This document shows, piece after piece, positions 1 to 64,000 of a stretch of 64,000 nucleotides of DNA. Position numbers and translations under genes: made by a program. The notes under the pieces were generated by a model, which saw only the letters and a program-made list of their open reading frames with translations, did not search any database and had not been told where the DNA came from. The DNA is from Martinezella tropici (GTDB lineage: Bacteria; Pseudomonadota; Alphaproteobacteria; Rhizobiales; Rhizobiaceae): NCBI RefSeq assembly GCF_003287875.1, contig NZ_QMKK01000035.1, positions 124,001 to 188,000 of the forward strand, in the 5' to 3' direction. Position 1 is the first letter of the stretch; each line of letters begins with the position of its first letter.

Positions 1-669
1 CTTGACCGCATCCGTATCGAGATCCTTCCAGACCTTGGCGTAGAGATCCTTGCCGCCTTCTCCGAGCAGGATGGCATTGAACATCGATTGCAGCTGCCAG
101 GGCTGGCCGCCGACGGCAATCGGGATCAGGCCGGCCGCCTTGATCTTGTCGAGCGCGGCAAACATTTCGTCCCAGGTCTTCGGCTCTTCCGTTACACCGG
201 CCTTGGTGAAGACGGCCTTGGAATAAAAGACCCAGTTCTGGCCGTGGTCGTTGATCGGCGCGCCGTAGATATGGTCTTGAAATTGGATGGCCTGATAGAA
301 GGACGGCGTCAGAACCGATTTCCAATCCTGCTCCTTGGCGAGATCGTCGAGCGGGCGCAGAAGGCCTTGCTGGGCCAATTCGTTCATCTGCGTACCGGTA
401 TTGAACTGCATGGCCGTCGGCGGGTTACCGCCGATGATGCGGTTGATGCCGATCGGACGGGCGGTCGAGCCGGATCCGGCAATGGCGGTATCCACCCATT
501 CGCCGCCGGCGGCGTTGAAGGCCTTGGCCAATTCCTTCACGGCTGCGGCCTCACCGCCCGAAGTCCACCAATGCAGGACTTCAGCTTTCTTGCCTTCGGC
601 CAGAGCACCGGTCACGCTCGCTGCAGCCAGCGCCGTGGCGCCGACCAATGTCATCATCAATTTGCGCAT
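1..669 (-). CDS. Sugar ABC transporter substrate-binding protein (C-terminus beyond window)
   Basis: Periplasmic solute-binding protein of the family-1 sugar type; the reading frame runs off the window edge, so only about the first 223 residues are present. The start at 669 is preceded by a strong AGGAGGAGG ribosome site. An N-terminal signal peptide ends near ALA (about residue 24). The mature part begins EVLHWWTSGGE and contains GNPPTAMQFNTG and YGAPINDHGQNWVFYSK, typical of glucose/mannose-type binding proteins. It is transcribed in the same direction as the oxidoreductase and isomerase upstream, after a 210-base gap (670-879) in which I see no gene. Permeases are presumably further left. 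The substrate cannot be read from the sequence. Confidence 0.85.
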   Translation of the reverse strand, partial: MRKLMMTLVGATALAAASVTGALAEGKKAEVLHWWTSGGEAAAVKELAKAFNAAGGEWVDTAIAGSGSTARPIGINRIIGGNPPTAMQFNTGTQMNELAQQGLLRPLDDLAKEQDWKSVLTPSFYQAIQFQDHIYGAPINDHGQNWVFYSKAVFTKAGVTEEPKTWDEMFAALDKIKAAGLIPIAVGGQPWQLQSMFNAILLGEGGKDLYAKVWKDLDTDAVK

Positions 670-879
670 GCGTTCCTCCTCCTTTGATAGCGTTCTCCCA
701 ACGCCTGTGTTCAGCCGCTGCCGTCCACAGACATCGGGTGCCGAATTCAACGATCCTCCAAAACCGCGCCGCCGGGCCTCCGTTCCCAGCGGCAAGTGGT
801 CAATGCTTCCTCTGGCATTGCCCCTTCGTCAAGCCTGCAACCCGAAAGGACCGCATTTTCCTGAACTCTATAGCGCAGC

Positions 880-2001
880 CTAGGCGAAACGTCCCTCATT
901 AATTGTGCGCGCTATCGGATCCGGGCGGCCGCAACTGCTATGAATTGCAACCACGCCGCGTGATTGGGCAGAACGTTCGAAAGCCGTCATGACTTCCAAT
1001 GCGTGGAAGGCCAGTTCCGACGATACCCGATGTCGGCGCCCCGAGCGAAGGGAATCCACCATTTCGGCCGCGCCCAATCCGCGCAGGCCGAGATGGCCGG
1101 GCATACCTTCGGTGTAGGGATGATCGACCGGAATCTCCCGCCATGCATCGTCCCCATCGCGGAATATTTCGACCTTGCCGGTGAAATTGTTCGGATCCGG
1201 CGTCACCATGGTGCCTTCGGAGCCGTAAAGCTCGATCTGATTGTGCCTGTGCTTGATAACGTCGAAGCTGGTGGCGATAGTGACGGTCGCACCGCTATGG
1301 AATTCCATCACGCCGGTCAGATGCGTCGGCACCAAGACCTTGATCGTCTCGCCGCGATGCGGATCGGTCTTCACCGTACGTTCGATACGAGTGATCTTCG
1401 CCGTGCCGAAGACCTCGCGCACCGGGCCGAGCAGTGCGATCAGGTTGGTGACGTAATAGGGGCCGACATCAAGCATCGGACCGCCGCCACGACCATAGAA
1501 GAAGGCGGGATTGGGGTGCCAGTGCTCGTGGCCAGGCAAAAGCAGCATTGCCGTTGCCGAGATCGTCTTGCCGATGCGCCCTTCGTCGAGCAGCCGGCGC
1601 GTCAGCTGATGGCCGCCGCCGAGGAAGGTGTCGGGGGCACAGCCAAGCCGCAGATCCCCTGCCCGCGCGATCGCCATCAGGTCTTCCGCTTCGGCCATGG
1701 AAATGCCGAGCGGCTTTTCCGAATAGACATGCTTGCCGGCAAGCAGGGCCTTTTTGCTGATGGCATAATGCGAGACCGGCGTCGTCAGGTTGATGATCAG
1801 GCCGATTTCCGGGTCGGAAAGCATCGTATCGAGCGCCACGGCTTCGATGCCGAACTGCTCGGCGAGTTTGCGCGCCGATGCGTCGTAGAGATCGTAGACC
1901 GATTTCACGCGGATGAAATCGAACATGTGCAGGGTCGCGACATAGGTGGCGCTGATATTGCCGGCGCCGACGATGCCGACTTTCATGGGCTCGTTGCTCA
2001 T
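880..2001 (-). CDS. Gfo/Idh/MocA family NAD(P)-dependent oxidoreductase
   Basis: Sugar or cyclitol dehydrogenase of the Gfo/Idh/MocA family, about 373 residues. A Rossmann motif VGIVGAGNIS lies at the N-terminus and the family motif YSEKPLG near residue 105; a C-terminal alpha/beta substrate domain follows, with GGGPMLDVGPYYVTNL. The start at 2001 (MSNEPMKVG) is chosen over an upstream in-frame start because it has an AAGAGG site and does not run into the preceding isomerase gene, which ends 13 bases upstream. Pairing of this family with an AP-endonuclease-2-type TIM barrel is typical of pathways that oxidise a sugar to a keto intermediate and then epimerise or eliminate it; the exact sugar is unknown. 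Confidence 0.9.
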   Translation of the reverse strand: MSNEPMKVGIVGAGNISATYVATLHMFDFIRVKSVYDLYDASARKLAEQFGIEAVALDTMLSDPEIGLIINLTTPVSHYAISKKALLAGKHVYSEKPLGISMAEAEDLMAIARAGDLRLGCAPDTFLGGGHQLTRRLLDEGRIGKTISATAMLLLPGHEHWHPNPAFFYGRGGGPMLDVGPYYVTNLIALLGPVREVFGTAKITRIERTVKTDPHRGETIKVLVPTHLTGVMEFHSGATVTIATSFDVIKHRHNQIELYGSEGTMVTPDPNNFTGKVEIFRDGDDAWREIPVDHPYTEGMPGHLGLRGLGAAEMVDSLRSGRRHRVSSELAFHALEVMTAFERSAQSRGVVAIHSSCGRPDPIARTINEGRFA

Positions 2002-2014
2002 TGGGATTTGCCTC

Positions 2015-2944
2015 TTACGAAATGGTGATATCAAGCTCTGCGGCAGCGGTGCGCAGATAGCTCATGCCGCGGCGCATCTCGTCGTCGAATTCTGCCGTCG
2101 CTTCGCGAAAATGCGTCCAGTGCGAGGCCCCAGGCGCATCTTCCAACTCCAGAGTGATCGGGCCGGAATAGCCGATGGTCCGAAGTGCCGCGAAGATCGC
2201 CTTCCAGTCGATCTTGCCGCGTCCCGGCCGCCAATGGGCGTTGGTATGACCCTCGTTGTCGGAAAAATGCGTATTGAAGATGCGATCACCGAGTGCCAGC
2301 ACGACGTAATGCGGCATGTCGCCGGCCGGAAAGAGATGGCTCGGGTCGAAATTCAGGCCGAGATTGGCAGCGCCGGTGCGCTCGATCAGGCGCAGCATGC
2401 CCTGACCGGAACTGACCCAGCGATACGGGTGCGGCTCGATCGCAACCCCGAGATTGGCGGAGGCGGCAATTTCGCAGGCTCTGGCGAAACCTTCGACGAC
2501 GGCGTCATATTCGCCTGTCCAATCCCATTGCTGCTCGACCGCCGCACTCCATTCCTGCGAAATCGGCCGCTGCAGGATCGGCTTGACCTCGGACTGAAAC
2601 GGATAGGGCGTCATGCTTGTCACGACCGGCGTGCCGATGGCAGCGGCGACATCCATCCCGCGCTTGTAGCCATTGAGATCGACGGTCGAGACGGCGGCGT
2701 TTGCGGCGCGGTTGAACGGCAGATTGAAGAAGAAATTGGTGAGAATCAGCCCCTCCCCGTCGGCGATCGTCTTCAATTCACCAATGGTTTCGGGCGTATA
2801 GTAGCTCAGCATGTCCACCGACCATGCCGTCAGCTCGAACCCCTTGCAGCCGGTGCGGGCAAGCCGCCGGAGCGGCGCCTGATAGGGCGGATTCCAATTG
2901 AAGGTCCAAATTGGCGATCCGAAAAAAAGCGAGTTTCCGCTCAT
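2015..2944 (-). CDS. Sugar phosphate isomerase/epimerase-type TIM-barrel protein
   Basis: About 309 residues of the AP_endonuc_2 (xylose isomerase-like TIM barrel) family. Late metal-site segments are visible: AIEPHPY, NLGLNFDPSHLF, FNTHFSDNEG and ITLELED near the C-terminus, which carry the Glu/Asp/His ligands expected for a divalent-metal isomerase or epimerase. The start at 2944 (MSGNSLFFG) follows a GGAGGA site; a longer open frame upstream lacks support and would run into the operator region. It is the first gene of the LacI-controlled operon, directly downstream of the two palindromes at 3047-3060 and 3132-3149. Substrate unknown. Confidence 0.87.
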   Translation of the reverse strand: MSGNSLFFGSPIWTFNWNPPYQAPLRRLARTGCKGFELTAWSVDMLSYYTPETIGELKTIADGEGLILTNFFFNLPFNRAANAAVSTVDLNGYKRGMDVAAAIGTPVVTSMTPYPFQSEVKPILQRPISQEWSAAVEQQWDWTGEYDAVVEGFARACEIAASANLGVAIEPHPYRWVSSGQGMLRLIERTGAANLGLNFDPSHLFPAGDMPHYVVLALGDRIFNTHFSDNEGHTNAHWRPGRGKIDWKAIFAALRTIGYSGPITLELEDAPGASHWTHFREATAEFDDEMRRGMSYLRTAAAELDITIS

Positions 2945-3046
2945 GTCATCCTCCTCCGCCTCGGAATGCGGCCACCTGTACACGGTAGCTCCGCAGCATT
3001 GCCGAAACGACTTGCCCGCAAGCCTCCCAGCCCGCGTTCTCGTCAT

Positions 3047-3060
3047 TCGTAACGTTACGA
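3047..3060. promoter_or_regulatory. Proximal LacI-family operator
   Basis: Perfect 14-base palindrome TCGTAACGTTACGA with the central CG typical of LacI-family sites. It overlaps the expected -10 region of the promoter whose TTGACA box lies at 3079-3084 on the minus strand, so binding here should block transcription of the isomerase operon. Confidence 0.8.
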
Positions 3061-3078
3061 TCACGAAAAAGGGACATC

Positions 3079-3084
3079 TGTCAA
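3079..3084 (-). promoter_or_regulatory. -35 box of the isomerase/oxidoreductase operon promoter
   Basis: A consensus TTGACA reads on the minus strand, about 135 bases before the isomerase start. The -10 expected 16-18 bases further on falls inside the palindrome 3047-3060 and is only a weak match to consensus. Confidence 0.55.
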
Positions 3085-3131
3085 CTCGATATTTTCTGGC
3101 GCGTCGCAGCGAATTCAGGAAGAATAGGCGG

Positions 3132-3149
3132 ATTCGTAACGTTACGAAT
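3132..3149. promoter_or_regulatory. Distal LacI-family operator
   Basis: Perfect 18-base palindrome ATTCGTAACGTTACGAAT, an extended copy of the proximal site. The centres of the two sites are 87 bases apart (about 8.3 helical turns), a spacing compatible with looping between two repressor dimers of a tetramer. Confidence 0.8.
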
Positions 3150-3189
3150 ACTTTCCGGAAATTCGCTCATATTCGCGCTGCGTCATTGT

Positions 3190-4278
3190 TTAACCGTGGC
3201 GGGCCTGGCTCTGATGATCGACGAAGGCGGCACGGACGACTTCGCGCAGATCGGCCGAATCTTCGCCGGCGATCGCCCGATGCAGAAAGGCGGCCAAACG
3301 CTCGCCTATGGCATGGTTCGAATAGTGGAACGTGCTGAGCGGCGGATTGAAAAAGTCCGGCAGCGCCGTGCCGCCGTAAGTGATCAGAGCGAAGTCCTTG
3401 CCGGCCTGTCGTCCGGCGTCGCGCAGGCCGGCGAGGAACCCGAGCGCCGCTTCCTCGCTCGCGACGAAAGCGGCGCTCGCTTCAGGTTTCTGCACGGCTA
3501 TGCGCTTTGCCATCTCGCGACCATTGTCGGGGGTCGCGGAGGTAAAATGAATGCAATCGTCCGGAACATTGAGATGGCGTTCCGCAAAGGTCCTGCGCCA
3601 GCCGCGAACGAATTGCAGGCTGTAAGTGAATTGATGGCTGGGCGCGATCAGCAGCGGCATATGGTGCCCGGCATCCAGAAGCAGGCGCGCCGCCTCCGCG
3701 CCGATCACCTCATGGTCGAGGTCGATGCTCGGATGAACGCTCAAGAGTTCGGTACGGCCGAAAGTGACAAAGGGCATGCCGACCTCGAGCAGATATTTGA
3801 CGCGGTCGTCCTGCGGGGTCGTATGCGTGATGACGATACCGTCGACCGATCCTTCTTCGACGATATCACGCACCGTCGCCAAGGGATCATCGGCCTGCAG
3901 TTGCGGTGCGATCGTGGTCCGATAACCGCGCGCCTTCATGTAGCGCGAGGCGCCCTCGATCAGCGAGGCGACGACAATGTTCATCTCGCCCTCGCGCCCG
4001 AAAGGCAGCACGATACCGATGGCATGGGTCTTGCCGGTGCGAAGATTGACGCCACCGAGATTGGGACGATAGCCGAGCTCGCTTGCCGCCCGCTTGACCA
4101 GCTCGATCGTTTCCCGATTGACCTCGGGGCCTTCCTTCAAGGCGCGGCTGACGGTCGTGACGGACAGGCCGAGAGCGGTCGCAACCGTCCGCAGGGTCAC
4201 GCGCTGGCCCGCCTCCCGCCGCAAACCGCGTCCCATCGCCAGTTCCTGCACTTTCGGCAAATCATTCCGCTCCGTCAT
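3190..4278 (-). CDS. LacI family transcriptional regulator
   Basis: DNA-binding repressor of about 362 residues. The helix-turn-helix is VTLRTVATALGLSVTTVSRAL (about residues 27-47), followed by a hinge and a periplasmic-binding-protein-like effector domain (HAIGIVLPFGREGEMN, DGIVITHTTPQDD, HYSNHAIGERLA). It sits upstream of the isomerase operon on the same strand and very probably binds the two palindromes that separate it from that operon. The start is uncertain: MTERNDL at 4278 is used; MGRGLRREAG at 4236 has a better AGGA site, and an ATG at 4320 is also in frame. None changes the DNA-binding domain. Confidence 0.9.
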   Translation of the reverse strand: MTERNDLPKVQELAMGRGLRREAGQRVTLRTVATALGLSVTTVSRALKEGPEVNRETIELVKRAASELGYRPNLGGVNLRTGKTHAIGIVLPFGREGEMNIVVASLIEGASRYMKARGYRTTIAPQLQADDPLATVRDIVEEGSVDGIVITHTTPQDDRVKYLLEVGMPFVTFGRTELLSVHPSIDLDHEVIGAEAARLLLDAGHHMPLLIAPSHQFTYSLQFVRGWRRTFAERHLNVPDDCIHFTSATPDNGREMAKRIAVQKPEASAAFVASEEAALGFLAGLRDAGRQAGKDFALITYGGTALPDFFNPPLSTFHYSNHAIGERLAAFLHRAIAGEDSADLREVVRAAFVDHQSQARHG

Positions 4279-4481
4279 ATCGGCGCGAGAATGCCTGCAG
4301 CCCGACGAGGATGCAAGCACGGGCTGCGCTCAATGTGGGGGAGGGAAATGCGTGCGTGCACCGTCATTCCGAGACTCGTCACGCACATCAGAATACAACC
4401 CTAAGCATCGATATTCAGGCGACGTTCAGAAAATCAATTTTAAGCTGCGTATGTTTCATCCTTCTATCACCGGGGAATCTC

Positions 4482-4628
4482 ATGGATAAATATACGAGAA
4501 CTGTTTTGACGATCATTGCCGTATCGCTTGTCGCCATCGCCATTCAAAACACGATCACGCCGGCGAAAGCCCGCGGCAGCTGTGGCGAAGAGTCGTATAA
4601 TCCCTGCTTCGTAAAGCTCGTAAACTAA
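4482..4628 (+). CDS. Small exported or membrane-anchored protein, unknown function
   Basis: A 48-residue protein starting MDKYTRTVLT, with one N-terminal hydrophobic segment (about residues 8-23) and a short mature tail with two cysteines (SCGEESYNPCFVKL) that could form a disulfide. A GGGGAA element precedes the ATG by six bases. Small proteins of this design (an aromatic, basic N-terminus, one hydrophobic helix and a Cys pair) are familiar in rhizobial genomes, but I cannot assign a function. It ends nine bases before a dispersed repeat. Confidence 0.6.
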   Translation: MDKYTRTVLTIIAVSLVAIAIQNTITPAKARGSCGEESYNPCFVKLVN

Positions 4629-4636
4629 CGGAGGCT

Positions 4637-4735
4637 GGAGCAGTTCACCGTTTCACGGAACTGCCAAACCGCTCTATCTCTTTGTTGTCTCGCAATTCCG
4701 GACCGAAAGCCGTTTGTGCAGTTTTCCGGAATTGC
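4637..4735 (-). repeat. Dispersed ~100-base palindromic repeat, copy A
   Basis: Read on the minus strand it begins GCAATTCCGGAAAACTG and ends GTGAACTGCTCC. It matches copies B (36691-36790) and C (45878-45978) in the same order of two stem-loops: an outer GCAATTCC/GGAATTGC pair and a second arm ending in an AGCGG-type stem. It is intergenic, just after the small ORF. Confidence 0.75.
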
Positions 4736-4871
4736 TTCAACGTTCGCCGCCCAGCATTCTGAATGCCTGGATCCGCCGGCGCCTTGATGGCAGCAGATCC
4801 AAAACCATCGTTCAATATCACGGAGTGAGCATCGGCTTAACCGGAACCATCTTGGTCAGGTCTGTAAGGCG

Positions 4872-5666
4872 TCAGCTCTGGTCCGCGATCTTGCGCGCAG
4901 CCTGGATGGCCGTGCGGGCACCTGCCCGCAGCTGCGCCGTTTCCGTACCGGCAATGACCAGATCGAGGCCGAGCTTCAAATATTGCCCGGCGCGATCGCC
5001 GTCGCCGCCAAAGGCGCAGACGATCTTGCCATGGGCGCGGCAGCGCGCGAGCGCGGTTGAAAGCGCCTGGTCGATCGCAGCACTCTCGGGCGCAAGCCGG
5101 GCACCATTCGAAAGCGCGATGGAAAGATCCGATGGGCCGATGAAGATGCCGTCGATACCATCAACGGCAAGAATCTCGTCGATCGCGTCGAGCGCTGTCC
5201 GGGTTTCGACCATCGCGATGGTAACGGTCAGGCTGTTGGCGCTCTGCAGATAGTCTTCCGCGGAAATGGCGAAATGATTGAGAGCAAGCGAGGGGCCCCA
5301 GCTGCGCTCGCCGAGCGGCGGATATTTGGTCGCCTTCACCAGGGCGCGTGCGTCATCTGCGGAATTGATCATCGGCGCGATAATGGCGGAGGCCCCGGCG
5401 TCCAGAAGCCGCGATGCCGATGCGAAGTCGCCGACCGGAATGCGGGCAATTGCCGGCTTGCCGGCAAGCCGGACATGCGCAATGCCATTTGCGGCGGAAG
5501 CCATATCCCACATGCCGTGCTGCATATCCAGGACGAGCGTATCGAAATCTTCCTGCGCCAGATGGTTGACGAGCATCGCGTCGGGAATACCGACCCAGCC
5601 GGAGATCATGCCGCCATTTTCGCGGCGCTTCAGGCGTCCGGCAAAACCGTTAATGTCAATCGTCAT
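4872..5666 (-). CDS. HpcH/HpaI family aldolase
   Basis: Class II pyruvate aldolase-like TIM barrel of 264 residues, expected to cleave a 4-hydroxy-2-oxo acid to pyruvate (or a related keto acid) and an aldehyde. Visible family features are VLDMQHG (in the place of the EHAP loop), PPLGERSWGP, the metal-ligand segment AMVET and GIFIGPSDLS, which carries the second acidic ligand. Start at 5666 follows GAGGAA. It is a single gene transcribed away from the GGT-family gene. The DMQHG variant suggests a different substrate from HpaI; the true substrate cannot be read. Confidence 0.87.
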   Translation of the reverse strand: MTIDINGFAGRLKRRENGGMISGWVGIPDAMLVNHLAQEDFDTLVLDMQHGMWDMASAANGIAHVRLAGKPAIARIPVGDFASASRLLDAGASAIIAPMINSADDARALVKATKYPPLGERSWGPSLALNHFAISAEDYLQSANSLTVTIAMVETRTALDAIDEILAVDGIDGIFIGPSDLSIALSNGARLAPESAAIDQALSTALARCRAHGKIVCAFGGDGDRAGQYLKLGLDLVIAGTETAQLRAGARTAIQAARKIADQS

Positions 5667-5990
5667 CGTCTTTCCTCACCTATCCAGAACAGGCTCTGTC
5701 CTTCGAGACATCGGCCGATCACCCAATCATGAATCAACCGCATCGCTGCCCTCGACAATACTCAATTCCCGCTGTCGGACCACTCGAAAGTGATCGCCTG
5801 CTGCGCGAGAATCGGAAGAACGGGGCCTTCGCCGCTTGGGCACTCAGCGCCACCTCATATGCGGCAGCACGCAACCGAAAATCACCACTCGGCCAGTTCA
5901 TCTCTTCCATGACCGCCAAAACACCGTAAAACACTAACGACGCCGCATCGCAGACGGATGGGGGCGGGACACATGGAGAGCATCGAAACC
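5667..5990. other. Intergenic region between divergent genes
   Basis: 324 bases between the aldolase and the GGT-family gene. It must hold both promoters, but no convincing -35/-10 pair or palindrome stands out. A 66-codon open frame on the minus strand (5734-5934) has no recognisable relatives and is not called. Confidence 0.4.
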
Positions 5991-7580
5991 ATGCAGCAGC
6001 GAGATTTTTTCAAGCCAGGCCGATCTGTCGCGATCTCCGACAAAGGCATGGCGGCAACTTCGCATCCACTGGCTACACTTGCCGCCGTCGACATTCTGCG
6101 AGCCGGTGGCAATGCCGTGGACGCTGCAGTCGCCGCAGTCGCACTGCAGTCCGTCATCGACCCGCACATGACGGGTATAGGTGGCGATTGCTTCGCGCTT
6201 TACAGCGCTGGCGGCGGTACGCCGGTCGGGCTGAACGGCTCGGGCCGTGCACCGAAGAAGGCAAATCTCGACTATTTCCTCGATAAGGGCTTTAGTGCCA
6301 TCCCGGACGACAGCCCGCATGCCGTTACCATTCCCGGCGCGATCGATGCATGGTGCCGGCTGATTGGCTCCTATGGCCGGCTGGGCATGGATCGCGTTCT
6401 GGCCCCTGCAATCGCGGCTGCGGAAGACGGCTATTGCGTCACGCCGCGCGTCGAACTCGATTGGCGCCGCTACAGTTATCGTGTGGCCAAATATCCGCAA
6501 GCGGCTGCCTATTTCCTGCCGAACGGCAAGGCGCCGCGCACCGGCGACCGTATTGCCAACCCGGCGCTTGCCGCCACCCTCAGAGCCGTCGCCAGAGATG
6601 GTCGGAACGCATTCTACCGCGGCCCGGTGGCCGAGGAGATCACTGCGCTTCTTCAATCGCTGGGCGGCCTGCACGCGGAAAGCGACTTCGCGGACTACAA
6701 GGCTTTCGACACGAAGCCTATTTCCGGCAAGTTCCGTGGCCGGGACCTTTTGGAATGCCCGCCGAACGGCCAGGGCCTGGCGGCGCTGCTGATCACCCGC
6801 ATTCTCGACGGCTTCGACCTTCGCGATCCCAAGCTTTCCGAAGCCGACCGCATCCACCTGCATGCCGAAGCGACCAAGGCCGGTTACGCCATGCGCGACC
6901 AACTGATCTGCGATCCCGACCATCTCACTTTCGACATCGACGAATTGCTGTCCGATCGATCGGTCGCCGCCATGCGGGCGAAGATCAGCCTCGAGCGTGC
7001 CGCCGACACCAAGATCTGGGACGGACCGACACATCGCGACACGGTCTATGTCTCCGTCGTCGATCGGGACGGCAACTCCATTTCCCTCATCAATTCCGTG
7101 TTCATGGCTTTCGGCAGCGGCATCTATGCGCCTCGCTCGGGCGTCTTGCTACAGAACCGCGGGGCCGGCTTCGTCGTCAAACCGGGCCACCCGAACGCCA
7201 TCGGTCCCGGCAAGCTGCCCTTCCATACGATCATTCCGGCAATGCTGATGGAAGGTGGCAAGGTGCGCATGAGTTTCGGCGTCATGGGTGGACAATATCA
7301 GGCAGCCGGCCATGCCCATATGCTCACCCAGATCCTCGATCGCGATCTCGATCCGCAGCAGGCGAGCGACCAACCGCGCAGCTTCTGTTTCGGCGGCAAG
7401 CTCTCGCTCGAGCCGACCATATCGGAGGAAACCAGGCGGGATCTGGAGCGGCGCGGCCACACCGTCGACTGGGCGGATGAACCGATCGGCGGCGCGCAGG
7501 CAATCATGATCGATCACGAGCGCGGCATCCTGCTCGGCGCATCCGACCACCGCAAGGATGGCATGGCGCTCGGTTATTGA
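5991..7580 (+). CDS. Gamma-glutamyltransferase family protein
   Basis: N-terminal nucleophile hydrolase of the GGT family, about 529 residues, the usual length. The predicted self-cleavage site is before Thr351 in THRDTVYVSVVDRDG, giving a large and a small subunit; GIGGDCFALY near the N-terminus, NGSGRAP and LPFHTIIPAML are typical family segments. No secretion signal is evident, unlike periplasmic GGTs, so this resembles the cytoplasmic GGT-like acylase/hydrolase branch. The start at 5991 (MQQRDFF) follows GGAGAG; in-frame ATGs at 5973 and 5958 are possible. Its substrate could be gamma-glutamyl amides or another amide. Confidence 0.85.
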   Translation: MQQRDFFKPGRSVAISDKGMAATSHPLATLAAVDILRAGGNAVDAAVAAVALQSVIDPHMTGIGGDCFALYSAGGGTPVGLNGSGRAPKKANLDYFLDKGFSAIPDDSPHAVTIPGAIDAWCRLIGSYGRLGMDRVLAPAIAAAEDGYCVTPRVELDWRRYSYRVAKYPQAAAYFLPNGKAPRTGDRIANPALAATLRAVARDGRNAFYRGPVAEEITALLQSLGGLHAESDFADYKAFDTKPISGKFRGRDLLECPPNGQGLAALLITRILDGFDLRDPKLSEADRIHLHAEATKAGYAMRDQLICDPDHLTFDIDELLSDRSVAAMRAKISLERAADTKIWDGPTHRDTVYVSVVDRDGNSISLINSVFMAFGSGIYAPRSGVLLQNRGAGFVVKPGHPNAIGPGKLPFHTIIPAMLMEGGKVRMSFGVMGGQYQAAGHAHMLTQILDRDLDPQQASDQPRSFCFGGKLSLEPTISEETRRDLERRGHTVDWADEPIGGAQAIMIDHERGILLGASDHRKDGMALGY

Positions 7581-7638
7581 GCAAAGCACTTTCGGCGGAG
7601 GGCATGAGGTCGCCCATCCGCCGGAATTACCGGGGGCG

Positions 7639-8931
7639 TCAGATGATCCCGCCACCGCCGGCAACGGATGCCGGACGTTCGCTGGCAACCTTGCGGCGAT
7701 AGCCGCTCGCCCTGTAGGTGGCGACCGGATCGATGGCGCCGCCGGCGCGGCGGCGAGCTTCGGCCAGGATCGGCTCGACATCGGCGCGATAGGCGCGCTT
7801 CAGCGTTTCCGACGCCATCAGCGCGTCATTCGCATCCTGATAGCCGTCCAGTGCCTTACGATCGACAATCAGCGCCTGTGCGTAGGCGCGACGAATCTCG
7901 TTGGCACTGGAAATCAGGCTTTCGATCGGGTCCGTAACGTTATGCGACTGGTCGATCATATGCGCCGGATTGAAGTCGTTGACCCCGCGCCGCTCGGCAT
8001 CGACCAGTTCGTTGAAGACGAGGAACAGGCGGTAGGGCTCGATGGCGCCGGCATCGAGATCGTCGTCGCCATACTTGGAATCGTTGAAATGGAAACCGCC
8101 GAGCTTGCCGAATTGGATGAGGCGCGCGACGATCATTTCGATATTGGTATTCGGCGCGTGGTGACCGAGATCGACGAGGCACTGCGCCTTGGGGCCGAGG
8201 GTCTGCGCGACCAGATAGTTGGTGCCCCAGTCCTGTACGACCGTAGAATAGAAGGCCGGCTCGTACATCTTGTGCTCTGAAAACAGCCGCCAGTCATCCG
8301 GCAGTGCCTTGTAGATGTCGGCCATGGCGGCGAGATAGCGCTCGAAGGCCTTGGTGAAATTGGTCTGTCCCGGGAAGTTCGAGCCGTCGCCGATCCACAC
8401 CGTCAGCGCCTTCGAGCCGAGCGCCTTGCCGATCTCGATGCATTCGATATTGTGTTCGACAGCCTGGGCGCGGGTCGCAGCATCGACGTGGCTCAGCGAA
8501 CCGAACTTGTAGGAATGGGCCTGACCGGGCGCATCGGAAAAGGTGTTGGAGTTCATGGCGTCAAAGCCGAGGCCGAGTGCATCGCCTTTCGCCTTCAATT
8601 CCCTCGCATCGGCCTTGTCCCAGGGAATGTGCAGCGAAACCCTTGGTGTTGCCCGCGTCAGCTGCTGAATGACGGCGCAATCATCGAGCTTGTCGAAGAT
8701 GCCGCGTGGCTCGCCGGTGCCCGGGAAACGGGCAAAGCGCGTGCCGCCGGTGCCAACGCCCCAGGACGGAACGGCAACGAAGAATTCAGAAACTTTTTTG
8801 GTGACGGCTTCGATATCGATGCCGCGGCGGGCGAGCGTGGCGCCGAGCGCCTCATAATCGGATTTCAGCGCGGCGGCGCGCTTGTCGTTTTCTGCAGCGA
8901 CCAGATCGGGCGCAATTCTAAACTCGGCCAT
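7639..8931 (-). CDS. rhaI: L-rhamnose isomerase, rhizobial type
   Basis: Converts L-rhamnose to L-rhamnulose in the cytoplasm; 430 residues. Metal-dependent TIM barrel with FSEHKMYEPAFYST, CLVDLGHHAPNTNIE and GFHFNDSKYGDDDLDAG, the conserved segments of the rhizobial/Pseudomonas rhamnose catabolism isomerases, which differ from E. coli RhaA. It is the downstream gene of the rhaD-rhaI pair and faces away from the rhaR-K operon, the order described for the R. leguminosarum rhamnose locus. A 221-base gap containing a palindromic repeat separates it from rhaD. Confidence 0.95.
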   Translation of the reverse strand: MAEFRIAPDLVAAENDKRAAALKSDYEALGATLARRGIDIEAVTKKVSEFFVAVPSWGVGTGGTRFARFPGTGEPRGIFDKLDDCAVIQQLTRATPRVSLHIPWDKADARELKAKGDALGLGFDAMNSNTFSDAPGQAHSYKFGSLSHVDAATRAQAVEHNIECIEIGKALGSKALTVWIGDGSNFPGQTNFTKAFERYLAAMADIYKALPDDWRLFSEHKMYEPAFYSTVVQDWGTNYLVAQTLGPKAQCLVDLGHHAPNTNIEMIVARLIQFGKLGGFHFNDSKYGDDDLDAGAIEPYRLFLVFNELVDAERRGVNDFNPAHMIDQSHNVTDPIESLISSANEIRRAYAQALIVDRKALDGYQDANDALMASETLKRAYRADVEPILAEARRRAGGAIDPVATYRASGYRRKVASERPASVAGGGGII

Positions 8932-8985
8932 TCTTTCCTCCCATGTACGTCACTCAAAATATCAGCGTCTCGATCAGCTTATTCC

Positions 8986-9140
8986 CTCTTCTCCCCCGCG
9001 GGGAGAAGATGCCCAACGGGCAGATGAGGGGGTAAGGAGCGAAGCGACGACCATCTTGAGCGTGAGCGAAAGATAGAACCGCGTCTGCCGCGCCCCCTCA
9101 TCCGGCCCTTTGGGCCACCTTCTCCCCGCGGGGGAGAAGG
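8986..9140. repeat. RIME-like palindromic intergenic element
   Basis: About 155 bases bounded by two near-perfect palindromes, 8988-9008 (CTTCTCCCCCGCGGGGAGAA plus G) and 9118-9140, which are themselves copies of each other. Internal GATGAGGGGG and CCCCCTCATC arms pair too. The whole can fold as one long imperfect hairpin. It resembles the Rhizobium-specific intergenic mosaic elements and lies inside the rhaD-rhaI transcription unit. Confidence 0.8.
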
Positions 9141-9152
9141 AAGTGCGGCCAA

Positions 9153-11249
9153 CTACCGCGTAAAGCTCTGCGCGTTGCCGGCGTCGACGTTGATGATATT
9201 GCCGGTCGATTTGGCGGAAAGGTCCGAAGCCAGGAAATAGATCGCTTCGGCAATGTCCTCGGGAAACACATTCAGCTTCAGCATCGAGCGCTTGCGATAA
9301 TGTTCCTCCAGTTCGTCCACCTCGATCTTCGAGGAGGCGGCGCGCTGCTCGCGCCACTCGCCATTCCAAATCTTCGAGCCGCGCAACACGGCGTCGGGAT
9401 TGACCGTGTTCACGCGGATGCCGGCTTCCGCCCCTTCCAGCGCCAGGCAGCGGGCGAGATGAATCTCGGCGGCTTTTGCCGTGCAGTAAGCGGCCGCATT
9501 CGGCGAGGAGGCCAAACCGTTCTTGGAGGCGACGAAGACGACATTGCCGCCGAGATTCTGGCGGCGGAACAGCCGGAAGGCTTCGCGCGAAACGAGGAAA
9601 TAGCCTGTCGCGAGGATATCGATATTGCGGTTCCACATCGAAAGCTCGGTGCTCTCGATCGGCGCGGAAGACGCGATCCCGGCGTTTGAGACCAGAATAT
9701 CGACGCCGCCAAATTCGACGCAAGCCTCGGCAAAGGAGGAGATGACGGCATCTTCCTTCGTCACGTCGAGCTTGACGCTGCGCACCGCATCGGCACCATA
9801 TCGCTTGGCGAAATCGGCCTGTGTGCTCTCCAGCGCCGCCTGGTCGATGTCAGCCAGAACCACACAAGCGCCCTCGCCCACCAGGCGCGCGGCGGTGGCG
9901 CGACCGATGCCGCCCGCGCCGCCAGTCACGAAAGCGACACGGCCGGCAAGGCTCTTCGGCTTCGGCATGCGCTGCAGCTTCGCCTCTTCCAGCAGCCAAT
10001 ATTCGATATCGAAGGCTTCCTGCTCCGGCAGGCCCTGATATTCGGAAACCGTGGAGGCGCCACGCATGACGTTGATGGCGTTGACATAGAACTCGCCGGC
10101 GATACGGGCAGTCGCCTTGTCGCGGGCAAAGGACAGCATGCCGACGCCGGGCACGAGGAAGATCACCGGGTTCGGGTCGCGCATGGCAGGCGAATTGTCG
10201 TGCTTGCAATCATTGTAGTAGCGCGCGTAGTCGGCACGATAATCTTCCAGCGCCTTGTCGAGGCCGGCGATGACCGCATCGACATCGGGCTTGGCCGGGT
10301 CGAAATCAACGATCAGTGGCCGGATCTTGGTGCGCAAGAAATGGTCCGGGCAGCTGGTGCCGAGCGCGCCGAGCGGGTGAAGGTTCTTCGAATTGACGAA
10401 TTCGAGCACGGCATCCTGATCGTCGAAATCGCCGAGCTTGCGCTCCGCCTTGCCGATGCGGCCGCGGATTTCAGGCATCAGCCGGGCGGCGATCGCACGA
10501 CGCTCCGCCTGCGGCAGGCTCTGGGTGATGGCACCGCCGAAAATCGTCTTGCCTTCCGTCTTGGCTGCGAACCATTCGATCGCCTTGTTGACGATCGCGA
10601 GCGTCAGCTCGTAGCAGGCTTTGGCATCATCGGCCCAGGTGAAGAGACCATGGCTTTCGAGCACGACGCCCTTGGCATTCGGATGCGCCTTGACGAAGGC
10701 TTCGAGATCGAGGCCGAGCTGGAAGCCGGGACGGCGCCAGGGCAGCCAGCCGATATCGTCGCCGAAGATCTCGCGTGTCAGTTCGCGTGAATTCTTCGAG
10801 GCGGCGATGGCGATGATGGCATCCGGGTGCATATGGTCGACATGGGTGAACGGCACGAAGCCATGCAGCGGCGTATCGATCGACGCGGCGCGGGCGTTGA
10901 GGTTGAAAGTGCAATGCGGCAGGAAGCCGACCATGCGGTCCTCGTCGGCAACGCCCTGATAGATGTTCTTCAGGCTGTCGAGCTTGTCCTGATAAAGCGT
11001 GGCGAAACCGTCGAGCTTGATGGTGCCGACATCGCCGCCGGAGCCTTTGACCCAGAGCACCCTAACCTTCTCGCCGGAGAGCGGATCGGTTTCCATGACC
11101 TTGGCCGACGTGTTGCCGCCGCCGTAGTTGGTGATACGCTTGTCGGCACCGAGCAGATTCGACCGATAGAGCAGCTTGCCCGGCTCATCGAGCCCATCAG
11201 CATATGCATCGTCCCAACGGTTTTCCAGAAGCTGAACGCCAGCCGCCAT
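9153..11249 (-). CDS. rhaD: Bifunctional rhamnulose-1-phosphate aldolase/short-chain dehydrogenase
   Basis: 698-residue fusion. The N-terminal class II aldolase domain (about 1-390) carries the metal-binding HVDHMH cluster (His136, His139, His141) and ESHGLF (His200); it splits rhamnulose-1-phosphate to dihydroxyacetone phosphate and L-lactaldehyde. The C-terminal short-chain dehydrogenase domain (from about residue 436) has TGGAGGIG, NAG and the YxxxK pair in AAYCTAKAAE, and should act on lactaldehyde. The start at 11249 (MAAGVQ) follows GGGAGGA; an ATG seven codons upstream is disfavoured. First gene of the rhaDI unit, divergent from rhaR. Confidence 0.95.
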   Translation of the reverse strand: MAAGVQLLENRWDDAYADGLDEPGKLLYRSNLLGADKRITNYGGGNTSAKVMETDPLSGEKVRVLWVKGSGGDVGTIKLDGFATLYQDKLDSLKNIYQGVADEDRMVGFLPHCTFNLNARAASIDTPLHGFVPFTHVDHMHPDAIIAIAASKNSRELTREIFGDDIGWLPWRRPGFQLGLDLEAFVKAHPNAKGVVLESHGLFTWADDAKACYELTLAIVNKAIEWFAAKTEGKTIFGGAITQSLPQAERRAIAARLMPEIRGRIGKAERKLGDFDDQDAVLEFVNSKNLHPLGALGTSCPDHFLRTKIRPLIVDFDPAKPDVDAVIAGLDKALEDYRADYARYYNDCKHDNSPAMRDPNPVIFLVPGVGMLSFARDKATARIAGEFYVNAINVMRGASTVSEYQGLPEQEAFDIEYWLLEEAKLQRMPKPKSLAGRVAFVTGGAGGIGRATAARLVGEGACVVLADIDQAALESTQADFAKRYGADAVRSVKLDVTKEDAVISSFAEACVEFGGVDILVSNAGIASSAPIESTELSMWNRNIDILATGYFLVSREAFRLFRRQNLGGNVVFVASKNGLASSPNAAAYCTAKAAEIHLARCLALEGAEAGIRVNTVNPDAVLRGSKIWNGEWREQRAASSKIEVDELEEHYRKRSMLKLNVFPEDIAEAIYFLASDLSAKSTGNIINVDAGNAQSFTR

Positions 11250-11341
11250 GTCATCCTCCCTTGAAATCAAGTCTTTCGGGCGGACCGGATTATGATGGAA
11301 CCGCCCTTTGTGAGCAGGGTATCGCTCACGTATAGTCGCCT

Positions 11342-11362
11342 TGTCAATCGAAAACGATCAAA
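11342..11362 (-). promoter_or_regulatory. Left half of the rhaD/rhaR inverted repeat, likely RhaR site
   Basis: Read on the minus strand this 21-base box matches the plus-strand box 11394-11414 at 18 of 21 positions (TGATCGTTT ... GATTGACA). It ends in a TTGACA that is well placed as the -35 of the rhaDI promoter. Confidence 0.75.
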
Positions 11363-11393
11363 TTCGATAATGTTGCGCTGCAATATGAAAGTT

Positions 11394-11414
11394 TATGATC
11401 GTTTATGATTGACA
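11394..11414 (+). promoter_or_regulatory. Right half of the rhaD/rhaR inverted repeat, likely RhaR site
   Basis: Plus-strand copy of the 21-base box at 11342-11362. It contains two direct GTTTATGAT units (from 11391 and 11401) and ends in TTGACA (11409-11414), the -35 of rhaR. DeoR-type repressors commonly bind direct or inverted units of this kind. Confidence 0.75.
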
Positions 11415-11437
11415 CATTGTCGTATTTGCGAAATAAC
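11409..11437 (+). promoter_or_regulatory. rhaR-K operon promoter
   Basis: TTGACA at 11409-11414, a 17-base spacer and AATAAC at 11432-11437 (four of six bases match TATAAT). The predicted start of transcription is about 10 bases before the rhaR ribosome site, so the leader is very short. Confidence 0.6.
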
Positions 11438-11456
11438 CGCCATCAAGGAGGAGCCG

Positions 11457-12269
11457 ATGCACGAACGTGAACGCCATCGCATTATTCTGAGCGCCGTACA
11501 GGAAAAGTCCGTCGTCACGATTCAGGATATTTCCGAGCTGACCGAGGCTTCGGAAGCGACGATACGCCGTGATATCGCTGCCCTGCATGTACAGGGAAAG
11601 ATCCGGCGGGTGCGCGGCGGCGCGGAATCCATCCATCCTCCTCAGCTTGGGAATCTGGCGGCACGGCCTTTTCGTGTATCCGAAGCCGTCAACATCGATA
11701 GGAAGCGCGCAATTGCGCGCAAGGCGGCCGAACTCTGCAATCCCGGTGACGCCATCATCATCAATGGCGGCACGACCACGTTTCAGCTGGTCCACTATAT
11801 CTCGGCCTTCCGGCTGCAGGTGATGACCAATTCCTTCGCGATCGCCGAACACCTGGTCAAGCATTCGAAGAACAACGTGACGGTGCCGGGCGGCGCGATC
11901 TATCGCGAACAAAGCCTGATCCTCTCGCCCTTCGACAACGATACGATCCGGAATTTCTACGCTCAGCGCATGTTCATCGGCGCGCAGGGCGTCGGCCCGC
12001 TCGGCATCATGGAAGCCGACGCGCTGGTCATCCAGAGCGAGCAGAAGCTCATGCGCCAGGCCGACGAGCTTGTCGTCATGGTCGATTCGAGCAAGTTCCG
12101 CCAGCGCTCCAGTCTGATCCTTTGCCCGCTCGAGCAGGTCTCGACCATCATCACCGACGACGGCATCACCGCCGAGACGGTGCGCATGATCGAGGACGCG
12201 GGCATCTCGCTCATCATTGCAAATGTTTCGGCTGAGGCCGAGGAGGAGGATTCCCCGTCGGTCGCATGA
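11457..12269 (+). CDS. rhaR: DeoR family regulator of rhamnose genes
   Basis: Repressor of the DeoR family, 270 residues: helix-turn-helix VTIQDISELTEASEATIRRD near the N-terminus, then KIRRVRGGAE and a DeoR-type sensor domain with INGGTTTFQL and VVMVDSSKF, which bind a sugar-phosphate effector in this family. The start at 11457 follows AAGGAGG with five-base spacing. It is the first gene of the rhaRSTPQUK operon and probably binds the 21-base inverted boxes in the divergent rhaD promoter region, so controlling both units and itself. Confidence 0.93.
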   Translation: MHERERHRIILSAVQEKSVVTIQDISELTEASEATIRRDIAALHVQGKIRRVRGGAESIHPPQLGNLAARPFRVSEAVNIDRKRAIARKAAELCNPGDAIIINGGTTTFQLVHYISAFRLQVMTNSFAIAEHLVKHSKNNVTVPGGAIYREQSLILSPFDNDTIRNFYAQRMFIGAQGVGPLGIMEADALVIQSEQKLMRQADELVVMVDSSKFRQRSSLILCPLEQVSTIITDDGITAETVRMIEDAGISLIIANVSAEAEEEDSPSVA

Positions 12270-12320
12270 GACGCGGCTCAGGCGGGGTGAGCATGCCTAT
12301 TAACTTTGGGAGGAAGTGAC

Positions 12321-13316
12321 ATGAATATTGCAAAGAAACTGGCGATCGGCGTCGCGCTCGCCGCAACGCTTTTCGCCGGCGCGGCCAGTGCAAAAGACGT
12401 CAAGATCGGTCTCGTGGTGAAGTCGCTGGGCAACGGCTTCTTTGAAGCCGCCAACAAGGGCGCACAGGAAGCTGCAAAGGATCTGGGCGGCGTGCAGGTG
12501 ATCTATACCGGCCCGACTTCGACCACGGCCGAAGGTCAGATTGAAGTCATCAACTCGCTGATCGCGCAGGGCGTCGATGCCATCGCGATTTCGGCGAACG
12601 ATCCTGATGCCGTCGTCCCGGCTCTCAAGAAGGCCACCCAGCGCGGCATCAAGGTGATCTCCTGGGATTCCGGTGTCGCCAAGGCCGGCCGTATCCTGCA
12701 GCTGAACCCCTCGTCCAACGAGCTGATCGGCAAGATGTGCCTGACGCTCGCCAAGGATCACCTCGACGGTGGCAAGGGCAATTTCGCCATCCTGTCGGCC
12801 ACGACGACGTCGACGAACCAGAACATCTGGATCGGCGAGATGAAGAAGCAGCTGAAGGATTTCCCGGGCCTCAACCTGGTGACAACAGTCTATGGTGACG
12901 ACCTCTCCGACAAGAGCTATCGTGAAGCCCAGGGCCTGTTGACCTCGCATCCGGAAGTCAAAGTCATCGTCGCTCCGACGACGGTCGGCGTGCTCGCCGC
13001 TTCGCAGGCCGTCAAGGATGCCGGCAAGATCGGCCAGGTCTACGTGACCGGTCTCGGCCTGCCGTCCGAAATGGCCGGCGCAATCAAGTCTGGGGCGACG
13101 AAGGAATTTGCGATCTGGAACCCGATCGATCTCGGCTATTCCGCAACGCAGATTGCCTATCGCCTGGTCAAGGGCGAGACCGACGGCAAGCCGGGCAGCG
13201 AGATCAATGCCGGCCGCATGGGCAAGATCAAGGTTGGCGAAAACGGCGAAGCCGCCATGGCCGATCCGTTCGTCTACAACGCTTCGAACATCGATCAGTT
13301 CTCCAAGGTTTTCTGA
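12321..13316 (+). CDS. rhaS: Rhamnose ABC transporter substrate-binding protein
   Basis: Periplasmic binding protein of the ribose/rhamnose type (Peripla_BP_4), 331 residues. A signal peptide ends in AGAASA (about residue 24), followed by KDVKIGLVVKSLGNGFFEA. Ribosome site GGGAGGAAG precedes the ATG at 12321. It delivers L-rhamnose to the RhaTPQ complex encoded just downstream. A strong hairpin at 13339-13360 follows the stop, as often found where the binding protein must be made in excess over the membrane components. Confidence 0.94.
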   Translation: MNIAKKLAIGVALAATLFAGAASAKDVKIGLVVKSLGNGFFEAANKGAQEAAKDLGGVQVIYTGPTSTTAEGQIEVINSLIAQGVDAIAISANDPDAVVPALKKATQRGIKVISWDSGVAKAGRILQLNPSSNELIGKMCLTLAKDHLDGGKGNFAILSATTTSTNQNIWIGEMKKQLKDFPGLNLVTTVYGDDLSDKSYREAQGLLTSHPEVKVIVAPTTVGVLAASQAVKDAGKIGQVYVTGLGLPSEMAGAIKSGATKEFAIWNPIDLGYSATQIAYRLVKGETDGKPGSEINAGRMGKIKVGENGEAAMADPFVYNASNIDQFSKVF

Positions 13317-13338
13317 TCGAAAATCGAACTCGCAGCTC

Positions 13339-13360
13339 TCCGGCGGCGTCAGCCGCCGGA
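13339..13360 (+). promoter_or_regulatory. Intercistronic hairpin between rhaS and rhaT
   Basis: Perfect nine-base-pair stem TCCGGCGGC/GCCGCCGGA with a GTCA loop and no following T run, so not a simple terminator. Likely stabilises the rhaS message or attenuates downstream expression. Confidence 0.65.
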
Positions 13361-13389
13361 CCTGGTTTCACTGATCCGGTACATTGCTG

Positions 13390-14925
13390 ATGACCACAGT
13401 CCTTCAACGCTCCATCGCGGACACACCAGCCGCGAACAATCAGGCCATTCTGGAAATGCGCGGCATTTCCCAGATCTTTCCTGGCGTCAAGGCGCTGGAT
13501 GGCGTCAGCATTTCGCTTTATCCCGGCAAGGTGACCGCGCTGATCGGCGAGAACGGCGCGGGTAAATCGACCCTCGTGAAGATTTTGACCGGCATCTACC
13601 GTCCGAATGAAGGCGAGATCCTCGTCGATGGCAAGCCGACAGCTTTCGCCAATGCGCAAGCCGCGATCGATGCCGGCGTCACGGCTATTCATCAGGAAAC
13701 CGTACTCTTCGACGAGCTGACTGTCGCCGAAAACATCTTCCTCGGCCATGCGCCGCGCACGTCCTGGCGCACCATCGACTGGAAGAGTATGAACAGCCGA
13801 TCGAAAGAGCTTCTGCAATCGCTGGAAAGCGCGATCGATCCGACAACCCGCTTGAAGGACCTCTCCATCGCGCAGCGCCATCTTGTGGCAATTGCACGCG
13901 CCTTGTCGATCGAGGCCCGCATCGTCATCATGGACGAGCCCACCGCCGCCCTTTCCCGCAAGGAGATCGACGATCTCTTCCGCATCGTCGAAGGGTTGAA
14001 GGCAAAGGGCAAGGCCATCCTCTTCATCAGCCATAAGTTCGACGAACTCTATGAAATCGCCGACAATTTCGTCGTCTTCCGTGACGGCCGCGCCGTCGGT
14101 CATGGAGAATTGAAGTCGACGCCGCAGGACGAGATCGTCCGCATGATGGTCGGACGCGACGTCAAGGACGCTTTCCCGAAAGTGCCCGTGACAATCGGCG
14201 ACACCGTTCTCGAAGTCGACAAATATTGTCACCGCACCGAATTCCGCGATATTTCCTTCAAGCTCAGGCGCGGCGAGATCCTTGGTGTCTACGGCCTGAT
14301 CGGTGCCGGGCGATCCGAGCTTTGCCAATCGCTCTTCGGCATCACCAAACCGCTGTCCGGACGCCTGACGCTCGACGGACAAGAAATCCAAGTGCGATCG
14401 CCGCAGGATGCCATTGCCGCCGGCATCGTCTATGTGCCGGAAGAGCGTGGCCGCCACGGCCTGGCGCTGCCGATGCCGATCTATCAGAACATGTCGCTGC
14501 CCTCGCTCGGACGCACCTCGCGCAAGGGCTTCCTGAAGGCGGCCAACGAATTCGCTCTCGCCCGCAAATACGCCGAACGGCTGGATTTGCGCGCGGCCGC
14601 GCTTTCCGTGCCTGTGGGAACGCTCTCCGGCGGCAACCAGCAGAAGGTGGTCATCGGCAAGTGGCTCGCGACGCAGCCGAAGATCATCATTCTGGATGAG
14701 CCCACCAAGGGGATCGATATCGGCTCGAAGGCCGCCGTCCACGGCTTCATCAGCGAGTTGGCGGCCGAGGGCCTCAGCATCATCATGATCTCCTCCGAAC
14801 TGCCCGAGATCCTCGGCATGTCGGATCGTGTGCTGGTCATGAAGGAGGGCCAGTCCGCAGGCCTGTTCGAGCGCGAGGGACTGACGCCGGAAACGCTGGT
14901 GCGCGCCGCCACCGGCAACGCATAG
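13390..14925 (+). CDS. rhaT: Rhamnose ABC transporter ATPase
   Basis: 511-residue sugar ABC ATPase with two nucleotide-binding domains. The first has Walker A GENGAGKST (residues 53-61), Walker B IVIMDEPTAALS and signature segment LSIAQRHLVAIA; the second has the degenerate Walker A GLIGAGRSE usual in this family, then LSGGNQQKVVIGKWL and IILDEPTKGID. It energises rhamnose import by RhaP/RhaQ. The ATG at 13390 has no clear ribosome site, in contrast with rhaS, which together with the preceding hairpin suggests lower expression. Confidence 0.93.
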   Translation: MTTVLQRSIADTPAANNQAILEMRGISQIFPGVKALDGVSISLYPGKVTALIGENGAGKSTLVKILTGIYRPNEGEILVDGKPTAFANAQAAIDAGVTAIHQETVLFDELTVAENIFLGHAPRTSWRTIDWKSMNSRSKELLQSLESAIDPTTRLKDLSIAQRHLVAIARALSIEARIVIMDEPTAALSRKEIDDLFRIVEGLKAKGKAILFISHKFDELYEIADNFVVFRDGRAVGHGELKSTPQDEIVRMMVGRDVKDAFPKVPVTIGDTVLEVDKYCHRTEFRDISFKLRRGEILGVYGLIGAGRSELCQSLFGITKPLSGRLTLDGQEIQVRSPQDAIAAGIVYVPEERGRHGLALPMPIYQNMSLPSLGRTSRKGFLKAANEFALARKYAERLDLRAAALSVPVGTLSGGNQQKVVIGKWLATQPKIIILDEPTKGIDIGSKAAVHGFISELAAEGLSIIMISSELPEILGMSDRVLVMKEGQSAGLFEREGLTPETLVRAATGNA

Positions 14926-14935
14926 GGAGGACGGG

Positions 14936-15940
14936 ATGCCACGCATCCTCAAAAAGCGCGAAACACTGCTCGCCATCATCATCGTCGTGATGATCGCCGG
15001 TTTCGCAACGCGTGCGGCCGGCTTTGCCGAGCCCGCCAATCTCGCCAATATCTTCAACGACACATCGATCCTCATCATCCTGGCCCTTGCCCAGATGACG
15101 GTGATCCTGACGAAGTCGATCGATCTGTCCGTCGCCGCCAATCTGGCTTTGACCGGCATGGCGGTTGCGATGCTGAATGCGGCCTATCCCGATATTCCGC
15201 TGATCGCCCTCGTTATTACCGCGATCCTGATGGGTGCGGTTCTCGGCGCCATCAACGGTTATCTCGTCTGGGCGCTGGAAATCCCGCCGATCGTCGTCAC
15301 GCTCGGCACCCTGACGATCTATCGCGGCATGGCCTTCGTGCTCTCGGGGGGCGCCTGGGTCAATGCGCATCAATTCACGCCGATTTTCCTGAACGTGCCG
15401 CGCACGCCACTTCTCGGCCTGCCGGTGCTTGCCTGGATCGGCATCGCGATCGTGCTGATGATGTATCTGGTGCTGCGCTATACGCAGTTCGGCCGCTCGG
15501 CCTATGCGAGCGGCGGCAACCCGGTTGCCGCCGTCTATGCCGGTATCGATGTCGGCTGGACGCGCTTCCTCGCCTTCGTCCTCTCCGGCGCGCTCGCGGG
15601 GCTGAGCGGCTATCTCTGGGTGTCGCGCTATGCCGTCGCCTATGTCGATATCGCCAACGGCTTCGAACTCGATAGCGTGGCTGCCTGCGTCATCGGCGGT
15701 ATCTCTATTGCCGGCGGCGTCGGTTCGGTCGCCGGCGCGGTCTTGGGCGCCCTCTTCCTTGGCGTCATCAAGAACGCACTTCCGGTCATCGGCATCTCGC
15801 CGTTCACGCAGATGGCGATATCAGGCACCGTCATCATTCTTGCCGTCGTCTTCAACGCCCGGCGCGAACGCAACCGCGGCCGCATCATCCTGCGCGATCA
15901 GGCCGCAAAGGACACCGCCAGCCAGGGAGCACACGCATGA
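14936..15940 (+). CDS. rhaP: Rhamnose ABC transporter permease
   Basis: Integral membrane permease of the RbsC/BPD_transp_2 type, 334 residues, mostly hydrophobic, with the typical GAVLGAINGYLV, PPIVVTLGTLTIYRG and ACVIGGISIAGGVGSVAGAVLGAL segments. A GGGAGGACGGG ribosome site precedes it, ten bases after rhaT. Its last codon overlaps the start of rhaQ by ATGA, so the two permease subunits are translationally coupled. Confidence 0.93.
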   Translation: MPRILKKRETLLAIIIVVMIAGFATRAAGFAEPANLANIFNDTSILIILALAQMTVILTKSIDLSVAANLALTGMAVAMLNAAYPDIPLIALVITAILMGAVLGAINGYLVWALEIPPIVVTLGTLTIYRGMAFVLSGGAWVNAHQFTPIFLNVPRTPLLGLPVLAWIGIAIVLMMYLVLRYTQFGRSAYASGGNPVAAVYAGIDVGWTRFLAFVLSGALAGLSGYLWVSRYAVAYVDIANGFELDSVAACVIGGISIAGGVGSVAGAVLGALFLGVIKNALPVIGISPFTQMAISGTVIILAVVFNARRERNRGRIILRDQAAKDTASQGAHA

Positions 15941-16953
15941 GCAACGGTTCGCAAGCGGCAGCCGCGGAAAAGCGCGTCATTCCGGATCGCCTCGGCACCC
16001 CCTTCAAGCGCGTCATGGCAAGCTGGGAAACGCTGCTCTTCGGCATCGCGGTCGCGATCTTCATCTTCAACTCGCTGGCTTCGCCCTATTTCCTCGATCC
16101 CTTCAATCTCTCGGACGCGACCTTCAATTTCACCGAAAAGGCGATGATCGCCTTTGCCATGGCGCTGCTGGTGATTGCTGGCGAAATCGACCTCTCGGTC
16201 GCAGCCATCATCGCACTCGCCTCGACGGCCATGGGCGCAGCCGCGCAACTGGGCGTCGACACGCCCGGCCTCGTCGCGATCGGCATCGGCGTCGGCCTCG
16301 TCTGCGGCATCTTCAACGGCTTCCTGGTTTCGGTGCTGAAGCTGCCGTCGATCGTCGTCACCATCGGCACGATGAGCCTGTTTCGCGGCATTTCCTATAT
16401 CGTGCTGGGCGACCAGGCCTATGGCAATTATCCGGATAGTTTCGCCTATTTTGGCCAGGGTTATGTCGTCTGGGTCTTCTCCTTCGAATTCGTGCTCTTC
16501 ATCGTGCTTGCGATCGCCTTCGCGATCCTGCTGCATGCGACGAATTTCGGCCGGCAGGTCTATACGATCGGCAACAATGATTTCGCGGCGCGTTTCTCCG
16601 GCATTCCGGTCGAGCGGGTCAAATTCATCCTGTTTCTCCTGACGGGCATCATGAGCGGCATTGCCGCCGTCTGCCTCACCTCGCGCCTCGGCTCGACACG
16701 CCCTTCGATCGCGCTCGGCTGGGAACTGGAGGTGGTGACCATGGTCGTGCTCGGCGGCGTGTCGATCCTCGGCGGTTCAGGCACGATCGGCGGCGTCGTC
16801 ATCGCCGCCTTCGTCATGGGCCTCGTCACCTTCGGCCTCGGCCTGCTCAATGTTCCCGGCATCGTCATGTCGATCTTCATCGGCCTCCTCCTCATCATCA
16901 CCATCGCGCTGCCGATCATTGCCCGGCGCATCAGGACCATGAGCTCCAAATGA
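15937..16953 (+). CDS. rhaQ: Rhamnose ABC transporter permease
   Basis: Second membrane subunit of the rhamnose importer, 338 residues, with the same family segments as RhaP ([49 protein letters not shown]). A longer cytoplasmic N-terminus (about 30 residues, [14 protein letters not shown]) precedes the first membrane helix. Starts inside the rhaP stop (ATGA) and its own stop overlaps rhaU the same way. Confidence 0.93.
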
Positions 16954-17276
16954 CTGTTGTTCTCGAACGCCACGCCTTCAAAATGACGCTCAATCCTGGC
17001 ATGGAAGCTGAATACCGGAAGCGGCATGATGAAATCTGGCCCGAGCTGGTCGATCTGCTGCATCGGGCCGGCGTCAGCGACTATTCGATCCATCTAGACC
17101 GCGAGACGAACACGCTCTTCGGCGTGCTGACACGACCGAAGGATCACGCCATGGCGAGCCTGCCAGAGCATCCGCTCATGAAGAAGTGGTGGGCGCATAT
17201 GGCCGACATCATGGCAACCAATCCTGACAATTCGCCTGTTCAGAGCGACCTGATCACGGTTTTTCATCTGCCATGA
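16950..17276 (+). CDS. rhaU: L-rhamnose mutarotase
   Basis: 108-residue protein of the RhaM/RhaU mutarotase family, which interconverts alpha and beta anomers of L-rhamnose. Conserved features are [25 protein letters not shown], the segment [15 protein letters not shown] and the tryptophan pair in [11 protein letters not shown]. It overlaps rhaQ and rhaK by ATGA at both ends. Confidence 0.94.
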
Positions 17277-18655
17277 GCACGACCCGAGCCTATCGCCATA
17301 TCGCGGTCATCGATATCGGCAAGACCAACGCCAAGGTCGTCGTGCTCGATGCAGAAACAGGTGCCGAGATTGCCGCCGTCAAGACTGCGAACAGCGTTTT
17401 GAAATCAGGCCCGTACCCGCACTACGATATCGAAGGGCTGTGGGATTTCATCGTCTCTGCCCTCAAGGGTTTTGCCGCCACACCGGAATTCGATGCCATA
17501 TCGATCACCACGCACGGCGCATCCGCTGTGATGCTGGCGGCGGATGGCAGCCTTGCCATGCCGGTTCTCGACTACGAGCACGGCTATCCTCAAGCCGTTC
17601 AGGATGCCTATGCGCAATTGCGGCCGGACTTCAGCGAGACGTTTTCACCCGGGCTGTCGGCCGGGCTGAATGTCGGTGCGCAGATTCATTATCTGAAAAA
17701 GACCTTCCCGGCGGATTTCGCCCGCGTCGCGACGATCCTGACCTATCCGCAATATTGGGCGTTTCGCCTGACCGGCGTTACTGCTAACGAGGTGACCTCG
17801 CTCGGCTGCCATACCGATCTCTGGAATCCGACGACGCAAAGCTACTCCTCCCTCGTCGACACGCTTGGCATCCGCGCTTTGATGGCGCCCGTCCGCTCGG
17901 CTTTCGACGCACTCGGGCCGGTCTTGCCGCCGCTTGCCGCCGAAATGGGGCTGGCAAAGGCGGTGCTTGTCTATTGCGGCATCCATGACTCCAACGCCTC
18001 GCTTCTGCCGCATCTGGTGGAAAACGAAGCCCCCTTTGCGGTCGTCTCGACGGGAACCTGGGTCATCAGCTTCGGCGCCGGGGGCGATCTCGACCATCTC
18101 GATGCCAATCGCGACGCGCTCGCCAATGTCGATGCCTATGGCCGCGCCGTCCCGTCGGGGCGCTTCATGGGCGGCCGTGAGTTCGAGATCCTCCTGGCCG
18201 ATATCAGTCCTGCGCCGGCCGATGCCGTCGAAAGCGCCCTCGAAACGGTGATCGAGAAAGGCCTCATGCTGTTGCCCAATGTGGTCGAGGGCTCCGGTCC
18301 GTTTCCGGGCAGGAAAATGCGATGGATCGGCAACACCACTGACTCCGTCGAACGGCTCGCAGCCGTCAGCCTCTATCTCGCCATGATGACGGAAGCCTGC
18401 CTTGATCTGATCGGCGCCAAGGGGCCAATCTTCGTCGAAGGGCCGTTTGCTTTCAATCGTGCCTATCTCGTCGCACTGGCTTCGGTAACCGGCAAGAACG
18501 TCATTGCCTTGCCGGGTTCGACCGGGACAAGCCAGGGCGCGGCCCTGCTGACGGGAATTCGCCCACCTTCCGCCACGGAAAACGTGCCGATCTGCGCGGA
18601 TTTGCGCGGATTACGACACTACAGGCACGCTTGGCAGAAAGCTGTGGAAGATTAG
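17273..18655 (+). CDS. rhaK: Rhamnose kinase, FGGY family
   Basis: 460-residue sugar kinase of the FGGY family, last gene of the operon. The N-terminal phosphate motif [17 protein letters not shown] and the later [13 protein letters not shown] and [13 protein letters not shown] segments define the two actin-like domains. In R. leguminosarum RhaK is needed both to phosphorylate the sugar and for activity of the RhaSTPQ importer, a known and unusual coupling. Its start overlaps the rhaU stop. Confidence 0.94.
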
Positions 18656-18984
18656 TTTCGGCTGAATGAAGTCCGGCGGTAAATTGCAGCCCAACGCCTC
18701 GACCCTTGATTGCGGAAATATAGCAACCAGCCGACGATGAGGAATCGCGAAAAATCGTCAAAATTGTCTTTGCGACGGTTATTTTCTTGCGGAATCGTCG
18801 CAATATTCCTACACAAAATACCCTCATGAGCGCTTTCGAGATCAAAAAATGTCCGAAGGCGATCATCGGCTTCGATATCAGCTCTGTCTCTTTAAAAGAA
18901 CGCCTCACGGCAGGTTGCGCGTCGAGACAGGCGATTGCGGGCGGTTTCAAAAGGCGCTGCCGCGTCCATCCAAGGAGAGCTAAC
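18656..18984 (+). other. Long leader region before the LivK-type gene
   Basis: 329 bases with no credible gene. It holds a widely spaced inverted pair TTGCGAC (18770-18776) and GTCGCAA (18797-18803) and AT-rich sequence around 18755-18830 that could be the promoter, but no consensus boxes stand out. rhaK has no obvious T-tailed terminator here. Confidence 0.4.
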
Positions 18985-20091
18985 ATGAGTCTGAAGACAT
19001 TGACGGCCGCGACCTTCGTCGCTTCGCTGGCCTTCGCACCTCTCGCGCATGCGGACATCACCATCGGCCTCATCGCGCCGCTGACCGGCCCGGTCGCTGC
19101 CTATGGCGAGCAGGTCAAGAATGGCGCGCAGACTGCCGTCGACGAAATCAACAAGAGCGGCGGCGTTCTTGGCCAGAAGCTCGTTCTGAAGCTCGGCGAT
19201 GATGCCGGCGATCCGAAGCAGGGCGTCTCCGTCGCCAACGGCTTCGTCGGCGAGAGCGTCCGCTTCGTCGTCGGCCCGGTTACGTCAGGCGTTGCCATTC
19301 CGGTTTCCGACGCGCTGGCCGAAAACGGCATCCTGATGGTCACGCCGACCGCGACTGCCCCGGGCCTGACCAACCGCGGCCTGACCAATGTCCTGCGTAC
19401 CTGCGGCCGAGATGACCAGCAGGCCGTCGTTGCCGGCGAATATGTCGTGAAGAACTTCAAGGACAAGAAGATCGCGATCCTCAACGACAAGGGCGCCTAC
19501 GGCAAGGGCCTGGCGGACGCCTTCAAGGCAGCGATCAACAAGGGCGGCGTCACCGAAGTCGTCAACGACTCGCTGACCCCCGGCGAGAAGGACTACAGCG
19601 CTCTGACGACAAAGCTGAAGCAGGCCGGCGTCGAAGTGATCTACTTCGGCGGCTATCATCCGGAGGCAGGTCTGCTGGCCCGCCAGCTGCACGACATCTC
19701 CGTCAAGGCTCAGATCATCGGCGGCGACGGCCTGTCCAACACCGAATATTGGGCAATCGCCAACGATTCGGCTGCCGGCACGCTCTTCACCAATGCATCC
19801 GACGCCCTGAAGAACCCGGCTTCGCAGAGCGCCGTTGCCGCCCTGAAAGCACGCAACATTCCGGCCGAAGCCTTCACGCTCAACGCCTATGCTGCCGTCG
19901 AAGTGCTGAAAGCCGGCATCGAGAAGGCTGGCAAGGCAGATGATGCCGAAGCCGTCGGTACCGCTCTGAAGAAGGGCGAGCCGGTCGACACCGCCATCGG
20001 CAAGGTCACCTACGGCGAAACCGGCGACCTGACCTCGCAGAGCTTCTCGCTCTACAAGTGGGAAGGCGGCAAGATCGTTTCGGCCGAATAA
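18985..20091 (+). CDS. Branched-chain amino acid-type ABC substrate-binding protein (orphan)
   Basis: Periplasmic binding protein of the LivK/BraC (Peripla_BP_6) family, 368 residues. Signal peptide ends at AHA (about residue 23), then [20 protein letters not shown], the hallmark N-terminus; [15 protein letters not shown] and [13 protein letters not shown] follow. AAGGAGAGC precedes the chosen ATG at 18985. There are no LivHMGF permease or ATPase genes beside it, so it must serve a transporter encoded elsewhere. A strong terminator follows. Confidence 0.92.
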
Positions 20092-20119
20092 GCCGCTACT
20101 TCATCGCTTTGAAAGAAAG

Positions 20120-20148
20120 CCGGGCCATTTCTTGGCCCGGTTTTTTTT
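20120..20148 (+). terminator. Rho-independent terminator of the LivK-type gene
   Basis: Eight-base-pair stem CCGGGCCA/TGGCCCGG with a five-base loop, directly followed by eight T. Begins 28 bases after the stop codon. Confidence 0.93.
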
Positions 20149-20174
20149 GGCGATGGTGCCTCGGCCGCCGCAGC

Positions 20175-20999
20175 TCAGCAAACGGCGCGGAAGCGTTCGA
20201 TGCAGGTGGAAAGAACCTTTTCACCCGGCCGTTTCCACCAATTGTTCTGAGAGAAGATCTCGACCTCCTGCAGGCCGAAAAAACCGGCTTTCTCGATCTC
20301 GGCGCGGATACGCTTCAGGTCGATGACGCCGTCCCCCATCATGCCGCGATCGAGCAGCAGGTCCGTGGTCGGTACCAGCCAGTCGCAGATGTGATGGGCT
20401 AAAATTCGGCCTCCGGCACCGGCGCGGGCGATCTGCTCATGAAGCTTGGGGTCCCACCAGACATGGTAGACGTCGATCGCGACACCGATGCCATCGCCCA
20501 GAAGATCGCAGATGTCGAGCGCCTGCTCCAGCGTGTTCACGCAGGCGCGGTCGGCCGCATACATCGGGTGCAGCGGCTCGATCGCGATCGGAATGCCGGC
20601 ACTGCGGGCATGCGGCAGGATCGCCGCGATACCGTCCGCCACCATCTGACGGGCATGGGCGATATCCCTCGATCCCTCCGGCAAGCCGCCGACGACGAGA
20701 ACGAGGCAATCGGCATTCAGCGTCGCCGCTTCGTCGATCGCCCGCTTGTTGTCATCGATCGCGGCTGCCCTGCCCTCGGCATCTGCTGCAGGAAACATGC
20801 CACCGCGGCAAAGGCCGGTCACCTTGAGCCTGTTGTCGGAAACGATGCGAGCGGCTTCGGAAAGTCCGATCTTATGGACCTGATCACGCCATGGCGCGAT
20901 GGCGACGATATCCTGCTTCAGGCAGGCTTCCACCGCCTGGCGCATGTCATATTGCTGGCGCACCGTCGCCAGATTGATGGACAGACCCTCTATGGCCAT
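20175..20999 (-). CDS. Sugar phosphate isomerase/epimerase-type TIM-barrel protein
   Basis: 274 residues of the AP_endonuc_2 TIM-barrel family. Metal-site segments: VLVVGGLPEG, IPIAIEPLHPMYAADRACVN, VAIDVYHVWWDP, ILAHHICDWLVP and LQEVEIFSQNNWW. GGGGGAGG precedes the start. Last gene of a three-gene unit with the DUF993 protein and a Gfo/Idh/MocA oxidoreductase. Not closely similar by eye to the other TIM-barrel gene in this window (2015-2944), so the two modules probably handle different sugars. Confidence 0.88.
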   Translation of the reverse strand: MAIEGLSINLATVRQQYDMRQAVEACLKQDIVAIAPWRDQVHKIGLSEAARIVSDNRLKVTGLCRGGMFPAADAEGRAAAIDDNKRAIDEAATLNADCLVLVVGGLPEGSRDIAHARQMVADGIAAILPHARSAGIPIAIEPLHPMYAADRACVNTLEQALDICDLLGDGIGVAIDVYHVWWDPKLHEQIARAGAGGRILAHHICDWLVPTTDLLLDRGMMGDGVIDLKRIRAEIEKAGFFGLQEVEIFSQNNWWKRPGEKVLSTCIERFRAVC

Positions 21000-21027
21000 C
21001 GTGATGATCCTCCCCCGATCTTACCCG

Positions 21028-22203
21028 CTAATCGATGCCGACGGTGGCAAGGATTGCCTTCATCCGATAGACGGCCAGATCGGGATCACGCAGGACCCGC
21101 GCCGTATCGGCCAGCCGGAACAGCTCCGAGAGATGCTGGATCGAACGGGCACTCTGCTGGCCGCCGAGCATCTGGAAATGGTCCTGGAAGCCATTGAGAT
21201 AAGCGAGGAAGACGACACCGGTCTTGTAGAAGCGCGTCGGTGCCTTGAAGATATGACGCGATAGCGGAACAGTCGGCGCCAGGATCGCATGGAAGGCGTC
21301 GAGATCGTTCTCAGCAAGCTTTGCGAGAGCCGCGCTCGCCGCCGGCGCGATGGCATCGAAGATGCCGAGCAGGGCATGCGAATAGCCCTGCTCGTCACCG
21401 GCGATCAGTTCGGCATAGTTGAAATCGTCACCGGTATACATCTTGACCGACGGATCGAGCCGGCGGCGCATGACAATTTCCTTCTCCGCCGACAGCAGCG
21501 AAATCTTCACGCCATCGACCTTGGCCGCATTCTGATTGATGATCGCTGTCGCCGTCTCCATGGCGCGCATATCGTCGGCCGAGCCCCAATAGCCCGCCAG
21601 GGCCGGATCGAACATCGACCCGAGCCAGTGAATGATGACGGGCTCTTTGACCTGCCCGAGGATGCGATCATAGACCCTCATATAATCGTCCGGGCTCTTG
21701 GCGGCTGCGACAAGCGCCCGGCTCGCCATCAGAATGACGCGGCCGCCCTGCCCTTCCACATAGGCAATCTGCTCCTCATAGGCGCGGATGACGTCATCGA
21801 TCATGACGCCGGCAGCGGGCTGAAGATGATCGGTGCCTGCGCCATAGGCGATCACCGCATCCGACCGGCCGCGGGCGGCCGACTGCGCATGGGCAATCAG
21901 CTCTTTCGCACCGGCCCAGTCGAGCCCCATGCCGCGTTGCGCGGTATCCATCGCTTCCGCCACACCGAGACCAAGACCCCAGAGATATTCGCGAAAGGCA
22001 ATCGTGCGTTCCCAGTCGATGTTGCGGTCGAGCCAGGGATCGTTGTCGGCAAGCGCGTCGACCACGACATGCGCGGCGGCATAGGCGACGCGATTGAAAT
22101 GATGACCGCCAGCCGGCTTCACAGGCGCGATCAAAGGCTCGTTGGCGGGCGTGAAGGCGGCGATGGAGCCGTCCGTCGTCGGCAAGCGAAGGCTTTTCGT
22201 CAT
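21028..22203 (-). CDS. DUF993 family protein, predicted aldolase-like TIM barrel
   Basis: 391-residue protein with the length and segments of the DUF993 family (WERTIAFREYLWGLGLGVAEAMDTAQRGMG split across the middle, VIIHWLGSMFDPALAGYWG, SVKMYTGDDFNYAELI). The family is distantly related to dihydrodipicolinate synthase-like class I aldolases; DGVKISLL holds a lysine that could be the Schiff-base residue. Function not established. Its ribosome site overlaps the stop codon of the oxidoreductase upstream (start 22203, previous stop 22216-22218), so the genes are coupled. Confidence 0.85.
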   Translation of the reverse strand: MTKSLRLPTTDGSIAAFTPANEPLIAPVKPAGGHHFNRVAYAAAHVVVDALADNDPWLDRNIDWERTIAFREYLWGLGLGVAEAMDTAQRGMGLDWAGAKELIAHAQSAARGRSDAVIAYGAGTDHLQPAAGVMIDDVIRAYEEQIAYVEGQGGRVILMASRALVAAAKSPDDYMRVYDRILGQVKEPVIIHWLGSMFDPALAGYWGSADDMRAMETATAIINQNAAKVDGVKISLLSAEKEIVMRRRLDPSVKMYTGDDFNYAELIAGDEQGYSHALLGIFDAIAPAASAALAKLAENDLDAFHAILAPTVPLSRHIFKAPTRFYKTGVVFLAYLNGFQDHFQMLGGQQSARSIQHLSELFRLADTARVLRDPDLAVYRMKAILATVGID

Positions 22204-22215
22204 CAGACTAGCCTC

Positions 22216-23373
22216 CTAGCGGGCCGAAAGCGAGGGCACGTCGACCCAGCGACGTTCCGCCCAGCTCTTCTGTGCCAGTTCCGCCAGTTGCACACCCTTG
22301 GCGCCCTCGCGAAGCGTGAACTTCCACGGCGCGCCCTCGGCGACATGGCATAGGAACTGCTCCCATTGCGCCTTGAAACCATTGTCGAAGGCCTGCGTGT
22401 CCGGCACCTCTTCCCAGGTGTCGAAGAAATTGATCGGCTGCGGCTGATCGGGATTCCAAACCGGTTTCGGCGTATTGACGCGATGCTGCGTCCAACAGCG
22501 CATCAGGCCGCAGACGGCCGAACCATGCGTGCCGTCGACCTGGAAGGTAACGAGATCGTCGCGGCGAACTCTGACCGCCCAGGAGGAGTTGATATGGGCG
22601 ATGACGCCGCCTTCGAGCTCGAAGGTTGCATAGGCGGCATCGTCGGCATCGGCGACATAGGTGTTGCCATTCTCGTCGACGCGGCTTGGAATATGCGTAG
22701 CGCCGAGGCAGCTGACCGACTTGACCTCGCCAAACAGATTATCGAGCACATAGCGCCAATGCGGCAGCATATCGAGGATCATGCCGCCGCCGTCCTTTTT
22801 GCGGTAATTCCACGACGGACGCTGCGCCTTCACGCCCCAGTCACCCTCGAAGACCCAATAGCCGAACTCGCCGCGCACCGAGAGGATCTTGCCGAAGAAG
22901 CCGCTGTCGCGCAGCATGGCAATCTTGCGCAGACCCGGCAGGAACAGCTTGTCCTGGACGACACCGTTCTTGACGCCGCGACGCTCTGCCGAGGCAGCAA
23001 CCGACAGCGCCTCCTCCAGCGTCTCCGAGATCGGCTTTTCGCAATAGACATGCTTGCCGGCGGCAATCGCCTTTTCGAGAAGCTCGACGCGCATTTGCGT
23101 CGAACCGGCATCGAAGAAGATCGTGTTGTCGGGATCGGCAAGAGCGGCGTCGAGATCGGTCGTGGTCTTCGACAGTCCGTGCTCGCGGGCGATGGCCTCG
23201 ATCTTTTCGGCGTTGCGGCCGACAAGCACCGGTTCGGGCATCAGCCTGTCGCCGTTCGACAGCAGCACGCCGCCCTGTTCGCGGATCGCCAGGATGGAGC
23301 GCACGAGGTGCTGATTGTAGCCCATGCGGCCGGTGATGCCGTGCATGATGATGCCGATCGGCTTCGTTGCCAT
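22216..23373 (-). CDS. Gfo/Idh/MocA family oxidoreductase
   Basis: 385-residue NAD(P)-dependent dehydrogenase, first gene of the TetR-linked operon. N-terminal GIIMHGITGRMGYNQHL replaces the usual GxGxxG with a looser Rossmann loop; VYCEKPISETLEEAL is the family motif, and GGGMILDMLPHWRYVLDNLFG is in the substrate domain. GGGAGGA precedes the ATG. The palindrome at 23393-23406 lies just upstream at the predicted start of transcription. Likely oxidises a sugar whose product is handled by the DUF993 and TIM-barrel proteins. Confidence 0.9.
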   Translation of the reverse strand: MATKPIGIIMHGITGRMGYNQHLVRSILAIREQGGVLLSNGDRLMPEPVLVGRNAEKIEAIAREHGLSKTTTDLDAALADPDNTIFFDAGSTQMRVELLEKAIAAGKHVYCEKPISETLEEALSVAASAERRGVKNGVVQDKLFLPGLRKIAMLRDSGFFGKILSVRGEFGYWVFEGDWGVKAQRPSWNYRKKDGGGMILDMLPHWRYVLDNLFGEVKSVSCLGATHIPSRVDENGNTYVADADDAAYATFELEGGVIAHINSSWAVRVRRDDLVTFQVDGTHGSAVCGLMRCWTQHRVNTPKPVWNPDQPQPINFFDTWEEVPDTQAFDNGFKAQWEQFLCHVAEGAPWKFTLREGAKGVQLAELAQKSWAERRWVDVPSLSAR

Positions 23374-23392
23374 AAGTCATTCCTCCCGTAAA

Positions 23393-23406
23393 TAACTATA
23401 TAGTTA
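23393..23406. promoter_or_regulatory. TetR-type operator before the DUF993 operon
   Basis: Perfect palindrome TAACTATATAGTTA. It lies directly downstream of a minus-strand promoter (TTGACA at 23432-23437, weak -10 about AGTTAT at 23408-23413) and 20 bases before the oxidoreductase start. It matches the palindrome at the TetR gene (24428-24441) at 12 of 14 positions. Confidence 0.8.
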
Positions 23407-23502
23407 CATAACTGGCATGAGGAAGTCATGCTGTCAACGGCCATCGTCAGTGACCGCGGCAACAGGGATCCATGATCATCCGCTTATCGGGATGGAGTGC
23501 CT

Positions 23503-23613
23503 GGAGCACTAAACCGAAACATGTACCCGGTTTTTGGACGGCATCAGGCTCTACTTGTTTGATTCCAGCGCAGATTCGGTTTTCAGGGCGGTTCGTCCTG
23601 AAATCATCCGGCG
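23503..23613. repeat. Degenerate dispersed rhizobial repeat, second family
   Basis: Intergenic stretch with GAGCACTAAACCGAAAC, an inverted CGGTTTTTGGACGGCATCA and a later TTCAGGGCGG/CGTCCTGAA stem. This resembles a repeat I know from other rhizobial intergenic regions, but only one copy is in this window and the identification is from memory of its pattern. Confidence 0.4.
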
Positions 23614-24321
23614 CTAGGGGCGCAGATAGGCGAAAATGACGTCGACGATATGCTCGCCCCACCCCTCGATTTCGGCCTTTTCGGAAAGATTGCGGCGGAA
23701 GATCGTCGAGAGCGTCCAGCGGTTCGTCAGGAAGAACGAGCCGAGTGCCGCAATGCTCATATAGATTTTCACCGGATCGCAGCCGGCGCGGAAGACACCG
23801 GCTGCAGCACCCCGGTCGAGCAAGCCGGAAATTTCGGCGACGAGCGGCGAATGCAGCTCGAAAATACGCGCCGAACGCTTCAGGAAGCGCGCCTTGTGCA
23901 TGTTTTCCGTGCTGAGAATCCCGAGGAATTCGGGATGATCCAGAAAATACCGCCAGGTGAAGACGACGAGATCCCGCATGCCGTCCTCGGGCGAGCGATG
24001 CGAGAGATCGAGCCGTGCTTCCGCCGAGCGGATGGCGATATAGCTGCCCTCCAGAACGGCGACATAGAGCGCATCCTTGCCGCCGAAATAGTGATAGAGC
24101 ATCCGCTTGTTGATCTTGGCGCGTTCGGCAATGGCATCAACGCGCGCGCCGCCATAGCCACGCTCGGCAAATTCCTTGGTTGCGGCTGCGAGGATCGCCT
24201 TGCTGGTGCGTTCCGCATCCCTGAGGCGAGGCCGTTCCGGAGCTGCGCGCGCGGTCGTTTTCTTTTCATTTTCAGAGTCTGCGCTCTTTGCGCTGCGCTT
24301 TACAATTTTGGCTTCCGACAT
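23614..24321 (-). CDS. TetR/AcrR family transcriptional regulator
   Basis: 235 residues. A charged 35-residue N-terminal extension precedes the TetR DNA-binding domain (SKAILAAATKEFAERGYGGA, then VDAIAERAKINKRMLYHYFGGKDALY, about residues 40-86); the C-terminal ligand domain has TENMHKARFLKRS, as in RutR-like regulators. Start at 24321 (MSEAKIV) uses the GGGAG site; ATGs at 24324 and 24339 are possible. It probably represses itself and the oxidoreductase/DUF993/isomerase operon through matched palindromes at 24428-24441 and 23393-23406. Confidence 0.9.
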   Translation of the reverse strand: MSEAKIVKRSAKSADSENEKKTTARAAPERPRLRDAERTSKAILAAATKEFAERGYGGARVDAIAERAKINKRMLYHYFGGKDALYVAVLEGSYIAIRSAEARLDLSHRSPEDGMRDLVVFTWRYFLDHPEFLGILSTENMHKARFLKRSARIFELHSPLVAEISGLLDRGAAAGVFRAGCDPVKIYMSIAALGSFFLTNRWTLSTIFRRNLSEKAEIEGWGEHIVDVIFAYLRP

Positions 24322-24427
24322 CATGGCTCCCGGCGGCATTTCATAGGGCTTATGCGGTCTTTCCTCGCGCCGATAAGTAACCGATCATCGCATAAGTTGA
24401 CAGTCCCTGGCGAATCGAGAGCAATAG

Positions 24428-24441
24428 TAACCATATGGTTA
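24428..24441. promoter_or_regulatory. TetR-type operator before the TetR gene
   Basis: Perfect palindrome TAACCATATGGTTA, consensus TAACYATATRGTTA with the site at 23393-23406. It lies in the divergent region between the TetR gene and the flavoprotein gene, so it may also affect the latter. Confidence 0.8.
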
Positions 24442-24589
24442 TATCGGTTTAAATGGGAGTATGGCGGCAAAAGCGTCCGAAAACGAGGAGTTCGCGCTTT
24501 TGCCGAAACCGGCCGGAGAAACCGCAACGATCTTGCTTTCGGCCCCGGTGCGGCTTTAGAGAGCAATAGGCAAGCGGCAGCGGACGAGC

Positions 24590-25801
24590 ATGACTGAGAA
24601 GCAAATCGCAATCATAGGCGGTGGACCTGCGGGGCTGATGGCGGCGGAGACCTTATCCCTGCTCGGCCATCGCGTCGTGGTCTACGACAGCATGCCGACG
24701 GTCGCGCGCAAGTTCCTGCTGGCGGGGAAATCGGGTCTCAACATCACCCATTCGGAAGATTACGGCCTTTTCGCCGACCGGTTCGGCGCGGCTTCGACCC
24801 GATTGCGCGCCGCGCTCGACGGCTTCACACCCGACGATGTCAGGGCCTGGGCGCAGGGCCTGGGAACCGAAACCTTTATTGGCTCATCCGGGCGCGTCTT
24901 CCCGAAAGTCATGAAGGCATCGCCGCTGCTGCGCGCCTGGCTGGCGCGGCTGGAGGCGCGAGGCGTCAGTATCCTGACACGGCATCGTTGGTCTGGCTTC
25001 GACGACGGCTGCCTGCTGTTCGAAACGCCGCGGGGAGGCGAGGCCGTTCGACATGATGCCGTTCTGCTCGCGCTCGGCGGTGCAAGCTATGCCCGGCTGG
25101 GTTCGGACGCGGCATGGGTCAGCTGGCTTCGCGATAAGGGGATCGATATCGCCGCCTTCCAGCCGGCCAATTGCGGCTTCGACGTGACCTGGAGCGCGCC
25201 GTTCAGCGAACGCTTTGCCGGCGAACCCCTCAAGGCCGTCACCGCGACATCGGATACCGGAACTTTCCCCGGCGAATTCGTCATCTCGAAAACCGGGATC
25301 GAGGGCAGCCTCGTCTATGCGCATGCCACCGCGCTGCGCGATCGCCTGACGAAGAAGGAGTACGCATCGCTTGTTGTCGATCTGGCACCCGGACGCAACG
25401 AGGAGCGTTTGACACGCGACCTGGCACGGCAGGATCCCAAAGCCAGTTTCTCCAACCGGTTGCGCAAGGGTGCCGGCATCGAGGGCGTCAAGGCGGGCCT
25501 GCTGCGCGAGCTTGCCGATCCGGCTGCACTGTCTCATCCGGAAAGTCTTGCCCACCTGATCAAGGCGCTGCCGATTCCGCTGCTGAGGCCAAGGCCGATC
25601 GCCGAAGCCATTTCGTCGGCCGGCGGCGTGCGTTGGGCGGAACTCGACAGTGGATACATGCTAAAAAAACTCCCCGGCATGTTCGTTGCCGGCGAGATGA
25701 TCGATTGGGAGGCGCCGACGGGAGGCTACCTGCTCACGGCCTGCTTTGCGACCGGGCGTGCGGCAGCCAAGGGCATGGATGCCTGGCTCAAGAGCCGCTG
25801 A
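24590..25801 (+). CDS. HI0933-like FAD flavoprotein (TIGR03862 type)
   Basis: 403-residue NAD(P)/FAD-dependent oxidoreductase. The dinucleotide motif IAIIGGGPAGLMAAETL starts at residue 6; ARKFLLAGKSGLNITHSE and FIGSSGRVFPKVMKASPLLRAW are hallmarks of the HI0933/BaiN group, and the C-terminus GMFVAGEMIDWEAPTGGYLLTACFATGRAA closes the FAD site. Physiological substrate unknown for this subgroup. Divergent from the TetR gene. Confidence 0.9.
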   Translation: MTEKQIAIIGGGPAGLMAAETLSLLGHRVVVYDSMPTVARKFLLAGKSGLNITHSEDYGLFADRFGAASTRLRAALDGFTPDDVRAWAQGLGTETFIGSSGRVFPKVMKASPLLRAWLARLEARGVSILTRHRWSGFDDGCLLFETPRGGEAVRHDAVLLALGGASYARLGSDAAWVSWLRDKGIDIAAFQPANCGFDVTWSAPFSERFAGEPLKAVTATSDTGTFPGEFVISKTGIEGSLVYAHATALRDRLTKKEYASLVVDLAPGRNEERLTRDLARQDPKASFSNRLRKGAGIEGVKAGLLRELADPAALSHPESLAHLIKALPIPLLRPRPIAEAISSAGGVRWAELDSGYMLKKLPGMFVAGEMIDWEAPTGGYLLTACFATGRAAAKGMDAWLKSR

Positions 25802-25823
25802 CCGAAGCCCGAACGGCTGACCT

Positions 25824-26777
25824 TCAGCCGAGCCGCCCTTTCTCCATCAGCCAGGCGACCGATTCCTGAACGGCTTGCAGCGACGTATAGCGCGGCCTGT
25901 AACCAAGCAGCCGCTCCGCCTTGGCAATCGAGCAATTCGGACTGCGGGCAATATGCTCCCAGGTCGCCTGCGCATCCTCCGGCGCCTGGCCTTCCGCCCA
26001 TTTCTCATAGGGTAGGAACTCCAGCTTCGGCTCATGTCCGAACCAGCGCGACATGGCTTCGGCATAGCCTCGTAACGTCAGCGCGCCGCCTGAAACCGCA
26101 TGAAAGGCCTCCCCCGTCGAGACGCGCCAATTGGCGATCGCGCCCATGAACATCTGCGCGACGTCATCGGCATGGACATGATGGACCGTCTCCAGGCCGA
26201 AATTCGGAAGTGCCAGTGTTTCGCCGCGCGCCAATGTCGAGAATGCCGACGGATTGAAATGCCCGGCCGGATTGAGGGGTGCCCAGCCCGGACCGACAAT
26301 ATGGCCGGGATGGATCAGGGTCGCGGGAAATCCCCGGCGGCGCGCCTCTTCCAGCAAATATGCCTCGATGGCGGCCTTCTGTGTGCCATAGTCACCGAAC
26401 GGCCGCTTCGGCGCCTCCTCCGGCGTCGGAACGATGGTCGAAAAGCCATGCGTCCAGATCGTGCCCGTGTGCAGGAAATGGCCGACATGGCCGACAAGCG
26501 TTTCCGCCAGATGCCTTGCGCTATCGAGCGTGAAGCAGATCATGTCGATGACGATATCCGGCTTCAATGCGCGGATGGCCGGACCGAAGCTGCCATCCTT
26601 TTCCATGACAGCACGATCCATCACCAATGTCTCGGCCTCGTTCCAAGCCTTGTTCGGCGAATAGGGCTTGGCCTGTCCGCGGCTGATCGCCACCACTTCA
26701 TGCCCTGCTTCGACCAGTCGCGGCACAAGATAGGTGCCGACATGGCCGGTGGCGCCGATAATCACCGTGCGCGTCAT
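25824..26777 (-). CDS. NAD-dependent epimerase/dehydratase (extended SDR)
   Basis: 317 residues. N-terminal VIIGATGHVGTYLV is the nucleotide loop. The catalytic Tyr/Lys pair appears as DYGTQKAAIEAYL. LIHPGHIVGPGWAPLNPAG and VHHVHADDVAQMF are typical of the sugar-nucleotide epimerase-like family. GGGAGGATATC precedes the start. It converges with the flavoprotein gene (22-base gap) and stands alone; substrate unknown. Confidence 0.88.
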   Translation of the reverse strand: MTRTVIIGATGHVGTYLVPRLVEAGHEVVAISRGQAKPYSPNKAWNEAETLVMDRAVMEKDGSFGPAIRALKPDIVIDMICFTLDSARHLAETLVGHVGHFLHTGTIWTHGFSTIVPTPEEAPKRPFGDYGTQKAAIEAYLLEEARRRGFPATLIHPGHIVGPGWAPLNPAGHFNPSAFSTLARGETLALPNFGLETVHHVHADDVAQMFMGAIANWRVSTGEAFHAVSGGALTLRGYAEAMSRWFGHEPKLEFLPYEKWAEGQAPEDAQATWEHIARSPNCSIAKAERLLGYRPRYTSLQAVQESVAWLMEKGRLG

Positions 26778-26957
26778 GATATCCTCCCAGTCGTCAAGAT
26801 CGAAATCGGCTGCTACCGAAGTTCAAGATATGATCAGCGTATGAGAATAGGCGCGAACGCCGCTTTGTCACCCTCCCGCTGGAGAAAGTCGTATTTTTCC
26901 CGCGACTGCATCGCAACGATCGGTACCCGCTCAAACAAACGGGTACCGAGATCGTGC

Positions 26958-29099
26958 CTAGCAAAGCTCTATGATGGCGCAGCCATAGGCGTCGAGCGAC
27001 AGAGTGCCGGATATCGCCTTGCCGTTGTCAAGCAGATCGATCCCGGCCGGGACGTCGCGCAATTCGGCGCGCTGGTCGAGATAGTTCTGCAGAAAAAGCA
27101 GGCGTCGCTCGTCGTTCTGGCGCATCGTCACTTCGACGCCATCGGGCAGATTGCCGACAAGAGGCGCGATTCCCGCTTCCGCAAAGGTTCGATCGGCCAA
27201 AGCATCCGTCAGCTCCGGTGTCAGATAGGTGCCGAGATAAAGCACGCGGCCCTTGCCGACCCGGCGCAGGCTTGCCATCGGCATACCTTCGGCATAGCGG
27301 TTCGACCATGTCGCAATCACCTCGACATCATCCGTCACCGTCAGGTTCTCGTAGAAATATGCGGCCTCGATCTCACGGTTGCCGAAAGTGAAGCGGCGAG
27401 CGCGACGATGGGATTCCGCCGGACGATTTGGGGGAATGACAAGCCCGCCCGATCGCGACATGACGTCGAATAGACCCTTGGCGTCGGGGGCTGCCAGGCG
27501 ACCGAAATCCTCGACCTTGACGCCCGTCAACCGCGTCAGCGACGCGCCCGGCGCGGCCTCGCGGATGACATGATTGTTTTCATCACGCGTGCCGGTGCGC
27601 GCGCCGATGACGACGGTGCCGCCGTCCCGGGCGAAGGCCTCAAGCCTCTCGGTCCAACCGTCCTTCCACATCACCCAATGCGGCACATAAAGCAATTTCA
27701 GCCGCGACAGATCGTCTTCCGGATGGATGAAGCCGCAGGCAATGCCGCGATCGTAGCAATATTGATGCAGCTGAACGGCATCGTCCTGTGGGCTCGGCAG
27801 CCCGATCGAATAGGTCTTGTGCGCCTCCTGATTGTCGAAATCCGAGCCGGCGATGCCGACATCCATGCGCACATAGGTACCAAGGATCTTATCCTTGAGC
27901 GTCGTCATCTCGGTCGCGAAGCGCTTGGCTTCGTCGTAACGATGACGGGGCACATCGTCATGATCGATGATGCCCATCCAGTAGATTTCCGCGCCGAAAT
28001 GCGCCGGGCGCCAGCGGAAGAACATGAGGCCGTCGGCGCCGCGCGCAACGGACGACATGGCCATGCGCCGCATTTCGCCCGGCTCCGGCGTCAGCGTACA
28101 GAAGCCCGGCTGGCTGCCGAACCCGGACTGCTGCTCGGGCACGATGTAGTTTCCTGAGAACCCGCGGCAGATGTCGAGGTGAAGCGCCTGTACCTTGGCG
28201 TGATTTCCGATGCGCTGGAATTCGTCATAGAGCATCGGATAGATGTCGTAGCCGACGAAATCGAGATCGGTGGAAAACTGTCCGCGAAAATCGATGTCGC
28301 GAAGGCCGCCGAGATTGTGAAAGATGAACCACTCGGGCTTCGTCGCCCGCAGGATTTCCACCTGATCGTGCTGGAAGCGGGCCGTCGCGAAGGCGAGGAA
28401 GCGATGGTAGTCCTGGACATGGCCGGGGCTTGGGAAGGTGGGACCGAATTCGATCGGAAGCACGACCTGGTCGAAATCGTCATAGGCGGTTGCCCAGAAA
28501 TCGCCGCCCCAGGCGAAATTGAGCTTGTCGATGGTCCCGTACTTTTCCGCCAGAAACGCCTGGAACTCCGAAAGCGTCGCCGCAGAGAAGGATTCCGGCA
28601 TGCTGGTGTTGAGCTCATTGTCCGTCTGCCAGCCGATGACATGGGGATGATCGCGATAGTGCTCGGCCATCGCCTTCGTGATGCGCTTGCTGTGCTCGCG
28701 GAAAACCGGGCTTGCCGTATCGGCATGCTGGCGCGAACCGTGGCTCATTATCCGGCCATTGCCATCGACACGAAGGATTTCGGGATGCGCCGCCGTCAGC
28801 CAGCGTGGTGGGGTCGCCGTCGGCGTGCACATGATGGTATCGATGCCGTGGCGCGCCAGAACCTCGATGGCACGGTCGAAGAGATCGAAAGCGAACATGC
28901 CGAGCTTCGGCTCGAAAAGATGCCACGCAAATTCGCCGAGACGCACGACATTGAAGCCGGCTTCGGCCATGCGCTTGGCGTCCCGCTCCCAATAGCCCTC
29001 ATCGACATGTTCCGGATAATGCGGCGCTCCCACAAGAAACCTGTCGGTCTTGATGGTCCGCCATACGGAAAGGTCGGTCTTGCTGCTACTCACTGACAT
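26958..29099 (-). CDS. Beta-galactosidase, glycoside hydrolase family 42
   Basis: 713 residues, usual GH42 length, no signal peptide, hence cytoplasmic. The catalytic domain starts FLVGAPHYPEHVDEGYWERD; the acid/base glutamate is Glu162 in GWQTDNELNTS and the nucleophile probably Glu322 in YIVPEQQSGFG. A beta-galactosidase trimerisation domain (ARDGGTVVIGARTG) and a C-terminal sheet domain follow. Last gene of an operon with an ABC importer, so it should hydrolyse an imported beta-galactoside. AGGAGCC precedes the start, 20 bases after the ATPase gene. Confidence 0.93.
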   Translation of the reverse strand: MSVSSSKTDLSVWRTIKTDRFLVGAPHYPEHVDEGYWERDAKRMAEAGFNVVRLGEFAWHLFEPKLGMFAFDLFDRAIEVLARHGIDTIMCTPTATPPRWLTAAHPEILRVDGNGRIMSHGSRQHADTASPVFREHSKRITKAMAEHYRDHPHVIGWQTDNELNTSMPESFSAATLSEFQAFLAEKYGTIDKLNFAWGGDFWATAYDDFDQVVLPIEFGPTFPSPGHVQDYHRFLAFATARFQHDQVEILRATKPEWFIFHNLGGLRDIDFRGQFSTDLDFVGYDIYPMLYDEFQRIGNHAKVQALHLDICRGFSGNYIVPEQQSGFGSQPGFCTLTPEPGEMRRMAMSSVARGADGLMFFRWRPAHFGAEIYWMGIIDHDDVPRHRYDEAKRFATEMTTLKDKILGTYVRMDVGIAGSDFDNQEAHKTYSIGLPSPQDDAVQLHQYCYDRGIACGFIHPEDDLSRLKLLYVPHWVMWKDGWTERLEAFARDGGTVVIGARTGTRDENNHVIREAAPGASLTRLTGVKVEDFGRLAAPDAKGLFDVMSRSGGLVIPPNRPAESHRRARRFTFGNREIEAAYFYENLTVTDDVEVIATWSNRYAEGMPMASLRRVGKGRVLYLGTYLTPELTDALADRTFAEAGIAPLVGNLPDGVEVTMRQNDERRLLFLQNYLDQRAELRDVPAGIDLLDNGKAISGTLSLDAYGCAIIELC

Positions 29100-29119
29100 G
29101 ATATCAGGCTCCTGAACTA

Positions 29120-30265
29120 TTATTTATCGAGAACTGGCTTGCGGACGGTGATGGTTCGTTCGTCCTGGCCGGAGAAAAGGTAGATTTCCTTGGGATCGAT
29201 GCTGAGACCGATCGGCGCGTCGTTGGCAATGCCGGCGACATGGCCGATCTGTACGGTGATGTTGCCGGTGCCGCTTTCGGAACCGATGCATTGCAGCGCG
29301 CCTGCATCGACATAAAGAATGGTCTCGCGCCCGAGATGCTCGACGAGACGGACTTGGCCGGAAATCGGAGCCCCCGTGGATTGTCCCTCGGCGATAGCGA
29401 TGTTCTCGGGCCGGATGCCGAAGGTTAGCTTTTCTCCCTGCCGAACCGCACAGCCGGGCGCGAGTTCGACAGCCACCGGCGCAAGGCCGGGCGCGGAGAC
29501 GATCACGCCGTGTCCGGAAACCTGATCGACCGTCACCGTGAAGAAATTCATCCTCGGCGCACCGAGGAATCCGGCCACAAAGAGATTTTCCGGATTGCGA
29601 TAGAGCTCCAGCGGCGAGCCCACCTGCTCGATGATGCCGCGGTTGAGAACCACGATCCGGCTCGCCATCGTCATGGCTTCGATCTGGTCATGCGTGACAT
29701 AGACCATGGTCGCGCCAAGCTCGGCATGCAGGCCACTCAATTCGACACGCATCTGCGTGCGCAACGCCGCATCGAGATTGGATAGCGGCTCGTCGAACAG
29801 GAAAACATCCGGGGAGCGGGTAATGGCGCGGCCGATCGCGACGCGCTGGCGCTGCCCGCCGGACAGTTGCTTCGGCCTCTTGTCGAGCTGATCGGTAATC
29901 CTCAGGATCTTGGCGGCACGCGCCACCGCCGCATCGATCTCCGCCTTCTGCCGCTTGGCCATGCGCAGGCCGAAGCCCATGTTCTCGGCGACGGTCATAT
30001 GCGGATAGAGCGCGTAGGACTGGAACACCATGGCAATGCCGCGCTCGCCCGGCTCGGCCGTGGTGACATCGCGGCCGTTGATCAGGATTTGGCCGGAAGA
30101 GATCGTCTCCAGCCCGGCAATCGACTTCAGCAATGTCGACTTGCCGCAGCCGGAGGGGCCGACCATGACAATGAATTCGCCCTGCTCGACGGAAAGATCG
30201 ATACCGCGCAGCGCATGATAGGCGCCGTAGTTCTTATTGATGTGGCGTAGTTCGAGACTGGTCAT
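29120..30265 (-). CDS. Sugar ABC transporter ATPase, MsmK/UgpC type
   Basis: 381 residues. Walker A GPSGCGKST, signature LSGGQRQRVAIGRAI, Walker B VFLFDEPLSNLDA and the H-loop VTHDQIEAMTMA are all intact; a C-terminal TOBE/OB regulatory domain runs from about residue 240. Works with the two permeases at 30324-32059 and the binding protein at 32124-33395. Because the neighbouring importer at 34962-38071 has no ATPase gene of its own, this subunit could serve it too. Confidence 0.93.
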   Translation of the reverse strand: MTSLELRHINKNYGAYHALRGIDLSVEQGEFIVMVGPSGCGKSTLLKSIAGLETISSGQILINGRDVTTAEPGERGIAMVFQSYALYPHMTVAENMGFGLRMAKRQKAEIDAAVARAAKILRITDQLDKRPKQLSGGQRQRVAIGRAITRSPDVFLFDEPLSNLDAALRTQMRVELSGLHAELGATMVYVTHDQIEAMTMASRIVVLNRGIIEQVGSPLELYRNPENLFVAGFLGAPRMNFFTVTVDQVSGHGVIVSAPGLAPVAVELAPGCAVRQGEKLTFGIRPENIAIAEGQSTGAPISGQVRLVEHLGRETILYVDAGALQCIGSESGTGNITVQIGHVAGIANDAPIGLSIDPKEIYLFSGQDERTITVRKPVLDK

Positions 30266-30323
30266 GCTTGTAGGCTCGCAAGGAAGGGAGTGACACGGAG
30301 GGCGGATGTGGCGGAAGGAATAC

Positions 30324-31175
30324 TCATCCCTTCACCGCGCCCATAGTGAGCCCGGCAATGAAATGCCGCTGCATCAGGAAGAACATGACGACCGGCGGCA
30401 CCGCGACGACGATGGTGCCGGCGGAGATCAGGTTCCAGGCCGAAACCCACTCGCCGCGCAGATTGGCAAGTCCGGCCGTGACGGGCTTCACCGTATCGCT
30501 GATGGTCAGCACCACCGCCCAGAAATAATCGTTCCATACGAAGGTGAAGATGAGGATCGCGAGCGCCGCCAGTGCCGGGCGCACCAGCGGCACGACGACA
30601 TGAACCAGTGTCTGGAAAGGCGTCGCCCCCTCCGCTCTTGCGGCCTGAAACAGCTCGTCCGGCAGAGCGGCGATGAAGTTGCGCATGAAAAGCGTCGCAA
30701 AACCAGTCTGGAAGGCAATGTGGAAGATGATCAGCGCTACAGGCGTGTCGTAGAGGCCGATGCGCACCATCAGATCGCGCACCGGGATCATCATGATCTG
30801 ATAGGGCAGGAAATTGCCGCCGACGAACAGGGCAAATACCAGCATGTTGCCACGGAAGCGATAACGCGCCAGCACGAAGCCCGCGAGCGTGCTCAGGATC
30901 AGCACGCCGAGGACAGCCGGCAGGGTGATCATCAGGCTGTTGAGGAAATAGCGCGCCATCGGCGTCTGGGTGAAGACGGACGTATAGTTCTCCACCAGGC
31001 CAAACTGCGTCGGCCAGCCCCAGAGATTGCCGCCCATGACATCCTGCGTCGAGCGGAACGACGTCAGGATGATGGCAAACAGCGGGCAGAGCCAGAGGAT
31101 CAGGATTGCGAGCACGGCAATGAAATAGAAGCGACGCCGCCAGATGGCATCTTCGGCAATTGGGCGCGGATACAT
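30324..31175 (-). CDS. Carbohydrate ABC transporter permease, MalG type
   Basis: 283 residues, six predicted membrane helices, with the EAA loop as ELFQAARAEGATPFQTLVHVVVPLVRPAL split over two helices. The start at 31175 (MYPRPIAED) overlaps the stop of the upstream permease by ATGA. An open frame extending much further upstream in this frame is antisense-free but overlaps the other permease gene and is not real protein. Confidence 0.92.
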   Translation of the reverse strand: MYPRPIAEDAIWRRRFYFIAVLAILILWLCPLFAIILTSFRSTQDVMGGNLWGWPTQFGLVENYTSVFTQTPMARYFLNSLMITLPAVLGVLILSTLAGFVLARYRFRGNMLVFALFVGGNFLPYQIMMIPVRDLMVRIGLYDTPVALIIFHIAFQTGFATLFMRNFIAALPDELFQAARAEGATPFQTLVHVVVPLVRPALAALAILIFTFVWNDYFWAVVLTISDTVKPVTAGLANLRGEWVSAWNLISAGTIVVAVPPVVMFFLMQRHFIAGLTMGAVKG

Positions 31176-32059
31176 CAGGCCCCTCTTTCTTCGATGCGAA
31201 TGATGCGCGTGAGATACCAGGCGATGAATACCGCCATGATCACGAACAGGACCGAGGCGATCGCGGCGCCGTAGCCGAAGCGATAGGAGAAGATCGACTG
31301 CTCGAACATCTGGTAGGCAAGCACTTCGGACGAGCCGAAAGGACCGCCCTGCGTCATGACCGAGACCATGTCGAACGAGCGCAGCGCACCGACGACGGTG
31401 ACGGCGATCGCGATGAAGGTGACCTGCGTCAGCTGCGGCAGGACGATGTGGCGCAGCATGTTCCAGCCCCTTGCTCCATCGACGCGACCGGCGCCGATCA
31501 GTTCCTCGCTGAGATTGTTGAGCCCGGCGAGGTAGAGCACCATGCAAAAGGCGATCTGCGGCCAGAGCGCTGCAATCACGATCGCGAAGGTGACGAAATG
31601 CTCGTCCGACAGGACGGCGGGTGCGGTCGCGCCGAAAAAGCCGAAGATCAGCGCCAGCAGGCCGAGTTGCGGCGTATAGACCCAGGTAAAGACGACGCCG
31701 ACGGCAACCGAAGCCAGTACCAGCGGAATGAAGAAGAGCGACTTCATGAGCCGCATGCCGCGAATCTTCTGATTGACCAAGAGGGCGATCGCCAGTCCGA
31801 GCGGCGGCGCTGCCATGAACATGACCAGCCAGATGATGTTGTTCTTCAGCGAGACATAGAATTGCGGGTCGTTGAACAGCTCGGCATAATTGCCGAAGCC
31901 GATCCAGACCATCGGACTGAAGCCATCCCATTCGTGCAGGCTGATCCAGAGGCTTTCTATCGCCGACCACAGGATCACGATCGAAAAGAGAACGGCCGCA
32001 GGCAATATCAGCAAAGTCGGGGTGAGCCACCAGCGATGGCGGCGCCAAAATGTCATCAT
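31175..32059 (-). CDS. Carbohydrate ABC transporter permease, MalF type
   Basis: 294 residues, six membrane helices, with the inner-loop EAA region ELIGAGRVDGARGWNMLRHIVLPQL. Two consecutive ATGs open the frame after AGAGGA. Partner of the MalG-type permease immediately downstream. Confidence 0.92.
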   Translation of the reverse strand: MMTFWRRHRWWLTPTLLILPAAVLFSIVILWSAIESLWISLHEWDGFSPMVWIGFGNYAELFNDPQFYVSLKNNIIWLVMFMAAPPLGLAIALLVNQKIRGMRLMKSLFFIPLVLASVAVGVVFTWVYTPQLGLLALIFGFFGATAPAVLSDEHFVTFAIVIAALWPQIAFCMVLYLAGLNNLSEELIGAGRVDGARGWNMLRHIVLPQLTQVTFIAIAVTVVGALRSFDMVSVMTQGGPFGSSEVLAYQMFEQSIFSYRFGYGAAIASVLFVIMAVFIAWYLTRIIRIEERGA

Positions 32060-32123
32060 CTTATCCTCTTTCGGTATGGGCAGGCGGAGCGGCAGCCCCG
32101 CCTGCCGGTCGCTGGGAGGAAGG

Positions 32124-33395
32124 TCAGATCTTGTAGATGCGCTTGCGCGTACCTTCGAGCCGCTTCAGGATCGCATCGCGCCGCTCGGGCTTCGCCATGA
32201 ACTCCTGGAAGCCGACGAGGCCGGCCTGGGCCATGTCGGGATCGCTATCGCGGTCGTAATATTGCGAGGTACCCTGCACTGTCTTCAGCGTTTCGACTGC
32301 AGCGTTGACGAGCGGGTCCTTGCTCGGCGGCAGATCGTTGCGGGGCGGCACGTTGCCGCCAGGCTCCAGATAAGGGCCGAGATTTTCCGGCCGGTAGAAA
32401 TAGGCGAGGAATTCGCGCGCGCCCTGCTTGTTCTTGGCATTGGCCGGGATATGAACCGAGTTCAGCGAAAACTCCTCGAAACGGCCGATCTTCGGATCGA
32501 TCGTCGGGAAGGGAGCGAAAGCAAGCTGGTCGAGCTCTTCCTTCGGGAAAGTAGAGCGGACAAAGGCGCCGAGGTTCATCATGCCGGCCTTCTTCTGCGA
32601 CAACAGCGCGCCCGCCTCCTGCCAGCCGAAAGATGTGTTGTTCGGCGTAAAGAAACCTTGCTTGATCAGGGTTTCCCACATGTCGAACACCGGCTTCAGC
32701 GCCGGATCGAGATAGCTCATCTCGCCGTTCATCAACGCCATATGCTTGTCGAGACCGTTTATGCGCAGGTTCATCTGATCGAACCACCCGGCGGCAGGCC
32801 ACAATTCCTTCGTGCCCATCGCGATCGGCGTCAGATTGGCGCTCTTGCATTTCGCGCCATAGGCCAGGAAATCATCCCAACTTGCCGGTACGGCAGTGCC
32901 GAGCTGGGCGAAGACATCCTTGCGATAGAACATACCCCAGAGCGTGCCGCCCGTCGGCAGACCGTATTGCTTGCCGTCGACCGTGACCGAACCGGCCGCC
33001 GCGCCAAGAACATCCTTATACTTCTCTTTTTCGAAGAGATCGGAAATGTCGTCGAACAGGCCGCGCTTGACGAAGGCGCGCATGCGGTTTCCCGAGAACC
33101 AAAAGCAGATATCGGGCGCACCGGCGACCAGATAGTTGCGGATCGCGGTTTTGTGCGCCTCATGATCCATATTGTTGATCACGACCTTAACGCCGGCCTG
33201 CTTGCCGAAATCGTCTGCCATCTTGCGCAGGATCGCCAGTGCATCGGCGTTGTTCTCGTCGGAAATGATGTTGATGTCTTGCGCCTGTGCAATGGCGGGC
33301 ATGGGAAAACCGGTGAAGGCGGCGGCGGAAACCGCTCCCGCACCCTTCAAAAAGGCACGCCGGCTTGCCGGCCTTCCAAGCAAATTGAAAGTCAT
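32124..33395 (-). CDS. Sugar ABC transporter substrate-binding protein with Tat-type signal
   Basis: 423 residues, family-1 extracellular binding protein. The signal peptide contains a twin-arginine motif, SRRAFLKGAG, followed by a hydrophobic stretch and AIAQAQ, so it is probably exported folded by Tat, whereas the other binding proteins here have Sec-type signals. The start at 33395 (MTFNLLG) follows GGGAGGAG. First gene of the beta-galactosidase operon, divergent from the ROK regulator. Confidence 0.92.
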   Translation of the reverse strand: MTFNLLGRPASRRAFLKGAGAVSAAAFTGFPMPAIAQAQDINIISDENNADALAILRKMADDFGKQAGVKVVINNMDHEAHKTAIRNYLVAGAPDICFWFSGNRMRAFVKRGLFDDISDLFEKEKYKDVLGAAAGSVTVDGKQYGLPTGGTLWGMFYRKDVFAQLGTAVPASWDDFLAYGAKCKSANLTPIAMGTKELWPAAGWFDQMNLRINGLDKHMALMNGEMSYLDPALKPVFDMWETLIKQGFFTPNNTSFGWQEAGALLSQKKAGMMNLGAFVRSTFPKEELDQLAFAPFPTIDPKIGRFEEFSLNSVHIPANAKNKQGAREFLAYFYRPENLGPYLEPGGNVPPRNDLPPSKDPLVNAAVETLKTVQGTSQYYDRDSDPDMAQAGLVGFQEFMAKPERRDAILKRLEGTRKRIYKI

Positions 33396-33642
33396 TTGGA
33401 CTCCTCCCGTTGTGGTATCTATCCTCATCCTTAATCAGCAGACCGGACGGAATGCGCGGCGGCCGCCCCCTCCTGCCGCCTGCGCAATGGTCGCAAAAAA
33501 CCTGCCGCCGCAATGCATTTGCACTGCCCGGAACCCTCGGTTCGAGAAACCTTGTCCTATTGCTGACTTCTTCGTGCTTGCGCACGTGCCGGATGTTGAT
33601 CGACAAGTGAAGTTATGCATAAGTCTGAAGCGGACGCAATAA

Positions 33643-33659
33643 TTAATTTACAAAATTAA
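33643..33659. promoter_or_regulatory. Likely ROK operator
   Basis: TTAATTT-ACA-AAATTAA, an inverted repeat of two seven-base arms, 12 bases before the ROK start codon. AT-rich palindromes of this shape are the usual sites of NagC/Mlc-type ROK repressors. Confidence 0.6.
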
Positions 33660-33671
33660 GAAAGAGAAATC

Positions 33672-34877
33672 GTGAGCCTGAAAGGCGACCAGAGCACTTC
33701 GCGAGCCCTCAACCGGCGGCTCATCCTGAACCTTCTGCGGCAGGAAGGGCCGAAAAGCCGCGCCGAAATCGCAACGATCACCGGCCTCAGTCCAGCGGCC
33801 GTCACCTTCGTCATTGCCGATTTGATCGAGGAGGGCCACGTCACCGAAGGCAAGGCCGTGGCCGGGCTTTCGGGCCGGCGTCCCATACCCGTCGAGATCA
33901 ATTATGCCAATGGGTTGGCGATCGGGTTCAAGCTGATGGTCGGCTCCGCCGAATGCGTCGTCACCGATCTTGCAACCAACCCGCTCGCGTCCTGCCGCCT
34001 ATCGCTTGGCGACAACAAGCCGGAAAATGTTGCAACGACGCTGGCCCAAGCCGTGCCCCAGCTTGTCAAGGCTGCAGGGCGCCCCCATGCGCGGCTGGCA
34101 GGCATTGGCGTTTCCATGCCAGGCGTCATCGATAACAACCAGGCCGTCTGCGTGCGCAGCTTTCGTTTCAAGTGGAACAATGTACCTTTCGCATCGATGG
34201 TCGCGCAAAAGGTCAAGGTGCCGGTCTGGCTCGAGGACGACACGAATGCCTATGCCATTGCCCAACAGCTCTTTGGCCCGGGAAGGCACCATCGCAATAT
34301 GGCCGTGCTTGCGATCGGCGTCGGCATCAGCTGTGCCATCATCGTCGACGGAAAACTCTACCGCGGGGCCCATGGCGCAGCCGGCAAATTCGGCCACACC
34401 TTGCATGAGGAGAACGGCCGGCTGTGCGAATGCGGCAAGCGCGGCTGCCTGATGGCCTATTATTCCGAACCCTCCATGCTTCGCACATGGCGCGAGGCGA
34501 CCAATCGGGATAGCAGCCACAACCTCTCCGACATGCTGGAATCAGCAAAGGCGGGAGATGCGGAGGTCAACAGAATCCTGCACGAAGCCGGCGCCGGGAT
34601 CGGCAAGGCGCTCGCCAACCTCGTCAACATCACGGATCCCGAAGTCATCGTCGTCGGCGGCGAGGCCGTTTCGTTCGGCGATGCTCTTTTCGGCCCCCTG
34701 GAAGCCAGCATGGCGGCTCGCACCTTTTTCGCCTCGCCACCGCTTCTGCCCGATTGGGAAGACAATTCCTGGGCGCGCGGCGCAGCCGCCCTCGTCACCC
34801 AGAAATTTTTCGACTTCGAGACGGCCGACGGAACAACCGGAATGAGTGAACCGGCAACGCCAACCTATCTCGCATGA
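33672..34877 (+). CDS. ROK family transcriptional repressor
   Basis: 401 residues, GTG start at 33672 with a weak AGAGAAA site. An N-terminal winged helix (SRAEIATITGLSPAAVTFVIADL, about 29-51, split here) is fused to a ROK sugar-binding domain with GVSMPGVID, EDDTNAYAIAQQ and the zinc motif CECGKRGC (252-259). It is divergent from the beta-galactosidase/importer operon and probably represses it and itself through the palindrome at 33643-33659. Confidence 0.92.
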   Translation: MSLKGDQSTSRALNRRLILNLLRQEGPKSRAEIATITGLSPAAVTFVIADLIEEGHVTEGKAVAGLSGRRPIPVEINYANGLAIGFKLMVGSAECVVTDLATNPLASCRLSLGDNKPENVATTLAQAVPQLVKAAGRPHARLAGIGVSMPGVIDNNQAVCVRSFRFKWNNVPFASMVAQKVKVPVWLEDDTNAYAIAQQLFGPGRHHRNMAVLAIGVGISCAIIVDGKLYRGAHGAAGKFGHTLHEENGRLCECGKRGCLMAYYSEPSMLRTWREATNRDSSHNLSDMLESAKAGDAEVNRILHEAGAGIGKALANLVNITDPEVIVVGGEAVSFGDALFGPLEASMAARTFFASPPLLPDWEDNSWARGAAALVTQKFFDFETADGTTGMSEPATPTYLA

Positions 34878-34961
34878 TCGGTCGCACCTGAGATCCCGTT
34901 CGAGTACCCGTCAATCTGGATGGAAAACCGCCGAAGAGGGTGCATTCCGCAGCGGGCTCGC

Positions 34962-35795
34962 TCAGCCCTTGGTGGCGCCTGCCGTCAGACCGCCCACGAA
35001 CAGGTTCTGGAAAAACAGGAACAGGAGAGCGACCGGAATTGTCATCACCATGGAGGCGGCCATCACCGCTCCCCAATCGGTGTTGAACTCGGTCGAAAAT
35101 TCCGCAAGCCCGATTGGCAGAGTCTTGACCGAGGAATCCGTCGCAAAGCAGAGCGCGAAGATGAATTCGTTCCAGGTGGTCACGAAGGCATAGACGACGA
35201 CAGCCACCAGGCCAGGCGTGGACAGCGGAAGCGTGATGCGGAAGAGCACGCCGAGGCGGGAGGCGCCGTCGATCGTCGCCGCCTCTTCCAGCTCGACGGG
35301 TATCGCCTTGAAATAGCTGGTCAGCATCCAGACGCTGAGCGGCAGGGTGATGATCATATAGACCAGGATCAGGCCCCAATAGGTGTTGACCAAATGCAGA
35401 TAGCGCAGCGTGATGAAGAGCGGCACGATGATCGCCGCGGTCGGGAGCAATTGGCCGATCAGCACGAGCGACTGCAAAAGCCGCCGGCCGCGGAATTCGA
35501 AACGGGCAAAGCCGTAGGAAGCGAAAATCGCCAGGATGAGTGCAAGACCCGTGGAACCGACTGAGATCACGGCGCTGTTCAGGAAGTAGCGCGGGATATT
35601 CGAACTGAAGATGACATTGATATAGTTGCCGAACGTTGGCGCTGCGGGGAGCCAATGCGGCGGCACAGTATAGAGTTCCGGAAGCGTCTTGATCGAAGAT
35701 AGTGCCATCCAGGCGAAGGGGAAGAGGCAGACGGCCATAAGGACGAGCGAGCAGACCGCAATCGTCAGCGTTGCAAGGCGACTTCTCCCCATCAT
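34962..35795 (-). CDS. Carbohydrate ABC transporter permease, MalG type
   Basis: About 277 residues with six membrane helices and an EAA loop VELEEAATIDGASRLGVLFRITLPL. The start (ATGATG at 35790-35795) overlaps the stop of the upstream permease. Last gene of the RraA/dehydratase/importer operon; no ATPase gene follows, and the ROK gene converges on it. Confidence 0.91.
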   Translation of the reverse strand: MMGRSRLATLTIAVCSLVLMAVCLFPFAWMALSSIKTLPELYTVPPHWLPAAPTFGNYINVIFSSNIPRYFLNSAVISVGSTGLALILAIFASYGFARFEFRGRRLLQSLVLIGQLLPTAAIIVPLFITLRYLHLVNTYWGLILVYMIITLPLSVWMLTSYFKAIPVELEEAATIDGASRLGVLFRITLPLSTPGLVAVVVYAFVTTWNEFIFALCFATDSSVKTLPIGLAEFSTEFNTDWGAVMAASMVMTIPVALLFLFFQNLFVGGLTAGATKG

Positions 35796-36649
35796 CGGGC
35801 CTCTCCCGGCCTTGTCGTCAGCACCCTCAGGTAGATCGCCACCAGCACAGCCGCCACCAGAAAGAAGATGACCGATAGGGCAGCGGCCTGATTGAACTGG
35901 AAACTCTCGAAAGCGAGCCGAAAAATCTGGATCGGCGTGATCAGCGTCTTGTTCGCCGGTCCGCCTTTGGTGATGGCATAGATGAGCGTGATCGAATTGA
36001 GCCCCCAGATCACCAGCAGCAGTGTCACCGCCGTGATGACCGGGCGCACCTGCGGCAGCGTCACATGCCAAACCTCTTCCCAGAAATTGGCACCATCGAC
36101 CTTGGCGGCTTCGTAGAGTTCCTTCGGGATCGCCTGCAGGCCGGCCAGAACCATGATGGCCACGAACGGAAACAGTTTCCAGACATTGATGGCGATCAGA
36201 ACGGGCATGACGGTGCCGCTATCGGTCAGCCAGCTGACGGGTGCCGGGATGATGCCGGCGCCTGTCATCATGTAGTTGATGATGCCGAATTCAGTGTGGA
36301 ACATCCATGCCCAGGTGGTCGCCGCAACGATGCCAGGAACGACCCAGGGGATCAGCGTTATCGAGCGCAGGACGGCGCGCCCGGTGAAGTGCTGGTTGAG
36401 CAGAATAGCTGTGGCGGTGCCGAGCACGACCTGAAAGACGATCGAGCCGCCGACGAAGTAGATCAGGTTGAAGAAGGCCTGCCGCGTGACCGGCGGACGC
36501 AGCACATTGGCAAAATTCCGGCCGGTGAAGGCGCCCTGCGAATTGGTGACGCTGAGCAGGATCGTGTAGGCGATCGGATAGGCGATCAGCATGGCCAGCA
36601 CGATCATGGCGGGCAGGACAAACAGAAGACCTGTAGATGGGCGGCCCAT
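35792..36649 (-). CDS. Carbohydrate ABC transporter permease, MalF type
   Basis: 285 residues with the chosen ATG at 36649 (MGRPSTG), preceded by AGGAAAGG; a GTG at 36685 would add 12 residues. Six membrane helices; EAA loop ELYEAAKVDGANFWEEVWHVTLPQV. Works with the MalG-type permease that overlaps its end. Confidence 0.91.
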   Translation of the reverse strand: MGRPSTGLLFVLPAMIVLAMLIAYPIAYTILLSVTNSQGAFTGRNFANVLRPPVTRQAFFNLIYFVGGSIVFQVVLGTATAILLNQHFTGRAVLRSITLIPWVVPGIVAATTWAWMFHTEFGIINYMMTGAGIIPAPVSWLTDSGTVMPVLIAINVWKLFPFVAIMVLAGLQAIPKELYEAAKVDGANFWEEVWHVTLPQVRPVITAVTLLLVIWGLNSITLIYAITKGGPANKTLITPIQIFRLAFESFQFNQAAALSVIFFLVAAVLVAIYLRVLTTRPGEAR

Positions 36650-36690
36650 GGGTCGGCCTTTCCTGTGATGCTGCGGGAATGTCACTCAGG

Positions 36691-36790
36691 GCAATTCCAG
36701 GAAAAGTGCGCAGCGGTTTTCCGCCCGGAATTGCGAGAAAACAAGAAGATGGAGCGGTTCAGAGATTCGGTGAAAAAGCTGAACCGCTCC
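36691..36790 (+). repeat. Dispersed ~100-base palindromic repeat, copy B
   Basis: GCAATTCC at 36691-36698 pairs with GGAATTGC at 36727-36734; a second stem joins GGAGCGGTTC (from about 36761) to GAACCGCTCC (36781-36790). It lies between the binding-protein gene and the MalF-type gene, inside the operon, and so could act in the message as a processing or attenuation structure. Same layout as copies A and C. Confidence 0.8.
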
Positions 36791-36856
36791 AATGTCCATG
36801 GCGCGGGCGGCAGCTTGACGCCGTCGCGTCAAAACCACGTCGCTCAGTCCCTGCCA

Positions 36857-38071
36857 TCAGCTATCAAGCAGCGCTTGAATTTCGTCCTTCGCCTGATCCA
36901 TGGCGGCTTGCGCATCCTGATCGCCTGAGAGCACGCGCTGCACGCCGTCGAACAGGGCTTGCGAAATCTCCACCCAGCGCGGCGTATTCGGTGCCGGCCG
37001 GCCGAAGGGAAGCATCGCCGCGAACTGTTTGAGCATCGGATCCTGGAACCGCGGCTGAGACAGTGCCGAAGCGCGGGCCGGGAAGGTGTCGGTGAAGAAA
37101 CCCTGATTGTCCGAGGTGGCGAGAAACTTGATGAACTTGCGGGCATCATCAGGGTTCTTGGCATCCTTCGGGATCACATAACTCCAGCCACCGATGATGC
37201 CGGCGGTCTGCTTGCCATCCGGATGCGGCGTTGCCATGGCGCCCAGCTTCAGATCGGGCTTTGCCTGCATGATCGGGGCAATGTCGAATTGACCGGCCTG
37301 ATACATGGATACCTTGCCGGCGATGAAGAGCTGACGGTTGGCAATGCCATCATTCTGCAGGGTCGAATCCGGCGAGTACTTGTTCTTATAGAAGTCCGTA
37401 TAGAATTTGACAGCGGCAACAGCCTCCGGCGAATTGACGACGGCGGTCTTTCCATCGGCGCTGATGACATCCCCGCCATTCATCCAGATCAGCGGCAGCA
37501 GGCGGGTCACCGTATTGCCGACCTCCCCGCCGCCGGTGATCGCCATACCGAACTTTCCGCCCGTCGTCAGCTTCCTTGCCGCATCCGTCCACTGATCCCA
37601 GGTCTGCGGCGGATTGGCGGGATCGAGGCCGGCAGCTTTGAAGTCTTCCATATTGTAGAGCACGCCGACACATTCGACACGGTAGGGTATGCCATAGAGC
37701 TTGCCGTCATAGGTGTCGTAGGTGATCGCCGCCTTGTTATAATCGCCCTTGTCTTCGATGATGTCATCGACAGGCAGAACGAGCCCGTTATGGGCATAGC
37801 CCTGAATCCAGGGATGCTGCACCTCGATGATATCCGGCGTCGCGCCAGACTGCAGGGCAGTCAGGATACGCTGCGGCAAACCGTTTGCCGTGGTGATCTC
37901 CATCTTGATGGTAATGTCGGGGTTTGCCTTCTTAAAATCGGCCGCGAGCTTTTCGGCTCGCGCCTGGCCCCAGTTCGGTGTCCACCAGACGACCTCGCCG
38001 GCCCATGCGCTGCTGCATGTCAGCGCCGAGACCGCGACGGCCGCAACGACCGTCATCCTCATCTTGTCCAT
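36857..38071 (-). CDS. Sugar ABC transporter substrate-binding protein
   Basis: 404 residues from the ATG at 38071 (MDKMRMTV), which follows AAGGAGGAGG. Sec signal peptide ending SSAWA, then GEVVWWTPNWGQARAEKLA. Family-1 binding-protein features: GATPDIIEVQHPWIQGYA, YGIPYRVECVGVLYN, GIIGGWSYVIPKDAKNPD. Belongs to the importer encoded downstream at 34962-36649 and sits in one operon with a dehydratase and an RraA-like protein. Confidence 0.92.
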   Translation of the reverse strand: MDKMRMTVVAAVAVSALTCSSAWAGEVVWWTPNWGQARAEKLAADFKKANPDITIKMEITTANGLPQRILTALQSGATPDIIEVQHPWIQGYAHNGLVLPVDDIIEDKGDYNKAAITYDTYDGKLYGIPYRVECVGVLYNMEDFKAAGLDPANPPQTWDQWTDAARKLTTGGKFGMAITGGGEVGNTVTRLLPLIWMNGGDVISADGKTAVVNSPEAVAAVKFYTDFYKNKYSPDSTLQNDGIANRQLFIAGKVSMYQAGQFDIAPIMQAKPDLKLGAMATPHPDGKQTAGIIGGWSYVIPKDAKNPDDARKFIKFLATSDNQGFFTDTFPARASALSQPRFQDPMLKQFAAMLPFGRPAPNTPRWVEISQALFDGVQRVLSGDQDAQAAMDQAKDEIQALLDS

Positions 38072-38181
38072 TGCCTCCTCCTTCACGCGAGATGTCCGTC
38101 GCGCCTGTGTCCTGACCTTTCATGCCATTGGCATAGACAAGGTGGCTCCTCTTTCCACCCGGTCCCGCTCATTCCGGTCAA

Positions 38182-39369
38182 TCAATTGCGTCCATCCTTC
38201 CCGACGCGCGAGAAGGTCGCCGCCCCTGCCGCGACACCGCTCGTATTCATGCTGCCGTCGAACAGCGGCACGTCGTATGGGGCGTAGGGATAGCGCGCGC
38301 AGGCTTCTTCGTTCAGCTCAACGCCCAACCCCGGTGCCGTCGGCGCAAGGATCGCGCCATCCTCGAATTGCAGCGTCTCGCGCACGAGTTCCTTGCGCCA
38401 GGGCACGTCGATCGAGACGGTTTCGAATACCGAAAAGTTCGGGATGGCGACCGACATGTGCAGTGTCATCGCATTCATGACGGGTCCGACCGGGTTGTGC
38501 GGCGCGACTGGGATAAGATGGTAATGCGCCATGTGGGCGATACGCTTCGTCTCGCCGAGACCCCCGGCATGGGAAACATCCGGCTGCAACACGTCCACTG
38601 CCTTCTTGGCCAGCGCCTCGAGGAAGCGGGTGGGCTCGTACCAGCGCTCGCCGGCGGCAATCGGCACCGAACTTGCCGCGCGCACGTCGGCCAGCGCATC
38701 GATGCTTTCCGGCGGTGTCGGCTCCTCGATCCAGCGCAGATCAAACCGTGCAAGCTCGCGGCACATGGCAATCGCCGTCGGCACGTTCAACCGGCCATGC
38801 ACGTCGAGCATAAGGTCCACATCCGGACCGACCGCATCGCGCACCGCCGCGACGATATCGATCGTCTGCCGGCGTTGCTTGCCATTCATTTCGAGATCGG
38901 CGACATCGAAAGGATCCCACTTAAGGGCGCGGTATCCCATGTCCACAGCCTCGCGGGCCTTTCGCGCATATTGATCCGGCGTCACGGCGCCAAAGAACCA
39001 GTGATTGGCGTAGCATTCGACCCGATCGCGATATTTCCCGCCGAGAAGTTCGAATGCCGGGACCCCGAGTGCCTTTCCCTTGATATCGAGAAGGGCCGCC
39101 TCTATCGCGCCGAGGGCGGTGCGAAAGACCGCGCCTGTCCGCCAATAGGAATCGCGATGCAGCTGCTCGACGATCGCATCGACGGCAAACGGGTCGCGCC
39201 CGATCAGCACACGTTCCAACTCCTCCAGTGCGGAGACGACCGTCTTGGTCTTCCATTCGAGTGTCGCCTCGCCGACGCCCTCCAGCCCCTCATCGGTATA
39301 GAGCTTCACAAAGACGAAGTTGGTCCGCGAAACATTTGCGACGAAGACCTTCTGCGCCGTAATTTTCAT
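38182..39369 (-). CDS. Enolase-superfamily acid-sugar dehydratase (MR/galactonate dehydratase-like)
   Basis: 395 residues of the mandelate racemase subgroup. A capping domain comes first (MKITAQKVFVANVS), then a TIM barrel with ALKWDPFD (one catalytic-side lysine), metal ligands in LMLDVHGRLN, WIEEPTPPE and AAGERWYEP, and the general-base histidine region APHNPVGPV. This set is typical of D-galactonate- or related aldonate dehydratases, which remove water to form a 2-keto-3-deoxy acid. Substrate inferred only by class. Middle gene of the operon with RraA-like protein and importer. Confidence 0.88.
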   Translation of the reverse strand: MKITAQKVFVANVSRTNFVFVKLYTDEGLEGVGEATLEWKTKTVVSALEELERVLIGRDPFAVDAIVEQLHRDSYWRTGAVFRTALGAIEAALLDIKGKALGVPAFELLGGKYRDRVECYANHWFFGAVTPDQYARKAREAVDMGYRALKWDPFDVADLEMNGKQRRQTIDIVAAVRDAVGPDVDLMLDVHGRLNVPTAIAMCRELARFDLRWIEEPTPPESIDALADVRAASSVPIAAGERWYEPTRFLEALAKKAVDVLQPDVSHAGGLGETKRIAHMAHYHLIPVAPHNPVGPVMNAMTLHMSVAIPNFSVFETVSIDVPWRKELVRETLQFEDGAILAPTAPGLGVELNEEACARYPYAPYDVPLFDGSMNTSGVAAGAATFSRVGKDGRN

Positions 39370-39429
39370 GGCTTCCTCCCGGCCGCAGGTCTCGCAAGCC
39401 GCTTACCTGTCTTGATGTCAGCGAACGGA

Positions 39430-40125
39430 TCAAAGCCGTCCGTATTTCGCATAGATGTCGGCGACATCGCCGCCGGCACGGATCTCGTCGCGCGACCTGT
39501 TTTCGATCGTCAGAACCTCTTCCGCGCGTGCCAGAACGGCGTCGACCCTATCGGCGGGAATGACCATCACGCCATCCATATCGCCGAAAAGCCAATCGCC
39601 CGGGTTGACCCTGATCTGTGAGGTCAAGGTGCCGGTGACGGAAATCGGGACCTCGATGCCGCTGATGCGGGTGCGGCCGCGCGACTCGATGGGCGAGAGA
39701 TAGCGGGTAAAGACCGGCCAGTCCTCCATTCCCATGAGAATATTGCCGTCTCGGATTCCGCCGTCAACGACGACGCCGACTGCGCCACGCGCCTTCGAAG
39801 CGGTGCTCATCAACTCACCCCAGTGACCGGCCTTGCATTCGCCCGCGGCTGAGATCAGCACGACACAGCCTGAATACATGCGGCGGAAGAAGGTGAAGGT
39901 TTTGACCTCTTCGAGATCATATTCCTCATCGGTACGCATATCGACCGTCGCGGCGACCGTGAAGGCAGGGCCGGCGATGCGCATCGCACGGTCGAGCGGC
40001 CGAATGCCGAGATCCATGCATTGATTGGGCAACCCCATCTCGTCGAGGATATCATAGACTGCCGCGGTATAAAGTTTGTTGAACCGCTCGGCCCTGCCTG
40101 CGACGTCCGCATGCTGCGTAACCAT
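39430..40125 (-). CDS. RraA/HMG-aldolase family protein
   Basis: 231 residues from ATG 40125 (MVTQHADV, GGAGGAGG site). Contains the family motif GVVVDGGIRDG with Arg and Asp that bind pyruvate/metal, and GDWLFGDMDGVMVIP. Members without RNase-regulator function act as 4-hydroxy-4-methyl-2-oxoglutarate aldolases or oxaloacetate decarboxylases. Being first gene in a dehydratase/importer operon, it more likely acts on the keto acid of the same pathway than on RNase E. Confidence 0.85.
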   Translation of the reverse strand: MVTQHADVAGRAERFNKLYTAAVYDILDEMGLPNQCMDLGIRPLDRAMRIAGPAFTVAATVDMRTDEEYDLEEVKTFTFFRRMYSGCVVLISAAGECKAGHWGELMSTASKARGAVGVVVDGGIRDGNILMGMEDWPVFTRYLSPIESRGRTRISGIEVPISVTGTLTSQIRVNPGDWLFGDMDGVMVIPADRVDAVLARAEEVLTIENRSRDEIRAGGDVADIYAKYGRL

Positions 40126-40198
40126 GGCCTGCCTCCTCCAGCTGAGCCCATTCTGCAAGCGCGTCTGGAAACCGCCGCCTCCACGATCGTTTCCTATT

Positions 40199-40252
40199 TG
40201 AACTTTATCAGTTCTCTAATGAATGATAATAGAAGGCTCGCAGGTTTGTCAA
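40199..40252 (-). promoter_or_regulatory. Promoter of the RraA operon with IclR-type site
   Basis: On the minus strand: TTGACA (40247-40252), 15-base spacer, TATTAT (40226-40231), then ten bases and the inverted repeat at 40199-40215 (TGAAC-N7-GTTCT on the plus strand). The repeat therefore covers about +4 to +20. The same layout is seen at 41593-41650 and 47060-47113. Also upstream of the divergent gene at 40332. Confidence 0.65.
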
Positions 40253-40331
40253 TCGCCGCTGGGTGGATCCAGGCGGCAACGCCGCGGAGGGGGCGGCGCC
40301 TCCTATGACGCCGATATGAAGAGGAGCGGAA

Positions 40332-41525
40332 ATGAAGATCGTCGACCTCAAATGCGCCATCATCGGCAAGAGCCCGATCGTGCGCATCGTCACCGATGAA
40401 GGCGTTTCCGGCTATGGCCAGGCCGAAACGTGGAAGCCCTATCTAAAGCCGCATATCCTTGCCTTCCGGGAGGCGCTGATCGGCGAGGATCCGACCAATG
40501 TCGAGCGTGTCATGTTGAAGATCCGCCAGCGCGGAAGCTTCAAGCCCTGGGGCGCGGCCGTCAGCGTCATCGAGATGGCGCTCTGGGATGTAGCGGGCAA
40601 AGCGGCAAACCTGCCGGTGCACAAACTGCTTGGTGGGCGCGTGCGCGACCGCATTCGCGTCTACAACGGCTCCATTCGCTTTCCAATCAGCGGTTACGAG
40701 CCGGAGCACATGGCCGACGATCTGAAGAAGATGATGGATCTGCCTGAAGGATTCACTATCATCAAACAGCCGATCGGCTTCCATTCACCGATGAAGCGGA
40801 TTCCGGATTTCTATTACGGCGAACCCAATGCCAGCCCCTTCCACGGCGCACTCGACCGTGGTCCGATCACGGAAAAGGGCCTGCGCCATCTGGTCGATTG
40901 TGTTGCCGCGATGAAGGAAGTCGCCGGCGACAGGATCGGGCTGGCGCTCGATTGCGGCCCGGGATGGATGCTGTCCGATGCGATCCGTCTTGCCCGCATG
41001 CTGGAGCCCTATCATCTGCTGTGGATCGAGGACCTGCTCTCCGGCGACTATACGCCTTGGGTCAATGCCGGCGTCTATCGTGAACTGACATGCGCGAGCA
41101 CGACGCCGATCCATACCGGCGAGCAAATCTATCTGCGCCAGAACTTCAAGGAACTGATCGAAGGCCAAGCGGTCAATGTCGTCGGCCCCGATCCGGCCGA
41201 TGTCGGCGGCATCGCCGAACTCAAATGGATCGCCGAATATGCCGATCTTCATTCGATCATGATGGCGCCGCACGGGACGGCGAACGGCTTGCTCGGCCTC
41301 GGCGCGCTCATCCAGGTATGCGCCACCCTGCCTCAAAATTTCATCGCCTTCGAGTATACGACCGGCGACTCGGACTGGTGGTACGACATCGTCGAGGGCC
41401 TGCCGCAGACGATCGTCAAGGATGGCTTTGTCGATGTCATCGAACGACCAGGCATGGGCGTCGACCTCTTACCCGAACGCGCAAGACTATATCTCGCGGA
41501 AGACGACCAAACATTCTTCGATTGA
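40332..41525 (+). CDS. Enolase-superfamily enzyme (mandelate racemase/muconate lactonizing-like)
   Basis: 397 residues. Capping domain MKIVDLKCAIIGKSPIVRI, barrel with FTIIKQPIGFH, metal ligands in IGLALDCGPGW, LLWIEDLLSGDY and IHTGEQIYL, and the C-terminal APHGTANGLLG histidine segment. This is a different subgroup from the dehydratase at 38182-39369, so two distinct acid-sugar or lactone steps are likely. First gene of the plus-strand operon; GAGGAGCGGAA precedes the ATG. Confidence 0.87.
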   Translation: MKIVDLKCAIIGKSPIVRIVTDEGVSGYGQAETWKPYLKPHILAFREALIGEDPTNVERVMLKIRQRGSFKPWGAAVSVIEMALWDVAGKAANLPVHKLLGGRVRDRIRVYNGSIRFPISGYEPEHMADDLKKMMDLPEGFTIIKQPIGFHSPMKRIPDFYYGEPNASPFHGALDRGPITEKGLRHLVDCVAAMKEVAGDRIGLALDCGPGWMLSDAIRLARMLEPYHLLWIEDLLSGDYTPWVNAGVYRELTCASTTPIHTGEQIYLRQNFKELIEGQAVNVVGPDPADVGGIAELKWIAEYADLHSIMMAPHGTANGLLGLGALIQVCATLPQNFIAFEYTTGDSDWWYDIVEGLPQTIVKDGFVDVIERPGMGVDLLPERARLYLAEDDQTFFD

Positions 41526-41592
41526 TTGGCTGCCCGCCTCGCCCCGATCCAACGTCAGCGGGCAACAGCTCAGAGGGACGGCCAATTGTCAT

Positions 41593-41650
41593 TTGACATC
41601 CCGATTTTTTGATTCCTATAGTTGGTCTATTGTGAACTGTATCTTGTTCA
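41593..41650 (+). promoter_or_regulatory. Promoter of the importer operon with IclR-type operator
   Basis: TTGACA (41593-41598), 18-base spacer, TATAGT (41617-41622, five of six matches), then ten bases and TGAACTGTATCTTGTTCA (41633-41650), that is TGAAC-N8-GTTCA. The operator covers about +4 to +21, a repressing position. It gives the importer genes a promoter separate from the enzyme gene at 40332. Confidence 0.72.
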
Positions 41651-41712
41651 TATGAGAACACGTCTGCGGCGAGCTGGAGGAGCGGAACGCTGGCGGCCTG
41701 AGGAGGAGGCTC

Positions 41713-42588
41713 ATGGGAATCCGATGGAGCCGCGTCGTCCCGCATCTGGCTGTTGCGCCGGCGGCGCTGTTGACGCTTGTGTTTTTCATTGGAGCGATAG
41801 GCTGGACCGTCTATCTCTCCTTCACGGCATCGAGGCGCTTTCCCGACTATGAACTCGTCGGCTGGAAGCAATATTGGCGGCTTTTCCACGATCCTTCCTG
41901 GATCCTGTCCCTGCAGAACCTCGCCATCTTTGCCGTGGGGAGCCTGCTGTCGATCGTAACGGGTTTTATCCTTGCCGCCTTGATCGACAAGGAGGTGCAC
42001 GGGGAAGGCATCTTCCGCACGGTTTTTCTCTATCCGCTCGCCGTTTCGCTGATCGTCACCGGGCTCGTCTGGCGCTGGCTCTTCAATCCGGAGCTCGGCA
42101 TCGAGAACGTGCTTCACTCGATGGGTTGGCAGAGCGCTTCCTTCAACTGGCTCGCAAGCCAGGACACGGTCATGTTCGGTGTCATCCTGGCGGCGGTCTG
42201 GCAATCGACCGGCTTCTTCATGGCGCTCATGCTTGCCGGCCTGAAGTCGATCAACACCGAGATCTGGCAGGCCGCGCGCCTCGATGGCGTCCCCTTCTGG
42301 CGGCTCTATATCGAGGTCATCATCCCTATGATGAAACTCACCTTCTTGACCTGCATCATCCTGCTCTGCATCGGCGTGGTGAAGGCCTATGACATCATCG
42401 TCGCAATGACCAATGGCGGACCAGGCGGCGCATCGGTCATGCCGGCCTATTTCGTGATCGACGCCTATTGGCAGAAGCAGAATCTCGGCTTCGCCTCTGC
42501 GGGCGCGGCCGTCATGCTGCTGACGACTCTCGCCCTCTTCCTGCCGCTCGTCGTCATCACGGCTATCAGGCAAAGGAGGGCGGCATGA
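41713..42588 (+). CDS. Carbohydrate ABC transporter permease, MalF type
   Basis: 291 residues, six membrane helices, EAA loop EIWQAARLDGVPFWRLYIEVIIPMM. GAGGAGGAGG precedes the ATG. Its last bases overlap the next permease (ATGA at 42585-42588). Confidence 0.92.
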   Translation: MGIRWSRVVPHLAVAPAALLTLVFFIGAIGWTVYLSFTASRRFPDYELVGWKQYWRLFHDPSWILSLQNLAIFAVGSLLSIVTGFILAALIDKEVHGEGIFRTVFLYPLAVSLIVTGLVWRWLFNPELGIENVLHSMGWQSASFNWLASQDTVMFGVILAAVWQSTGFFMALMLAGLKSINTEIWQAARLDGVPFWRLYIEVIIPMMKLTFLTCIILLCIGVVKAYDIIVAMTNGGPGGASVMPAYFVIDAYWQKQNLGFASAGAAVMLLTTLALFLPLVVITAIRQRRAA

Positions 42589-43493
42589 CGGCAATTTCCG
42601 CCGCAGCGCAATCCGGTCGAGAAACGAAAGCGCGCCGGCGCCCGCTGATCCGGCCAAGCCGGGTGGTGATCTTCATCTTCCTGCTGATGGCAGCCGCGTT
42701 TTTCGCGGTTCCGCTTTATGTCATCGTCGTGACGTCCTTCAAGACGATGGATCAGATCCGCGAAGGGCAGATATTCTCCCTGCCTTCGCCGTGGACGACC
42801 GAAGCCTGGTCCTATGCCTGGACGCAGGCCTGTTCCGGCATGAACTGCAACGGCGTGCGTATCGGTTTCGTCAATTCGCTCTATATTCTTGCCCCGAGCC
42901 TCGTGCTGACGATCTCGCTATCGATCGTCACCGGCTACGGGTTGGCGCTGTGGAATGTCAAATGGGCGAACGGCTTCCTGTTCGTTCTCTTCATATGCGC
43001 CTTCGTGCCGTTCCAGATCATCATGTATCCGCTGATCAAGATCACCGGCGCGCTGCATATTTACGGCACCACCTTTGGCATCGCCGTCATTCACAGCGTC
43101 CTGTCCCTGCCCTTCCTGACACTGATCTTCCGGAATTATTTCCGGGGCATGCCGCCGCAGATCATCGCGGCCGCCATGATCGATTCCGGTTCTTTCTGGC
43201 GGATCTTCTTCGAGATCGTTCTGCCGATGTCGGGCAATATCATGATCGTCGTCCTGATCCTGATGATCACCGGCATCTGGAACGACTTTCTGGTCGGCCT
43301 GACCTTCGGCGCACAGGACGCACAGCCGATGACGGTCGTGCTCAACAACATCACGGTGACGACCACGGGCGCCAAGAACTATGCGGTCGACATGGCCTCG
43401 GCGCTGCTCACGGCCCTGCCGCCGCTCGTCATCTACTTCGTCCTCGGCAGGTTCTTCGTGCAGGGCATCACCGCCGGCGCCATCAAGGGATAG
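42585..43493 (+). CDS. Carbohydrate ABC transporter permease, MalG type
   Basis: 302 residues with a basic 25-residue cytoplasmic N-terminus, then six membrane helices; the EAA loop is QIIAAAMIDSGSFWRIFFEIVLP. A cysteine pair in the first periplasmic loop (ACSGMNC) is unusual for the family. Translationally coupled to the MalF-type gene before it. Confidence 0.92.
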   Translation: MTAISAAAQSGRETKARRRPLIRPSRVVIFIFLLMAAAFFAVPLYVIVVTSFKTMDQIREGQIFSLPSPWTTEAWSYAWTQACSGMNCNGVRIGFVNSLYILAPSLVLTISLSIVTGYGLALWNVKWANGFLFVLFICAFVPFQIIMYPLIKITGALHIYGTTFGIAVIHSVLSLPFLTLIFRNYFRGMPPQIIAAAMIDSGSFWRIFFEIVLPMSGNIMIVVLILMITGIWNDFLVGLTFGAQDAQPMTVVLNNITVTTTGAKNYAVDMASALLTALPPLVIYFVLGRFFVQGITAGAIKG

Positions 43494-43497
43494 GGGC

Positions 43498-44601
43498 ATG
43501 CCTTCCATCGCATTCAACAATATCGTCAAGAAATTCGGCGCTCTCACGGTCATCGAGAACCTGAACCTCAGCATCGGCGACGGCGAATTTCTGGTGCTGC
43601 TCGGCCCTTCCGGCTGTGGCAAGACAACGCTTCTCAATCTTCTGGCAGGCCTGCTCGAAATCGACGACGGTGAAATCCTCATCGATGAGCGGGACGTCAG
43701 CTACCTCGATCCCAAGGATCGCGGCCTTGCCATGGTCTTCCAGTCCTACGCGCTCTATCCGACCAAGACAGTACGCGGGAATATGAATTTCGGACTGTCT
43801 TCGCGCGGCATCACGAAAGAAGAGGCGGACAAGCGGATCGCCTGGGCATCCAAGCTGCTGCAGATCGAACATCTTCTCGACCGCAAGCCCTCGCAGCTTT
43901 CCGGCGGCCAGCGCCAGCGTGTCGCGATTGGCCGGGCGCTTGTCAAGCAATATGGCGTCTGCCTGTTCGACGAGCCGCTTTCCAACCTTGACGCCAAGCT
44001 GCGCAACGAAATGCGCATGGAGATCAAGAAGCTCCATAACCAGCTCAAGAATACCGTCGTCTACGTGACCCATGATCAGGTCGAGGCGATGACCATGGCG
44101 ACCAAGATTGCCGTGATGAACAAGGGGGTCATTCAGCAATTCGGCACGCCTGATGAAATCTACAATGAGCCGGCCAATCTGTTTGTCGCCGATTTTGTCG
44201 GTTCCCCGGCCATGAACCTGCTCGACTGCACCGTCAGTCGTGACGGCGGCGACCTCGTTGCGGTGGATGAGAAGAGCGGCATCCGCATCGGGCTTGGCGA
44301 ATACAAGTGGAAGGCGAAGGCTGCCGAAGGCAAACCCGTGAAGATCGGGTTCCGGGCCGAAGAGCTTCTGATCGAGGAGCGTCAGGACGCGGGAAACACC
44401 GTTCGCTTCGACTGCCCGGTTGAATATTTCGAGAAATCCGGGCCTGACGCCTTCGCTTTCCTGACCATGTCGGGAAAGAGCATCGCCGTACGCATCGATG
44501 GGCGTGACGCAAATCGCTATCGCAGCCAGCCAGCTCTGCCCGTCTATCTGCCGCTCACCAAGCTGAACGTCTTTGACGCTCCGACCGGCCAGCGGCTGTG
44601 A
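43498..44601 (+). CDS. Sugar ABC transporter ATPase, MsmK/UgpC type
   Basis: 367 residues. Walker A GPSGCGKTT, signature LSGGQRQRVAIGRALV, Walker B VCLFDEPLSNLDAKL and VTHDQVEAMTMA are intact, followed by a C-terminal regulatory OB domain. It is the only ATPase gene in the IclR-type block and may energise both permease pairs (41713-43493 and 34962-36649). Start at 43498, four bases after the permease stop. Confidence 0.93.
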   Translation: MPSIAFNNIVKKFGALTVIENLNLSIGDGEFLVLLGPSGCGKTTLLNLLAGLLEIDDGEILIDERDVSYLDPKDRGLAMVFQSYALYPTKTVRGNMNFGLSSRGITKEEADKRIAWASKLLQIEHLLDRKPSQLSGGQRQRVAIGRALVKQYGVCLFDEPLSNLDAKLRNEMRMEIKKLHNQLKNTVVYVTHDQVEAMTMATKIAVMNKGVIQQFGTPDEIYNEPANLFVADFVGSPAMNLLDCTVSRDGGDLVAVDEKSGIRIGLGEYKWKAKAAEGKPVKIGFRAEELLIEERQDAGNTVRFDCPVEYFEKSGPDAFAFLTMSGKSIAVRIDGRDANRYRSQPALPVYLPLTKLNVFDAPTGQRL

Positions 44602-44628
44602 CCAGATCAAGAAAGGGAGGAATATTGC

Positions 44629-45876
44629 ATGACGAAATGGAAATCCCTGCAGAGGCTGTCCCTCTTGCTTGCCGCGACCACTCTTGCCGCAAGCGCCTGG
44701 GCAGATGAGGTCGTGGTCTATCACACCTGGTCGAAACCATCTGAGATCGCGGCGCTCACCGTTCTGCGGCAGGCGTGGGCCAAGGACGGTCACCAATGGA
44801 AAGACCTGTCCATCGCCCATGACTCCGGCGCCAATGTCAGCCTGATGAACATGATCACCGGCGGCAACCCGCCCGCGATCTTCATGAATTCCGATCCCGG
44901 CATCTATCGGGATCTGAACAAGCAAGGCCTCGGCGTACCGCTCACCAAGCTGTTCGACAGCATCGGCGCCACGAAGAACTTCCCGCCGTCCGTCTTGAAG
45001 AACATCACCGTGGACGGGGAAATCATGAAGGCGCCGGCAACGGTGCATATCGACGGGATGATCTATTACAACAAGCATGTCGCCGAAGCGGCCGGCGTCG
45101 ATCCGAAGTCCTGGAAATCGCTCGACGACCTCTTCGCGGCCTTCGACAAGGTCAAGGCCGCCGGCTACATCCCGATCGCCCAGGGCGGCGATCAGTTCCA
45201 GAAGGCCTATCTGCTGCAGGCACTGATCGCATCGGAAGAAGGCCCCGATATCTACAATCGGTTCTACGGTGAAAAGCCCGACCGCACCGTCATCGATACG
45301 CCGGAAATGCGCGCGGCGCTGAAGCGCTTCCGCCAGATTGCCGAGCACACCGATCCGGGCTCGCCCAACCGCCAGTGGAACGATACGACCAATCTGGTCA
45401 TCACCGGCAAGGCTCTGTTGCAGATCCATGGCGATTGGATGAAGGGTGAGTTCCTGGCCGCCCACCAGAAGCTTGGCGAGGATTTCGACTGCATGAATAT
45501 CCCCGGAACCAAGGCCGTGGTCGTGACGGTCGATTCCTGGGGCTTCCTCAATACCAATAATGCCGAGACCGCCAAGGCCCAGGAAGACTTCGCCAAGCTC
45601 GATGTCGACCCGAAGCTGAATGCCGAATTCGTCCTGAAGAAAGGCGCAAGCCCTGTTCGTATCGACGCGGATACGACGAATCTCGATGCCTGCAACAAGC
45701 TCGTTCTGGAAACGCTGAAAGACCCGACAAAGCAGGTCTCCAACCCCTTCAATACGGCTGATGCCGACTGGTATCGCACCATCTGGCAGGAAGCCGACAA
45801 ATATTGGAGCGATCCGAAGCGCACGGACGACCAGTTCGTGCGGGCGATGCAGGACGCCTATGACCAGATCTTCTAG
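44629..45876 (+). CDS. Sugar ABC transporter substrate-binding protein
   Basis: 415 residues. Sec signal ending ASAWA, then DEVVVYHTWSKPSEIAAL. Segments GGNPPAIFMNSDPGIYRDL, KAPATVHIDGMIYYNKHV and IPIAQGGDQFQKAYLLQAL resemble the glucose-type binding protein at the left edge of the window. GGGAGGA precedes the ATG. Last gene of the plus-strand operon; a dispersed repeat starts two bases after the stop. Confidence 0.93.
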   Translation: MTKWKSLQRLSLLLAATTLAASAWADEVVVYHTWSKPSEIAALTVLRQAWAKDGHQWKDLSIAHDSGANVSLMNMITGGNPPAIFMNSDPGIYRDLNKQGLGVPLTKLFDSIGATKNFPPSVLKNITVDGEIMKAPATVHIDGMIYYNKHVAEAAGVDPKSWKSLDDLFAAFDKVKAAGYIPIAQGGDQFQKAYLLQALIASEEGPDIYNRFYGEKPDRTVIDTPEMRAALKRFRQIAEHTDPGSPNRQWNDTTNLVITGKALLQIHGDWMKGEFLAAHQKLGEDFDCMNIPGTKAVVVTVDSWGFLNTNNAETAKAQEDFAKLDVDPKLNAEFVLKKGASPVRIDADTTNLDACNKLVLETLKDPTKQVSNPFNTADADWYRTIWQEADKYWSDPKRTDDQFVRAMQDAYDQIF

Positions 45877-45877
45877 A

Positions 45878-45978
45878 GTAATTCCAAGAAAAGCGCATAA
45901 CGGTTTTCCGTCCGGAATTGCGTTGGGACAAAAAGCTGGAGCGTTTTCGCAATTCGAAGAAAAGCAGAAACGCTCTAA
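45878..45978 (+). repeat. Dispersed ~100-base palindromic repeat, copy C
   Basis: TAATTCC near 45879 pairs with GGAATTGC (45913-45920); a second stem joins GAGCGTTTT to AAACGCTC. Order and spacing match copies A and B. Being directly after the binding-protein stop it may also serve as the 3' end of the message. Confidence 0.8.
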
Positions 45979-46056
45979 ACCCCGCGACGAGAGAACCCGG
46001 CAGATAACCGCCGGGCCCTTTTGAATTATCTGCTATCGAGGAAGACAACAGCCCGT

Positions 46057-46500
46057 TCAGGCTGATTCATCATGCAATCTCCTGATGGCCTGGAGCTGAA
46101 TGCAATCCGGCGCCATCTCCATGACTTCGATCTGCGTGCCATCGGGATCCTCGATCCATGCGCCGCGATTGCCATCGATGCCGATCTTCGTCGGCCTTGG
46201 CTTACTGGGGTGAATGCCCACCTTCGCAAGCTCTTCGAACGTCTTGTCGATGTCTTCAACGGTGAGGCAAATATGGAAGATGCCAATGACGTCCGGGCCG
46301 GCTTCCGGCCGCTTTATCCCCTTCGGGAAAAGCTCGAGATATTGATCGTCGTTGATCCTCAAATAGACGATCCACGCCTCGCCCTGATCATTGAGCAGAC
46401 GCGTCATCTCGCGAAAGCCGAGCTTCTGGTAAAAGGCCAGCGACTTGTCGAGATCATTGACGCGCAATGCGATATGACCGAGATGCCTGAAAAGATCCAT
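46057..46500 (-). CDS. VOC (glyoxalase/dioxygenase fold) metalloprotein
   Basis: 147 residues, single-subunit VOC fold with two beta-alpha-beta-beta-beta modules. Metal ligands of the glyoxalase I type are present: His9, Glu56 (YLELFP), His76 (FHICL) and Glu125 (IEVM). Closely similar to the gene just upstream (46504-46938), from which it is separated by three bases. Probably a lyase or isomerase acting on an intermediate of the acid-sugar pathway, or a glyoxalase dealing with a reactive aldehyde product. Confidence 0.85.
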   Translation of the reverse strand: MDLFRHLGHIALRVNDLDKSLAFYQKLGFREMTRLLNDQGEAWIVYLRINDDQYLELFPKGIKRPEAGPDVIGIFHICLTVEDIDKTFEELAKVGIHPSKPRPTKIGIDGNRGAWIEDPDGTQIEVMEMAPDCIQLQAIRRLHDESA

Positions 46501-46503
46501 GGC

Positions 46504-46938
46504 TCAGACCAGTCCCTTGATGCGGCGAATAGCGGCCGTCTGCATGGCGTCTGCGCCGAGCTGCATCAGCTCGATGCGGTTGCCTTCCGGATCTGCGATC
46601 CAAGCCTGGTAATTGTTGTCGACACCGAGCTTCTTTTCCGCCGTCAGGACGACGCCGCGGCTGGTGATATCGGCGATCGCCTCATCGATATTCTCAACCT
46701 CGAGGCAGAGATGATTGTATCCGACATTGGCAAATGGCGGTGCGCCATCGCCGACGCCCTCCGGAAACAATTCGATGAACTGCGTGTCGGTGATCCGCAG
46801 ATAGACGATCCACAGGCGGCCGTCACGATCGAGCCGGAACATTTCGTCGAAGCCCAGCTTGTTGACATAGAAGTCAAGCGAGCGGTCGATGTCCTTTACG
46901 CTGACAGCCACATGTCCGATCGATTTCACACTCTTCAT
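46504..46938 (-). CDS. VOC (glyoxalase/dioxygenase fold) metalloprotein, tandem paralogue
   Basis: 144 residues with the same ligand set: His9, Glu56 (FIELFP), His76 (NHLCL) and Glu123 (IELM). Shared stretches such as WIVYLRI and ELFP show that the pair arose by tandem duplication. First gene of a two-gene unit; its promoter (47084-47113, minus strand) carries the IclR-type site at 47060-47077. Confidence 0.85.
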   Translation of the reverse strand: MKSVKSIGHVAVSVKDIDRSLDFYVNKLGFDEMFRLDRDGRLWIVYLRITDTQFIELFPEGVGDGAPPFANVGYNHLCLEVENIDEAIADITSRGVVLTAEKKLGVDNNYQAWIADPEGNRIELMQLGADAMQTAAIRRIKGLV

Positions 46939-47059
46939 TGCATCCTCCTCCGTAATTCCGTTTCGCCGCGCGTGCCGGCGCAGCCACTCGCCAAACCTCC
47001 GATCCGGCGTCTTTTTCGAAACGCTGTGCCGCGATTAAATCGACATGACGTTTCTTATT

Positions 47060-47113
47060 TGAACTGATATAAGTTCATCTAAGAATTTACCGGCATTCTC
47101 ATGTCGGAGTCAA
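47060..47113 (-). promoter_or_regulatory. Promoter of the VOC genes with IclR-type operator
   Basis: Minus strand: TTGACT (47108-47113), 18-base spacer, TAAATT (47084-47089), then six bases and TGAACTGATATAAGTTCA (47060-47077), a palindrome of form TGAAC-N8-GTTCA. It is also upstream of the IclR gene on the plus strand, so probably gives autoregulation. Confidence 0.7.
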
Positions 47114-47195
47114 TGGAAGGGAGCCGCGATTGCGTGAACTCCACGGATTGCATAAGGAAGGCTGGGTATTGCCTGGTAGGCTTGGCAGGATTTCT

Positions 47196-48068
47196 ATGAC
47201 AGACATTAGTGAAGACGCCGCGCAAAAGTATCGTATCCCCGTCATCGAACAGATGGTGGAGGTGTTCGCGTTGCTGGAGCGCACGCCTGAGGGCGCGACG
47301 ATCCGGGATGTCGTCAAGGCAGTGAAGCTGTCGCGCACCACCGTCTACCGCATGCTGAATACGCTGAGCGCCCATGACTTCGTGCATCGCTCACCAGCGG
47401 GAAGCTATACGCTCGGCAGGCGCCTTCTCACACTTGCAGCCCATGTCGCTCCCACCGTTGCAAGTTACGATCTCCTGGCGATCGCGCAGCCGCATCTGAA
47501 CAGGATTTCCGAACTTCTTGGCGAAGGCAGCAAGCTGACGGTGCCCTCAGGTGACAATATCCTGGTTGTTGCCTCGGCGCAGGGCCATGGCCAATATGCG
47601 CTCTCGGCAACGGCAGGCCAGCGGCTGCCGTTTCATGCGGGTGCCGCCGGCAAGATCCTGCTTGCCTTCTCCTTGCAGGAGGACATTGAGCGGCGCCTGA
47701 CGAAGCTGGAGCGCTTTACCAACCAGACGATTACGGACCCAAACAAAATGCTCGAAGAGCTTGCGCTGATCCGCAAGCAGAATTGGGCGCGGGACATGGG
47801 CGAGCAGATGTCCGGCGTCCATGCAATCGCGGCCCCCGTAAGGGATCACCAGGACACGGTCATTGCAGCCGTCAGCGTTCCTTTCGTCACGGGCGTCGAC
47901 GAGAAGCGCGTGGCAGAGATCAGGCAAGCCGTGATCGCAGCAGCACAATCGATCACCAACGATATCCGATCGGCAACACCCGAGATGCCGTCAGCGCATC
48001 TGGCTGCTGAGAAGCCCGCAATCAAGCGAACAAATCAAGGAATGGCGGCAAAGCCGAAGCAGCGATAG
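47196..48068 (+). CDS. IclR family transcriptional regulator
   Basis: 290 residues from ATG 47196 (MTDISED; AGGA site). The winged helix-turn-helix is ATIRDVVKAVKLSRTTVYRMLNTL (about 31-54, given here in family terms), and the IclR effector domain follows, with LPFHAGAAGKILLAF and AAPVRDHQDTVIAAVSVPF. A basic C-terminal tail of about 25 residues is an extension. Divergent from the VOC genes. The nearby TGAAC-N8-GTTCA palindrome recurs at the other promoters of the block, making this the likely regulator of all of them. Confidence 0.9.
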   Translation: MTDISEDAAQKYRIPVIEQMVEVFALLERTPEGATIRDVVKAVKLSRTTVYRMLNTLSAHDFVHRSPAGSYTLGRRLLTLAAHVAPTVASYDLLAIAQPHLNRISELLGEGSKLTVPSGDNILVVASAQGHGQYALSATAGQRLPFHAGAAGKILLAFSLQEDIERRLTKLERFTNQTITDPNKMLEELALIRKQNWARDMGEQMSGVHAIAAPVRDHQDTVIAAVSVPFVTGVDEKRVAEIRQAVIAAAQSITNDIRSATPEMPSAHLAAEKPAIKRTNQGMAAKPKQR

Positions 48069-48278
48069 CTACTGATTTCGATTGAAACGGCAAGCTGAAA
48101 TTTCGATCTGCGGTTCTTCCTTGATGCCTTCAAATGGGAGGAGCGAAGTGATTGCGGAACGGGCGGCAGAGATGCGGGGTCCCGACAGGTGAATGCGGCT
48201 GCACATCATTGACATCTTGTGCCGTTGTCATAGCAATTCGACGTCATAGGCTAAGATCGGGCATGCAGAGGAAATCAC

Positions 48279-48566
48279 GTGAAAAGACGCATGTTGCTCA
48301 TCCTGGGGCTATCGGCATTCATCGCGACTTCTGTTTCAGCCGGTCGACTGACCGGCCATTCGACCCTGGCCCAATGGGAGAACAGCCGAAGAGGTGATCA
48401 GGTGGCTTTGGCAAGGGATATACTTGCCAGAACGGCTGGGCGAGATGTCGGCAAAGCAGCGGACCTGATGATTTGTATAGAGAAAGTCGCCAGAGACCCG
48501 GCCCACGCTAACATACCGCTTCATAAGATCGCGTCGCCGTGTCTGGTTTTGATCGGCGCCGAGTGA
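48279..48566 (+). CDS. Small exported protein, unknown function
   Basis: 95 residues, GTG start at 48279 after AGAGGAAA. Signal peptide MKRRMLLILGLSAFIATSVSA; the mature part of about 74 residues has LAQWENSRRGDQVALARDIL and two cysteines (LMICIEKV, SPCLVL) spaced 28 residues apart, likely a disulfide. No family recognised. Flanked by about 210 bases of non-coding sequence on each side, so probably a single-gene unit. Confidence 0.65.
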   Translation: MKRRMLLILGLSAFIATSVSAGRLTGHSTLAQWENSRRGDQVALARDILARTAGRDVGKAADLMICIEKVARDPAHANIPLHKIASPCLVLIGAE

Positions 48567-48785
48567 CTTTTCGATTTCATCGATGCGCTTAATCCGGATT
48601 TAGCGCCTAAACCTAACGGACACACGACATTTTCCGGATTGCAATGAAAAAGTAAAATCCACAGGGAGACGACATGAATGGCAGAAATGCCATTCTGTTT
48701 GCATGTTTCGGACATTCGATATTTTGTCACATCCATGTCATGAAATACGTCGACACCTCGTGCCGGATCAAAAGCGGGTACCCAG

Positions 48786-51143
48786 ATGGATTATTTCAGA
48801 CGCTTCAACTTTCTGTTCGCAACGCCCACCTTTGACAATGAGGATCTGGAGGGTGCCCGCTACAACCAGATCGTCGAGGAGATAGAACGCTCCGGCTTCG
48901 AAGTGGTGCGCGCGCGCAATCTCGAAGATGCGGAGATCGCCGTGCAGACGGACGCAGCGATCGGCTGCATGCTGGTCGACTGGGGCAAGAAAGGCCTGGA
49001 AGGCAAGACGGCCGCCCTCATCAACCTCATGCGCCGGCGCGGCCTCGAATTCCCGATCATCCTGCTGATCCGCCGCAAGCGCTTCGAGGATGTGCCGGTC
49101 GAGGTCCTCGATTTCATCGACGGCTATGTCTTCCTGTCCGAAGAGACGCCCGCCTTCATCGCCAAGAGCCTCATCAGCCGGCTCAAGCAATATGCCGAAA
49201 CGCTGAAGACGCCGTTTTTCGGTGCGCTGGTCGATTATGCCGAGGAGGGCAACCATCTCTGGACCTGCCCGGGCCACAATGGCGGCATCTTCTACAGCCG
49301 CAGCCCCATCGGCCGTGTCTTCATGGAGCATCTGGGCGAAGCGGTGTTTCGCGACGACCTCGACAATTCCGTGCTCGACCTCGGCGACCTTCTGACCCAC
49401 GAGGGACCGGCTCTCGCCGCGCAAAAGGAAGCGGCCAAGATCTTCGGCGCCGAGAAGACCTATTTCGTGCTGAACGGCACCTCCACCTCCAACAAGGTTG
49501 CTCTGTCAGCCCTCGTCACCGATGGCGATCTCGTGCTGTTCGATCGCAACAATCATAAGGCCGCCCATCACGGCGCCCTGATGATCTCGGGCGGCATTCC
49601 GGTCTATCTGCCGACCAGACGCAATCTTTATGGGCTGATCGGCCCCATGGATTTCGCTGAAATGGACGAGGACGCGCTGCGCGAGCGCATCCGCACGCAT
49701 CCATTGGTGAAAGATCCGGAGGCTTACAAGAAGCCGCGCCCGTTCCGCGTCGCTGTCGTGGAGCAATGCACCTATGACGGCACCATCCACAATGCCGAGA
49801 TGATCCTCAAGCGCATCGGCCACCTGTGCGATTACATCCTCTTCGACGAGGCATGGGCGGGCTTCATGAAGTTTCATCCGCTTTATGCCGGGCGCTTTGC
49901 CATGGGTCTTTCGGACCTCGGCCCGGATGCGCCCGGTATCATCGCCACGCAATCGACCCATAAGCAGCTCGCCAGCTTCTCGCAGGCCTCGCAGATTCAC
50001 ATGAAGGATAGGCACATCACCGGCCAGAAGCGCCGCGTGGAGCACCGGCGCTTCAACGAAAGCTTCATGCAGCACGCCTCGACCTCGCCCTTCTATCCGC
50101 TGTTTGCCTCTCTCGATGTCGGCGCGCAGATGATGAAGGGCCGCTCGGGCGAAGTGCTCTGGGACGACACGATCCGCCTCGGCATCGAATTGCGCAAGAA
50201 GATCCGCGCCGTGCGCCGCGAATTCGAGGAGAAGGAACATCGTCCGGAGCGCCGCTGGTTCTTCGAGCCCTTCGTGCCGGACCGGGTGGCGATCCCGGAT
50301 GTCTCCAGCCCAGGCGCGGTGCATGACGTAGCGTGGGAGAGTATTGCCACGGACCAGCTTGCCACCAATGCAGCCTTTTGGCATCTGACGCCGGGCGCGG
50401 CATGGCACGGTTTTTCGGCGATGGAGCCGGGCTTTGCCATGACCGATCCGAACAAGCTCACCCTGCTCACCCCCGGCTTCGACCGGGCGAGCGGAAAATA
50501 CACCGAGCACGGCATACCGGCGCCCGTGGTCGCGCAATATCTGCGCGAAAACCGCATCGTTGCGGAAAAGAACGACCTCAATTCGCTGCTGTTCCTGCTC
50601 ACGCCCGGTGTGGAGGCCAGCAAGGCAGGCACTTTGATCAGCGGCCTCGTCGCCTTCAAGAAACTCCATGACGACAATGCTTTGCTGGAGGAAGCTATCC
50701 CGGAATTCTACCGGCGCCGTCCGGGCCGTTATGCAGGCGTGCGGCTTCGCGATCTGTGCAGGGACATGCACAACTTCTTCCGCCAGGCCGATGTCAGCGC
50801 GCTCCAGACGAAGCAGTTTTCCGCCGACCACCTGCCGCCGATGGCCATGTCGCCGCATGATGCCGCACGCTGCCTGGTGCGCAACGATGTGGACTATCTG
50901 CCGATCGACGCCATTGCCGGCCGCATCGCAACGACACCCTTCGTCGTCTACCCGCCGGGGATCGCGACCATCGTGCCCGGCGAGCGCCTGACGGAGCAGG
51001 CAAAGCCGATGATCGACTATCTCAAGATGTTCGAGACCTGCTTCAACACCTTCCCCGGCTTCGAGGTGGAGATCCAGGGGCTCTATCGCGAGATCGACGC
51101 ATCCGGCAAAATCCGACTCTATACCTACGTCGTCGCGGAATAG
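48786..51143 (+). CDS. Orn/Lys/Arg family decarboxylase, PLP-dependent
   Basis: 785 residues, fold-type I decarboxylase with all three domains. An N-terminal CheY-like wing domain (1-130) is followed by the PLP domain: HNGG near 164, GTSTSNK, DEAWAGF (Asp354) and the cofactor lysine Lys393 in QSTHKQLASFSQ. A C-terminal domain ends at FEVEIQGLY. The length and wing domain fit the inducible arginine/lysine/ornithine decarboxylases; the amino acid used cannot be decided by eye. No clear ribosome site before ATG 48786. A GNAT gene follows 21 bases later. Confidence 0.9.
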   Translation: MDYFRRFNFLFATPTFDNEDLEGARYNQIVEEIERSGFEVVRARNLEDAEIAVQTDAAIGCMLVDWGKKGLEGKTAALINLMRRRGLEFPIILLIRRKRFEDVPVEVLDFIDGYVFLSEETPAFIAKSLISRLKQYAETLKTPFFGALVDYAEEGNHLWTCPGHNGGIFYSRSPIGRVFMEHLGEAVFRDDLDNSVLDLGDLLTHEGPALAAQKEAAKIFGAEKTYFVLNGTSTSNKVALSALVTDGDLVLFDRNNHKAAHHGALMISGGIPVYLPTRRNLYGLIGPMDFAEMDEDALRERIRTHPLVKDPEAYKKPRPFRVAVVEQCTYDGTIHNAEMILKRIGHLCDYILFDEAWAGFMKFHPLYAGRFAMGLSDLGPDAPGIIATQSTHKQLASFSQASQIHMKDRHITGQKRRVEHRRFNESFMQHASTSPFYPLFASLDVGAQMMKGRSGEVLWDDTIRLGIELRKKIRAVRREFEEKEHRPERRWFFEPFVPDRVAIPDVSSPGAVHDVAWESIATDQLATNAAFWHLTPGAAWHGFSAMEPGFAMTDPNKLTLLTPGFDRASGKYTEHGIPAPVVAQYLRENRIVAEKNDLNSLLFLLTPGVEASKAGTLISGLVAFKKLHDDNALLEEAIPEFYRRRPGRYAGVRLRDLCRDMHNFFRQADVSALQTKQFSADHLPPMAMSPHDAARCLVRNDVDYLPIDAIAGRIATTPFVVYPPGIATIVPGERLTEQAKPMIDYLKMFETCFNTFPGFEVEIQGLYREIDASGKIRLYTYVVAE

Positions 51144-51164
51144 GCTCGAAAGTTCGGATTGGTC

Positions 51165-51725
51165 ATGAAGCAGGATAAAACAATCGTCGTTCGCCCATCC
51201 CGGGAGAGCGACGTGGATGCGATGTTGGCGATCTATCGCCGCCATATTCACCGTGGCGTCGAGGCTGGGGTTGATGATAGCGACACGCCGCAACCGGACG
51301 ATCTGCGCGAACGGCGCAAGAATTTGAAGGACCGCCGCTTCCCGCATGTCGTTGCGATCGAAGGTGAGAAGGTCGTCGGCTATGCCTATGTTGTGCTGTT
51401 CCGCAAGCGCCCGGCCTATCGCTACACCGTCAAGCATTCGATCTATGTGCATCACGACCATGTCGGCCAGGGCGTCGGGAGCCTGCTCATGCGCGGGCTG
51501 ATGGACGCCTGCGCTGCGGCCGGCTTCCGGCAGATGATCGGCTATATCGACGCAGACAATGTCGCTTCGCTGGCCTTGCACGAACGCTTCGGCTTCGTTC
51601 GCGTCGGCCTGCTGCCGGCGGTTGCCTATCGCTACGGCCGCTGGGCCGACACGGTCATGGTTCAGCGCTCACTCGCCTCCGGCTCGACCACCCCACCGCC
51701 ACCGCCGGCCCTCTCCACCCGCTGA
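51165..51725 (+). CDS. GNAT family N-acetyltransferase, PAT-like
   Basis: About 186 residues, similar in build to phosphinothricin-type acetyltransferases: acetyl-CoA loop VGQGVGSLLM and GYIDADNVASLALHERFGFVRVG split across the fold, ending YRYGRWADTVMVQRSL. The C-terminal tail is proline-rich (TTPPPPPALS). Start ATG 51165; a TTG at 51159 is possible. Position right after the decarboxylase suggests joint expression and possibly acetylation of its amine product, an inference only. Confidence 0.85.
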   Translation: MKQDKTIVVRPSRESDVDAMLAIYRRHIHRGVEAGVDDSDTPQPDDLRERRKNLKDRRFPHVVAIEGEKVVGYAYVVLFRKRPAYRYTVKHSIYVHHDHVGQGVGSLLMRGLMDACAAAGFRQMIGYIDADNVASLALHERFGFVRVGLLPAVAYRYGRWADTVMVQRSLASGSTTPPPPPALSTR

Positions 51726-52193
51726 AACCAGTGGAATCGATGCCCAAGCATGGTTGGTGCATTCGCCAGGCGCGGCGGTGGACGTCTCTTGGCATGACAC
51801 GAAAGCGGAGGGAGAACATCGATCGCTTGATCCTTACTCCGCCTTTGCAGGCCAACGAGGCGGCAAGGGACACGCTTTCCTGGCCTCGGCCCGGACGCGA
51901 TTGCGGGCAACCTGCGCCCTATTGCGCCGGCTTTCGCAAATGCCGCCCAAAATTGAAGCCGTCACCATCGAGAATTTCGGCATCGGGTCCATCAGAGGAC
52001 GTGAACATAGCGCCGGCTTAAACCTGCATTTTACGAAATAGATATCCAAGTAACGCAACAATCCAACCGTGTGACGACGCCACGCCATCGGTTCGGGAAA
52101 CACCAACAGATCATTAACATTTCGCAACCACTCTAAAACTATCCGAAGGGACGATCACGTAACAACAAGCATTCACAATCATCGGGGAAGCAA
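51726..52193. other. 468-base region without recognisable gene
   Basis: A 96-codon open frame (51731-52021, plus) has no family features and poor start context. From about 52020 the sequence turns AT-rich and probably carries the promoter of the membrane protein/GGDEF-EAL pair. No palindrome or repeat stands out. Confidence 0.4.
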
Positions 52194-52655
52194 TTGAAGA
52201 GCGCAGATAAGAATACGGAAGTATTGCTATCGGAAGTTGATGACTCGAATAGCTTGACAAGCAATCTGTCTGCATCGCCATTGAGCGCGGCCCTCCTATT
52301 TCTTGGGCCGATTGCCGCCGCCGCTTTATTGATGGCTGGCTTTCCACATGCATTCTCCCCCTCATGGACACCCTTCGTCTTGATGGGCGCAAGCATCCCC
52401 GTAATCAGCTTTGTTCTTTTGCAACAGCGGGCAGAACAGCGCAATAAAATCGAGTTCATGTTCAATCTGTCATGGATTGTTTGGGTCGTGATAAGTTTGG
52501 CTACCGTCTCCTACTGCCTGAACGCTGGAACCCAAGAATTCGGGGAATCGCTTGCGCAACTCAATCCTGGATGGTTGACGCTTATCTTCGGGTGGTTCTT
52601 CGCGACCGCCTGCGGTCGCGTGGCCCTATCAATCAGTAAATTGTTGCATTCATGA
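52194..52655 (+). CDS. Small four-helix membrane protein, unknown function
   Basis: 153 residues, TTG start at 52194 after GGGGAAG. A hydrophilic 28-residue N-terminus precedes four predicted membrane helices (about 32-50, 59-75, 90-108, 126-146). No family recognised. The stop overlaps the start of the GGDEF-EAL gene by ATGA (52652-52655), so the two are translationally coupled and probably act together, for example as a membrane partner or sensor of the cyclic-di-GMP enzyme. Confidence 0.65.
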   Translation: MKSADKNTEVLLSEVDDSNSLTSNLSASPLSAALLFLGPIAAAALLMAGFPHAFSPSWTPFVLMGASIPVISFVLLQQRAEQRNKIEFMFNLSWIVWVVISLATVSYCLNAGTQEFGESLAQLNPGWLTLIFGWFFATACGRVALSISKLLHS

Positions 52656-55039
52656 CTGTCGCACAACGCCCAAGCGAGATGGCACATGGACCATTTGGAA
52701 TACATGGAAAGGCCTCCATGTGGCAGATGTTCGACAGCGTTCGGCGATTTATGGCGGTACCGGTCGACAATCCCGAGCTGTTGAAAGCACAATACCGCGC
52801 TTTCTCGCGCCAGATGCCGATGATGTACTTCATCCTGATGTCGAGCACCTGGGCGGTTGCCGCGACGCACATGATGATTGCCCCGGCTTGGCTCACGATT
52901 GGAGCTCCTGTTGTCCTTACATTGGCATCCATATTCCGCGTCCGCCATTGGTGGCGGTCGCGTCACATGGATCCAACGCCGGAGGTGGCGTTGCATGCTC
53001 TGAGACGGACCAATCGCCTTGCTTTCGCAATTGCCCTTACCTTTACCGCCTGGTCGTTCCTGCTCTTTCCCTACGGCGATGCATATACCCGTTCGCATTT
53101 GGCCTTTTACATGGCCATCACGGTGATTTCCTGCATCTTCAGCCTAATGCATCTTCGCTCGGCAGCCATAACCGTGACTGCAATCGTCAATGGCGCCTTC
53201 ATCATCTTCTTCTGTGCGACCGGACAGCCAACCTTCATTGCGACCGCGATCAACATCGCGTTGGTATCGATTGGCATGCTCGTCATCCTCAACATCAATT
53301 ATCGCGATTTTGCGCGCATGGTGAATACGCAGACGGAAGCGCGTCGACGCGAGGAAGCGCAAAGCCGTTTGCTGCGGATGATCGATGACATGCCTGTCGC
53401 CGTGATGACGGTTGAGCCCGAAACGCTGATCATCAACTACGCCAACGAGACCTCCAAACACCTCATACGCAAGATCGAGCATCTGCTGCCGATAAAGGCA
53501 GACGAACTGCTTGGCACCTCGATCGATGTCTTCCATAGGAATCCGGAGCATCAACGCCGCATTCTCGCAGATCCGGCAAATCTGCCTCATAATGCCCGCA
53601 TCAAGCTCGGGCCGGAAGTGCTCGACCTCAGGATTTCGGCAATCACCGCCGATGACGGAAGCTTTCTGGGGCCGATGCTCAGCTGGGCGATCGTCACCAA
53701 GGAAGTGGAGGCAGAGGGACGTATACGCCAGCTCGCGCATTACGACACGCTGACGGGACTCGCAAACCGTACAACGTTCAATGCGCAATTTGACGCGGGC
53801 CTCGGCGCGGTGGACCATGGGTCTTCGCTGCTATTCATAGACCTAGACGGCTTCAAGCTGGTCAACGATACCAAAGGCCATCGCATCGGCGATGCCCTGC
53901 TGAAAGCGGTCGCCGATCGACTGCGCGCCATTTGCGCAGCCCCCGCCATGACGATCGGCCGGCTCGGCGGCGATGAATTTGCCGTTCTGGTTCCATATGC
54001 CGACCCCTTGGGGGTGGCGCGGCTGGCCGGCCGGATCATCGATGCCCTCTCCATGCCGTTCGATCTCGACCAAGCAAATCAGGTTCAAATCGGCGCATCG
54101 ATCGGCATCGTGCACGCGCCAATGCATGGAGAAACGGGAGAAGCTTTGCTCGCTCGGGCCGACATCGCCCTCTATGCGGCAAAGGCCGCCGGCAAGGGCG
54201 CGTATAAGGTGTTTTCCGAAGAGATGGAAAATCGAATCCAGGAAAGCATTCAGCTTCAAACGACATTACGCGCGTCCTTGCGGGACGGCCGGGGATTGTT
54301 CGTCTTCTATCAGCCGATCGTCGATATCGACAGCAACAAGGTCACGGCACGCGAAGCATTGATCCGCTGGCATCACCCGCAAAGGGGGTGGATCTCACCT
54401 GCGGAATTCATTCCAGTCGCAGAGCAGAACGGATTGATCGAGCAGCTTGGCGAGTTCGTCCTGAGGACAGCATGTCGGGATGCCGTCCAATGGGAGGATG
54501 GCGCGCGCGTGGCCGTCAATGTATCGGCCTGCCAACTCGGCAAGGGCACGATCGTCTCCACGGTGTTGTCGGCGCTGGCATCTTCCGGCCTTTCGCCGGA
54601 ACGGCTCGAAATTGAGGTGACGGAAACTGCGATCTTCGATGACGAGCAAGGGGGCATTGGAGATCTGCGCCGTATACACGACCTGGGGGTTCGTGTGGCA
54701 CTGGACGATTTTGGAACCGGTTACTCGTCCCTCACGCATCTGCGAGCCTTCCCCTTCGACAAGATCAAGATCGATGGTTCGTTCGTGAGGGATGCCGTGA
54801 AGCGCCCGGAATCTGCTGCTGTCGTCCGGGCGATTGCCGATCTCGGCAAGCGGCTTGGTGTCACGACCGTCGCCGAGGGCGTGGAGACGGAAGCGCATCT
54901 TCAATGCGTTCTGACCGAAGGATGCAGCGAGGTTCAGGGCTATTTCTTTGGTCACCCGGAACCGAGCCGGACCGATGCCGATGCAGTCATGGCCCTTAAC
55001 GCGGCTGTAGCAGCCACGAGAATCCTCTCGGACGTCTAG
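52652..55039 (+). CDS. Membrane-bound GGDEF-EAL cyclic-di-GMP enzyme
   Basis: 795 residues. About six membrane helices lie between residues 55 and 215, then a PAS-like domain (about 240-350), a GGDEF domain with an intact GGDEF at 439-443 and an EAL domain with EAL at 568-570 (AREALIRW) and DDFGTGYSSLT. Both active sites look complete, so it could make or degrade cyclic-di-GMP. The inhibitory RxxD site usually five residues before GGDEF is replaced by APAM, so product inhibition of the cyclase is probably absent. Confidence 0.92.
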   Translation: MTVAQRPSEMAHGPFGIHGKASMWQMFDSVRRFMAVPVDNPELLKAQYRAFSRQMPMMYFILMSSTWAVAATHMMIAPAWLTIGAPVVLTLASIFRVRHWWRSRHMDPTPEVALHALRRTNRLAFAIALTFTAWSFLLFPYGDAYTRSHLAFYMAITVISCIFSLMHLRSAAITVTAIVNGAFIIFFCATGQPTFIATAINIALVSIGMLVILNINYRDFARMVNTQTEARRREEAQSRLLRMIDDMPVAVMTVEPETLIINYANETSKHLIRKIEHLLPIKADELLGTSIDVFHRNPEHQRRILADPANLPHNARIKLGPEVLDLRISAITADDGSFLGPMLSWAIVTKEVEAEGRIRQLAHYDTLTGLANRTTFNAQFDAGLGAVDHGSSLLFIDLDGFKLVNDTKGHRIGDALLKAVADRLRAICAAPAMTIGRLGGDEFAVLVPYADPLGVARLAGRIIDALSMPFDLDQANQVQIGASIGIVHAPMHGETGEALLARADIALYAAKAAGKGAYKVFSEEMENRIQESIQLQTTLRASLRDGRGLFVFYQPIVDIDSNKVTAREALIRWHHPQRGWISPAEFIPVAEQNGLIEQLGEFVLRTACRDAVQWEDGARVAVNVSACQLGKGTIVSTVLSALASSGLSPERLEIEVTETAIFDDEQGGIGDLRRIHDLGVRVALDDFGTGYSSLTHLRAFPFDKIKIDGSFVRDAVKRPESAAVVRAIADLGKRLGVTTVAEGVETEAHLQCVLTEGCSEVQGYFFGHPEPSRTDADAVMALNAAVAATRILSDV

Positions 55040-55087
55040 CCTTTCCGCCAATAGGGAACGATAACCGTCCCGCGGATGGTATGGCTA

Positions 55088-56117
55088 TCAACGCAGCCCC
55101 ACCGCATTCGCGCGCGTGTCGCTTGGGCTCTCTCCGAACATGCTGCGATAGATAATGGAGAACCTGCCCGGATGAAAGAAACCCCATGTCGCGCAGACTT
55201 CGCGAACGGATTGCCGATTCAACGGATCTCGCAATTGATCGCGCGCAGCTTTCAGCCTGATTGTGCGCAGATAGGCACCCGGCGACGTTTTTCTGAATGC
55301 TTTGAACCCCATCTGCAGGGCACGAAGCGAAACGCCGACATCGTCCGCCACCATCGACATGGTGAAGGGCTCGGTAATATTGGCGTGCATATAGTCTATG
55401 GCACGGCGCACATGCCACGGCGCGATCATCGACACCTTCTCCTTGCTCAGATGGCAGGAAAGACGATGCTGGCCAAATCTGATGAAGATCGGCAAGCGTT
55501 TCGCTCATCGCCGACACGGCAAGTGGGGAGGATAAGAGCGGCCCATCATTGCGCATGCCCTGGATGATCGTTTGTGCCAGGTTGCCGATGAGCTGGCCGG
55601 CGGGTGTTGCAAGATCGAGAACGGGTTCCAGATCCAACGAATCGAGGATCGGCGTTTCCAGAAGTGAAGCCAGCATTCGCTTGACGACTTTCCAGTCCAG
55701 CAAGAGAGCGTCCAGGCTAATCGGCTCGCCCAGAAGCAAGCGATCGCGAGCCTCATGGTTGTTCGCCATGAGAATATGCCCGGCGCCACCTTCGGCGACC
55801 CTTCTTCCAATGCTCAGCCGCAACGAACCTGCGCGGGGGATATAAAGCCCAAGATGTTGCGGGGTTTCATCGAGCGTCCGGACTTCCCATGGACTTTCAT
55901 ATGCCGAATGGACCGCTGTAAGGGACCCGCTTCTTCTGAGATCCGCCGCCCAGGTAAAAGCCCGGTCCTTGCCCAATGGCTTGGCGTCAAAGACGCCATA
56001 GGCTCCTGAAAACGCCTCGACCATCGACTCGAAATCACTGCCCTTATGCGTCGGCGTGAAATCAAAAGATAACGCGCCATAGGAGCGCGCAACATTGTCG
56101 AGGCTCAACGATACCAT
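55088..56117 (-). pseudogene. AraC family regulator, frameshifted
   Basis: The N-terminal sensor domain (MVSLSLDNVARSYGALSF to SETLADL) and the C-terminal AraC helix-turn-helix (APWHVRRAIDYMHANITEPF, then VREVCATWGFFHPGRFS and FGESPSDTR) are in different frames. The break lies at about 55470-55495, in the linker. Joined, they make a normal AraC_binding_2-type activator of about 340 residues. Either a recent inactivating indel or a sequence error. Confidence 0.8.
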
Positions 56118-56310
56118 GCAGCTTGGCTCTTACCCCCCTTACCTACTCATCATTCGCGCATCTCGCCTGGGATGTCGCAACGCCGATATGATGCCCCGAA
56201 TGCTCCGATACCGCCCCTTTTACCGGGACGGGATTGGCGCGATCTCCGCTGGCCGGGCCGATCTTGATGAAGTAAGCAGGACCGGCAGATCGGGGATCGG
56301 GTTTCTCAGC

Positions 56311-56356
56311 TTGACAAAAACAAGCGCCTTTAAAAGATTCACACTTATAGTGTAAA
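56311..56356 (+). promoter_or_regulatory. Promoter and palindrome of the second ROK gene
   Basis: TTGACA at 56311-56316 with a weak -10 near 56334-56339, overlapped by TTCACACTTATAGTGTAAA (56338-56356), whose arms ACACT/AGTGT are perfect around TAT. Probable autoregulatory site 17 bases before the start codon. Confidence 0.6.
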
Positions 56357-56372
56357 TTAAAATGGTCAAAAA

Positions 56373-57524
56373 ATGAAGTATAATCCGCTAGACCATGTCG
56401 CCGTCCATTTCTTGCGGGATCTTCAACCTCCACGCGTGGCTTCCCGCAACGAACGGGATCTGCTGCGGCTGATCTGGAAGGCTCCCGGTATCGAGCGTTC
56501 CGATCTGACCGAGCCGCTCGACCTCACTCAACAGTCCCTGCATCGAATTGTCGGGCGGCTGCATGATCGAGGCATGATTGCCTTTTCCGCATCGGAAGCC
56601 CGTCGTCCCGGACCGCCAAGCCCTGGACTGACGCTGTGCAGAGACTGGTGCTTGACACTCGGAATCTCAGTGAATGTCGGCTCAATCGGCCTTTGCCTCA
56701 TGGGTTTCGGAGAGCCTTTGGAAAACGTGGAAATTCCACAGGCAGGGTCCTCGCTTCCGGCTGAATTGGACCGGATCGAAGCCGCGCTCGAAGACCTTCT
56801 TATTCGCCAACACGCCAAGCGCAGCGATATCCTCGGTATCGGCTTGGCAGTCTCCGGCCACCGCATGCTGGAAACAGCCTTCAATTGTCCGCTGCCGCTG
56901 GCGCACTGGTCATTGATCGACCTGGCGCCGATTGTCGGCAAGCAGCTTGGCTTGCCGGTCTGGGCCGATAATGTTGCCAGGACCGCGGCCCTGGCGGAGG
57001 CGATCTTTGGCGTCGGCCGCGATGCTCCGGACTTCGCCTATATCGCGCATCTTCATGGTTATGGCGGCGGTCTGGTTTCCGGAGGCATGCCGTTTCGCGG
57101 CAGTTTCGGCAATGCCGGCGAATTTTCGGTTCTCTTCGAGCGTCAAGACTACGGCGACCGCCCGGCACTTGGTGTCCTGCTGGAACACCTTCGCGCCAAA
57201 GGATACGCGGATCTGACGTTGCGGGATCTCAAACGCGAAGAACTGCTGAATTCGAATGATGTCGCCGAATGGGTCGATCGCGTGATGCCGGCGCATAATC
57301 GCGCCATCAACGCGATCTGTGCGGTATTCGACCCCGCCTTGATCGTGCTCGGCGGCGAGCTTCCGCATCGGCTGGCAAGAATGATGATCGAACGGACCGA
57401 GATCAACAATCTGCCTCGCCATGGCGCATTGCGGGACATGCCTAAGCTGACCGTAGCGGAGATGACCGATTCCCCCGGTGCCATCGGCGCGGCATTGGTT
57501 CCCCTGTTCGAGACTGTGTTGTGA
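56373..57524 (+). CDS. ROK family protein lacking the zinc motif
   Basis: 383 residues. Winged helix at the N-terminus (ERSDLTEPLDLTQQSLHRIVG) and a ROK domain with LGIGLAVSGHR, ADNVARTAALAEA and LIVLGGEL. Where ROK proteins carry GHxxxxxxGxxCxCGxxGC, this one reads GNAGEFSVLFERQDYGDRP, with no cysteine cluster or zinc histidine. It can still bind DNA, but the sugar site must be rebuilt or lost. No sugar genes lie next to it. No good ribosome site precedes the ATG. Confidence 0.85.
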   Translation: MKYNPLDHVAVHFLRDLQPPRVASRNERDLLRLIWKAPGIERSDLTEPLDLTQQSLHRIVGRLHDRGMIAFSASEARRPGPPSPGLTLCRDWCLTLGISVNVGSIGLCLMGFGEPLENVEIPQAGSSLPAELDRIEAALEDLLIRQHAKRSDILGIGLAVSGHRMLETAFNCPLPLAHWSLIDLAPIVGKQLGLPVWADNVARTAALAEAIFGVGRDAPDFAYIAHLHGYGGGLVSGGMPFRGSFGNAGEFSVLFERQDYGDRPALGVLLEHLRAKGYADLTLRDLKREELLNSNDVAEWVDRVMPAHNRAINAICAVFDPALIVLGGELPHRLARMMIERTEINNLPRHGALRDMPKLTVAEMTDSPGAIGAALVPLFETVL

Positions 57525-57739
57525 CGGCCTCCGCTTGCGGCGACATCGCAGTGTATTCAAAACGGTCCATCCGAATGCGCAATGTCCCAGGTGCGCGACC
57601 CGATCTCACTCGATTACCGGCGCTCATGAAGCGGGACGCCTCCAACGACACATAGCCCGAAAAATTTCCGACCTCTGTCGGTATGTCCCTCCATCGACCG
57701 TCCTTGGGGCATCAACCAATTTCAAACCGGAGGAATATC

Positions 57740-58168
57740 GTGGAAAATACTCAATCGACCTGGCAGACCGCCGCCATTCTCATCGCCCGCCTGATCTTCG
57801 CGTCCGTCTTCCTGATGGCTGTATCATTCAAGTTCATGGACATGGGCGCGACCGCAGGCTACATCGCAGCCGCCGGCTTTCCGTTGCCGCTGTTCCTGGC
57901 CTGGTGTGCGGCGGCCCTCGAGGCACTGCTGGTCATAGCCTTCCTCAGCGGAGCCTTCTTCACCCCGGCGGCGATCATCGCAGCCATCTATGTCATCTTC
58001 CTTGGCTTCTCATTCCACGGGCCGTCGCACTGGGCAGGTAACCAGGCCGAATTCGGCTTTTTCGTCGATCACTTTACGTTCGTGGCTGGCCTGCTCTTCG
58101 CCGCCGTGCATGGACCGGGCAGCGTGCTTGTCGCCCCGGTGGGCCGGCCGGCCCGAAAAGCCGAGTAA
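57740..58168 (+). CDS. DoxX family membrane protein
   Basis: 142 residues, GTG start at 57740 after GGAGGAA (five-base spacing). Four membrane helices with the DoxX pattern: IARLIFASVFLMAVSFKFMD, GFPLPLFLAWCAAALEALL, and a final DHFTFVAGLLFAAVHG. Function of the family is loosely tied to redox or thiosulfate metabolism. Single gene with its own terminator. Confidence 0.85.
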   Translation: MENTQSTWQTAAILIARLIFASVFLMAVSFKFMDMGATAGYIAAAGFPLPLFLAWCAAALEALLVIAFLSGAFFTPAAIIAAIYVIFLGFSFHGPSHWAGNQAEFGFFVDHFTFVAGLLFAAVHGPGSVLVAPVGRPARKAE

Positions 58169-58207
58169 TATCCTCCGTGCTGATGGTGAAAAGCATGCGG
58201 GTTTGCG

Positions 58208-58236
58208 AAGCGGCTCCAATCATCGAGCCGCTTTTT
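58208..58236 (+). terminator. Terminator of the DoxX gene
   Basis: Stem AAGCGGCT/AGCCGCTT with a ten-base loop followed by a short T run, 40 bases after the stop. Confidence 0.8.
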
Positions 58237-58327
58237 CCGGCTGCCGTGCCGGTGGTCTTGCCATCACACTCGAACGCCCTTGGCCCGTGGTGTGACGGAT
58301 GATCGGATCTAAAATGAATAATCCAGT

Positions 58328-59548
58328 TCAGTAGGAAATCCGCCCATCGACGATAGGCGACGGTCCCGAGGAAAATTGCTGTTTCAGCACTTGCCTTGCA
58401 TCATCGCTGATAATCGACATGGGGGCTGCGACTGCGACTTTCGCTGCCGATCCCGCGAGGTCTGCCGTTCGAACGGCCGCCATCCCCACGCGGTCCGCAA
58501 GCGAGACTTGCCCGGTATCCAGCGACTGCCCCGCCAGCCGCCGTCCAAGCAACTGGACCATGTCGCGATTGTCCGCAAACGCATTATGACCGAGCGCATC
58601 GTCCGGCTTGACGGAACTTGTATCGATGACCGTGATCCCGAGCTTCGCTAGATCCGCGGCATAGGGCGTCGAGTCAAAGCCGCCGACACGATTGACGCCG
58701 CCGGACAGCCATCGCGAAACCTGCAGGGCTTTGTCCTTGGTCGAGGAAAAGATCGTGAAATGCGGGCGTTGCGCCCCCATCTCGATCATCTGCCGGCGGA
58801 ACACGTCGATATCGATGTCGGGCGATGCCAGGATGACATTCTTCACCTTCGCCGGAATCGTCTTGTTGCGCATGGCGACGCCACGCAACGCCTCCACCGT
58901 CAGCCAGGATCCCATAGAGTGGGCGAGGATCGTCACCTCCCCGACATCCAGACTTTTGGCGGCTTGCAGGATCAGATCCTCCAGTGCTCGCCGTGAGAAA
59001 TTCGTGCTCTCCTTGTCATAGAGATAGTCGAAGACGTTGCCGCGAGAGGGCCACGTGAAGAGGATCGGCGCGGCATCCGTTCCGGAATCATGCATGATCT
59101 GAGCGAAACGAAAGACGGCGTCGGAATAGGTGTTGTTGAAGCCGTGCACGAAAATGACGACCTGCCGCTTGGCGTTGCGGTTCTTGCTGAACCATTCAAG
59201 AACGTCGCGTTCGGATGCCACCCTCCCGACCTTCATAACCGCGAATTCCTTTGCGGGATTGGCCGGCACATGCGATGGCCATTGTACCTCGCCGATTTTG
59301 CGGTTTCGATCCGGAGGAATGGAAACGACGATATCGTTGAAGGATATCGCCGTTCCGCGCTCGCCGGAATAGAGTTCGCCCGGTTTGTCGGTCGGCCGGC
59401 GAGTGGTGGCTGCCATGATATCAACGGTGCTTGTGCCCGGCGTTGCCGCCGCAAGCGGCTGGAGAACATTCTCCAACCGCCCCGCACACCCCGCCAATGC
59501 CGACAGGGTCATCAGCACGGCAAAGCCCGTTCTTCCAACCGTCAACAT
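58328..59548 (-). CDS. Lipoprotein alpha/beta-hydrolase, DUF900 type
   Basis: 406 residues. Lipoprotein signal with lipobox LAGC (Cys21). The hydrolase core has VVIFVHGFNNTYSDAVFRFAQ (oxyanion region), FTWPSRG and the nucleophile elbow LAHSMGSW with Ser211, as in the DUF900 family of esterase-like proteins. It begins 12 bases after the RND pump gene, with AGAGGGG as ribosome site, so is the last gene of the efflux operon. Substrate unknown. Confidence 0.87.
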   Translation of the reverse strand: MLTVGRTGFAVLMTLSALAGCAGRLENVLQPLAAATPGTSTVDIMAATTRRPTDKPGELYSGERGTAISFNDIVVSIPPDRNRKIGEVQWPSHVPANPAKEFAVMKVGRVASERDVLEWFSKNRNAKRQVVIFVHGFNNTYSDAVFRFAQIMHDSGTDAAPILFTWPSRGNVFDYLYDKESTNFSRRALEDLILQAAKSLDVGEVTILAHSMGSWLTVEALRGVAMRNKTIPAKVKNVILASPDIDIDVFRRQMIEMGAQRPHFTIFSSTKDKALQVSRWLSGGVNRVGGFDSTPYAADLAKLGITVIDTSSVKPDDALGHNAFADNRDMVQLLGRRLAGQSLDTGQVSLADRVGMAAVRTADLAGSAAKVAVAAPMSIISDDARQVLKQQFSSGPSPIVDGRISY

Positions 59549-59560
59549 CGGATCCCCTCT

Positions 59561-62500
59561 TCAGTGCTGCGCGCTGTCGCGGGGAATTCGGAACCAGGCA
59601 ACATACAAGGCGGGGAGGAAGAGCAGCGTCAGAACCGTACCGACGACAATGCCGCCCATCATCGCATAGGCCATCGGTCCCCAGAATATTTCCCTGGAGA
59701 TCGGGATCAGCGCGAGCGTTGCGGCTGCCGCCGTCAGCATGATGGGCCGCATCCGGTGCTCCGTCGCCTCGATGACGGCCTGCCAAGGTGGCACGCCCTC
59801 GCTTCGAAGGTGCTCGATCTGCACGATGAGGATCACCGAGTTACGGATCAGAATGCCGATCAGAGCAAGTACGCCAAGGATCGCAACGAATCCCAGCGGC
59901 GCATTGCTGAGCAACAAGGCCGCGACGACGCCGATCAAAGCCAACGGTGCGACGGCGAAGACCAGAAAGAGCCTGTTGAAGCTCTGCAGCTGGATCATCA
60001 GGATCGTCGCCATGATGAACAGCATCAGCGGTGCGACGGCGACGATCGGCCCCTGCGCTTTCGCGCTTTCCTCGACCGAACCGCCGTCAACGATGTGGTA
60101 TCCGGTTGGAAGGGCCTTGCGGAACTCGTCGACTTTCGGCTTCAATTCGTTGACGATCGTCGCCGGCTGCGTTGGTCCGACGACCGCAGCCTTGATGGTG
60201 ATGGTCGGTATGCGGGTGCGCCGCCAAATCGTTGGCTGCTCCAATTCATAGTGGAAATTCGCAACTGCGGACAACGGCACGGACTTGCCATTGGAACCGC
60301 CGAGCTGCAGGTTCTGCAGCGTCTCGATCGAACCTCGCTCGGAGGTCTGAGCGCGGCCGATCACATCGACAAGATAGATGTCATCCCGGATCTGCGTGGC
60401 CGCGGATCCCTCGACGATGCTGTTCAGCGCCGTTGCAATGTCCTGCGACGAGACGCCCAGTTGCCGTGCCTTGTCCTGAAGCACATCGACCTTGACCACG
60501 CGCGAGGGTTCATTCCAATCGAATGTCATGTTGGACAATAGAGGATGCTGACCGACGATACCGGCGAATTTCTGCGAGATATCTCTTACCTTCTGGATAT
60601 CCGGCCCGCTGACGCGATATTGCACCGGCTTGCCGACCGGAGGCCCGATATCGAGCAGCTTCACGAAGGCATCGGTTCCGGGGAAGGTCTTCGTCAGATA
60701 ATCCTGCAGTTCGGCTTTGACCTTGTCGCGAACATCGAGTCCCTTGGTGACGATCACGGTTTGACCGAACGAGACATCGGGCGTCTGCACGTCAAAGGAC
60801 AGGATGAAGCGAGGCGCCCCTTGGCCGACATAGCTCGTCCAGTGATCGATGTCCTTGTTGTTCGCCAGCATCTCGCGTTCGAACCTGGCCATCTGCTTGT
60901 TCGTCTCCGAAATCGAGCTGTTCTGCGGCAGGTTCCAGTCGACGACCAGCTCAGGTCTGTCGGAAGAGGGGAAGAACTGTTGCTGCACGAGGCTCATCCC
61001 GCCGACGGAAAGAGCGAAGCCTATTACGGTGGCGGCGATCGTAATCCAGCGCCAGCGCAGGGCCATACGCAGGAGCCATGCGAAGGCCCGTGTAAAACGC
61101 CCTTTCTGCTCGTGATGAGATTTCATGGTCTTCGGAAGGATCGTCACACCCAGAAGCGGCGTGAACAACACCGCAACAATCCATGAGACCAGGAGCGAAA
61201 CGGCAATGACTACGAACAGAGTGAAGGTGAATTCGCCAGCAGCGCTGGTATTGAGGCCGACGGGGATGAAGCCCGCGACCGTCACGAGCGTGCCCGTCAA
61301 CATTGGAAAGGCGGTCGAGGTGTAGACGTAGGTCGCTGCCTTTCTCAGATCGTCGCCCATTTCCAGTCGGGCTACCATCATTTCCACCGCAATCATGGCA
61401 TCGTCGACAAGAAGGCCAAGGGCGATGATCAGCGCCCCAAGCGAAATACGCTGCATGGAAATGCCGGTATATGCCATAACGAGAAAGGTAATCGCCAGCA
61501 CGAGCGGAATGGAGATGGCGACCACGAGCCCTGCCCGGACGCCAAGGCTGATGAAGCTGATCGCAAGCACGATGACGATCGCCTCGAACAGTGCGCGCGT
61601 GAAGCCCGATACGGCCTCGTCGACGACGGCAGGCTGATCGGAAACGCGCTGGACATCCACGCCGATTGGAAGATCGGCGGTGACCTGTTCGATCTCCTTG
61701 TCAAGCGCCTTGCCGAATTCAAGCAGGTTTGCCCCGGTCTTCATACCGATGGCAAGCCCGATGGCCGGCTGCCCGTTAAACCTGAACAGCGACGAGGGAG
61801 GATCGACATAACCGCGTTTGATCGTCGCGACATCAGTCAACGGAAAGAAGCGGTCGTTGACACGGAGATTGATCGACCGAAGGCTTTCCTCCGATGTGAA
61901 CTGTCCGCTGACCCGCAAGGCGATGCGCTCTGGGCCGGCATCGACGAAACCGGACTGGGTGACGGCGTTCTGCGCCTGCAGCGTATCGATGACGGATTGC
62001 TGGTTGAGCCCGAGAGCGGCGATCTTCCGGGTGGAAAATTCGAGATAGATGGCCTCATCCTGCGCACCGATAATATCCACCTTACCGATATTGGGAACGG
62101 TCAGCACCTTTGCCCGCGCATCCTCGACCAGATCGCGAAGCTGGCGCTGCGTCAGCCCATCGCTGGTGAAGGCGTAGATATTGCCATAGACGTCGCCGAA
62201 GTTATCGTTGAAAAATGGCCCGACGACGCCGCTTGGGAAATCTCCCTTGATGTCGCCGACCAGGTTGCGGACCCGCATCCAGATGGCATTGACATCCTTG
62301 GCCTTGGTCGTCGGCAGAAGCTCGACGAAAATGGTCGTCTGGCCGGCAACCGTCTCACTCTTCGTATAATCGAGCGAATCCAGCTCCTCGAGCTTCTTTT
62401 CGATCCGGTCGGTGACCTGCTTGGTGACTTCCTCGGCCGATGCGCCAGGCCATTGCGCCTGAATGATCATCGTCTTGATGGTGAAGGCGGGATCTTCCTC

Positions 62501-62611
62501 GCGGCCGAGCCCGATATAGGAAAACGCGCCGGCCAGAATGAAGACGATCATGAAGTACCAGACGAGCGAACGATGTTCGAGCGCCCAGTCGGACAGGTTG
62601 AATTTTTTCAC
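59561..62611 (-). CDS. RND efflux transporter, TriC/AcrB-like
   Basis: 1016 residues, full length for the hydrophobe/amphiphile efflux family, with 12 membrane helices and two large periplasmic loops. The proton-relay aspartates are present in LLVDDAMIAVEMM; ALIGILIRNSVILIVQIEHLR is the matching C-terminal helix. GTG start at 62611 after AAGGAAA. Two membrane-fusion proteins are encoded directly upstream, the arrangement of the P. aeruginosa TriABC pump; no outer-membrane channel gene is in view. Confidence 0.93.
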   Translation of the reverse strand: MKKFNLSDWALEHRSLVWYFMIVFILAGAFSYIGLGREEDPAFTIKTMIIQAQWPGASAEEVTKQVTDRIEKKLEELDSLDYTKSETVAGQTTIFVELLPTTKAKDVNAIWMRVRNLVGDIKGDFPSGVVGPFFNDNFGDVYGNIYAFTSDGLTQRQLRDLVEDARAKVLTVPNIGKVDIIGAQDEAIYLEFSTRKIAALGLNQQSVIDTLQAQNAVTQSGFVDAGPERIALRVSGQFTSEESLRSINLRVNDRFFPLTDVATIKRGYVDPPSSLFRFNGQPAIGLAIGMKTGANLLEFGKALDKEIEQVTADLPIGVDVQRVSDQPAVVDEAVSGFTRALFEAIVIVLAISFISLGVRAGLVVAISIPLVLAITFLVMAYTGISMQRISLGALIIALGLLVDDAMIAVEMMVARLEMGDDLRKAATYVYTSTAFPMLTGTLVTVAGFIPVGLNTSAAGEFTFTLFVVIAVSLLVSWIVAVLFTPLLGVTILPKTMKSHHEQKGRFTRAFAWLLRMALRWRWITIAATVIGFALSVGGMSLVQQQFFPSSDRPELVVDWNLPQNSSISETNKQMARFEREMLANNKDIDHWTSYVGQGAPRFILSFDVQTPDVSFGQTVIVTKGLDVRDKVKAELQDYLTKTFPGTDAFVKLLDIGPPVGKPVQYRVSGPDIQKVRDISQKFAGIVGQHPLLSNMTFDWNEPSRVVKVDVLQDKARQLGVSSQDIATALNSIVEGSAATQIRDDIYLVDVIGRAQTSERGSIETLQNLQLGGSNGKSVPLSAVANFHYELEQPTIWRRTRIPTITIKAAVVGPTQPATIVNELKPKVDEFRKALPTGYHIVDGGSVEESAKAQGPIVAVAPLMLFIMATILMIQLQSFNRLFLVFAVAPLALIGVVAALLLSNAPLGFVAILGVLALIGILIRNSVILIVQIEHLRSEGVPPWQAVIEATEHRMRPIMLTAAAATLALIPISREIFWGPMAYAMMGGIVVGTVLTLLFLPALYVAWFRIPRDSAQH

Positions 62612-62622
62612 GGGGTGTTTCC

Positions 62623-63693
62623 TTAATCCAGTCGGACGGCCTGGCCGTCGGCAAGCTTGTGAACTCCGGCAACGACGACGCGTTCGCCGGCGCTGACGCC
62701 TTCTGCGATCTTCACGGAACCGCCCTCGACAAGGTCTCCATCGATCTTGATCGCGCGAATGAAGACCTTGCGGGCCGCAGCATCGACCACCCAGACATTC
62801 GGCTTTCCGTCCTTCATCAGGACGGATGAAGAGGGCAGGAGGATCATCGGATCTGCGACGACAGTCGCGGTTGCTGTGACGACGGAGCCCAGGCGGAACG
62901 CTGCCGGCGGATCGATGAGCGTGATTTTCGTGCGTCGCGTGCGGGTCGTCGCCTCGGCTTCCGGAGCAATCTCCCTGACGACGCCGCTCGCGCGGATGGT
63001 TGGATCCAGCTGGAGAGCGACCTCAAAGGGCGATCCCACCTTGAGACCGTCGAAGCTGGCGACGGGTATATCGATGATGACGTCGCGCTGGTCGGGCCGG
63101 GCGACGGTGGCAATGCTTTGGCCCGCGGACACCACCTGGCCCACTTCGGCGGATGTCGCCGTCACGACGCCGTCGAATTCCGCCTTGAGCTGCGTATATC
63201 CCAGTTGCTCTTCCGCTTTGTCCAAATTGGCCTGGGCCTTGGCAACCGAAGCAATGGCGCTCTTGCGCCCAAGTTCCGCCTCTTCATAAGCCGCTTCACT
63301 TCCCGATCTGCTCTCGAGCAGGGAGCGCTGGCGCTCTTCGGTGGATGCGGCATTCGCCAACTGCGCCTGGGCATTCGAAAGTTCGGATTGCGAACTTTTC
63401 ACTGCAAGCTCCAGCGACAGCGGGTCGATGGCGGCAACAACATCGCCCTTCTTGACGATATCGCCGACGCTGACCTTGCGCGCTATGACGCGCCCCAGAA
63501 CCCGAAATGCGAGCTGGGTCTCGATCCTGGCCTCGACCGTCCCGGGCAAGGTCAGTGCGGAAGCCGCGGTGGACTTGACGACAACGGAAAGCACGGGGCG
63601 CGCCGGCTCGTAATGGGCTTCCTCCTGCTTCTCGCAGGACGTCAGCAGCAGTGAGCCGAGGATCGCAAGGCCGGCTGTGATACGGATTTTCAT
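62623..63693 (-). CDS. RND efflux membrane-fusion lipoprotein
   Basis: 356 residues. Lipobox LLTSC at the N-terminus, a lipoyl half-motif RVLGRVIARKVSVGDIVKKGDVV (around 65-90), a coiled-coil hairpin of about 70 residues (LSNAQAQLANAASTEERQ onwards), the second lipoyl half QLKAEFDGVVTATSAEVGQ and beta-barrel domain. Adaptor for the RND pump 11 bases downstream. Its start overlaps the stop of another adaptor (63690-63693). Confidence 0.92.
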   Translation of the reverse strand: MKIRITAGLAILGSLLLTSCEKQEEAHYEPARPVLSVVVKSTAASALTLPGTVEARIETQLAFRVLGRVIARKVSVGDIVKKGDVVAAIDPLSLELAVKSSQSELSNAQAQLANAASTEERQRSLLESRSGSEAAYEEAELGRKSAIASVAKAQANLDKAEEQLGYTQLKAEFDGVVTATSAEVGQVVSAGQSIATVARPDQRDVIIDIPVASFDGLKVGSPFEVALQLDPTIRASGVVREIAPEAEATTRTRRTKITLIDPPAAFRLGSVVTATATVVADPMILLPSSSVLMKDGKPNVWVVDAAARKVFIRAIKIDGDLVEGGSVKIAEGVSAGERVVVAGVHKLADGQAVRLD

Positions 63694-64000
63694 TTTGCAG
63701 CTCCCTTGTCGTATGTGACGGCCTGGCCCGGTCGCAGGAATTTTGTACCGTCGACGACGACGATCTCGCCCGGGGACACGCCAGTGCGCACTGCGAAGCG
63801 GCCTGTCTCATAGCCAGAGACATCGATCTGGCGCAGCGACACGCTCGATGAAGCGGGATCGATGATCCAGACGGCCGGCTTTCCGCTCTTCGAGGCCATT
63901 GCCGACCACGGTAATTCGATCGCGTCCCGCGCGGTGGACCGGAACACGCCGACCACCGGAGCGCCAAGCTGCATATCCGGAGCCGCTTCGAGACCCACCT
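63690..64000 (-). CDS. Second RND membrane-fusion protein (N-terminus beyond window)
   Basis: Only the C-terminal 103 or so residues are in the window: the beta-barrel and membrane-proximal parts (IELPWSAMASKSGKPAVWI, GVSPGEIVVVDGTKFLRPGQAV) match adaptor proteins. The frame remains open to the window edge. Stop overlaps the ATG of the lipoprotein adaptor, so the two adaptors are translationally coupled. Confidence 0.85.
   Translation of the reverse strand, partial: VGLEAAPDMQLGAPVVGVFRSTARDAIELPWSAMASKSGKPAVWIIDPASSSVSLRQIDVSGYETGRFAVRTGVSPGEIVVVDGTKFLRPGQAVTYDKGAAK

Follow-up and report, generated by a model that had tools for sequence, protein, structure and literature searches.

Probable repression of a Rhizobium sugar-acid-type gene cluster by an IclR-family regulator acting through three-box operators

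Three palindromic sites in a cluster of sugar-acid-type uptake and breakdown genes very probably serve as operators for the IclR-family regulator whose gene lies at 47196 to 48068 (here, IclR-B), which would repress an RraA-dehydratase-ABC operon, a second ABC transporter operon, and a VOC operon until an effector is present. Judged from comparisons within and between genomes, the IclR regulon is real, conserved, and probably local, and its operator has three boxes. The cluster spans 34.9 to 48.1 kb of the window (the whole stretch of DNA analyzed, 64,000 nucleotides). It contains two enolase-superfamily dehydratase-like genes, one gene for an RraA-like aldolase, two sugar-type ABC transporter sets, two VOC genes, and one gene for an IclR-family regulator. 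For this uncharacterized Rhizobium cluster, having a proposed regulator with its local targets narrows the search for the substrate. Some of the ABC permeases were named through matches to annotated loci (L064 and L065), and the start codon of the IclR-B gene was picked by us. The genes are as follows.

47196 to 48068, plus strand: IclR-family regulator IclR-B, proposed repressor (Pfam HTH_IclR and IclR_C above cut-off)
46504 to 46938, minus strand: VOC (glyoxalase-fold) protein 1, proposed target (Pfam PF00903)
46057 to 46500, minus strand: VOC protein 2, proposed target, predicted from gene order to be co-operonic with VOC protein 1 (Pfam PF00903)
41713 to 45876, plus strand: second ABC transporter operon (two permeases, ATPase, and solute-binding protein), proposed target (profile matches; second permease through annotated locus L064)
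40332 to 41525, plus strand: enolase-superfamily protein 2, divergent from the RraA gene and located downstream of IclR-A (see below) in sister clusters
39430 to 40125, minus strand: RraA-like aldolase, leading gene of a proposed target operon (Pfam PF03737)
38182 to 39369, minus strand: enolase-superfamily sugar-acid-dehydratase-like protein 1, predicted from gene order to be in an operon with the RraA gene (profile matches)
34962 to 38086, minus strand: solute-binding protein and two permeases, which from gene order may extend the RraA operon (profile match; permeases through annotated locus L065)

IclR-B belongs to the IclR family; PF09339 scored 38.6 bits (cut-off, 22) and PF01614 scored 136.2 bits (cut-off, 24), so both the N-terminal HTH domain and the C-terminal effector domain are present. 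Its best NCBIfam match is PcaR/PcaU/PobR (TIGR02431), and membership in that subfamily was rejected because the score of 136.3 bits is far under the subfamily cut-off of 284.75. The top NCBIfam matches of the dehydratase-like proteins are sugar-acid dehydratases, with scores under their cut-offs, and because of this resemblance our guess for the effector is a sugar acid or a derivative of one. A possible clue to the substrate is an ORF located upstream of the second ABC operon in a related locus (L042:2606-3805), which appears to resemble a four-carbon acid sugar kinase (DUF1537). The intergenic region after the second solute-binding gene of the window (45878 to 45980) contains the self-complementary pieces GGAATTGCG and CGCAATTC and looks, by eye, like an intergenic repeat.

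The first-pass annotation described a palindrome at 47060 that recurs at 41633 and, in weaker form, at 40199, each time preceded by a -35 box, a spacer, and a -10 box. All three sequences are found at these positions, and the order of the elements holds, with a spacer of 18 bases at all three promoters and 6, 10, and 7 bases, respectively, between the -10 box and the operator. The elements are as follows.

47084 to 47113, minus strand: VOC promoter, TTGACT-18-TAAATT (general promoter scan; equal hexamers at a gap of 6 in 17/18 orthologous sites)
47060 to 47077, minus strand: candidate VOC operator, boxes a and b, N8, TGAACTGATATAAGTTCA on the plus strand and TGAACTTATATCAGTTCA on the minus strand, between the divergently oriented VOC and IclR genes
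47050 to 47054, minus strand: third box GAAAC of the VOC operator
41593 to 41622, plus strand: ABC promoter, TTGACA-18-TATAGT (general promoter scan; gap of 10 in 16/16 loci)
41633 to 41650, plus strand: candidate ABC operator, N8, TGAACTGTATCTTGTTCA (arms identical in 16/16 loci)
41656 to 41659, plus strand: third box GAAC of the ABC operator
40223 to 40252, minus strand: RraA promoter, TTGACA-18-TATCAT (general promoter scan; gap of 7 in 4/4 sites)
40199 to 40215, minus strand: candidate RraA operator, N7, hybrid type, TGAACTTTATCAGTTCT on the plus strand and AGAACTGATAAAGTTCA on the minus strand, with one arm mismatch
40189 to 40193, minus strand: third box GAAAC of the RraA operator

Written in promoter-wise order, the arrangements are TTGACT-18-TAAATT-6-TGAACTTATATCAGTTCA-AATAAGAAAC (VOC, minus strand), TTGACA-18-TATAGT-10-TGAACTGTATCTTGTTCA-TATGAGAAC (ABC, plus strand), and TTGACA-18-TATCAT-7-AGAACTGATAAAGTTCA-AATAGGAAAC (RraA, minus strand). 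The hexamers match at 11/12 positions in the ABC and RraA promoters and at 9/12 in the VOC promoter. The position of the operator relative to the -10 box had been called constant; a strictly constant distance was rejected (6 bases for VOC, 7 for RraA, and 10 for ABC), but the position is constrained and near-fixed within orthologous sets (10 in 16/16 ABC sites, 6 in 17/18 VOC sites, and 7 in 4/4 RraA sites). Two of the three promoters (VOC and RraA) are on the minus strand. The site at 47060 does adjoin the IclR gene, as had been noted, but its promoter fires away from that gene and towards the two divergent VOC genes, and the palindromic core is one part of a three-box site.

The evidence against chance from the window alone is moderate. 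By chance, 64 kb should contain 0.07 exact TGAAC-N7/8-GTTCA cores (estimate from 15 random sequences); the window contains two. Two observations are in keeping with a chance resemblance of AT-rich intergenic sequence: about 2.5 cores with at most one mismatch should arise in every 64 kb, and the total of the general promoter scan, 6 in the window, is near the shuffle level (mean, 4.0; standard deviation, 2.1). That scan, which was blind to the operators, picked all three operator-associated promoters. Chance is contradicted by conservation across genomes and genera and by a permuted-arm control, both described below, and its probability is negligible.

A genome-wide scan gave a divided answer. 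The 6.95-Mb genome has 8 exact N8 cores, of which two are inside the window, and 4 exact N7 cores, all outside it. The idea that the bare palindrome is unique to the cluster was thus rejected, since unrelated matches exist. The extended site fared better: matches to the core plus third box at 0 to 1 mismatch are confined to the three window sites, from which the third box of the search pattern had itself been derived, and 2 to 3 mismatches add only a few places (2, 3, 1, and 0 in four scans).

A weight matrix was made from 14 sites of other genera, located in clusters of IclR relatives that are 43 to 50% identical (L058-L061, L065, L067, L070, L073, and L074). Its three highest scores in the window are the sites at 47060 (31.8), 40199 (24.7), and 41633 (20.6), followed by 8.5 (beside the VOC operator) and 8.3 (at an unrelated place). 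Because the 14 sites were gathered with the core pattern of the window, the arms were to some extent bound to agree, and only the flanks are independent evidence. The best score among 40 random 64-kb sequences was 19.4, just under that of the weakest window site. In a related locus, a fourth candidate operator (L031:1043-1060; one arm mismatch, N8, tail TATTTGAATAG, and a 9/12 promoter) is located between the first dehydratase gene and the gene for its solute-binding protein. With the same matrix, no counterpart was found upstream of the first solute-binding protein of the window, nothing beyond the three sites scoring above 8.53.

The layout was evaluated in 31 sources (the window, L031-L043, and L058-L074), using all TGAAC-N7/8-GTTCA matches with at most one mismatch and counting the layout as present where a promoter of at least 9/12 ended 4 to 10 bp from the palindrome on either side. 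It is present in 51 of the 86 matches. With the arms permuted into 59 other letter orderings, it was found in 10 of 1,979 matches, and all 10 are the same operators in a shifted register. This test repeats, without picking, an analysis of a 52-site list chosen by eye, in which 50 sites have a promoter at most 60 bases upstream and one has it on the opposite side, while letter-shuffled upstream sequences of the same sites gave a mean of 1.3 sites with a promoter and a maximum of 4 (200 rounds). Two of the 14 distant sites in that list lack a 9/12 promoter. Two remote loci, L044 and L045 (IclR proteins 27 to 28% identical), were omitted from both analyses, and because orthologous sites are linked by descent, the counts do not represent independent events. 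The position relative to the -10 box had been called hard to explain by chance; the contrast between 51/86 and 10/1,979, together with the conservation across genomes, bears this out, and chance resemblance was rejected through the permuted-arm and random-sequence controls.

A protein search with IclR-B returned 13 close loci (L031-L043; 74 to 94% identical) in addition to the remote L044 and L045, and relatives at 38 to 50% identity exist on plasmids and in genomes of other genera. Of the 148 surveyed genomes of the genus (taken as Rhizobium), 18 carry IclR-B, and all 18 have the N8 site between the IclR-B and VOC genes, one with an arm mismatch. The ABC site occurs in 16/16 loci that have the ABC promoter in the retrieved DNA, the window included (there is no ABC promoter within the retrieved DNA of L039 and L040). 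An RraA gene of this type is found in 7 of the 148 genomes, the window's included, each with an N7 site upstream; L032-L036 and L038-L043 have no RraA gene within the retrieved DNA. Two pairs of records, L037/L089 and L031/L088, are each apparently from one genome and were counted once. The arms are 100% identical in the ABC operators (16 loci) and 99% identical in the VOC operators (18 loci), with spacers of 73% and 78%, respectively, the window being included in both sets. Conservation in orthologous clusters, which the first-pass annotation had named as a check, is therefore observed for all three sites, and the reuse of one operator layout at three promoters is supported by both the genome scan and this comparison. 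The operator lies near the regulator and its neighbors and is conserved with the regulator, as in a local regulon, except that among distant loci whose IclR genes are related, four (L062, L063, L071, and L072) have no layout-bearing site at up to one mismatch. In L070, a site with the layout is present, but away from the IclR gene.

In the mechanism that we propose, the operator consists of TGAAC, N7-8, GTTCA, and, about one turn further on, GAAC or GAAAC, with the three boxes alternating in direction. Transcription normally starts 6 to 10 bases beyond the -10 box. Each site begins 6 to 10 bases past the -10 box and would thus overlap the expected start point along with the first bases of the transcript. 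Because the operator would cover the normal start position, bound IclR-B should block initiation, that is, repress by occlusion. The repressed units would be the RraA-dehydratase-ABC operon, the second ABC transporter operon, and the VOC pair, with operon extents predicted from gene order. The operator would be freed by an effector, which is likely to be a sugar acid or a breakdown product. Near-consensus promoters, as found in two of the three cases (11/12), fit genes that are kept off by a repressor.

Alternatively, IclR-B might bind the sites but chiefly activate transcription in the manner of PcaU, either because the site acts on the IclR gene or with activation requiring an effector. The PcaR/PcaU/PobR family is the best NCBIfam match, the site at 47060 scores best in the IclR direction (31.8, versus 21.8 in the VOC direction, with the other-genera matrix), and PcaU-type sites likewise have a third box, according to earlier work cited by Suvorova and Gelfand 2021 (PMC8222616). 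We consider an activating role unlikely, however, because the family match is far under its cut-off, all three promoters have the site beyond the -10 box, an unexpected place for an activator, and two of these promoters are near consensus. It is also conceivable that the palindrome, which would fall at the very 5' end of each predicted transcript, acts in RNA as a hairpin. We give this almost no credence: only five bases would pair, around a loop of 7 to 8 bases; the arms are almost invariant, so that no covariation backs the pairing; and the third box would be left unexplained.

A further alternative is that the sites belong to another regulator, encoded elsewhere in the genome, with IclR-B as a bystander. 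The occurrence of the bare core elsewhere in the genome is compatible with such a regulator, which is nonetheless very unlikely in view of the confinement of extended sites at 0 to 1 mismatch to this cluster. Of 297 genomes of the family, moreover, one has an exact match to the extended N8 site: the window's own, which is the only one of the 297 with a close IclR-B. The layout-bearing site is also absent from four related clusters with other regulators nearby, GntR in L083 and L084 and LacI in L085 and L086 (loci selected from lists of 94 and 10 records). L086 is the only one of the four with a one-mismatch core, and that core is promoterless. The genes shared with the window cluster are the dehydratases in L083 and L084, the second transporter only in L085, and both in L086. 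On these related dehydratase and/or ABC gene sets, the regulator appears to have been swapped between IclR and GntR or LacI.

Five genomes of the genus (L037:2416-3135 and L089-L093) and a Neorhizobium locus, L073, have a second IclR gene (IclR-A), about 50% identical to IclR-B, between the RraA gene and the second dehydratase gene; it is absent from the window. Five genomes have both regulators, with distinguishable operators. A tree of 23 proteins separates IclR-A from IclR-B with full support on the dividing branch, although the deeper nodes are weakly placed and long branches come together. The putative recognition-helix stretch is almost equal in the two lineages (LSRTTVYRMLNTL versus LPRTTVYRILNTL). 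The operators differ in spacer and third box. RraA sites beside IclR-A have N7 and a TGGAT box in 6/6 loci, and the site adjoins the regulator gene in all six IclR-A loci examined; other-genera sites with the promoter layout have N7 in 12/12 cases. The VOC and ABC sites of IclR-B clusters have N8 in 34/34 cases (VOC sites in 18/18 in the genus census). In the two-regulator reading given below, IclR-A sites would have TGGAT, TGAAT, or TGAAC as the third box, and IclR-B sites AAAC or GAAC. The RraA site of the window combines N7 with a GAAAC box, IclR-A being gone, and L031/L088 is alike in this. One IclR-A-type cluster (L065) is found on pTiAF3.44 of Agrobacterium larrymoorei, a plasmid named as a Ti plasmid, where the divergent operon contains a gene annotated as mannonate dehydratase.

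We tentatively propose, as a possibility that we would not yet favor, that IclR-A and IclR-B share TGAAC half-sites and are kept apart by one spacer base (N7 or N8) and by the third box; that IclR-A was lost in the window lineage, where the N7 operator was retained with a GAAAC box, as if IclR-B had taken over the RraA operon; and that the three-box geometry falls outside the two published dimer modes. The cases that relate third-box type to the loss of IclR-A are few: the A type accompanies IclR-A in 6/6 loci, and the B type occurs in two lineages without it (the window and L031/L088). In L069, IclR-A is missing next to the RraA gene (only the plasmid record was searched), yet a TGAAT box is kept, and the site at L031:1043 has an N8 spacer with an A-type tail, counter to a clean division. 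Because of these two cases, takeover of an orphaned RraA operator by IclR-B is graded as suggested. If the two-regulator reading is true, the unusual spacing of the boxes would mean a three-box binding geometry unlike the two published dimer modes. Genomes with both regulators allow the avoidance of cross-talk between repressors, and the transfer of an operon from one to the other, to be tested directly.

GAAAC or GAAC follows each core in the window, and TGAAT, TGAAC, or TGGAT follows most cores in other genera. A downstream third box is found in 16/16 ABC, 18/18 VOC, 3/4 RraA, and 9/12 other-genera sites, against a background of 13% in shuffled tails and 4% at random places, using a fixed pattern that was composed once the tails were known and with 2 of the 14 distant sites omitted. 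A mirrored upstream box occurs in 2/16, 18/18, 2/4, and 3/12 of these sites, respectively. The mirrored match of the VOC site shares bases with the -10 box. It could belong to the promoter or serve the divergent IclR side as a fourth box.

In the literature, no title or abstract opening among the matches listed names this regulator or cluster. TtgV (2xrn/2xro) and BlcR (3mq0), whose structures have been solved, belong to the IclR family like IclR-B, with sequence matches of 4.9e-15 and 1.4e-12; in this comparison of sequences alone, both are distant from IclR-B, and they have other targets. PcaU, PobR, and HmgR have aromatic targets, whereas those of IclR-B would be of the sugar-acid type, and the PcaU half-site TTTGTTCGATWATCGMACAMA differs from the TGAAC found here. 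PcaU is named as an activator in the title of a reference cited in PMC8222616, whereas we propose repression for IclR-B.

The closest comparison is with the IclR operators of Suvorova and Gelfand 2021. According to that paper (PMC8222616), IclR proteins of 32 orthologous groups have palindromic half-sites of the GAAC/GTTC type and an alternating third box, and the sites adjoin gene starts, with transport and sugar-acid genes as common targets. The window operators, which likewise have three boxes of alternating direction, are similar in half-site type, third box, kinds of targets, and nearness to the gene start. They differ in box spacing, which is AAC-N7/8-GTT and GTT-N8/9-AAC here and AAC-N3/4-GTT and GTT-11-AAC in the two consensuses of that paper. 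We therefore file them as operators of the three-box IclR kind, outside both spacing classes published there, for a group of regulators that may already be among the groups of Suvorova and Gelfand.
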